From Mesostigma viride (taxonomy: Eukaryota > Streptophyta > Mesostigmatophyceae > Mesostigmatales > Mesostigmataceae), in the NCBI GenBank assembly GCA_009746045.1, contig RPFO01000744.1, positions 803,635 through 867,634 on the forward strand: a DNA stretch of 64,000 bases, in the 5' to 3' direction. The notes beneath the pieces were generated by a model. It was not told the DNA's origin and did not search any database. It saw nothing but the letters and a program-made list of their open reading frames with translations. Both the position numbers and the translations under genes were made by a program. This document shows, in pieces, positions 1 to 64,000 of the stretch; position 1 is the first letter of the stretch, and each line of letters starts with the position of its first letter.

Positions 1-37
1 AGATGGGGCTTCCAGGAAGCCGAAAAAGACCAAAGGG

Positions 38-459
38 GTGACGCTGCCCACTCGAGCACAAGTGGTGAATTGGAGGGTGCAAGAGAGAGTGCTCCCCGAG
101 GTGCTCGAGGATGCCAACGACAATGGAGGGGGGATAAAGAGTTGGATCATGGCTACTCGCCAAGGGGGGTGGAGGAACCAGGAAAGCAGGAAGGTGGTCA
201 TGAACATCGCCCTGGCCATGGACACACTCTTCAAGGAGTTGGGGCCGGCAGCCGGGGAGTTGGCTGGGGTAGAGTATCTCATGAGGGTGGTGGCAGCATG
301 CTCCTAGTGGAGAGCCAGGGGTCAGGAGGGTGGAAGGTGGCTGGCCACCTCCTTGCTCTCAAGGAAGATGCCTCCTTGGTGAGCAACCCGGCCATGAAGA
401 TGGCCCTGCAAAGCGCCACGATGATGGAGAAGCTGGGCAAGGCCCAGCAAACCAAGTAA
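38..459 (+). pseudogene. gag-like 5' ORF of the DIRS-like element, frameshifted
   Basis: Two overlapping frames read as one protein broken by a frameshift near base 295: the first frame runs to the segment GVEYLMRVVAA, and the second continues with LLVESQGSGGWKVAGHLL and stops at 457-459. The composition (charged, helical, no enzyme motif) and the position in front of RT fit a gag-like protein. A further open stretch (about 480-900) in a third frame leads toward the RT. I find no zinc knuckle. The function is inferred from position only. Confidence 0.4.
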
Positions 460-886
460 ACACCGAAAGGGTAAACCGCTCCCCCTTCCCACTGCCTCTT
501 CCTACAATGCCTCTAAGCACTACGTGGGGGAGAGTGAGGTCAGCACGCAGACGCCAGCGTGCAACTCGCCGCCGCCGGACCTTCACTCTACAACACAAGG
601 TGATTACGTGGTTGAATTGGCTATGGCACGGGGGGGCAGACCCTCCGCCTAAATCTGGAGGCGCGTGCTCCAGAGGAACGGCGGAGGCCCTGAAAAGGGT
701 CAAGAAGCACTGCGAGTGGTACAGTCGCCGCGTAACCGGCGTTGCGACAGGCCCCGCAGAAGGAAGTGATCTAATCTATGGGAAATGTAATAAGTATGAA
801 CAACTTGTGGCGGAGCGGGTGAGTCTGCCGAAGCGCGAGGTGGCAGGAAAGGCGAAGCTGCTGGATTTGCTGGCGCTACGACCTAG

Positions 887-2794
887 TTGGCGAGAGGTGT
901 ACGCCAGCGAGCCAACTGCATCAAGCCGGAGGTGGCTGCCAGTGCGAGGTATTGGAATGTACCTGCCCCCAGCCGAGGGTGCACCATGGCGGAGTGGGGC
1001 AAGTTGATGGGGAGGGCAGCGGACGTGGGGATGGTGGAGTTCCGAGAGACGCGGCCAAAGTGGGTAGACGGATGTTTTGGGGTGGCCAAAGGAGTGGGGG
1101 AGTTAAGGCTCATTGTGAATAAGAAGTTGGGGAACGCACTGTGGGTGGACCCCCCTAAGACGGTGTTACCCCACCTGGGCATATACTCGGAGGTCTATAT
1201 CAAGGGTCGGTGCTACACGGCCAAGAGCGATCTGGTCTCGTATTACTATACCATCCAAGTGCCGGAGTGGTGGTGGGATTATCAAGGGCTACCTGATGTG
1301 TGGTCCACCGATGTCGGGCTGCCGGGGCGGCGGAGGAGGGTGTGGCCAGTGCTGAAAGTGCTGGCCATGGGGCACTCCCACGCTGTAGCGCTAGGGGAAG
1401 CCATCCATGAGATGGTCCTCTATGCCACGGGCGCTTTGGATCCTAGACGGCAGGTGAACCGCCTCACAAGTGTAGGGGAGCTGACCGTGCTTCGGAATGC
1501 ATGGGGTAACCCAACCGCCCTAGCCATCGAGTACAAGGAGGAGAGCACGAGGGAGATGCAAATCGACCTTGAGGACCCCCCTGCCCCTATGGTATCCATC
1601 ACTATTGATGACCTGGTGGTCAGCAATGGGCGCACGTGCGAGGCGGTGAATCGCTTAATCGCGAGTGCTATTGAAGACGGGTACGCGCCTAACAACCTTG
1701 TGCCCTCCAAGGACAAGACGATCATGGCTAGCCCGGAGGGGGAGGACGAGCTAGAAGCTCTGGGTGTTGTTCACCGGCGGGATGGGGTGTTGGAGCCGAC
1801 AGCTAAGCAGCTCACCCTTGTGGTTGCGCACACTCGTGTACTCCTCGAGAGGGGACGCGCTACCGCTGAGGCGCTGGCGGCCGTCGTGGGCCGGTGGGTG
1901 TGGCTGCAGATGCTCAGCCGCACTTGCTTGTCCATATGGCAGCAGAGTTTTAAGTTCATCAACCTCAAGGGGTGGGGCCAGCGAACGCGACCTTTGTGGC
2001 AAGGTGTGCGCGATGAGCTCGAGTGTGCCATGGCGTTGGCCCCCATGCTCCGTGTGGACCGGGGGGCTGCCCTGGCTCCGGTGGTGGTGGCCTCGGATGC
2101 GTCTAGTTTTGGGCAGGGGGTTGTCTACGCTGAGATGGCCCCAGCTGAGGTGACGGAATTAGCTCGGGCCCGGGAGGTGCGGGGTTACCCAACCCTCCTC
2201 ACCCCAGGTGAGGCCATGTATGCCGGGCCTAGACCCTTGACCAAGGCCGCGGAAAAAGCCATCATCCACGGGCGATGGCGCGTAGGGATCAAGAGTCGCT
2301 GGCGCGATTCGACCATGCACATCAACGAGAAGGAAGTGCGGGCCGCTGTGAAGGGGGTGGAGCGCTCGGCCCGGAACCTCGGAACATGGGGTAAGCGGGT
2401 GGTGAGGTTAGTGGACTCCACTGCCGCTTTGGGCTGCTTGGCTAAAGGGCGTTCCTCTTCTTACCGGTTAAACAAGCAATGCCGCCGGTTGTGCGCTCTT
2501 ACGTTGGTCACCGGCAGCCGCTCACAATGGGTCTGGACGCCAAGTGAGCTTCAGCCTGCGGATGGGCCTTCGCGGGGGCTTTCCATGGCTGCCTCGGTGG
2601 CCGGGTGGGTCCGCGATTTGACTCGCGAGGGTGTTCATCCCAATCCCGGGCCTCGGCTTGGCGCTAGCTACTTGACCCTTCTTGAGGGCAAGGTGAAGCC
2701 GGCTACTTTGATGGTTTACCATCGGGGCTTAGGTCCTTTTTCGCATGGTGGGCGAGCCGGCGGGGTCGGGTTGGCAGCTTGTTGCGCGGCTTGA
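887..2794 (+). CDS. DIRS-type reverse transcriptase-RNase H polyprotein
   Basis: This 635-residue frame carries RT blocks: RLIVNKKL near residue 75, AKSDLVSYYYTIQVP (motif A, catalytic D) near 110, AMGHSHAVALGE (motif B position) near 163, and TIDDLVV (motif C) near 240, where the usual first Y of YxDD is T. RNase H follows, with ASDASSFGQG near 402, a conserved E in NEKEVRAA, a D in LVDSTAA, and WTPSELQPADGPSRG near 550, which is typical of DIRS elements. A 2A-like EGVHPNPGP lies near 581-589, and then the N-terminal core-binding part of a tyrosine recombinase begins (VKPATLMVYHRGL). The frame is lost around 2750-2794. Residues before about 30 probably belong to another frame, so the start at 887 is only nominal. 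Confidence 0.85.
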   Translation: MARGVRQRANCIKPEVAASARYWNVPAPSRGCTMAEWGKLMGRAADVGMVEFRETRPKWVDGCFGVAKGVGELRLIVNKKLGNALWVDPPKTVLPHLGIYSEVYIKGRCYTAKSDLVSYYYTIQVPEWWWDYQGLPDVWSTDVGLPGRRRRVWPVLKVLAMGHSHAVALGEAIHEMVLYATGALDPRRQVNRLTSVGELTVLRNAWGNPTALAIEYKEESTREMQIDLEDPPAPMVSITIDDLVVSNGRTCEAVNRLIASAIEDGYAPNNLVPSKDKTIMASPEGEDELEALGVVHRRDGVLEPTAKQLTLVVAHTRVLLERGRATAEALAAVVGRWVWLQMLSRTCLSIWQQSFKFINLKGWGQRTRPLWQGVRDELECAMALAPMLRVDRGAALAPVVVASDASSFGQGVVYAEMAPAEVTELARAREVRGYPTLLTPGEAMYAGPRPLTKAAEKAIIHGRWRVGIKSRWRDSTMHINEKEVRAAVKGVERSARNLGTWGKRVVRLVDSTAALGCLAKGRSSSYRLNKQCRRLCALTLVTGSRSQWVWTPSELQPADGPSRGLSMAASVAGWVRDLTREGVHPNPGPRLGASYLTLLEGKVKPATLMVYHRGLGPFSHGGRAGGVGLAACCAA

Positions 2795-3218
2795 CGATAG
2801 AGGAATACTATTGCGAGTATGTCGCTTGGGCGCACTCACGGTGTTACAGCCGCCAGTTGTGTGTCAATGCGCTTATGGGCCTGAATTTGTACTTTCCCCG
2901 GGAGGTGCGGGATTGGGCCTTGGCACGAAGTGTTTTGGCTGGCTGGCGCACGTTGGCACCCCCTCGTGCCCCCCCCCCCATTCCATGGGAGGCTGCGTTT
3001 GCGCTTGCTTGTACTATGGTGCTTCAGATGATTTTTTGCGGCAGCGCAGCATGGCTGATATTCAGCATCGGGGTCGCTGGCGCAGCAGCAAAACTGTCGC
3101 CCACTATGTGGGATTGCACCGGAGCTTGGCCCTCACCCTTCCTGACGCCCTGGTTCGGGCTATCGCCGCCTGCCCCCCGCGCATTTGGCGGAGCGTCTTT
3201 TCTCTGCCTTCCTCTTAA
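2640..3218 (+). pseudogene. tyrosine recombinase of the DIRS-like element, frameshifted and shortened
   Basis: The N-terminal part is in the RT frame (VKPATLMVYHRGL). A middle part is in another frame (YYCEYVAWAHSRCYSRQL, then LAGWRTLAPP). The catalytic C-terminus is in a third frame as LRQRSMADIQHRGRWRS followed by KTVAHYVG, which fits the H-x-x-R and catalytic Y block of DIRS recombinases. Only about 190 codons separate the two ends, against roughly 300 or more in intact DIRS recombinases, and the segment with the first catalytic Arg was not found. An internal deletion plus frameshifts is the simplest reading, so this copy should not integrate on its own. Confidence 0.7.
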
Positions 3219-3294
3219 GTTCCCTTCATTCTTGTCTTATGCGTCCACCGGTTTTTGTTTTGCCCCTGGCTTGGGTCGCCAGGGAGGGATGTAA

Positions 3295-3428
3295 GGGTAA
3301 GGCTAGCCTTTTTGGACATAAAGTGTTCCCATGGGTAAGGATGGCCAGTTGAGGGCCACTTCCCGATGTGCTCTACTTATTGTTTTAATAAAGAGTCTGG
3401 TTACCCTGGAGTTCCACGGTTAATAGAA
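3295..3428 (+). repeat. split direct repeat copy B1 of the DIRS-like element
   Basis: This 134-bp segment starts GGGTAAGGCTAGCC and ends TTAATAGAA, and is identical by eye to 3841-3974. It contains TTTTAATAAAGAG, a possible AATAAA polyadenylation signal for the element's transcript. Segment A2 follows it. Confidence 0.9.
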
Positions 3429-3840
3429 TCGGGGTTCTCTGAACATAGTTTCTTTATAGTGATACGGAAGGGGAGCCGCTGATGCTAGGTGAAATAGAGC
3501 TGGGTGATGTGATCGTAATAAGGTTGATTAGGCTTCTAGTGTACGAGTATTACGGATGATATGGCCTAATTGTTGCGGCCCATACCTTGACGGTGTGCTG
3601 AGTACCTTGACGACGGATTTCTGCGTCTAGGTTCTCCTAGCAGATCTGTGATTGCGGACGGGTTTGCAACAAGCAATATCTGAAGTAAAACTTGACGGCT
3701 AAAACTGTTTAGAGGCCGTTGCCGGATCTGGCCGTTGGTAGAGAGCCGTTGGCCTTGAAACACGATAAAAGCTTGCTCACCTAGCTCATGGCGGTCTCTT
3801 TTGTTTTCCCACCCGCCCTCCCTGTGTGTTGCCTGTTTGG

Positions 3841-3974
3841 GGGTAAGGCTAGCCTTTTTGGACATAAAGTGTTCCCATGGGTAAGGATGGCCAGTTGAGG
3901 GCCACTTCCCGATGTGCTCTACTTATTGTTTTAATAAAGAGTCTGGTTACCCTGGAGTTCCACGGTTAATAGAA
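3841..3974 (+). repeat. split direct repeat copy B2 and right end of the DIRS-like element
   Basis: This is the second identical 134-bp copy of B1. After it the sequence (AGTGCTTCC...) no longer resembles the element, so it marks the right end. Confidence 0.9.
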
Positions 3975-4199
3975 AGTGCTTCCATGCCTATAGCTTCGAC
4001 AATCCTCCGTCCCTGGTAGACAGAATGAAGGGGAACTGTTCAAATTAGCTGTTGGCTATTTTCTTCACCTCGCTCTACCGTCGGTATTTGTTGCTATGCC
4101 ACAAGCCTAACTGGACAGGGTTCAGGGTTTATGTTATTTATTTGTTGGTCTAGCCCACCTGTTTGACCAGTCGTTTCCTCTCGTCAGCATTGTTGCCTC

Positions 4200-4320
4200 T
4201 GCCTCACTACTGATGCCGTCTGCCAGCCTGCTGGATGGTTCACCCTCCACCGTCTCTTGTCATCATGGTTGCCATGGGTTGCATCCCTTGTGCCGTCTGC
4301 CAGCCTGTTTGATGAGTAAT
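4200..4320 (+). repeat. two decayed echoes of the 4524 exon start inside the intron
   Basis: GCCGTCTGCCAGCCTG followed by CTGGATGG (about 4211-4238) and by TTTGATGAG (about 4293-4317) repeat the true acceptor and exon start GCCAGCCTGTTTGACGAG at 4520-4537. They look like duplicated acceptor-plus-exon-edge pieces that have since decayed. Confidence 0.6.
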
Positions 4321-4523
4321 GGCCTGATAACATTCCTGCAATAGCCATCGAGGAAGGCCTACATCGTCTGTTGTTACTGTTGCTTGTGCCCCATCGTTGT
4401 CGTGGTGGTGGGTTCCGCCTTGGCCTATTTACCGTTTTTGTTGTGTAATTCTATTCTATTCTTGGTGGTGCTATTCTGTTCTTGGTGTTGTTGCCTGTGT
4501 CACATCGTTGCCGTTTTTGCCAG

Positions 4524-4659
4524 CCTGTTTGACGAGGCGACGAGCGCGCTGGACAGCCACACGGAAGCCAGCATCTTGAGCACGCTGCGGGCGATTGCTG
4601 CGGGGCGCACGTCCATCTTCATCGCACACCGGCTGACCACCGCCATGCAGTGCGATGAT
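4524..4659 (+). CDS. ATM1/ABCB7-type ABC transporter, penultimate exon
   Basis: The exon codes for LFDEATSALDSHTEASIL, the Walker B and D-loop of an ABC ATPase, and then the H-loop in TSIFIAHRLTTAMQCDD. The wording AHRLTTAMQCD is typical of mitochondrial ATM1/ABCB7 half-transporters, which export a sulfur or glutathione compound needed for cytosolic iron-sulfur cluster assembly. The acceptor is GCCAG|C at 4523 and the donor is GAT|GTAAGC at 4660, phase 0. The exons for the membrane domain, Walker A and signature motif lie upstream of the window. The DIRS-like element at 1-3974 probably occupies an upstream intron. Confidence 0.85.
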
Positions 4660-5302
4660 GTAAGCGATGGTCAGATATACACGAGTATCACTAAATATAT
4701 CATGGGTTTTGTACGTCGTGTCGGCTTTGTACTTGCATGCCAGTGATTATTTTCTTTAGGGTTCTTCCTCTTTTCGGGGGCTCCTTATGTTGCATGAAGA
4801 TCTCACCTTCGTAATTTATCATTCTCGATCAACATAAATCATGGATGTGCTATCATATGGGGCGGGCACTGGCTGACCACTGCCATGCGCACTTACGTGA
4901 GCGATGCATGTATAGACTAATACGTATGCGTGTTGTGGGTGTGATGCTGCTGCACGTTGCGTGCCAGATGCTTGTGGTACGATGGTATGATGCCTATGGT
5001 GTGATGTTCAGTTTCTTGGATGCACCTTTTTTCCCAGTGAGGTGGTAAGAGTTTGTTCTCTTGTCTAGTGTCATGTTCAATTTTTGCACCCCAGTTCCAA
5101 GTAATAAATTAATCAATTAATTTACAACCCAGCCCCAAAGTGGCCAGAGATTAGGCTATGTTACATCAAGCACGATACAATCTGCATCCTTGTCAAGTAT
5201 ACGTGTACGCTTGTTAGGCTTATCTATGCAGCTAGGCTTGTGTACGCTGCATTACTTTTCGGTGTCGCGGGGAGCTCTAAAGTGTGTCATATTCACCACT
5301 GC

Positions 5303-5375
5303 CATTAATTAATTAACTTATTTATTTATTTGTTAACACGTGACTGCGTCACTTGAGCGTAAGTCCCTCTGCCAT
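5303..5375 (-). repeat. 3' end fragment of a LINE family (hairpin plus TTAATTAA tail)
   Basis: On the minus strand this reads ACTTACGCTCAAGTGACGCA, then GTCACGTG, then a TTAATTAATTAA-like tail. It is a variant of the 3' end seen at 22724-22771 and 23605-23652. Only the terminus is present, as expected of a 5'-truncated copy. It lies in the last intron of the ABC transporter gene. Confidence 0.6.
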
Positions 5376-5439
5376 GCATGCAGGGTACTGGGTTGTCTCA
5401 CCATCCTTATCGATCACCGTTGGTTCTTCGTGATGGTCC

Positions 5440-5471
<32 letters not shown>

Positions 5472-5495
5472 CCGCGCCCGCATGTGTGTGCACAG

Positions 5496-5672
5496 ATCGT
5501 GGTGATCCAAGACGGCCGCGTTATCGAGCGGGGCAGCCACGAGCACCTACTGGAGCTCGACGGAGAATACGCGTCCATGTGGCAGACGCAGATGGCGTCA
5601 GCGGATGAAGGGGAGGAAGGGAGCGGCGAGGAGCGCCCTCGCAAACCAAAACCTGAGCCCCGTCTCCGTTAA
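5496..5672 (+). CDS. ATM1/ABCB7-type ABC transporter, last exon
   Basis: This exon continues the upstream one in phase 0 after acceptor CACAG at 5495 and reads IVVIQDGRVIERGSHEHLL, the end of the nucleotide-binding domain after the H-loop, then GEYASMWQTQ. A short acidic and basic tail (EEGSGEERPRKPKPEPRLR) runs to the TAA at 5670-5672. The 836-nt intron in front carries a GT-rich tract just before the acceptor. Family assignment is from these conserved blocks; other ABCB half-transporters are possible but less likely. Confidence 0.85.
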   Translation: MVVIQDGRVIERGSHEHLLELDGEYASMWQTQMASADEGEEGSGEERPRKPKPEPRLR

Positions 5673-6840
5673 CATAAATTATTCAGATGAGCACTTTGAG
5701 GTTAGCACGGAAATAGCCACTCAGGTGTTATTAAACTAGCTCATACATTAGGTTGTCTGCATGCCTGGCAGCAGTTGCTCAAAACCAATGCCATCATTTA
5801 GCACAATTAATATGTCATCACTGGTGCCACAAGAAGATCAGATCAGAAAATGTCTTTGCGTGATGGCCCCGTAATGGCTTAGTGCTGAAAAAAAGCACGA
5901 TGGTTGCAAACGATGCAATTTATTTGAAAATAAGGGAGAAACCCGAGTCCAAATCAAGCGTGCTCATCCATGCAGGTTCTCTTGACAGAGTAAATGATAT
6001 AATTCCCAATTAAGAATTTCATTTTTTTTTGTTGTTGTTGTTGTTTGGAAAGCTAGCGCAATTTCTTTTACATGATCCGAGCGTATAAAGTTTATCACAT
6101 TGTTGTGGCACCGCGTGTATTCCAAGCTGGAAATGGTTGGCAATATGCATAATCCAGGAGCCACACACGTAGTGTACGTGCTTTGCCACCTTAAATATAT
6201 CACCCCACTTCGGACTGGATGGGTCTGCACCGGCGAGCTTGAAAGATCAGGGGCGGGCAGCGATTCGATCAAGGTTTTTGGGCTAAGTGCCATGTGGCCG
6301 ATATTTAACTACGGAAACTAGCTTTGGCTCGGCCAATTTGTGGCTTTTAGCCAATAAAAATAGGGCTAGGCACGGCCACGTGTGGTGACTGGCGGGCGGG
6401 CGAGTCAACTGGCGCTTCCCTGGTCACACAATGCTTCTATAGTACACCTGTCACCTGCCACTGGCGGGGGGGTCAGACTCTCCATCTAGTTTAATGCACA
6501 GTTTTAGCTAACAACATCACTGCAAGAAGAGCGCTAGATCGAATGGGTGCATGGATGTTAAAGAAAGCTTTACATACACGGCAATCCATGCATTACCTTG
6601 AAGTCTTCTCCGGCCTCACCAGTTCGATGGCCCGACCAAGGAAGACACGTGCCGCGATCGTCCTGTTCTTAATTGGCACAGGAACGCAAGCTCATGGGGC
6701 CCTCGATCGGGCCCATCACCGCCGCCGCCGCGTGGAGAGTTCCTCTCCTTTCCGGAGCAGACCCATCGATCACCTCGCTATCCCTTACAGCTTCTTTTAG
6801 CTCAACGAACGTGCCCAGTTGTCGCTGCGCTCCACAACCC
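5673..6840. other. intergenic, no gene recognised
   Basis: I see no convincing exon here. There is a short GTT repeat near 6030-6045, and otherwise unique AT-richer sequence between the ABC transporter stop and the LINE remnant. Confidence 0.5.
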
Positions 6841-6844
6841 ATGC

Positions 6845-7890
6845 ATGATTCATCCCGCCGCGGCCCGGCCAGCACCAGCAGCCACACCGGCCCCCTCCCT
6901 CAGCAAGGATGGCATCCGTGCAGTGCTGGAGGTCGAGCACGTGACCTGGCCGCTGGCCGATAAGCTCTCATCGCTGAGCACGACGCTCAACACCGTCGGT
7001 GAAGGCCCGGGTAGACCTCTAATGCGGAAACCAGGGTCGCCCACAAGCTCCAACCCCAGCTCACGGCGCTGCAGGCCGCAGCCCAGGCTTTTGATGCACA
7101 CGCCACCCAGCCTACTCTCTCGCCTCAACCAGGTGGAGAGCAAGTGCGGCCTGCTCATCATGCAAGAAGCTCGAAGCCATCACCGCACAAACTGAGGCCC
7201 TGGCCATGCAGGTCCCGGAGATCGCGGCGCATTCGGCCACCGGAATCGCTGCCCAGCCCACCCGGCCGGGCTGCAGGCAGATGGCAGGGCTCCTCTCGCC
7301 ACACTCCTACGCGGACCTCATAGCTGCGGTCAGCGACCACATCGACCACGGACGCCATCACCCGCGAAGCTGCAGGAGATGGAAGCCCATCGCCGCGCAG
7401 AAGAACGCGAGGACACCGACCGCTCCCGCCGCCAATGCAGAGTGGTGCTGCGTCGCTCGCCCAGCCGCCAGGGGAGACAGCAACCTCTCTTGAGGATGAG
7501 CTCAGGCCGAAGCAAGCTCCTTACCCAACTGGACCTCAAAGGTGAAGTAGAGCTGCGTGGGCACCGCCTTCCCCATTCACCGTCCTGACAAGACAGCACC
7601 CCCACCAGTTCTGCTTACCTTCAGCTCCATGGAGGATAAGCGGCTGTCCCTCTCTTGCCGCAAGAAGTTGCCCGACCTCGGACCCTGGACGCTGGATGAC
7701 GACCTGACGCCCACGCAGCAGCAGCAGCGACGCGATCTGTGGCCGGAGTATATACCAAGCTAGGCCATGCACAAGCAAGACCCCAAGAAGCCAAAGGTGT
7801 TCTGCATGGAGGGGCAGGGACCTGATAGTCAACAACCAGCTGTGGACGCCCCCCACCGCCCGGCGGGCTAGACTAGCCATAATGTAGTCA
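6845..7890 (+). pseudogene. decayed L1-like retrotransposon ORF1
   Basis: Pieces in several frames match the intact ORF1 at 21775-22653: SYADLIAAV (about 7305), a P-rich segment ending PPPVLLTFSSMEDKRLSLS (about 7600) and WTLDDDLTPTQQQQRRDLWP (about 7690-7750), against LDDDLTLAQQQRRRELWP in the intact copy. After a stop at 7761 the C-terminal domain goes on in other frames (KPKVFCMEG, then DLIVNNQLWTPPTARRARLA near 7825-7880), which is the usual end of L1 ORF1 proteins. No ORF2 follows, so this is a truncated or internally deleted copy. Confidence 0.7.
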
Positions 7891-7964
7891 CACGCATGTT
7901 TGATTGATGCAACCTCGAAGACACTCCTAGCCATACCATGTGCCACGCCGGGTACGTAGAACGT

Positions 7965-8288
7965 AGCCATCCCTATAGCCTAACCTAGCCAACAGATATC
8001 CGCCAGCCTATAGCTATGTGCTTTGCCTAGCACAGCCTGTTTGCTTGCGTCAACATCTACAAGTAATGCAATGCTCTCGCGGGTCAAATTACACCCACAG
8101 GGGATGCATGCTGGATCGTTTTGGCGGGTCCGTTTGTGTTGCATGCCTGTGGCACGTGCATGTGAGGAAAGGGGGGGGTCTCTGCCCCCTGCCCGCTGTA
8201 CGTGCACACTCAGGGATTAAAAGTACTCTGGTGCTCCGTGACTCCCCAACCGGAGCACGTGTTTAATTAATGAATGAATGAATTTATA
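7965..8288 (+). repeat. LINE/SINE 3' end with hairpin and AATG-type tail
   Basis: GTGCTCCG (8231-8238) and CGGAGCAC (8251-8258) form a perfect 8-bp stem, and a TTTAATTAATGAATGAATGAA tail follows. The stretch CTATAGCCTAACCTAGCC with GATATCCGCCAGCCTA near 7972-8020 recurs at about 18650-18700, marking a dispersed family. This is probably the 3' UTR of the ORF1 remnant just upstream. Confidence 0.6.
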
Positions 8289-8432
8289 AAATAGGAAGGC
8301 ACGACTCAATTGTTAACCTGATGCCCCACCAGCACACCTCATTGGTATCGAGAACGAGTCAACAACACAGGCATTGCCCTCCCTGGTCCCCAACCCATGG
8401 TCCTTAAAAAGAATGCAGGGCCATGTGATTGA

Positions 8433-10613
8433 TCAGAACAGCAAGCTACGCAGGGACCCCATCACGCCCTGGGCCCCGCCGCTCCCCACCGTTCCCCCAG
8501 CACCCTCCAGGATCTTGCGCACGTCCTTGCCAAGCGCGACGTCTAGCGGCGTCTTTCCCCCCGCATCCGCGGCATTCGCATCCGCCCCCTTGTCCAACAG
8601 CGCCCTCACAAGCTCGGTCGTGCGAGACCCCGCCGAGATAAAACTAATGATGGCCAACGCGCCATGCCCGCTGGCCGCCGCCTTGTGCAACGCGGTCATC
8701 CCGTCCTTGGTCTTAGCCCTGACATCCGCCCCCTTGTCCATCAAGGCCTTGGCGGTCTTCACATGGCCACCCTCGCAGGCAGCGATCAGGGGGGTCATCC
8801 CTGACGAGCTCGTCCCACGGTTGGGCTCCGCCCCCCGACCCAACAGTAGCACGACAATGTCGTAGAAGCCGGCACCCGCAGCCACAAGCAGCGGGGTGAA
8901 CCCGTCCACATCGGCGAGGTTCACGTCTATTTTCGGCGACGCGAGCAAAGCGGTGATGACGAGGCTATCTGGATCCTTGCCGCCGTTGTCACCGCCAGCG
9001 GTGGCGACCTTGTTGCGGATCGCCAGCAGCAGCGGGGTGGGCCCGCTCTTGGCGGTCAGTACGGGGCGGTTGGGATCCGCGCCCGCATCCAAGAGCGCGG
9101 TGACCATTTTCGCAGAGCGCAGCTCTAAGGCAGCATGAAGCGGCGGCGCACTACCATTCTTGCTAGCAATCATGGCAGCACTGTTCCTGCTAGTACCGGT
9201 CTTGCTATCAGTTCCATCGCTTGCAACGTCCTGTGACTCACTAGAAGGATCAGGGCAATCCGCCGTGGCATCGATGTGAATCCCGTCCACTGTGAGCAAC
9301 GCCGCCACGATAGCCTGGTGGTTGCCTCTCACTGCCAGCATAAGCGGCGTCGCGCCAGCCTTGGTGACCTTGTTAGGGTCAACGCCTGGACGCAAGAGCA
9401 GGGAGTTGACTATCTCCAGGGACCCCTTGAAAACGGCAGCATGCAGGGGCGTCCACCCATCCTCGTCCACAACGTTAATAATGTCCAATGTCACCGTAGT
9501 ACTAGCTGCCGTCAAGAGAGCCGTAACGGTCGAGGCATGCCCGTTGCGGGATGCCAGAAGTAAAGCCGTTGCCCCAGAGGCATCCACCGAATTGACATCG
9601 CAGCCATCAAGGGTGAGCAGATGGGTGACAACGTCAGCATGGCCGCCCTTCGCCGCCACATGGAGCGCCGTCCTGCCCTCCCGGTTGACCGCGGTGTTGT
9701 CGGCTCCCTGGCGCAGCAGCTGCATGACCACCTCCAGGTGGCCCTGGGAGGCCGCCAGGTGCAGTGGCGTGTTGCCCTTGGCGTTCATCGCGCCGAGGAA
9801 TCCTTTCCCGCGCAACAGGTGGGAGATGGCGTCCAGGCGGCCGTGGCTGGCCGCTACATGCAGCGGGGTGTCCTTCTTGACGTCTTCCCGGTTCGCCTCC
9901 ACGCCCTCCTGGAGCAGACGTTGGATGATCTGGACATGGCCGCCTTGGGCGGCCGCGTGCATGCACGTCCGTCCGGCGGCGTCTTTCGCTAGAGGGCAAT
10001 CGCCATGCGCGAGGTGCAACGCGAGGAGGCGTTCGAAGGCCCTTGTGTCGCCGGTTTGCGCGGCCACGTGCAAGGAGTCACTTTTTTCGATGGCAGGTTG
10101 GCTGATATTGCCGGCAATTTTGACATAGTCGTCAGACACAGCGGACTTGCCACTTTCGGTGAGACTCTGTATGGCGCTCCGCCTGGCCTGGGAGGCTCCC
10201 GCGCCCTGGTACTCGAGGAGACATTGGACGATCTTGGAATTAGAAGCCAGCCTGGCGACATCTACAGGAGTCCGCCCCCTGCCATCCTTGACGTCGATCG
10301 ACGCACCCTGCTTCAAAAGCTTTCTCACGATGGGCAAGGAGTCGGATCCTGCGGCGGCAATGTGCAATGCGGTCTGCCCATCGTCTGTAGGAGCGCTTAC
10401 CTGCGCCCCGCGCTGCAGCAGGATCTTTACGATGTCCGACGATTCTTTAGTCACCGCGAGATGCAACGCATTAAAACCAGCTGCGTCAGCTGCGTTAATG
10501 TCAATCCCTTTGTCCAACAAATGACGGACAGATTCAGCGTCTCCTTGGAAAGCCGCGTCGTGTAATGGGCCCCTTTTTCTCTGTATGGTTGCCATGGTTC
10601 TTGGCCTGATCAC
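8433..10613 (-). CDS. ankyrin repeat protein, about 18 repeats, single exon
   Basis: This 726-residue protein is almost all ankyrin repeats (I count about 18), with the typical TPLHLAA and GADxNxxD patterns, e.g. GNTPLHLAASQGHLEVVMQL. A short non-repeat stretch near residues 145-175 divides repeats 1-4 from the rest, and a polar insert (CPDPSSESQD..., about residues 455-485) lies between repeats 12 and 13. There is no signal peptide, membrane segment or catalytic domain, so the likely role is as an intracellular protein-binding scaffold with an unknown partner. Two starts are possible: MIRPRTMATIQ at 10613 or MATIQRKRG at 10595. It is intronless while its neighbours are intron-rich, which may point to retrocopying or a different origin. 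Confidence 0.9.
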   Translation of the reverse strand: MIRPRTMATIQRKRGPLHDAAFQGDAESVRHLLDKGIDINAADAAGFNALHLAVTKESSDIVKILLQRGAQVSAPTDDGQTALHIAAAGSDSLPIVRKLLKQGASIDVKDGRGRTPVDVARLASNSKIVQCLLEYQGAGASQARRSAIQSLTESGKSAVSDDYVKIAGNISQPAIEKSDSLHVAAQTGDTRAFERLLALHLAHGDCPLAKDAAGRTCMHAAAQGGHVQIIQRLLQEGVEANREDVKKDTPLHVAASHGRLDAISHLLRGKGFLGAMNAKGNTPLHLAASQGHLEVVMQLLRQGADNTAVNREGRTALHVAAKGGHADVVTHLLTLDGCDVNSVDASGATALLLASRNGHASTVTALLTAASTTVTLDIINVVDEDGWTPLHAAVFKGSLEIVNSLLLRPGVDPNKVTKAGATPLMLAVRGNHQAIVAALLTVDGIHIDATADCPDPSSESQDVASDGTDSKTGTSRNSAAMIASKNGSAPPLHAALELRSAKMVTALLDAGADPNRPVLTAKSGPTPLLLAIRNKVATAGGDNGGKDPDSLVITALLASPKIDVNLADVDGFTPLLVAAGAGFYDIVVLLLGRGAEPNRGTSSSGMTPLIAACEGGHVKTAKALMDKGADVRAKTKDGMTALHKAAASGHGALAIISFISAGSRTTELVRALLDKGADANAADAGGKTPLDVALGKDVRKILEGAGGTVGSGGAQGVMGSLRSLLF

Positions 10614-11028
10614 GGACGACTCGATCTGTTTATTCCCAGTGGACTGACAGGATCGTTGCGTCGCTATAGGCTGTCACGGAATGGCGAGGATGCCCACGGG
10701 AGGCGCGCCCCTGCATGATCAGCCTGCTTCGCGCGCATCATCCATTGATAAGCCAGAGGAACATAAACACATACATTGCATGCAGGCTGCAGAGGCCGGC
10801 GCGGCGCCCTCTGAAATTGGCACGTGGCGCGCACAGGTCACCGTGCCGTCTGCCTTCCCACTGGCCAATGCCCAATTCACTAGAATTGGTGCCTCGGTTT
10901 GATGTATCTCCTGATTGTCGTTGGAGCATTTTCTGACCGGCCTCGGCAGGGCGGGCAGAGCACAGCAGTAATTATTAATTTACCATCATGTTACAATGGG
11001 CTCGCCAGTCGCCATGGGCCATCGTGTA
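10614..11028. other. intergenic region upstream of the ankyrin gene
   Basis: No exon seen. It should hold the promoter of the minus-strand ankyrin gene, but I recognise no specific element. Confidence 0.4.
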
Positions 11029-11430
11029 CTACAGTATCATGCGTACAGTATCATGCATACTGGTCTCCATGTAACGGTAGAACCTATACACCATGGTCCT
11101 GTAGCCCGCGTTGCAGCTGTCAACGACGTACCAGTCCACGTTGCAGTACTCGAAGATGGTCCACCCCCAGATCCATTCCAGCCTGGCGATTCCTAGGGTC
11201 GTGGGTGTCTGTGTGAGGTACGGATACCTGCTGCAGCAAATGCTTCGGACATTCGTTACGACGGTTGTGTCACGGAAATGGTGCGTATAACACTTATCTG
11301 TAACCTTGTCAATCTTGAGGATGTACCCAGATTGCTGAGTCAACAAGCCGTAGCAATTGTTGGAAAACTTTTCAAGGGGATTGCGCATATTTTTTCCAGC
11401 ACATCCTGCCTGGAATACTTCTGATTTCGA
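11029..11430 (-). CDS. possible exon of an unknown cysteine-rich protein
   Basis: The frame is open through SEVFQAGCAGKN, MRNPLEKFSNNCYGLL and on to IWGWTIFEYCNVDWYVVDSC and AGYRTMVYRFYRYMET. It is rich in Cys, Tyr and Trp and has the look of a secreted or extracellular domain rather than noise. I recognise no family and could not fix its splice sites. It may equally be a chance open frame. Confidence 0.25.
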   Translation of the reverse strand, partial: SKSEVFQAGCAGKNMRNPLEKFSNNCYGLLTQQSGYILKIDKVTDKCYTHHFRDTTVVTNVRSICCSRYPYLTQTPTTLGIARLEWIWGWTIFEYCNVDWYVVDSCNAGYRTMVYRFYRYMETSMHDTVRMIL

Positions 11431-11469
11431 TGGTAGGCGACCGGTGACGTACTAGCCGCCGACCCACAT

Positions 11470-13220
11470 CCTCTTACTACTCAATCGTAGTACTACACTT
11501 CGTCGCCGGGATTGCCGTAACAGGCATCGCAGCATCTAGGTCTCGTACGCCCGCCTCACGACTCCTGCGGAGAGAGAAAGATTTCAACGCTATTTGTGAT
11601 ACCGGCAAATCACACAATTTCCTAAGGTGGTCGCCCGATCTGTAGGTAAGTTATATCAACTCGCTTGGACTATCCGTAAATTCTTGGTAATGTGCAGATC
11701 ATAATAATGTATGAGAAGTAGCAGGAGTGAAGGCCAGTATCTCCGAACCATTGGTGCGAATCCACGAATTTGCAGTCTGGATTCTACTGGCTTGCTTTTT
11801 GTGGAAGCTGCCTCAATCTTCTAAAAGGTCGAATCCATGAAGTGCATGCCTTTGGTTGTGCGTGCGATCCACGCCATTCCCCCTGCTGGTAGTTGTGCTG
11901 CCTAAGAAGTCGGTGCATTTTTTGTGAAATAGACACACCCGCACGGTTATTATGCCAATATCATTCTTATGTGTACCGTTGCATGCATGGTGATTGCTGG
12001 AGTAATTTCAAAAGGAAGTGGTAGGGGGCTATGCTTTCATCGAAGCCAGTGTACGCCTGTTTCCCGGTATGCTGACAAACATGTAATACGCTCTCACATG
12101 CTGACAAGTAATACACTCTCACATGCTTACTGCAAGTAATACACTCTCACATCATTGCTTATAAACAAGTATTATTATGCTCTCACATGCTGCTTTCACC
12201 CTTTTTTTTTTTCATGGTATCCTGCAACGCCTCTCACCAGCCCTACTACTCGGCAAGCGAGATAGCATTATCTGACAGGCAAAGAGGTTGAGATGCGGTA
12301 TGGTGTCAGACGCCTTCGCAATGTTTCTCTGTTCCTTGGCAGGTGACGATGCTTTCCTGCTGCGCAATTGTGATCAACCAGGCCTTCCGCGCAGGGACTC
12401 CCATAAACTGGGTTAGCAGCTGCGACTGTGCGGTTGTCCCTCCCAATACATTATTCAACCGTCATGGGTCCCATTTCAAGCCGGAGTGATGAATCGGCTT
12501 TAAATCGATTTCTGACGGGAAATCGGCTGCCAGGCCAATGAGTGATGGACACGGTTTATGGGTTGATGGATGAACACTTTGCAGCCTAGTTTTGTGCTTT
12601 GAGCGTATTCACGTGATAATGCATTATTATATGAAGTTGCACCGTTGCATGCATGTTTGGTGACCCGTTCTTTTGTGTGTGTGGAGCAGAGGTGGCTGCC
12701 ATGGCAGATTCAGTAATGGCATTTTAATCTTGACTTCAGTAGCTCGAGCTGTCCTTGTCGTTGCCGTTACTCATGTAGTGCTAGTATGTCTCGGTAACGA
12801 CGAGCTGTTGGTGCTGTGGGCGCCTCATCTGCATGCGGCCAGTGGAAGGCAGGCAGCTAATCATGTGCCTTGCGGATTGTGCATTATGCAAGCACATGAC
12901 TGTGTTCACAGGAAAACCAGTCATTAGTCCTGAAGCCAAAATAATGTTTGAATGATTAACGAGTTGAGACCTTACTGCATGCCTGCATGTGTGTCGTGTT
13001 GTTAGGGTTTTCTTAACCCAGACTTTTCCAGGCTTAACCGAGGCTTAACCCAGACTTTCTTAAAGGTTGAATGCTGCCTTGCCTGTAGCGTCTGCAGGGG
13101 GTGGATTCCATAGTTCGGTATTGCCTCCATCAAGCTTCCATCAAGAGTACTAGTCCCTCCATCAAGCCATGGTATGACGACCATGTTCTGTGTCCACTAT
13201 ATGCCCTGTATGGAATTCAG
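11470..13220. other. gene-poor stretch with possible plus-strand exons
   Basis: A donor-like CTGTAG|GTAAGT at about 11643 ends an open stretch with SIVVLHFVAGIAVTGIAAS, and an open segment DDAFLLRNCDQPGLPRRD follows an AG at about 12341. Either could be an upstream exon of the membrane protein gene at 14173, but I could not connect them. CTCTCACATGC-type short repeats occur at 12090-12190. Confidence 0.25.
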
Positions 13221-13422
13221 GAGGGGGGGGGGGGGGGGGCGGGAAGGGGGGGGAGGGGGAAGGGGGAAGGGGGGAAGCGGGGGAGGGGGGGCGAGGGGGC
13301 GAGGGGCAAGGGGGCGAGGGGGCAAGGGGGCGAGGGGGCGAGGGGGCGAGGGAGCGAGGGGCGAGGGGGGGGAGGGGGGAGGGGGGGGAGGGGGGAGGGG
13401 GGGGAGGGGGGGGAGGGGAGGA
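13221..13422. repeat. G-rich low-complexity tract
   Basis: About 200 bases of G runs broken by single A or C on the plus strand, with many runs of four or more G. It could form G-quadruplexes. Open frames here are an artefact of composition. Confidence 0.9.
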
Positions 13423-13831
13423 TTCTATTGAGTGTAATAATGTAAATAGCTTTGATTTGCTAAAAGATAGCCTTGTATCGATGTTAGTAAAACGTTTAAT
13501 CAACGGAAGAATTCCACATATTCACAGAACTTCGCTTCTTTTTAAATACCGTAATGGACTGGCGATGCATCCTTGGCCAGTGTAAGCCTGCAATTGCTCT
13601 CTCTAGCAACGATCGGATTGCAGGTTGTTTCCAGATACTATGGCAAATGGCCTGGCGCTACATCCGGCAATTTACCAGCAAACATTTACCTCCTTTGCAC
13701 TGCTGAAAGACTACACATCGATCTTTCTGTGCATTGTACTTTCCATGGACGCATCATATGGGAAGCATGCCAGGAGTGACCGCTAGGGTCGGGCTCCACC
13801 TACATAGAGTACACCGGTAGAATAGCGTGCC

Positions 13832-14034
<203 letters not shown>

Positions 14035-14039
14035 ACAAG

Positions 14040-14096
14040 GGTTAATACTCCGTGATTCCCCGACGGGAGCATGAGTTTAATGAATGAATAAATTGA
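14040..14096 (+). repeat. LINE/SINE 3' end, same family as 8212-8288
   Basis: GGGTTAATACTCCGTGATTCC, then CGACGGGAGCATGAGTTTAATGAATGAATAAATT, matches the 8221-8288 terminus (CTCCGTGACTCCCC..GGAGCACGTGTTTAATTAATGAATG) in layout and much of its sequence. Confidence 0.6.
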
Positions 14097-14172
14097 TGGA
14101 CGCATGTCGAGTTCTTTCTATATTCTTAATAACCCTCTCTTTTGGACTCGCTGTTGTTGCTGTCAACTGCAG

Positions 14173-14239
14173 GATGTCGAGCCCGACTGTGATTTGAACT
14201 TCGGGTGGTATACTTGGGATGATCACAACGACCACAAAG
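14173..14239 (+). CDS. unknown membrane protein, exon 1 of 4 found
   Basis: After acceptor CTGCAG it reads DVEPDCDLNFGWYTWDDHND and ends K G| at donor AAAG|GTAATC (phase 1). It joins the next exon in phase. Acidic and aromatic residues suggest an extramembrane part. Upstream exons, including the start, were not identified. Confidence 0.5.
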
Positions 14240-14379
14240 GTAATCAAGTTGATAGGTCTTCAGGATGACCTGGCCTGTGCTGCGCTATGAGATCGGAGGT
14301 CTGCGCTGCAGTTTGTCTCCTGCGCACCCTGTGCAGTTCTTGTAAAGAGAAGTATCCTGCCATAATCCACAACACCATG

Positions 14380-14600
14380 ACCCCTTCTGCCAAAATCCAC
14401 ACCGCCACAACCTTGTGCCAAAATCCACATCGCCATACCCCCACATGCCAAAATCCACATTGCCACAACCCCTCATGCCAAATCCACAGCAGCATACCCC
14501 CACGTGTCCAAATCCACATAGCCCGCCTTCGCAACACCCATCCACCCTCACACACACATCCACACACGTGCACACCCATGCCCATACATGCACACACATG
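14380..14600 (+). repeat. degenerate tandem repeat and CA-rich tract in an intron
   Basis: CCAAAATCCACATYGCCAYA-type units of about 30 bp recur about five times, and then a CACACATG-rich tract leads to the acceptor at 14618. Confidence 0.7.
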
Positions 14601-14618
14601 CCTACGCTCCACCCACAG

Positions 14619-14714
14619 CGCTGGAGAGCGAGCTGTCAGAGCTGAGTGAGCGCCATGAGGCAGCGTGCGAGGAAGACAGCGCATGGGTGCAGTCCGAGAA
14701 CACGGGGTGCGCCG
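14619..14714 (+). CDS. unknown membrane protein, exon 2 of 4 found
   Basis: The acceptor is CCCACAG at 14618 and the donor is GCCG|GTAGGT at 14715. It codes for ALESELSELSERHEAACEED, a short amphipathic helix or coiled coil, then SAWVQSENTGCA. Both ends are phase 1 and fit the neighbouring exons. Confidence 0.5.
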
Positions 14715-15201
14715 GTAGGTGCCGGCAGTGGCAGTTCGAGCTAGCAAGTGAGGTAGGTGCAGGTGGTGGCAGCCAGAAGCCGATTTACTTGCGATTGGGG
14801 GCACCTAGCAATCGAGGTAAGTGGGGGTTGGACCAACCAGCATTGGAAATAATGCGGGTGCCACTTCTTCCGGTGGGTGTCCATGTCTTGTATTAGTCGG
14901 TAGCAAAGCCAAGCATGTCGCTGGCTGGCTGGCTGGCTGCTTGCCCAGCCCCCTGCAACCTGCAGGGGTCGCACCAGGGATAAGGAGCTTGCTTCAGGCA
15001 GACCTGCGTTGTTATTGCAGTGTTCATTGGGTGGTCGATACCTGCGTCATCTGACAAAATGCTGTTTGGTCAGTCTCGCTGAATTCTAGTTATCACATGG
15101 ATGCACTTTTTCTAATGCTGACAAAGTTATCTCCGCCCACTCGCTGACTCCGGCTGCCCAAGCTTATTGCTGAACGTGGCCTTTTCGTCCTGCCCCTGCA
15201 G

Positions 15202-15311
15202 CATGGCTCAGCCTGGACCACATCGGGTGGGGGGCTCTCCTCATGGGATTTTTCATCGGGGAGCCATCGCTTGTGCTTTTCGCCCTCTTCATGCTTATGT
15301 GGTCCTCCAAG
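15202..15311 (+). CDS. unknown membrane protein, exon 3 of 4 found (membrane segment)
   Basis: After acceptor CCTGCAG it continues in phase as AWLSLDHIGWGALLMGFFIG, then EPSLVLFALFMLMWSSK, and stops at donor AAG|GTATCT (phase 0). These residues make one long or two short hydrophobic segments, so the product is a membrane protein. No family is recognised. Confidence 0.55.
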
Positions 15312-15391
15312 GTATCTCTGCCACCATGCGTCCTTCATGCGTGTGCTGCATGCGTCAGACGGGAGCCATTCTGCCATACTTACTGCTGTAG

Positions 15392-15499
15392 GAAGCACAA
15401 GCACTGTGCATGTCTTTCATTGAAGCGCTTCTGGAGTTTTTTGCAGACTTCCTTTTCTTTTCTCATAGACTATTGAGGGGGTGCTGGATGCCCAACTAG
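15392..15499 (+). CDS. unknown membrane protein, last exon
   Basis: The acceptor is TGCTGTAG at 15391. It continues phase 0 as EAQALCMSFIEALLEFFADF then LFFSHRLLRGCWMPN and stops with TAG at 15497-15499. It is a hydrophobic, amphipathic C-terminus. An alternative last exon starting after GCAG at about 15444 would give only TSFSFLIDY. The chain of four in-phase exons supports a real gene, but its 5' end is missing. Confidence 0.45.
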   Translation, partial: EAQALCMSFIEALLEFFADFLFFSHRLLRGCWMPN

Positions 15500-17082
15500 A
15501 CCATACTTCATCCTTCTTTGTTGGCACTTTTTTCTTGGCTGTCTGCTAGGTTGCCACTCTGCGGATCATTCTTATTTGAGATTTTTATTTCTCCCCTGCC
15601 TGTGGCATCTGTTGGTCGTTCAATGGGCGCCCCCGCAGCATCTGAAACACTGATAATAAGTAGGATAACGCTGTTTTGAGTTCATGGTAATGCCCTGCCC
15701 GGTTGCCTGAGAATGGCATGAGGAGTTCACACTGTTTATCACTGATTGTCTTGCAAATGGATGTGACTACTTACTACGAACGCAGTGTTTCTTGCTGATG
15801 CCTGAGTATGCCTTTGATAGTCACTAAGAACCGCCCCTGTTTTGAAATGGCTTATTTACGGTGTATCCCTTGGTGTATCTGCGATGTATCTGGCTATGAC
15901 AACGTCTGATGAGTGTATGGGTCTTCCCAGGAATAGATTTCCCTACCCAAACTTTATCTTATTCAACTATCGATATACCTAGCGGCCATGAATAATTAGG
16001 CATTGCCTCTTGGTTGTCTCTATTGTTCTACAAGTGGCACTACTTCATATCGTCAAGCATTCTTATTTCTTGGGTGTTGCAATGTCTGCATACTGAGCTT
16101 TACTGGGAATCGCCGGCTCACTGGTGGGATTTGACGGTGCGGGCCTGTGAGGCTGGGCTCACGTTATGCTTATCATACTCTCAGACAGATGTCTAGCTGC
16201 GATCCTTGCTTTGTGCGGTGGCCTCCCCTTGGACGCAGAATTTTGGGACCGCAGACAGTGGAGAGGACAACTCGGAAGATAGCAGTGGAACGGAATAGTA
16301 CTATGACGAATAATGTATGAGGTACGTACTAAACAGGCGCGATGTATATCTCTGTCTATAATGCTAGCATTGAGAGGGGCATCTATTTGTTTCTGTATCT
16401 AACTAGCCTAGTGTATCACTTCAATCAGAACCATGAAATAGGATGACTTGTTATAATTTAGTTGGACTCTGTGGCATTGTTCGCTGCACAGCCGCGCTCT
16501 TGCACCCTGACTGGCCTGTAGTAGCCCACGTAGCAGGAGAAGGCCATGGTTATTTTTCCCGATATGAAAGCCGTTCGATCACTCGCTATCATGCCCCATG
16601 AAGCTGCTCTGTAATAACGGCACATGCTGTGCAGTTGCACAGTTGCGTGGTGTTCAACGCTAGCCAAGCGTCGTCATCCTATTCGTGGCAACCTACTGTA
16701 CAGTCTTGCAGCATGCCACTGAGGCTGATTGCTTTTTGGGCCCATACGGCTGCATTTAAGTGCTAATTCTTGTGTTGTTGTGCCTGTATTTCTGTCCGAG
16801 AAGGAAAGAACTGCCATCTGAGTGCAAAAGAATTCCTTGGTTATTGTTAAGGAACATATACCCTGTGTGATGTCCTCCTCAAGGCTGGTGCTATTGGTGC
16901 AGGCTCGTCCCCCTTGCCGGAAGACAATTTCGGTCACTGAAGTACTCATGATGTGGGGACCCAGGTAAGGATCTAAGGACAGTGGTGAGGTGCACTGGAA
17001 TGGTACCACTTAGGGACCCAGCTGGGAAGACACATCGTCGATAGATTGAGCGAGACTTGTGGCTGCTGGCCTGATAGTAGTT
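15500..17082. other. no gene recognised
   Basis: I see no supported exon or element. An open stretch at 16014-16196 (MSLLFYKWHYFISSS...) is hydrophobic but lacks splice support. Confidence 0.4.
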
Positions 17083-17397
17083 GTTGTCTTGGTGGTGGTG
17101 GTGGTGGTGGCGGCGGAGGAGGAGGAGGAGGAGGAGGAGGAGGAGGCGGCAGCGGCGGCGAGGGAGAGGGAGAGGGAGAGGGAGAGGGAGAGGGAGAGGG
17201 GGAGGGAGAGGGAGAGGGAGAGGGAGAGGGAGAGGGAGAGGGAGAGGGAGAGGGAGAGGGAGAGGGAGAGGGAGAGGGAGAGGGAGAGGGAGAGGGAGAG
17301 GGAGAGGGAGAGGGAGAGGGAGAGGGAGAGGGAGAGGGAGAGGGAGAGGGAGAGGGAGAGGGAGAGGGAGAGGGAGAGGGAGAGGGGGAGGGGGAGG
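17083..17397. repeat. GGN triplet tract and (GGGAGA)n hexanucleotide repeat
   Basis: GGT, GGC and GGA triplets (17083-17160) pass into about 39 GGGAGA units (17161-17397). Long open frames on both strands here are a by-product of the repeat. Confidence 0.95.
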
Positions 17398-17399
17398 GC

Positions 17400-18580
17400 G
17401 AGGACTCAGGGGGATGATGATTGTCACGGAGGTGGTGGCAAATATTCTGCTTGTTCTGTTGTTGATACGTGGTCTAAACGAAAGTGGTGTAGAATAGTCC
17501 ACTTGTCCCTTAATAGTATCCCTCGTTCTCTTGCGGCCCTGCTATCTCAAAAGGAAAATCTGTTACATAGGACGAATCCCTGACCTTCCAATGGAGGTAG
17601 GCATGCAATCGATGAAACACTTTCTCACGGATGGAAGGGCAGATCCATAGTAGCGTGGGTTGTGGGCGCGGAGTTGGGTGGCGGATGTGTCTTTCTATGA
17701 AAACATCAGGGGACTCACACTTGCGTGGGTTTGAAGGGTGGCACACTGGAATTCTGCCATGCAACTTTGCCCTCATGCTTCATGGGCCGGTCCTTCAAAT
17801 TTTAAACAAATGTAGTAGCTCAGTCCCTCCTAATGATATGAAACCTTGGCCTCAGGTTTGCCGGCATTTTTAAAATTCATCATTTGTTCTACAGGAACTT
17901 GCTCTTTGTCGCGCAGCCATCATGTCTCTGTGTTTTGTGTGATAAATCGATACGCTTGAAATGATATGTTAAGGCATGTGCCGAATTTCAAATTCTCATG
18001 ACACATGTGAATGTGGAATCACGTGAGCGTTTGCGTGCGTGCAGACTAGGATCGAAGACTTAAGGAGTTGAATGTCAATGGACAACATCTGACAACAATG
18101 AGCTACAACATCTGAGGGAGGTGGGCCCAGTGGCGGCATGGCAGCCAGGTGGCATGCAGTGAAGCAACCTACTAAATGAGATGCAAGAAAGCACACAAGC
18201 AGGGAGCTGCCAGTCTTGCATGCATGTCAGACTTGTGTGATTACTTAGTTCATTAATCCTAGGGAGAACGGATTCGCGCCTGGGCAGCCTCCCAGCTTAT
18301 ATCAATCTGTGATATGGGGGCCGGGCTGATGACTACCTAGCAAAGGCAAACGGCAGGAGGTTATGCAGGATACAAAGCGCAAGGCGGTGGGGGCGACGCA
18401 TGAGACCAAATCTGCTAACCATGCATAGCGCCTCGATCCAGGCCGGAGTGCCCGCCATCCTGTAAATAGTGGCTCGACAGACACCCATTCCACCACCCTC
18501 TTCATTGAGGAGTTATGCTCAATCTACGTGAATTAATTAATTAGTTAACCTCCTGCCAAGTCGCTTTGGTAGTCAGCTGC
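17400..18580. other. no gene recognised
   Basis: Unique sequence with no exon that I can support. Confidence 0.4.
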
Positions 18581-18582
18581 CC

Positions 18583-18732
18583 CCTTAGCCGGGGAGCTTG
18601 TTCCCCCGGAGCACAAACCCGTTCCTCCTATAGGATAGCACATGCTTGCCCATAGCCTAACCTGTAGCCACTGATATCCGCCAACCTAGCTACACCGCCC
18701 GCATGGGTAGTTTAATGAAATTAAGAATTGCT
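18583..18732 (+). repeat. dispersed repeat related to 7965-8288
   Basis: It shares CCATAGCCTAACCT and GATATCCGCCAACCTAGCT with 7970-8020 and ends in GTAGTTTAATGAAATTAAG, similar to the TTTAATGAATG tails at 8260 and 14075. GCCGGGGAGCTTGTTCCCCC is a possible stem-loop. Confidence 0.5.
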
Positions 18733-18739
18733 CAACAAT

Positions 18740-19250
18740 TTTCCACCCAAAAACGTTAAAATAAACAAAATAAATGTTAATTAACTAACTCCCACCACTG
18801 TGGATTGGAGTAAAGATGTACTTACAAAACAAACAAAGCATTAAAACACTAAATAGTTGGCTCACTTCATACTAAATCTTGGAGGCTCTGGGTGGTTACC
18901 CTGGTGGAAGAAACAAACAATCAGTCTTTAAAAGGAATGTCAAAACTGCGAGTCCCGTGGAGAAATTCAAAGAAGCGCCTCAAGACGAGCGCGCGCGTAG
19001 ACCCGCTACAGAAGTGCAAAATGTGTTGTGGTTTAAACACGGTAGTTTTGGTAAAACACGCAGGCACACTGAGTGGCTACACCGGCCCGGCGTACTCCTC
19101 ACCGCCCGCCTTCCTCAAAATATCTGGTCTGGAAAATGGACTTTCGGCGACTTTGATGCTGCAGCTGGATCGGGCTTGACGAGAGCTGTTGAATGCCGTA
19201 CAGTTGTTAGTCCAGTCTATGGATAAGTAGTACCAGTCTATATGGATCCA
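18740..19250. other. no gene recognised
   Basis: A-rich sequence to about 18860, then unique sequence with short open frames on the plus strand (18879-19226) that show no known motif. It may be the body of the element whose 3' end is at 19255-19315. Confidence 0.35.
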
Positions 19251-19254
19251 GTAC

Positions 19255-19315
19255 ATTATAATACCCCTGTCGGTACACCGGCACGGGAATAAACTCAACT
19301 CAACTGAACTCAACA
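19255..19315 (+). repeat. retroelement 3' end with (CTCAA)n tail
   Basis: ATAATACCCCTGTCGGTACACCGGCACGGGAATAAA is followed by CTCAACTCAACTGAACTCAAC. It closely matches 19424-19476, so the two are the ends of two copies of one family. Confidence 0.6.
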
Positions 19316-19423
19316 GTTACAAGTTAGTCAGTCAGTCAGTCAGTTGTACATATCCCATGCCGCACTTGGGCAGCAGTTGTTAGTAGGGCATACATGTACA
19401 AGGCTCGCCCCACTCCCCTACCT

Positions 19424-19476
19424 TAATAACCCGGTCGGATCACCGGCGTGGGAAAAACTCAACTCAACTCAACAAC
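19424..19476 (+). repeat. second retroelement 3' end with (CTCAA)n tail
   Basis: AATAACCCGGTCGGATCACC, then GGCGTGGGAAAAACTCAACTCAACTCAAC, parallels 19255-19315 in both the inverted CGG/CCG arms and the tail. Confidence 0.6.
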
Positions 19477-19479
19477 TCC

Positions 19480-21325
19480 CCTTCCTGTTCCATACCCGCC
19501 CCACTCACAAATATACGTTACAGACATCCACTTGTCGATATCCATCCCCACCTGCCTACGGACCACTCTCGATCCCACAACATCCGCCGACCCACCCAAC
19601 AATCTACCTTGAATCCCCCCTAACTAACCTATGTGACTACCACCCTTCCATATTCCCTCAACCACCTGCCACACCACCATAGCAAAATACCTACTGCACC
19701 ACCTCACGAGCACATCCCACTACCACCCCTCTTCCCCCACATGAGTTCCCACCCACCCACCACGTCACGAGTATGCACCCCACCGGCAATGGCACCCGTT
19801 CACTACAATACGCTTCCGCGGACACCTTTTTCAGCGGGGAAAGTGCCCCCGGGCTTCCGGGGCAAATTCAGCAAGCGCTGCGGAACTTAGATACTAAAAT
19901 TTCGTTTTTGATTCGTACCGTACAGCCAATCATTTTGCGCCCGGATCAAATTGTGATCTGGTCACAGCACACGAAAATTTCAGCGGAACGCACGATCCAC
20001 AAACGCAACTAGAGAAAATTTTCAGTGACGAAAATGTAGTACCGTGTAACCAATCAAAATGGAGTAGGACTTCGCTAAAGTCACGTTCGGAATTTTTCCC
20101 CGCAAGATTCTCCCGCAAGATTCCCCCGCATGATTCCCCCCGCTAGGTTCAGGCTCCAGTCAATGCTCGCCAAATGGCGCAAAACGAACCAACAATTGTT
20201 GAATCAACGGTGCGAATCCTCGGTACAGCTCGGGTAACATTCTCACTCATTTCGCGTCTCCTATGGACCGTATTGTAGTGTTGTACCACGACTACCCTAC
20301 CAACCCTGTCCCACTGTCCCCCACGCCACCCCGACGGGGGGGGGGGCACCTCGATCCCCACGCACCCACCCACCCACCACCACCACCACACACGTACAAG
20401 CCACTAGCCCGCCACACCCGCACATGCAGGTCCACCATCGGCCCACACGACTGAAACCATGACGTACCACCACACCTTGTACCCCACGCCTTGTACCGCC
20501 TCCACGTGCTTCTAGTTACGCACGTCCGGCTGTGACCTAACTGAACACGACAACAAGCCATGTTGAGCCACCAACCAGACCCACGCCCCCCCACACACCT
20601 CCAGGTGAATACAACCTGCGTTCTCCTACGCAAAGCCCTCGCGGAGCCTACTGCCCTTCAGCCTCTGAGGTTCCCAGGCGGAGTTTGGGGGCCAAGTCGC
20701 CACATCGGAGAAGTATCCCTGCAGTAACTGGTAACATGCTCTCACCCCTATGCCACTCCATCGAGGCTACTTGGCGTGCTAGGACACACCAAGTTGTGAG
20801 CTCACACGGGTGTATATCCGATGATGCAACCGTCCACGTCAAAGTGCCCCGATAGTACCACCGATACTAAATATATCCGGCCATGGCTGACATCAGTGCT
20901 CCGCCGTACGCGGGCTGATTTTGCGGTGCAGCAGGGCTATTAGGTTCCTCCCGTTAGGCGTTTCCATTGGTCTTATCGTAGTATAGAGCTTTGACATGGC
21001 TCTGTATACAGGTTTATAGCTGGGTGTTTGCTTTGGTTTGAGTGATTTCACTCTGCTGTAAGTAATTATATTTTTAAAAAATATATCCGGCCCTCGGCCA
21101 CTATAGATTCTCTGCTGCTCATGTCGCGTTTGCGTGCAACGATCTCCTGCATCACGATATGTCCTGGCCATTCAGCTTTTGGGAACCCCAGGTGAGCTAT
21201 AAAGCTGACATGCCTCACCCAAGGTGAGCTATAAAGCTGAAATGCCTGGCCTGGTCCCATGCAGCTGCCACATCTTTGGGAGACGTAGGTCACTGCCATA
21301 TGTATCAATTAAGGATGAGCAGACG
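19480..21325. other. no gene recognised
   Basis: C-rich intergenic sequence (19480-19790, 20290-20460) and unique sequence. A direct repeat AGGTGAGCTATAAAGCTGA occurs at about 21190 and 21221. Confidence 0.4.
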
Positions 21326-22653
21326 CTTGAATTGAATTGAATTGAATTGTAACATAACTCCGTTGGGAGTATATGTAGCACATAGCCCTTGAGAGGGGGC
21401 ATATGGCCTATCATACATCCTAAGCTACTTCCTGCAAGGGTGGGGATGTAAAGGACCCTTGCTCTAGGTGCACCAGGGCACTTGCATCCCCATGATCTTC
21501 AAGCTATGCCCAGCGAAGGGGGAGCCTGTCATGGGGGGGAAGATCAGCATAGCTATACAAAAAGGCTAGGGCATGGCGTCTCAGCAGAGAGTTACTCCCT
21601 GCATGGGCACAACATAGCTAAATAAAGCTAGGCATCATCTGGAGTGTGGCACATCATAGGCACACATGTACATGATTAAATAAAGCGTGTGGCTTAGCTA
21701 GGATAGTGCCTCTAGGAGGCGTACATGTACATGGCCACGGTCTATCTATTCTACACTACTACTGCTGTATTCCCCTAAGCTGGGGCGTCTGGAGTCGTTG
21801 GGGCCGCGGGGGTCGCCTGCCAGGGCTTGTGGCCGACGTAGATGGCCGCCCCCTTCCAGTACACCGGCTGCCCCGCCTTGGTCTGCCGGAGCTGGAGGTA
21901 GGTCGGCCATAGCTCCCGTCGCCGTTGTTGCTGCGCCAGGGTCAAGTCGTCGTCAAGGGTGAAGAGAGTCTTCTCGAGCCGCTTGCGGCGTCGGAGAAAA
22001 GAAATCTTGTCCGCCGGGGTCTTAAAGGTGAGAAGGAGCGGGGGCGGCCCTGCCTTACCCCGCGCGCGGGGAAGGCGGTGGGCGACCAGGTCGATCTCAC
22101 CAGTAAGGCCCATGCGACTAAGAATTTCTCTCTCAAACGCACGTGCAAGCTTCTCGGAATTCTCACCTTCCTCCATGTCGAGGTTCTTGACAATGACGTT
22201 AAGGCTGCGCTTGGCAAGCTCGGCCTCCTCGCGGAGGTCAAGCGTCTGCCGCTGGAGCTGGGCTGCGACGGCGGAGGTGGTGGAGGTGGTGTGCTGCTTA
22301 AGCATGTCCGCCCAGGTCGTGATGGGAGGAGCATCGCCGGCCAGGCCAGCAGAGGCTGGCTTGGCGGCAATGTCCTTCACCGCCTGGGCGGTGAGGCCCG
22401 CGGTGTTCTGCAGGACCTCGATAGCGATGGCATTATCCTTAAGACGTTGGTCAATGTCGCGGAGCTGGGCGGTGATGGAGTCGGTGGAGGCGGAGGGGGG
22501 GGGGGTGGAGGCGAGGAGGGTGGCGGTGGCGGTGGGGATGGTGGGGAGCTCAGCAGCCAGCGTGCGACCCACAGCTGCCACATCTGCAGCTAGGGGCGTC
22601 ACGTGCTGTGAGATGGTTTCTTGGAGGTGGAGGAGGAAGGTGGATTCGGTCAA
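21326..22653 (-). mobile_element. L1-like element: ORF1 plus 3' region ending in a hairpin and (CAATT)n tail
   Basis: On the minus strand the ORF1 below is followed by about 400 bases of noncoding sequence, a small hairpin ACTCCCAACGGAGT (about 21357-21370) and a TTACAATTCAATTCAATTC tail (21331-21350). No ORF2 lies between ORF1 and the tail, so this looks like an internally deleted or nonautonomous copy that still keeps both ends of the unit. Confidence 0.6.
21775..22653 (-). CDS. L1-like retrotransposon ORF1 protein, intact frame
   Basis: The 292-residue frame begins MTESTFLLHLQETISQHVTP. An alpha-helical region (about residues 50-170, with QLRDIDQRLKDNAIAIEVLQ) fits the coiled-coil trimerisation part. 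It is followed by an RRM-like NVIVKNLDMEEGENSEKLAR and a C-terminal domain ending FTLDDDLTLAQQQRRRELWP and YWKGAAIYVGHKP. This order is that of L1 ORF1 proteins, which bind the element's RNA and act as nucleic-acid chaperones. It is unbroken, unlike the related copy at 6845-7890. Confidence 0.75.
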   Translation of the reverse strand: MTESTFLLHLQETISQHVTPLAADVAAVGRTLAAELPTIPTATATLLASTPPPSASTDSITAQLRDIDQRLKDNAIAIEVLQNTAGLTAQAVKDIAAKPASAGLAGDAPPITTWADMLKQHTTSTTSAVAAQLQRQTLDLREEAELAKRSLNVIVKNLDMEEGENSEKLARAFEREILSRMGLTGEIDLVAHRLPRARGKAGPPPLLLTFKTPADKISFLRRRKRLEKTLFTLDDDLTLAQQQRRRELWPTYLQLRQTKAGQPVYWKGAAIYVGHKPWQATPAAPTTPDAPA

Positions 22654-22723
22654 GGGGGAGGGGGTCCAGAGGTCCGTGACAGAGCGGTCAAGGATGGAAA
22701 ACGCAGACGCTTACCATTATTTA

Positions 22724-22771
22724 ATTAATTAATAGACACGTGGCTGCGTCACGTGAGCATAAGTCCTCAGC
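22724..22771 (-). repeat. LINE 3' end, CACGTG hairpin family
   Basis: On the minus strand: CTGAGGACTTATGCTCACGT, GACGCAGCCACGTGTC, then TATTAATTAATTAA. It is the same terminus as at 23605-23652 with one stem mismatch, and lies directly upstream of the ORF1 copy, probably from a separate insertion. Confidence 0.7.
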
Positions 22772-23604
22772 TTACCATGCGTCGCTCTAGACCCCCGTTG
22801 TGTAACGAGCCGCACCAGCGACTCCGAAAGATCCTAGTCTAGCGTGGTTTACGCCCGAATGGACTCGGAATCTGCTATCCGCGAAGACTACGGGAATGTA
22901 GCCCAATTCTAGCTAGTACGCGGCAATACTAGCTAGGCCCTGAATGCACAACTAGATAAATCATGCATGTACATGGAATGCATGAAGAGCGTTAGTGCAG
23001 CCCAGATGTGACCCCTGGTTCGGCAGACGAGTTTTACTCAAGTCGATTTCATTCTAAACCAAAGATGCGGAAGCCATTGCCACCTACGACATTTGTCCTA
23101 GGCTGTGTGCATGCCAGCGGACCAGCAGCACTTGGGCCGGACCTCTAGCGAGCGCGGCAACCCCTACGCAATATTAGCCGTAGATTTACACATGATATCC
23201 GCCATGCAGTCTGGCACCCGGTACCTGGTAGTCCCGGGTACAGACCAGTAACACACCAAACCGAAAGCAAAGCCATGGGTACATAGGCCGGCTGTTGGAA
23301 TACTGTAACTCGGCCAAGTCCCCGAATCTAACATAATAACTTTCGAAAGTCTCAAACAATATCAACTGACCAAACTAACTTATTTTAGGAATTGTTAAGC
23401 CCAAACACGGGTTAGGGCCGCAACACGTTGATTGGCCACGAATTAACTGACCATCTAAGGACGCCTGTTGAGATGTATCCCTCTGCTCTAGAAACTGATA
23501 GCCTCTTGACTTGTCTCATGGATACATCAGATGGTTCACAGCTGCAACTTGAATTGCACTTTTTAATTAAATATATTGGTAGTCGACCTTAATTAATTAG
23601 ACCT

Positions 23605-24310
23605 CAATTAATAGACACGTGACTGCGTCACGTGAGCATAAGTCCTCAGTGGGAGGGGAACATGGGATGGAATGGATGGTATAAGCTATCTAGGTCCTAG
23701 TTACAGGGGTGTGGGCACCGCGGCCCGAATCGCTATGAATGCCATACTTGGTCACACGCGGAGCCCCCACAGGCTTGGGGGTGGTCTCCTTCATCACTAC
23801 TTGCCATCTATCCTTGCGCACCATCTGCCTCCATATTACAGACAAACCAGGAGGCTGCCCGGGGGTGAGCCCGTCACGTCTAGTGTAGCACATGTCCATG
23901 CCGAGTCTATCACGAAAAGTCCACGGGTGGCGGCCCTGCCGCGCGCGGCCGGGGGCACGCCAGGTGAGGACATATCGCCCAGGCTGGGCGGGCTTGGTGC
24001 CAGCTAGTCTATCTGATGTATCTACCTGATCTGTGCGGGCCAGGTGCCCGGCTAGGCCCAGGCGCCTGTGCCTAATAATGTGGGAAACATAGGGCAAATC
24101 AGCGTACAAATCCTCATTACTAATGTGCAAACCAAAGGGGATGTTAAGGGCCTTGCGCAGCATCTTGGTGACGGCGCCGTCGAGTCGTTGCTCCAGCTCC
24201 TGCATCAGTGTCCACGTCTCGGCGCCGTAGGTCAGGATCGTCAGAATGACGACCTTGAAGAGGTCACGCTTGACGATCCGGGGTAGGGCGGGGTTGTCGA
24301 CCTTGTACAA
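23605..24310 (-). mobile_element. LINE (non-LTR) 3' fragment: RT C-terminus and 3' end
   Basis: The 206-residue frame (24310-23690) contains KVVILTILTYGAETWTLMQE, then LDGAVTKMLRKALNI and HIIRHRRLGLAGHLAR, the conserved C-terminal domain after the RT core in many non-LTR elements (thumb region and beyond). Soon after its stop the unit ends ACTGAGGACTTATGCTCACG, TGACGCAGTCACGTGTC and a TTAATT tail (23605-23652). It is a 5'-truncated LINE copy, and its terminus defines the family also seen at 5303, 22724 and probably 27650. Confidence 0.8.
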
Positions 24311-25718
24311 TCACATCCGCAATTGTGTTGCCCACGACTGAGGACGAACACACCCTACACAAGGAAACGGATGTCAACAAGCCTTGCCTCAAGATGAGAG
24401 GACCAACGAAGGCTCGACATGAAGGTACATGAAAGAGACTACACGCTGCCGGTGTCTCTTTCCCACACATGTAGTCAAGCCCACGTCACGAGTCACCAAA
24501 GCAACACACGCTTGACACACGCTTGTCAGAACACGATAAACGTTTGTCGTGATTCCTGACACAACAAAACCGCATTCCAGAAATGCCGTCCTGACATTTT
24601 CACCACACATAAGAGCATCTAAAAAATGGCATCACGGCAAACTAAAACTGCCACCTCACTGCCCGTTTTATCTGGCACAACTAAATCCAAGCATTTTTCT
24701 GTCCAAGGACATATCTAGTCGTGAGTGCCGAGCGACCAAACCTGAAGCAGCATATAATATCTTTCACACGATCTGCACTTTCACTCGTGACTGGCGACGC
24801 AATCGACGCTTCAAATGACACGTGTAATCAAAGGGTTGTCGTAAGCTGCGGCGTCTGTGCCATAAGAGGTAGCCAGGTTGAAATCCTGCCAGAATTACAA
24901 TCCCGCCTCCCCTCTAGCCTAGGCTCCACCACGCCTAATTCCTGGACAACCCACATAACGTTGTCCAGGACCTGTCTCAACCAAGTCCTGACTGTGCGTC
25001 GCGCCTATATTGCCTGAGCGCCCACGCTATTCCAACTAGCCTAACCAGCTAGCGCATCTCAGTGTCCCAATAACTACTGGTGTGCTGATTCTGTCTGACG
25101 CAACTCCATGCGTAACTCACGCACTGGCAGCGTCCCTACGCTGACTGCTCTCGATGTGGTCTGTTGCTATCAACAAGACCTATACTGCATTACTGTAATA
25201 ATGCCATTCCAACCCTTGTCACTCGTAATGACCTGTCGCATAGCTATTGCCTGCACCAAGATGAAAATAAGTGCGTGCTTAGCTTGCCGACTTCCACGCA
25301 TAGCATCGCTATCAAACGAATTGCTTCACAGCAATTCTTGCATTGCGTCCTTTGGCAATCGAATACCCCGAGCCTGGCTAGGGTCTGTTACGACACGAAC
25401 ATTCACAACACAAAAGAGTACCGGCGGTGCCCTTGGCCCGATATATGGTATCTTGTTGAGTCGACTGGCATTGGAACTGTTGGTATCCGGGGGTAATGCC
25501 ACAACCCCCTGACGTTGAACTGCTTCAGCACTACAACGTCTCCGTAAGTGTTTCCCACACCAGTTGTCTATTTTGCGCAAGCATTCTTGCCTACCGTATC
25601 CATGGCAGCACCGAGCGACCCGCCATCGCTCTAATGTATCCTCGCTGTGTGCGGATGATCTAGCTCACGGACGTGACAGTGGAAGGAGAGGTGATAAAGA
25701 GGTCCTGGACAGAGATGA
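24311..25718. other. no gene recognised
   Basis: I see no supported exon. It may contain the older 5' part of the LINE copy. Confidence 0.4.
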
Positions 25719-26110
25719 CTAGAGGGGTGGTAGAAGGAGTGGGACACTAGGAACAGAGGAGGGACGAGGAAGGCGTGGGGGTGAGGCCTGCGGTACTACC
25801 TGCCTGGTAATCCCTGCGTGCCTAAGGATGTAAGCATCCGCGCTACGCAGGTCCGCAAAGCCCTTAAACGTAGCCCTTTGGTACCCCCTGATTGCCTCTT
25901 CACACTCCTTCCACGTGAAGTATATTCCTACTGCACGCCCCCTGGCCACGTAACCCTAGCCGCCTGCTGATCGTAGTGTTGCGAAAGATGTATTGTTCTG
26001 CTGCCTCTAGGCTCTGGAAATCCTGATACAGAAATAAATCTGGGTACTCAGGAGTCTGATTAATGGCAAAGATAGCATCCTACGTGTAAAAGATGCCACG
26101 CCACCTACCC
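25719..26110 (-). pseudogene. viroplasmin/RNase H1 N-terminal-like domains, two in tandem
   Basis: The frame 25949-25719 reads MARGRAVGIYFTWKECEEAI and RGYQRATFKGFADLRSADAYI, matching the RNase H1 N-terminal (viroplasmin) domain that binds RNA-DNA hybrids. Directly upstream, about 26105-25985, a related unit reads GIFYT(stop)DAIFAINQTPE then YQDFQSLEAAEQYIFRN. So there were two modules in tandem, the first now broken by a stop. Such domains occur in RNase H1 and in retroelement-derived or algal proteins; no RNase H catalytic domain follows here. It may be part of a broken gene. Confidence 0.55.
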
Positions 26111-27934
26111 TCTGCTACAGCATGACAGGAAGGAGGCATGTTGCATTCTAAATTGCGAGGGAAGACGATCACAGACAGAAATACCAAGAAGGATGGTGCT
26201 GAGGCCCCCCAGTTTTTGGTTGAACCCAAATTATATTAATAATAGTACTAAGAGCCCAATGGCTGAAGGCCTAGTGCTGATTGCACTATCCTGCCTGCTC
26301 TGGGACACAGAGAGTTCCCCTCCCTATCAGGGCAAGGTTCGAGAAAATTTCGGCATTACAAAGCCTAGAAAATCGTGTGCACAAAAAAAATCTGAAGCGT
26401 CGGCAGTTGCCGGAAGAGGAAAATCCCGGGCCGGCAAAGCGGCCTGATTCTCAAAACACCGTTGACCTAGCTTGATTAGGTCTAGGTGACCAGCCAAACT
26501 ATACCTAACGCAGGGTTGCAAGAAAGCAAGAGAAAGGCGAGGCTAAGGCTGCAGCTCTGCTCCTATGCGTGCGTGCTAACCTTGTTCCAGGCTGACCGCC
26601 CACCGCCTCGTCCTTAGAGCACGCCGCCGGTATGGAAGGAGCTGCGGACGCCGCCATAATTTCCCTCGAACGCTCTCCAGCCACCACGCCCCACGTATAG
26701 TCGACTGCAAGGGGGTTGGACCACCCCGTCTGCAGGTTCTTGGTAGGTAAACCCTAAACCGCTGCCTGGAACGGCGTGGTCTCAGGCCTGACTGGCCTTA
26801 ACAATCTGCGACTCAGGTGAATTTCCTCCGATAGCAGTTTTACGTCGGCTGGAATACCGACTGCGAAAGACCTACACCTGATCCACGACTGAATGTCATG
26901 GACAGTGGTCGCCTGCATTCCTGAACTCGCATGCATTCCTGGAATAGAACACTTCATACAAATATCAAGGCGTTCTTTATCATGATACCGACATGTAGCA
27001 GTAGACGACAGGAATTAGAAGCCATGCTTTCTTCCAACCCGTGGGCAAGAGCCCCCTCGGTAAAGTAGACGTTAGTCACACTTATGCAATTAGCAATAAT
27101 CCGAGAGAGAACAAACAATTCACCCGTTGTGGCATAAATGTCTGTCAGCTGGCTCGTTGGTCTAGGACCCAGCGACCCAAGCCGACATGCACCCAACCAC
27201 CCCAAAACGACCCACCAATAAAGCCAGCAACATGACGTGTCTAGACAGAAAGTCCAATGGGTGGAACCCCACGACGGACTAGCTACTAATAGTCGAACGT
27301 TGGAAAATGTCCTAGACTAGGGTACGGCCCAAAAGGTGTCTTAGCCAAACACGCCGGCACCACAGGTCGGCGCCGGCTCTATTCCTACGTGACCAATGCT
27401 AGTAAAACATAGCTGTAGGATAAGTACCCAACCCAATAAAGGGTTATCATAGCTAATCATGTAGACACATTCTTACGGCCAATCTCATGCAATCCAAGTT
27501 AACCAGGCCTGGACGTAACACTCACGTGAGGCACTTACGTGTAAATTAATTAAAGTTGTAGCTGCCGGCCATACTTGCTGGCGTATCTCAATACCATATT
27601 CGGATGCCAGGTATAAGTCTAGATTAATAATATAATTTTATTTAACTGATTATTTCACAGGACGCCATTGCGTCATGTGAGCACAAATTTACAGCAGCTG
27701 GCCCTATTGCTGGCATACTTTAACACAAACTCCCGATGTCACATTTGACGTCTAGATGGCACGTGTGCATGCCCTATGCAGGCTGCAGCTAGCCTGCGGT
27801 TTTCAACTATGCATCTAGCTGAAGGTTCCTTTACTGGTACCCATGTGAAGCAGTCTACGCGATAATTTACTAATCTAGCCAGGTACGGATGCAGCCATCT
27901 CATCAACATCTAGGGCATACGAACGGCGTACACA
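26111..27934. other. no gene recognised; one probable LINE 3' end
   Basis: Mostly unique. Around 27630-27700 (minus strand) TGCTCACATGACGCAATGGCGTCC next to an AT-rich tail resembles the CACGTG hairpin LINE terminus with substitutions. The rest should be the 3' flank of the kinase-HECT gene. Confidence 0.4.
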
Positions 27935-30900
27935 TCACTGCTGCGGTGGCCACGCGGGTGCGGCGGCGCCATCAATCTCTAGAGCATTCTGGTTGTCTGC
28001 CCGAAGCCGGTGCTGCCCGCCGCCGATGGCGCTCCCACAAGTGGGGCACCTGGCCTCCTGCATGGCCCCCCCACAGTCCCCGATGGCGTAGGGGTGGCCA
28101 TTGGGGCAGCGGTACCACCCTCCCGCCCTCACCTGACCCCTCATGGCGCCCACCACTGCATCCATCTCCTCCTTGGCCAGCCTCTCCTCCTGCTGGGCAT
28201 CGGTGCGGACGCCATACTCCCCAGCCCGCAACGCGCGGTGCATCCTTGCCTGGAAGATGGTGTAATCCGGGCACGCCTCGGGCACATACATGCAGCCCGT
28301 CCCAAGCTCGAACGTAGGCAACTCGCGTGTCTTGCCTCCTGGCAGCACCCGGCACGACTGGTGGCCATCCACACTGCCCAGTGCCCGCAGGCACAGCAGC
28401 CGCAGTCCTGTCTCGGAAACCTCCCGGATGAAGCGGTGCAGCCATTCCTTGAACGATTTCCCATTCTTGGCGCCCCTCCACGCATCATCCGGAAACACAA
28501 AGGCCTTGACTGCCTTGTCCACGTCCAAGTAGTCCTGGCCAAAGAACAGCAGGACCAAGACCTCGCCCGTCATGACCTTCAAGTGGTCCGCCATCAGGTC
28601 GTCCAGGGACAGAAAACCCTCGCGCAGAGCCCCCAGCTCCTCCCTGCAGTATTCAACCAGCCGCCGCTGGACCGCCTGCCGGACCACCGCCCCCTTGTTC
28701 GCGTCGGTGATTGCGAAATCGTCCTTGGCGGTGCACCGCGTCAGCATGGATGCCATCATGCCGTGCTCCTGGCCGCTGCCGTGGGCAATGGCCAGCACAC
28801 TCCGCATCTGGCCCGCCACAACCGGGTCAAACTCCGCCATCAGCTCCAGGCAACGCGAGGGCGTGGCGTGCGACAGCTGTTCGTCCCCCACCAGGAAGCA
28901 GCAGAGGGCGGTCGCGAACCTGACAGGGACGTGCAGGAACTCGAGGACGGCCTTGGCGAGGACCCTGCCCACCGCCCTCAGGTCCCTCAGGTGCTGCTGC
29001 TTTGCCGGGCCACCCTGCAGGGCCTTGCGAGGCAAGAACGCCACCCCTTCCTGCAGTTGAGTGTCCGGAAGCACATCCTCTCGGCCCTCCCGCCCTTGCT
29101 CGAACAGACCCACCTCTGGCAGCACCACGGATTGGAAGAACCGGTCCAGCACCTCAGACAAGGGGACCCTTATGCCGCCACACTCCACCGAAAAAACCAA
29201 GCGCATATCAAGCCCATCGGCTTGAAATGCCTCCAGCAGTTGCTGCACCAGCTGCGGCCGGTTGTCTAGGTCGGCCACCTGCAGGACACGCGCACGCCCT
29301 GCACGTGCGGGGCAGCGTCGCAGACTCTCCAGAAAGCTGCTGAGTGCGTGCATGCGCCGCTGCTGATCCATCGCCACCTGCGTCAGGTCCCGCGCCAGGA
29401 CACCGTGCGGGTCGCTCAGGGCGTCCTCAGAAGTGGGGCGCCCTGCAGGGTCCACCTGGAGGAGGGAAGACGCCAGCTGGCGCAACGCTGTAGTCCAGGG
29501 GTCACCCTGGGATTGGCCGCCTGCCAAGCCGGCATCGATGGCCACCACCTCCCCCTGGGCGTCCTCCAGGCGCCCGGCGACGGCGTTCCAGTGGGGCAGG
29601 GACCCTGTCAGGATCTCCAGCAGCATCACGCCCAGCGACCACATGTCCTGCGCAAAGGGCCACTGCTTGGCCGACGGCTGGTTGGTGAGCACCTCCGGGG
29701 CGGCGTAGGCCGTGGTGAAGCCTCCAAGCTGGGTGGCCAGGGTGGTCTGGAAGGTCCTGCTGACGTCGTGGCTGACGCCAAAGTCACAGAGGGCGATCTG
29801 GCCATCGTCCTGCAGAAGAATGTTCTCTGGTTTCAGGTCCCGGTGGACCACGCCCTTGCGGTGGATAAAGGCGACCGCCTGGAAGACCTGCCGCATGGTC
29901 ACCCATACCTGCTGGCGTTCCTCCAGGCCAAGGGGCTGCCCCTCCCTCGCCCTGCCTTTGATGCGCTCAAACCAGGCACGCAGGCTTCCATTCTTGCAGT
30001 AGGGCATCTGCAGGTACGCCACACCGCCGTCGAAAAAGATCCGTTCCAGCCGAATCACCAGCGGGTGCCGCAGCGCCTGCAGCCGCCCGCCTTCCCTCCT
30101 CAGCTCCCTCTCGTGGCACAGCTCCTTGATCACCCAGGGGGTCCCCTGCGCGTCCTCCACGAGGCGCACCCTGGAGTTGCCCAGCGGCCGCCCGATGTTG
30201 CGGAAACTCGTCAGGGACCAGTCAGGGTCGATGACATCATCGCCGCCCTCGCCGCCGCCCGCAGGAAGCGCCTTGCCTTGAGAGCTAGACCCTGGGAGTG
30301 CCTTGCTCAACTGGCTGGCACGCTCGGGCAGTGCGGATGCCTCGGGGTAAAAGTGCGTGAGTCTCCTCGCCAACTCCTGGCCTTCTGCTGTCAGCCGGTT
30401 CAAAGCTGCCACGATCGCCCTCTGCTTCTCCTCCAGCGTCCCCAGCTCTACCCTCTGATTGGCCGCCTCCCTCTCGCTATCGGACATCTCAGCGATCTTC
30501 AGGTGTGCCTCCGCCAGCGCCATCTTCTTGCGAACCTCCAGCAGGTCGCGCTGCAGCATGCCCATGCGCACCTCGGTCGGCTGGAGGCCCTTGCGCGCGG
30601 CGATGGCGTCCGCCACCTTCTGCCTCTTCTGCCGCACGAGCGCCCGCAGCACGTGCGCCTGCTCCGCGTCCTCGCCAGGTGTCGCGTCCTCAAGGCTCCT
30701 CATCGCGTCGCCCATCGCATCCCCCACCACCTGGTGCGCCCGATCCAGCCGCTCGCGCAGCCTCTCGGCCACCGCGCGCTCCCGGACCAGGCACTGTGCC
30801 AGCTGTTCCATCGCCGCCTTGGTGGCTTGCGCCGCGGGATACATCTCGTTGTTGAATTCGCGGATCACGCTCCCCGCCAACGCAAAGGCCTGACGGACCC

Positions 30901-31864
30901 TGCCCGTGCCAGCCCCGTGCACCCTGCCCGTAGGATCACCCGCCGCGCCGCCGCTGGAACTTCCCCTGCCTGATGCTCCTGCCATCGCGCCCACCACCGG
31001 GCGTTGCTTCTGTTGTGCACCCAGGGCCATCCGTTCTGGGGAGCCATCAGTAGTCTCGGCCACACTAGAAGGGGCGGGAGCGGCCTCAGTAGAGAGGGTG
31101 AGGGTGGGCCGAGGGTGACTGCTGCCATTGAGTACTTCACTCATAACACCATCGATGATGCCGCTCATGTGGTCCCTTGACCCGGCAACCTCCTCTAGCT
31201 CTCGTTTCTCATGCGGCCGATGGACAGAAAGACTCCCTTCTCCCCCGCCGGAATTCCCCCCCACATCCATGGCCACCGCCGAGGTCTCCGAAACAGCTTC
31301 CAACCTCTCCTTCTGCGCCGCCCTCTCCGCGGACAGCGCCACCTTTCTCGCGTAGGCCTCCTCCAGCTGCTGGAGCGCCGCCACCTGGTCCGCCAGCGCC
31401 CGGTCCCTGGCAGATAGCGCCGCGTCGTCCAGGGGGCTTGCACGCGCGGCCGCGACGGCCTCCATCAGCACGGCTTCCTTCTGCTGGCACACGGACGACA
31501 GCCGGCGCCCCTCCTCGTCGGCGGCGGTGATGTCCGTGCATAATGCTGGCATCTGCAGCAACGTGTCCCACAGGACGCGGCCGTCACGCTGGGTGACCCC
31601 TGCCAGCTGCCAGGTGTCAACGGGGCGGAGAGACAAGGCGCGCTGGAGCTCCGCGCAGGCGTCTTGCGCGGGCAGCTGCGGCGACTCGGCGACTGTGGGC
31701 GAGAAGAGCTCGCGTTTCCAGTCAAGTCCCTTCAACGTCCTGCGCTCCCGTTTGCAGATGGCGCAGGTCGAAACGCGCTTGCCTTCTTGGCCCTCGCGCT
31801 CGTCTCCCCATCGATGATCATGGGACGACCTGATGGGTGGCCACGCATTCGCCCGGGCAGACAT
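27935..31864 (-). CDS. protein kinase - HECT E3 ligase - RZ zinc finger fusion protein
   Basis: 1309 residues if translated from MSARANAWPP at 31864. N-terminus: a CAIC pair and helical, coiled-coil-prone regions (about 130-210 and 340-540). Protein kinase (about 555-820): GRPLGNSRV loop, VIK lysine (about 577), HRDLKPEN (about 672), DFG, APE, all intact, so probably active. HECT domain (about 858-1215): ECGGIRVPLSEVLDRFF, LREGFLSLDDLMADH, then the C-lobe with the catalytic Cys in ELGTGCMYVPEACPDY (about 1191). RZ finger (about 1248-1282): WYRCPNGHPYAIGDCGG and ARCPTCGSAIGG, as in ZNFX1 and RNF213. It would phosphorylate and ubiquitinate targets from one polypeptide. An upstream in-frame Met (32056) adds 64 hydrophobic residues that come from a tandem repeat, so I prefer 31864. 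No intron is needed. Confidence 0.9.
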   Translation of the reverse strand: MSARANAWPPIRSSHDHRWGDEREGQEGKRVSTCAICKRERRTLKGLDWKRELFSPTVAESPQLPAQDACAELQRALSLRPVDTWQLAGVTQRDGRVLWDTLLQMPALCTDITAADEEGRRLSSVCQQKEAVLMEAVAAARASPLDDAALSARDRALADQVAALQQLEEAYARKVALSAERAAQKERLEAVSETSAVAMDVGGNSGGGEGSLSVHRPHEKRELEEVAGSRDHMSGIIDGVMSEVLNGSSHPRPTLTLSTEAAPAPSSVAETTDGSPERMALGAQQKQRPVVGAMAGASGRGSSSGGAAGDPTGRVHGAGTGRVRQAFALAGSVIREFNNEMYPAAQATKAAMEQLAQCLVRERAVAERLRERLDRAHQVVGDAMGDAMRSLEDATPGEDAEQAHVLRALVRQKRQKVADAIAARKGLQPTEVRMGMLQRDLLEVRKKMALAEAHLKIAEMSDSEREAANQRVELGTLEEKQRAIVAALNRLTAEGQELARRLTHFYPEASALPERASQLSKALPGSSSQGKALPAGGGEGGDDVIDPDWSLTSFRNIGRPLGNSRVRLVEDAQGTPWVIKELCHERELRREGGRLQALRHPLVIRLERIFFDGGVAYLQMPYCKNGSLRAWFERIKGRAREGQPLGLEERQQVWVTMRQVFQAVAFIHRKGVVHRDLKPENILLQDDGQIALCDFGVSHDVSRTFQTTLATQLGGFTTAYAAPEVLTNQPSAKQWPFAQDMWSLGVMLLEILTGSLPHWNAVAGRLEDAQGEVVAIDAGLAGGQSQGDPWTTALRQLASSLLQVDPAGRPTSEDALSDPHGVLARDLTQVAMDQQRRMHALSSFLESLRRCPARAGRARVLQVADLDNRPQLVQQLLEAFQADGLDMRLVFSVECGGIRVPLSEVLDRFFQSVVLPEVGLFEQGREGREDVLPDTQLQEGVAFLPRKALQGGPAKQQHLRDLRAVGRVLAKAVLEFLHVPVRFATALCCFLVGDEQLSHATPSRCLELMAEFDPVVAGQMRSVLAIAHGSGQEHGMMASMLTRCTAKDDFAITDANKGAVVRQAVQRRLVEYCREELGALREGFLSLDDLMADHLKVMTGEVLVLLFFGQDYLDVDKAVKAFVFPDDAWRGAKNGKSFKEWLHRFIREVSETGLRLLCLRALGSVDGHQSCRVLPGGKTRELPTFELGTGCMYVPEACPDYTIFQARMHRALRAGEYGVRTDAQQEERLAKEEMDAVVGAMRGQVRAGGWYRCPNGHPYAIGDCGGAMQEARCPTCGSAIGGGQHRLRADNQNALEIDGAAAPAWPPQQ

Positions 31865-32030
31865 TATAAATGAGAAATGAAGACAAGAGAACAAATAGAC
31901 AAGGAAGAGAGCCAGACATTGTAAATGAGAAATGAAGACAAGAGAACAAATAGACAAGGAAGAGAGCCAGACATTATAAAGGAGAAATGAAGACAAGAGA
32001 ACAAATAGACAAAGAAGAGAGCCAGCAACC
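31860..32030 (-). repeat. 57-bp tandem repeat, three copies, including the start codon
   Basis: GACATTATAAATGAGAAATG followed by AAGACAAGAGAACAAATAGA is repeated at about 31860, 31917 and 31973. The first unit contains the proposed ATG of the kinase-HECT gene, so the repeat spans the 5' edge of the coding region. Translation through it gives the spurious hydrophobic N-terminal extension. Confidence 0.8.
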
Positions 32031-32056
32031 GAAGAGAACAGAATCATGCGAGTCAA

Positions 32057-33830
32057 ATAAAGTAAATTAGAGGCAAGGAATCAGCTTAAAAAAAAGTCGA
32101 GAAATGTAGCGCTTGGCAAGGGAAACAATAGCAAGAGAATAATAGTAGCACTAACAGACCCTATAGAAGGCCGCCTTCCTCTTACTGCACTAGCGAGCAA
32201 TACAAGCTACATAAAAGCTCGGTCTTTAGCATGTCTATCAGCCTGCAGGTGAGGGTGCGGACACTTACTCTGTCAGGAACAAAAAAAATATTGCCCGCAA
32301 CTTTCCCGCAGTAATGGCAACAAAGACAGTAATGGCAGCAAAGAAAACAGAGGAAGTGAAGGGCAGGCCGCAGGCATCAGAACAGGTAGCTAGGCCGAGC
32401 CAGCATGCCCCGGTGGCTGGCATCAAGTCCCAGCATCCAAGTACTGCCAGCCACATACATCAAGGATCATCCCATGGCCTGCAAACCCGTGTGTGTGCGT
32501 GCGTGCGTGCTTGCTTGTGTGTTTATTTCTTCTTCCAGTGCATAACTGCCGAACCACAGGCAGCACTCTTCACCCATTATCATTGGAGGCCACATCGTAC
32601 CATCTGGTTGTGGAATTCTCTGGAGGCGCAGCTACCCCTTTGCAGCTCTGCGTGCATGCCTCCGCCTGTGGGACCCCCGTGTGCTCGATGCCCAGCCAGG
32701 CGTCCCACCTCCCTGCCCGCAGTGCCTGGCGTGACCAGCCACGCACAAAGCACGCGTCCGGCCCATTTGTGATGTCGATGGGAGCGAAAAGGGGAGGTCA
32801 ACACACTGGCTACCTGCAATTGCAAATGGGTGGCCCTACTCCATTTGCCACCATGGTCCAAGCCACCCTCCAGCCAAAACCCTGTTGCTGCAATTCTGCA
32901 AACTTCGCATAACACCTCACATGCTAATACGTAAAAGGCATCATCTTGCATCAAGTAAATGCTGTAACAGGTATACTCATGTCTATTCCCCAGGTAATGT
33001 TTTTAACAAGGTACTTCATGTTTCTAGGTAATGCTCTCAACAAGGTGTGTTATGTTTTTAGGTAACGTTTTAATTAAGGCACATTATGTTTTAGGTTACG
33101 TTATAAGGGTGTACAAAATTCAGTCGATGGAACCACCTGTCCTGTCAAGCAGAGTAGGCCGTCAAGACAGGTCCATTCTGACAGCATACTAGGCGTAAGC
33201 ACCTCATGGATGGTAGGGCCGACGGTCGGCAAGACAGGTCCATGATGACAGCATACAAGGCGTAAGCACCCCATGATGCATGGACTGGAGTGTGCTTGTT
33301 ACGGTGCCTTGCAAAGAAATGGATGAGAAATTACAGATCTGCCACTGGCATGCTAGCTCAGTCACAAATACACAAGAAGTGTGATGCCGATTGCTTGCAG
33401 TTGTTAGTTGCGTTGGTTGTTAGTTGCTAGCTTATGCTGGCGACCGGTTCACAGGGCGCTAGGTGTTGTTCCTATGTTGCGCGCCGTTCATGTCGCCGGT
33501 CTCATATCATGGCATACACACCCCTAACTTACTATCCTTGATGACTTCTATAATGCTGTACTTCCACACTATACTACTTTTATAATATAGAATACTTTAG
33601 TACTATATTACCGTACATACAGCGAACACGGCTCACGGACCCCCACTGATCCAAAGCTGGTAACGCCACCTTGACTACAAGCCCCCTAAGCTACATGGCA
33701 CCATATGCTCTAGCCCTCCAACAGCTTTACACGACCATCAAGCGGCACCTGGTAACAGGACGAGACCACATCATCCTATACATCATTATGCAACCATCCA
33801 GGGTCACCCTACCTGGTACATAGCGGGGGA
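32057..33830. other. between the USP7 gene end and the kinase-HECT gene
   Basis: No supported exon. It should carry the kinase gene promoter and the 3' end of the USP7 locus. Two 66-bp copies of GACAGGTCCATNNTGACAGCATAC...GGCGTAAGCACC lie at about 33165-33280, and degenerate copies of TTTAGGTAACGTT/AACAAGG at 32990-33100. Confidence 0.5.
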
Positions 33831-33841
33831 CCCTACCCTAC

Positions 33842-34030
33842 CTGGTAGCGTGGGACCACCTCGTCGTTGTCATCGAGGGGCGCCGCCGTGTCCACCACCA
33901 TGATGGCAAACTTCCACGTGGCAAACTCCTCGTCCGGCACGCTCAGCTTGGCCTGCACACGCTGCTTGACGGACGCCAGCTTCTCGTGCTCGCCGATCGC
34001 CAGCATAAAGGGGTGGCCGAACGCGGTCAC
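33842..34030 (-). CDS. USP7 cassette 2, second part of exon o'
   Basis: It reads VTAFGHPFMLAIGEHEKLAS then VKQRVQAKLSVPDEEFATWK and DDNDEVVPRYQ, very close to exon o. Acceptor ATGCAG. It ends at a donor-like CAG|GTAGGG; if unspliced it stops two codons later. A 30-bp echo of this junction lies at about 33812. Confidence 0.75.
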
Positions 34031-37000
34031 CTGCATGGTGAGTAATCCGTGCAGAAAATGTGATGCAAACAGAACAGGCAATCCAGGCAGAAAATGTGCG
34101 CGAAAGACTTCAGGGGCGGGTCAGATAGGGAAAGCGAGGAGGACTGTAAGCTTTACAGTTCGTGAGAAGAGGGCTGCCAGGTGGTCATCGCCGTCACTTG
34201 CATGCGTTCCCTCCGAGTACTTCGTATCGCTGGCTGATTCAAATAATTCCTGGCTGACAAACGTAACAGGAAGCGGATCCCGTGATGCTAACTCTTTCGT
34301 AACCTATATGCCCAGTACAACATTTACCCAATGTATACCACCTACTACTATGAAAGCATAGCAGTATACCTCTACTACTAGCAGTGTGCCTCAAGCCAAG
34401 CGCTCTTGCCTCTCTTATCATCTCCTTGCGAGGCAATGGACCTCAACACGGCGGGCAAGGGTGCCAGGTGGCACCCCTTCTAAGTTCAATGCACGTCACC
34501 CCAATAGTCAACAATCATAGTAGTACCACTATATGTTACACGATATCTGTTTGTCCTTGGCGGTTATGCTCTCACGCCTATTGACCAGATTGGAACATTC
34601 GAGGGCTGTCTCACAAACACATACATAATATCGTACATCTTGGTGTACCTAATGGGCTTACAAGGGCTGCTCCTATCTGCGGTGAGCACCAGACAAGAAC
34701 ACGGACACCCGCACACCCCCATCAAGCACTGAAACATGGATGCATACGCACCAGGTCGTTGCTGTCACCTGCCTCATCCCTCCTCACGTGGCTGACAGGG
34801 AGAAGCGCACACCCTGGGCCCTCGCACCTTCCCTTTCCCGTGACCTGCACGCAACAATACAAGAATGTAGTGACCAGCAATAATAAAAGAATGTAGTGAC
34901 CAGCGATGCATGGCTGGCATCGCATCCGTGCGAAGCGACACCCAAAGTCCTCGTGACCACATGGAACAAGAGAGAGTAAGGTGAGTGAAGCAATATAATA
35001 TCATACCACCCAGTATGATAGTAGTACATAACTTTATATCGTACCACCCAGTATGATAGTAGTACATATCTTTATAGAACAAGAAAGTAAGCCATGGAAC
35101 AAGAGAGAGTAGGGCCAATGGTGGAGACATGGGGAAGAGAAAAGGTTGGTAAAAAGCCACAAACCCTTCAACGCTGCTGCAGGATAACTGTCCACCCAGC
35201 TGGTTACAAACGCGAGATTCCCTCCTGTCAACAGCTGTTCAGGAAAGCCTTGGACGGGGCCCACTTACTGCCAGGTGCCTCCAGAACGCCGACATACTTC
35301 TCTGCGAAATTCTAGAGCTGAAATTGAACCCCGCTGAGCTCAGCCATGGGCTATAATATCATGCTAAACTGTGTGGCATCAATCAAGCTCATATTTGTCC
35401 ACTTTAACTTTGGCTCATATTTGTGGCATGGCAAGCCAACCGGCGCGAGATGGCTATCTAGGTGTTGACAGTGAAACCAATTGACAGTGCAACTGATAGA
35501 CCAACTGATAGATCATCCTGCACCATGGGACCAGATAGTTTCTTTGCACATCACGGCCCCTCACATCCATTCGCGGGTTCCAGTACGTGCCATCGGCGTG
35601 GGCGATGCTTTCAAAGTGGTCACTATCCACTTAGCTCCTCCACACGCAGTATATGTGTCGATGTTTCCAATGCGCTCAAAGCGGTCACTATCACTGGCTT
35701 AATGGTCACTTTAGCCACTAACGCCTCACCTCCTCCAGACGCAGGTTCCAGTGGTGGTCGTCGATGCCGTCGAGGGCCTCCGCCGGAGGCATCACGTGGT
35801 AGATGCGGCCCTCGTGTGTTTTGAGCAACCGCAGCTCACCCATGGCCGTGCACTCGGGCTCCGCCCTCACCAGCTTGAGAAGCTCGGCCACGGTGCTCCC
35901 AAGGGGCAGCTGGACGCGAAAGTTTGCGACCTGGGGCCGTTCCATTGGACGGCAAGACATTATCATACTTGGAAACACTTGCTGATTGGTGAGGGAGCGG
36001 TGGGCGTGTGTCTTGGAAATGCCATCAATGCCCAAAGGTAGTGAGAGCGCATTTTTCTCAGGGACCTAAGTAGATACCCAAGGGTAGAGTGGTGGTGGCA
36101 GAAATGCCAAATCATGCGAAACAATGCGAAACAATGCGAAACCATCCAAAACAATGCCAAACAATGCCAAACAATGCCAGATATTTCTAAGATAATTCCA
36201 GATAGCTGCCTGATACTGCGAAATACTTGAGAACCGACTGTGGGAGTGCAACCCACTTTGGCCCCGAGCTCGCAGGCTCACCTCCTTCTAGACAATGCCA
36301 CATAATGCCCGACAGTACCAAACAAATATATGCCAAACCAGTGCTCGCAGGCTCACCTCCTGCTAAACAATGCCACATAATGCCCGACAGTACCAAACAA
36401 ATATATGCCAACCAGTGCTCGCAGGCTCACCTCCTGCTAAACAATGCCACATAATGCCCGACAGTACCAAACAAATATATGCCAACCAGTGCCCGCAGGC
36501 TCACCTCCTTCTAAACAATGCCAAATAATGCCCGACAGTACCAAACATATATATGCCAACCAGTGCTCCCAGGCTCACCTCCTTCACCCCCTGGTCCTGC
36601 ACAGCGACGTCGATGGCCCTGGGGAACCGCTCCCGCTCGGGCCGCATCGGGTCCACCACCTCATAGTAGAGAATGGCCTCCTTGCGCCCATAAAGGTTAA
36701 ATCTATGATCCTCAGCCTGGTCCTTCAACGCATCATCAGCGCCATTCTCCGACGCATCATCCACGCCAATCTCCAACAAATCATCCCCGTCTGCCAACAT
36801 GGCCTTCAAGATGGCCACACCCCGCTGGATGGGCTGCGATCTAGGGCGATTGGCGCGGACATCGTGCGCCGTCAGCCAAATATTGGACGGCTCCGCTGGC
36901 CTGCAGCACAGTATGTCCAAGGCTGCTTTGTCCATGCGGCCTTCTGCCACCATCTGCTGCAGCTCACAGAGCACCCTGTATGCCACCTGGTCGTAGGTGT

Positions 37001-39625
37001 CCGTCTTGGACCTGCGTGCGGGGTCATGGGGTCACGTGCCAGTGGAGCACGGCACATCCAAGAAGGGATATAAAAGAGATTAAAAAAGGGATGAAAAAGG
37101 GATAGAAAAGAGATAGAAAAGAGATAGAAAAGAGATATAAAGGGATATAAAAGAGATATAAAAGGGATAGAAAAGAGTTTTTGAGCTATCTGCTCATTTT
37201 ATAGTTATGTTGCGGCGGGCTCAAGGGGGGCCGATCTGCTGCCTGTAGCGTAGCTCTACCGCACGTCACCTACACCATGTGAGGTGCTTGTGGTACATAG
37301 GACTAGAGAGAAGGGGATCGGCGTTGCGCCGGTACTAGTGCCTACTGGAAACCGTGCCCGCCCCTGATTGAGGGAGGCGCGGCGCCTTGAGACATGTGCT
37401 TTGTTTTTCATTTTCACACCATACTTAGAGTGGTGTGGTGAACGTAGGGATGCCTTTTTGCAGCTCGCAACTTTCCAATGTGAGGAAAGGTGGGCTGGCC
37501 GCTAGGGGGGCCGCTTTGCGGCCACTATGGCTGTAACGCCCAATGTAAGTCGACGTTGCCAGCCTCCCCGTGTTGCGGAGAGGTGACCCGCTGTTTTTCA
37601 AAATATTTGTGAACGCTTGTAGTGCTGGTCCTAGGGTGTTCTCCCATGGCGCTGGGGTGCGCCGGCCGGGCTCCAGTTGGAGTTGGGAGCCCGTAGTGAC
37701 TCAAATTTCAAAAGTCAAGGAAGAGGGAAGGCGGTTTTTAGAGAAGGTGGATTTTGGCGGAGAGCCCCGCGAAAGGACAGCGCGAGGTGACGATCCCTGA
37801 AGGAAGCGCTAGACTTGCCCTCGAGTAAAGTGTCCACCGTTTTTTTTTTTATCCCTGTAGCCGCGTGCACGAGGGAAGCAGGGCGTTTTTCAGACAGTGG
37901 GGTCAATAACAACCTAAAAAGAGGCAGAGCAAGGGGTGCACCAATGGCAGCGGCTGCCGTGGGTCGGGGGTGTCCTGTCGGCATGGGGAGGGCGGCAGGC
38001 GTCCTGTACCCTCTCGGCGCTCCGGCGAGCAGGCCCCTTCTGCCCTTGGCGATAAGGGAGAGGTGGGAAGCTGCGGTAAACCGTGGGAATTCATGCGCAC
38101 TTAAAAACTGTTTGAAAAATGCTACAGGGCCTGGCAAGCCTGGAAAAAAAAATTCCCCTCGAGGGGGGCGCTGGAAAACGGCAGTGAGCTCGGGGGTTGT
38201 TTTAAGAAAATGCATTATATAGTAGTATCATAATAAAGCTCGACTCGGCTGCGGCTGCGTCAAGGCTCGTGACACCATGGCGATGGTCAGCCTTGGCGCT
38301 AGGAGGTCCGCAGCCATCATTATCATCAGGATGGGGGGGATCTAGAGCCGGTGGCAGTGGCTCTACCTTCGGGAAATCCCAGCGGCTTTGCCGGTGGGCT
38401 GGTGCTGGTCGTTGGGTGAGCTGTAGACGTTCCCAGGTAGCATAAGTCCTAATGTGGCAGCACTGGGATGCGCCCCTCTAATAAAGGAGAACGCATGTGG
38501 CTCCGCCCTGCGTCCGCCGGGAAACCGTAGCAGCCACACGGGGGCGGGAGGGGGGGCATCATCATGCCAACAAGAGCCCAGCTTTCCAAGTGGTTGCGTT
38601 CCTACCACCAGGGCTGGAAACGGCCTGGGTGGCCAGAGATGGAGATGTGGGACAAGATTGGACCAAGGGGGCATGTGCTGGGCCCCAGCATGGTGAACTA
38701 GCCTAACTTGACCATGACTTGTACAATGATTTTGAGGGTGTGGCTAAGGCTCAACTGTTAAAGCCTGCACACACTTATTGTAATAAACTTGTTTCTCTGG
38801 TAGGAAGGCACTCCAATGGACCTTAGCTTCAGTACCTATATAGAAAAGGGAAAGAAAAGAGATAGAAACGGGATAGAAACAGGATATAAAGGGATATGAA
38901 AGGGATATGAAAGGGATATTAAAGGGATATAAGAGATAGAAAAGGGATTTAAAAGGGATATACAAGAAACATCATTTCGATAACAGCCTGTATTAGTTAA
39001 CAAAAAAATGGCCTTGGATCTGTGGGAGGCCATGCATGCCATGGACCGCACAGCAAGTCAAAAACAAAGGCGTGAGCGAGGTTGCTGGCAGCTACGGTTT
39101 GCCATGTTGGCGTTCGATGACCCTAATTGCACTCGACGATCCTATGCAGAGCGGCCTTCCCTGTAACTGTATGAGCGGAGCAACATTAGGTCCCAACCTC
39201 CCATTCCAAGGTGGGGAGGCAGGGCTGCTTGAGAAACTGTATAAAAGTATGCTGCTATTTTTATAATCCATAGGTAGTATTTTCCTACTATAATTACTTA
39301 GTGCTTCATGCACCATGCATGTAAAGGGCTGTTTTGTTGGATCAAGAGTGGCTTCATTTGCAGACTCAAAAGACTGCGTTGTTTATTTATTTATCAAACT
39401 GCGTTGCTTATTTCTCAAAGAGCTGCTTCGAGCAATGTCTCCCAGCCAACACACTTACAGCGTCAGCACAAAGCCTTCCTCGGTGGGGACTCCCAGCCGG
39501 CAGAAGCGCACGCGCTGCTGACTGAGCGCGTGGCCCAGGAAGGCAGGGCCATCGGGGAAGCGACACGTGGCGGCCACGTCGGGCGAGAGTGCTTTCTGGA
39601 CGAACAGGGCGTCACCCATCCTCAG
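33842..39625 (-). CDS. second, divergent USP7 C-terminal cassette (exons l', m', n', o')
   Basis: Downstream of exon p the exons l, m, n and o occur again in the same order and strand, with the same phases and nearly the same lengths. There is no second catalytic domain between 40 and 42 kb, so this is not an independent USP7 gene. The frames are open and the splice sites sound although only about half the residues match (32 of 67 in exon n', hand count). This suggests selection. It may be an alternative C-terminus, joined from exon k (phase 0) to l' (phase 0), or an extension. An LGLEH exon was not found for it. Confidence 0.7.
34769..34844 (-). CDS. USP7 cassette 2, first part of exon o' (tentative)
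   Basis: After acceptor GTGCAG the frame VTGKGRCEGPGCALLPVSHV then RRDEAG resembles VGPRDKVISVCHFQRDALNS of exon o. Two donors are possible: CAC|GTGAGG (34788, phase 0, fits the next exon) and CAG|GTGACA (34769, phase 1, does not). In exon o this part is not separated by an intron, so an intron was gained here or this is decayed. Confidence 0.45.
35730..35930 (-). CDS. USP7 cassette 2, exon n'
   Basis: 201 nt, the same as exon n: VANFRVQLPLGSTVAELLKL, then PECTAMGELRLLKTHEGRI and GIDDHHWNLRLEE. Acceptor CCCCAG, donor GAG|GTGAGG, phase 0. I count 32 of 67 residues identical to exon n. Confidence 0.8.
36270..36570 (-). repeat. 75-bp tandem repeat carrying copies of the exon m' donor
   Basis: About four units, each with CTCACCTCCT (minus strand AGGAGGTGAGCCTG) at about 36275, 36350, 36425 and 36500, repeat the exon m' edge and donor at 36579 together with the adjoining intron (CAAACAAATATATGCCAACC). 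Confidence 0.85.
36579..37011 (-). CDS. USP7 cassette 2, exon m'
   Basis: 433 nt, which is exon m plus 96 nt (32 codons). SKTDTYDQVAYRVLCELQQM, EPSNIWLTAHDVRANRPRS and ILYYEVVDPMRPERERFP align with exon m. The insert is acidic (IGVDDASENGADDALKDQAE). Acceptor CACGCAG, donor GAG|GTGAGC. The donor junction is echoed four more times in the intron. Confidence 0.8.
37065..37172. repeat. (GGGATATAAAAG)n-type minisatellite, first array
   Basis: Units of 10-12 bp, GAGATAGAAAA and GGGATATAAAA, about nine copies. A related array is at 38840-38965. Confidence 0.85.
37178..38836. other. GC-rich block inside an intron, unassigned
   Basis: 1.66 kb bracketed by two related minisatellite arrays. It contains open frames on both strands but no motif I recognise, a T10 run at 37840 and an A9 run at about 38143. 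It may be an inserted element of unknown type. Confidence 0.4.
38840..38965. repeat. (GGGATATAAAAG)n-type minisatellite, second array
   Basis: About ten units GGGATAGAAAC, GGGATATGAAA and GGGATATTAAA, similar to 37065-37172. Confidence 0.85.
39459..39625 (-). CDS. USP7 cassette 2, exon l'
   Basis: Exactly 167 nt, like exon l: LRMGDALFVQKALSPDVAAT then CRFPDGPAFLGHALSQQRVR and EEGFVLTL, ending CT|GTAAGT in the same phase. Acceptor CCACAG. Confidence 0.8.
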
Positions 39626-39629
39626 CTGT

Positions 39630-41045
39630 GGTCAAGGAAGATTCAATTGAGCAAGGAATCCGCCAAACAGAAAGGTCTGCAACTCAGCATATCCATACAT
39701 GCCCCCTAGCTCCAGCTGCTACGGCTTCGCCAGGCAACCCAGGCACGGACACGGGCAAGCTCAAACCTGCATGCGTCGGGGGTAATGGGATGGGCAAGTT
39801 GTGGCAAGCGATGTGCTGTGGGGAAAACAGGGTCTTTATTCCCCAGAGCCAAGCAGACATGCCAAGTCATGACGGCCATGGTACGCCGACCAATCAGAAT
39901 CAGACACTGAGGGGGCCACTATGTGCAACGCCTTCCGGTCTCGGCCAGTTCACCCAGTTAAAACGTCTGCATCCAAACGTGCAGGATGTTGCTCCCACTT
40001 CTTTTCTCATTCTCCCCCCCCACACCCCTTAGAAGTTCAAAGATAAGGTGATTTAGCAAGGGTTTCCTGAACACAGGGGATGACTAGGCTACCTGAACGC
40101 AGGGGATGACTTGTCTCCCTCCCCGACCGAACCACTTCCATATTCGAACACCATAGTACACTTATCCATGTTGTTCTAGTCCATCTCTGGCCCTCGGGTT
40201 CGCTTTGCACGCACCACCACAAAAGCTGAAGTTTATAACCATACGTGCGGTAGCTCTGCACAGGGGAATAACACGGACATGTCTAGCAGACGACCACACG
40301 GCCGTCCGTATGCTAGGGTGAGCAAACTATGTGAATTTACAGGGTCATCCCACAGCAGCTGTGCCCCAGCTCTACCCCGGTTTGCCAGGGCGGAAAGGTG
40401 GGGGGTAAACTAACTGCTTCCCTAGAACGGAAGCACAACTCTTATGACCACCTCCGGTCCAAGTCAGCCCCTACCTGGGTTGGCTAGGGTACGTGTGCCA
40501 GAATACAATATTGTGCATACAAACTTAACTATTTTTGCCATACGACATTGCATTCTCAGCTCAGCAGGTCAGTCATAGATAAAATGAGCATAGCTCACCA
40601 AATCCCGTAGTACTAGTCTATGTCACCACATAATGAGTGTACTTAACCCTGCTGCTACATGGTTGGGGCATGACGCAGGCGCTATTTGTAACTTTCGTGT
40701 AATTATTTTTCTAATGAGATTAGCGTAGCACTCCATGCCGTGCTCATGCGCATGACACGCAAGTACTTAATACTTAACCCTGCTGCATCCGTGGCTATGG
40801 TCTGCAAGGAAAATACTTGAAGTACACACTCCTGCAGTGTTCCGCGACAATATTCCATGCGTGCTCCTGCCTTGTCGTCATCATGGTGTATACCGCCAGC
40901 AAACAGCCATCAAAATCATGCCTGTAGGCGCCAACAGACGCCTTTTTCAATCATGAATGAACATGACCAAATGACTTTGCCTGTAGGCACCAACAGACAA
41001 TGGCGCACACGGGAATGCCTGCTGGCGCACGTCCAGGGCTCCCGT
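39630..41045. other. between the two USP7 cassettes, no gene recognised
   Basis: No supported exon. A repeated GCCTGTAGGCNCCAACAGAC occurs at about 40920 and 40979. Confidence 0.5.
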
Positions 41046-41048
41046 GCC

Positions 41049-41080
41049 AGGGTTTAGGGTTTAGGGTTTAGGGTTTAGGG
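41049..41080 (+). repeat. interstitial telomere-like (TTTAGGG)n
   Basis: Four to five TTTAGGG units in a row. A second short run lies at 41403-41421. TTTAGGG is the plant/green-algal type telomere unit. Confidence 0.9.
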
Positions 41081-41101
41081 TCAAAACCAATCCTTCTGCA
41101 T

Positions 41102-41330
41102 TGTCAAGGTTCAGCTGTCGTAACCGGACAAATTACAAGGACTCCCACAGAGATAGGCCACGTCTCCCGACCCTTCTGTACTGTCAAGGTTCAGCTGTCG
41201 TAACCGGACAAATTACAAGGACTCCCACAGAGATAGGCCACGTCTCCCGACCCTTCTGTACTGTCAAGGTTCAGCTGTCGTAACCGGACAAATTACAAGG
41301 ATTCCCACAGAGATAGGCCACGTTTCCCGC
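41102..41330. repeat. 80-bp tandem repeat, three copies
   Basis: Units starting TGTCAAGGTTCAGCTGTCGT at 41102, 41182 and 41262, almost identical, between the two telomere-like runs. Confidence 0.9.
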
Positions 41331-41402
41331 TATCCAAAGCCAAGCTGATCTCGTATCCCCAAACAACTGTTATCCAGGGGCTGCCTCCTCTCCGCGGCGT
41401 TC

Positions 41403-41421
41403 TAGGGTTTAGGGTTTAGGG
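41403..41421 (+). repeat. second interstitial telomere-like run
   Basis: AGGGTTTAGGGTTTAGGG, about 2.5 units. Confidence 0.8.
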
Positions 41422-41587
41422 TATGCCCAGTAACGAGCCTCCTCTCTGTCACCTGTCACCAACCTGGTCGCCAGCATACATCCCAGGCAGCCTGGGAACA
41501 GGTGTCAAGGCATGCAACCACACGCAGGAGCACCCGCCGGCAGCGACAACAAGCTGAACGATCCTCGTCTGCTAGTGTGGCATGCCT

Positions 41588-41872
41588 TGATCAGTGGATC
41601 AGCCCATCAAACTGTCCTAGTCAGCGCGACTATATAGCTATACGTGCCAAACAGTGATGATCAGTGGATCAGCCCATCAAACTGTCCTAGTCAGCACGAC
41701 TAGATAGCTATACGTGCCAAACAGTGATGATCAGTGGATCAGCCCATCAAACTGTCCTAGTCAGCGCGACTATATAGCTATACGTGCCAAACAGTGATGA
41801 TCAGTGGATCAGCCCATCAAACTGTCCTAGTCAGCACGACTAGATAGCTATACGTGCCAAACCGTGATGTAC
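41588..41872. repeat. 70-bp tandem repeat, four copies
   Basis: Units starting TGATCAGTGGATCAGCCCAT at 41588, 41658, 41728 and 41798. Odd and even copies share variants (GCGCGACTATATAG against GCACGACTAGATAG), so the last step was duplication of a two-unit block. Confidence 0.9.
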
Positions 41873-41919
41873 TAGGCATCATGATCGGTTCGCTCCTCTC
41901 TCGATTCATCCAGGCAACC

Positions 41920-64000
<22,081 letters not shown>

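Follow-up and report, generated by a model that had tools for sequence, protein, structure and literature searches.

Duplications spanning exon-intron junctions are enriched at 5' splice sites in sampled genes of the streptophyte alga Mesostigma viride

Introduction

Tandem copies of exon-intron boundaries, including their splice signals, have been described as "mirages" in the Adh3, globin, TnC and PGBD5 genes of amphioxus (PMC3087553, PMC3902484). In the portions of these two reports considered here, regular splicing is reported to continue in the presence of such copies, and RT-PCR results suggest that splicing is undisturbed. The units are 10-160 bp long and their copy number varies between haplotypes; the cases concern few chordate genes, both intron ends are affected, and these portions contain no enrichment test.

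Several other processes produce sequence of a similar kind. Small tandem duplications form at staggered DNA breaks by fill-in through Pol alpha-primase/CST followed by end joining (PMC8355091). These are likewise short local duplications attributed to break repair, but the breaks were induced, the cells were of human and mouse origin, and the relevant portion of the report describes no preference for splice sites. Duplication of an AGGT motif (the Rogers model, in PMC3087553) and tandem genomic duplication (PMC4974935) have been put forward as routes of intron gain; splice-site sequence is copied there as well, whereas no new intron was seen in the case described below, in which the exons of two gene copies correspond one to one. 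The stwintrons of Lipomyces are proposed to begin with duplication of the donor element of an intron (PMC7138796, in the part considered). They share the donor duplication but are nested introns removed in two steps, while the copies described here are known from DNA alone. For Mesostigma viride, a mean intron length of 1142 bp has been reported, and the portion of the genome paper considered mentions repeats in introns and not junction duplications (PMC6947507). No report of mirage-type duplications in a plant or alga was found in the open-licence literature searched.

Intron lengthening is usually ascribed to transposons and neutral drift. Here we describe extra copies of exon edges, with their splice sites, in the introns of M. 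viride, which we refer to as echoes. Boundary duplications as such are known; what is new is their presence in a streptophyte alga, in many genes (19 of 33 sampled loci), with a sharp bias towards the 5' splice site, no acceptor excess and about neutral decay. One source of intron growth can in this way be traced from fresh array to faint trace, gene after gene, in a long-intron genome of the plant lineage. The preference for one end of the intron offers a test of whether splicing or transcription directs mutation, and the duplicated donors form a natural set for studying how the cell picks the correct donor.

Results and Discussion

A USP7-Type Gene and Its Copies

The right half of the window (the whole stretch of 64,000 nucleotides that was analyzed) contains, on the minus strand, a gene for a USP7/UBP12-type ubiquitin protease, referred to as copy A. 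Its model consists of 19 exons running from 71626 to 43533, the first four of which lie upstream of the window (locus L009). The joined frame comprises 1077 codons and no stop codon, all 18 introns are of the GT-AG type, and the PFAM domains MATH, UCH, USP7_ICP0_bdg and USP7_C2 are recognized. The exons of the gene model within the window, all on the minus strand, are a (model exon 5; 63861-64000, continuing to 64058 outside the window), b (62460-62684), c (62003-62101), d (60530-60639), e (59727-59880), f (54026-54157), g (51995-52075), h (51211-51336), i (50526-50639), j (49674-49769), k (48617-48892), l (47936-48102), m (46874-47210), n (44984-45184) and o (43533-43805). Downstream of the 19 modelled exons lie one more exon, p, and a second, diverged set, l' to o', none of which is part of the model.

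The best protein match of copy A is the M. viride gene model P0001, with 73% identity. Compared with copy C (C2133), P0001 shows 86-100% identity in 12 of the 13 main exon matches and 71% in the remaining one. USP7 is present, as a whole gene or in part, at at least four dispersed loci in the genome, designated A, B, C and D (locus labels L062, L009-L014 and L046-L047). Copy B (C1912, 6.06-6.09 Mb) is 92.9% identical to copy A across 21.3 kb of aligned columns, and of copy D (C1912, 5.80 Mb) 540 bp of sequence was examined. Each of the 19 exons of copy A has a counterpart in copy B, where GT is present at 19 of 19 donors and AG at 17 of 18 internal acceptors. The remaining acceptor is that of exon a, near which copy B has a 21-bp difference. 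No new intron position, as expected for intron gain by tandem duplication, was found between A and B; copy C was mapped for 12 exons.

The segment shared by A and B corresponds to about the gene alone (41910 to about 72292 in window coordinates). The exons l', m', n' and o' (33841-39627) lie downstream of the gene, beyond this collinear segment, and form a diverged second C-terminal set, 32-71% identical to P0001 at the protein level. A 4.3-kb insertion (55377-59670), absent from copy B, sits in the intron that separates exons e and f. This is a fold-back element with two arms of 769 nt, 100% complementary and separated by 95 nt, plus a pair of 134 nt that is 99% complementary. Very long microsatellites were also observed in USP7 introns, both within the window (45699-46715, 48291-48511 and 52202-53231; ACT, GCT, CTCC, GAGT and GCGAGG types) and upstream of it (L009, 5460-7090; AACCC and GGCAT types), and several differ in length between A and B.

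Echoes of Exon Edges in USP7

Exon edges were searched for with a 60-nt query (40 exonic and 20 intronic nucleotides) in the adjoining intron, over a length of up to 1.5 kb. The threshold was a score of at least 15; when edges were compared with introns of other genes (5500 comparisons), 0.65% reached it. In copy A this threshold was reached at 11 of the 19 donors and 6 of the 18 acceptors. A wider query identified echoes at 12 donors and 6 acceptors, 9 and 5 of which, respectively, have at least six aligned bases on each side of the junction. Counted by exon, 14 of 19 have at least one echo with the wider query and 11 of 19 under the strict junction-spanning rule (at least six bases on both sides), so that the original statement that nearly every exon carries one was worded somewhat strongly. 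Echoes are also present at exons 2, 3 and 4, upstream of the window. Copy B has echoes at 12 of 19 donors and 6 of 17 acceptors, copy C at 8 of 10 donors and 2 of 8 acceptors.

Ten of the 14 exon edges listed in the original prediction were found in copy A with edge queries as stated or nearly so. The clearest are arrays, all on the minus strand like the gene itself. The donor array of exon a (63672-63895) has a 92-bp unit and two extra copies, with 35 exonic bases per copy. Exon d is flanked on both sides, by an acceptor array (60623-61207; 94-bp unit, six extra copies, the outermost partial) and a donor array (60215-60570; 104-bp unit, three extra copies) for which copy B shows the single-copy state. 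The donor array of exon h (51148-51224) has a 34-bp unit that includes only 4-9 exonic bases, with nine matches in copy B, and the four copies in the donor array of exon m' (36263-36585; 74-bp unit) share only 5-7 exonic bases with the true edge. Edge queries also recovered the acceptor echoes of exon h (51414-51445) and exon l (48161-48214) and all three decayed acceptor echoes of exon o (nearest, 43906-43934; middle, 44019-44061; outermost, 44499-44527), whereas the donor echoes of exon i (50376-50405) and exon p (41923-41965) are weak, with a score of 16 each. For three further donors, each predicted to have two extra copies, the outcome was partial. Exon f has one full echo (53897-53955, 127 bp away, 57 exonic bases, 82-83% identical), the second being a 22-nt fragment; for exon o a copy at 42932 (42902-42944, 601 bp away) was found, the one predicted at 42694 stayed below threshold and another was seen at 43420; and for exon n' one of the two was recovered (35621-35649, score 17). 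Short copies at the 3' edge of exon o' are visible by eye. A decayed acceptor echo of exon b (62920-62968, score 19) and a donor echo of exon m (46776-46813, edge query) were detected as well, again on the minus strand.

Within USP7 itself, donors hardly stand out from the deep intron in the query test, if at all: the frequencies at donors and in deep-intron sequence are 58% vs. 19-43% in copy A and 53% vs. 36-57% in copy B.

Echoes in Other Genes

Genes outside USP7 were surveyed with profiles for CCT chaperonins, kinesins and other ubiquitin hydrolases. Of the 219 matches, 100 were used, with microsatellites masked and exon edges predicted from the ends of the profile matches and splice-site scores. 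The sample, covering 39 loci of three protein families, yielded 98 exons with 85 donors and 92 acceptors, of which 81 and 86 had enough flanking sequence. Thirty-five of the 81 donors had an echo, compared with 14 of the 86 acceptors (Fisher p = 1.6e-4), a contrast that was drawn post hoc, with both ends always scored alike. Deep-intron segments, 150-500 bp into the intron, had an echo in 45 of 367 cases on the donor side and 50 of 398 on the acceptor side, a background of about 12-13% derived from several, and hence not independent, segments per intron. The acceptors are at this level, and the enrichment expected there from the original prediction was not found. In exon-interior segments, 40-100 bases from the edge, the frequency was 0-5%.

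The donor-acceptor difference was also seen with exon-only queries (offset -20; 20/82 donors, 6/89 acceptors) and at a stricter score of at least 24 (14/81 donors and 4/86 acceptors, with 27/367 and 19/398 in the deep intron). Broken down by family, echoes were present at 14 of 30 donors and 4 of 31 acceptors in CCT genes, 20 of 47 and 10 of 48 in kinesins, and 1 of 4 and 0 of 7 in UCH genes. Among the 33 loci at which a donor was tested, 19 have one or more donor echoes. A first, smaller run had given 28 of 59 donors and 9 of 61 acceptors.

Donor-Spanning Duplications Compared With Random Placement

In an event-based test, all local repeat pairs 30-260 bp apart were collected and randomly re-placed in the same introns, junction overlap being allowed. 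In the 39 non-USP7 loci, 20 events span a donor against 3.3 expected, a number reached in none of 400 permutations, and 5 span an acceptor against 3.8 expected, which is no excess. Among pairs at least 93% identical in these loci, the counts are 6 vs. 1.1 expected for donors and 1 vs. 1.2 for acceptors. The test was applied to USP7 copies A and C, giving 6 vs. 1.3 at donors and 2 vs. 1.3 at acceptors for copy A, and 4 vs. 0.4 and 2 vs. 0.3 for copy C with events of all ages. Young events in copy C showed no donor excess (none of the six events at >=93% identity; 1 vs. 0.2 at >=90%). In the genes sampled, donor-spanning duplications are about five times more frequent than chance and acceptor-spanning ones occur at chance level. 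The original claim of tandem duplication across splice junctions in many genes is borne out in that such duplications recur, with enrichment at the donors of the 39 non-USP7 loci, and fails for the acceptors. Lack of enrichment over repeats elsewhere in introns, the outcome that would have counted against the claim, did not occur for donors in this sample. The basis examined for the genome-wide mode of intron growth that had been suggested comprises 39 loci. When A and B are compared directly, 16 differences lie outside microsatellites. About 4 of them touch a junction, where an informal estimate puts the expectation at roughly 2.7, which is no clear excess.

The excess is concentrated at the splice site itself. 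Per donor, there are 0.235 duplications in the 40-bp bin that contains the site, 0.071 in the adjacent bin and 0.00-0.06 further in, so that the peak is narrow and located at the 5' splice site. Within introns, donor-like motifs show no attraction for duplications (5.1%, with 4.7% expected), which means that sequence alone does not explain the peak, and a search for an effect of G-rich motifs inside introns gave a negative result.

The alternative that survives best, although we consider it improbable, is that local duplication is uniform and purifying selection does the rest, copies within exons being purged and junction echoes staying recognizable longer through their conserved exonic half. 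Local duplications are indeed common throughout introns, the deep introns of USP7 copies A and B are nearly as repeat-rich as their donors, and the acceptor counts given above are accounted for. Junction and intron events are also alike in anatomy. Among young events, with all three USP7 copies included, plain tandem repeats or arrays make up 9 of 15 at donors and 50 of 82 elsewhere; in the remainder, the two copies are separated by unrelated sequence. Such a process, however, predicts equal numbers at donors and acceptors, where 20 and 5 were observed. Because the exonic half of a junction echo is conserved and recognizable for longer, identity was also scored on the intronic half alone. The donor excess remained: at >=90% identity, 8 events were found vs. 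1.67 expected with USP7 A and C included (P = 0.001) and 5 vs. 1.02 without USP7 (P = 0.002), and at >=80%, 9 vs. 2.57 with USP7 and 5 vs. 1.52 without (P = 0.019), the P values being approximate since permuted events, like the several deep-intron segments per intron, are treated as independent. Acceptor events on the intronic half stayed near expectation (at >=90%, 2 vs. 1.80 with USP7 A and C and 1 vs. 1.02 without; at >=80%, 3 vs. 2.61).

A somewhat less probable alternative places the origin of the asymmetry at the acceptor. Past the branch point, splicing tends to choose the first AG that is suitable. If both intron ends were hit, the upstream acceptor copy would be used first, the mRNA would be disrupted and the echo would be selected away. 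In line with this, acceptor counts are only at expectation although the conserved exonic half should raise them. What loss of acceptor echoes would produce, however, is a deficit at acceptors and not an excess of donors above the intronic baseline.

We therefore regard it as probable that the echoes are mirage-type local duplications, likely products of error-prone break repair, which span junctions and lie on 5' splice sites about five times as often as random placement predicts in the genes sampled. The copied stretches are mostly 20-80 bp long, with the copy some 30-200 bp away, and the arrays would subsequently expand and contract, probably through slippage or unequal exchange between copies. 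A copy at the donor would likely be tolerated because the exon-proximal donor stays in use; the one observation supporting this is that the annotated protein P0001 continues across the exon-d junction of copy C and does not include the echo. The echo would afterwards drift neutrally. The bias would then reflect a mutational rather than a selective hot spot; selective loss of acceptor copies may add to the asymmetry, but it cannot lift donors above the intronic baseline. More tentatively, the working 5' splice site itself could be a hot spot of DNA duplication in this lineage, with transcription or early splicing exposing the DNA to breakage and repair, and with introns lengthening from the donor end and shedding decaying copies of the splice site. 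If this holds, splicing sets where introns grow.

Fate of the Copied Splice Sites

The GT is kept in 36 of 49 echo donors, where about 39 are expected from the identity of the exonic part (copy B left out), and in 20 of 30 older ones, where 21.1 are expected; earlier counts of 18/25 and 19/29 showed no excess either. This loss at an about neutral rate gives no indication of a role in splicing, and the echoes appear, from their sequences, to behave like unused, drifting copies. Competition between the sites of an array, as originally proposed, is not supported by it. The distances between echo and edge are not biased towards multiples of three (20 of 65).

The neutral decay also bears on the rather unlikely explanation that selection keeps donor duplications, as extra U1-binding sites that secure splicing or shield long introns from premature polyadenylation. 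It would account for a bias specific to the 5' splice site, but it does not fit the rate at which GT is lost, and echo-bearing donors are no weaker, by PWM score, than the remaining ones (10.85 vs. 10.51, p = 0.17).

Across the 56 called introns, 60 kb in total, 18% of the sequence lies in local duplications and a further 5% in microsatellites. The presence of a donor echo was not accompanied by significantly greater intron length (909 bp with an echo, n = 15; 769 bp without, n = 41; p = 0.22). The original description of the introns as built from echoes was in this respect too strong.

Reach of the Copies and Turnover Between Gene Copies

The spacings of donor echoes range from 34 to 205 bp. 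In many single-echo events the similarity stops 0-16 bases past the splice site, with 17-67 exonic bases repeated, which first suggested a site-specific insertion at the splice site. Such a pattern would be left by an insertion directed to 5' splice sites, introner-like or RNA-mediated, that brings a copy of the exon tail along. In the youngest pairs, however, the intronic reach is spread out and not concentrated at the site, and the short reach of the older ones is mostly put down to faster decay of the intronic half. The 60-bp filler of the exon-d array, the one filler searched for in the genome, gave four matches, all in USP7 copies, and we consider an insertion of this kind very unlikely. 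That the exon-d filler is mobile was likewise rejected, its sole match outside the window's own array being in the fourth USP7 copy.

The copies span exonic and intronic sequence across the boundary, as mirages do, and their number differs between gene copies here as it does between haplotypes in amphioxus. The donor array of exon a has two extra copies in A and eight in B; that of exon d has three extra copies in A, none in B, one in D and a differently spaced one in C. Turnover thus appears to continue, as originally suggested. Tandem arrays are error-prone in assemblies, but an assembly artefact is hardly credible because many echoes, in many loci, are 10-30% diverged and several are common to separate USP7 copies.

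In copy B, exon d directly adjoins the sequence that in copy A follows the outermost echo. A reading in which A and C gained their exon-d donor echoes independently, with B as the empty state, was withdrawn: A and D share the filler, C may share the end of it (by eye), and the state of B is possibly a secondary contraction. A minor observation concerns exon f and its echo (region 53894-54115). Judged by eye, the echo encodes DV, as P0001 does, where exon f of copy A itself encodes SL; the echo may therefore have retained an older state of the exon.
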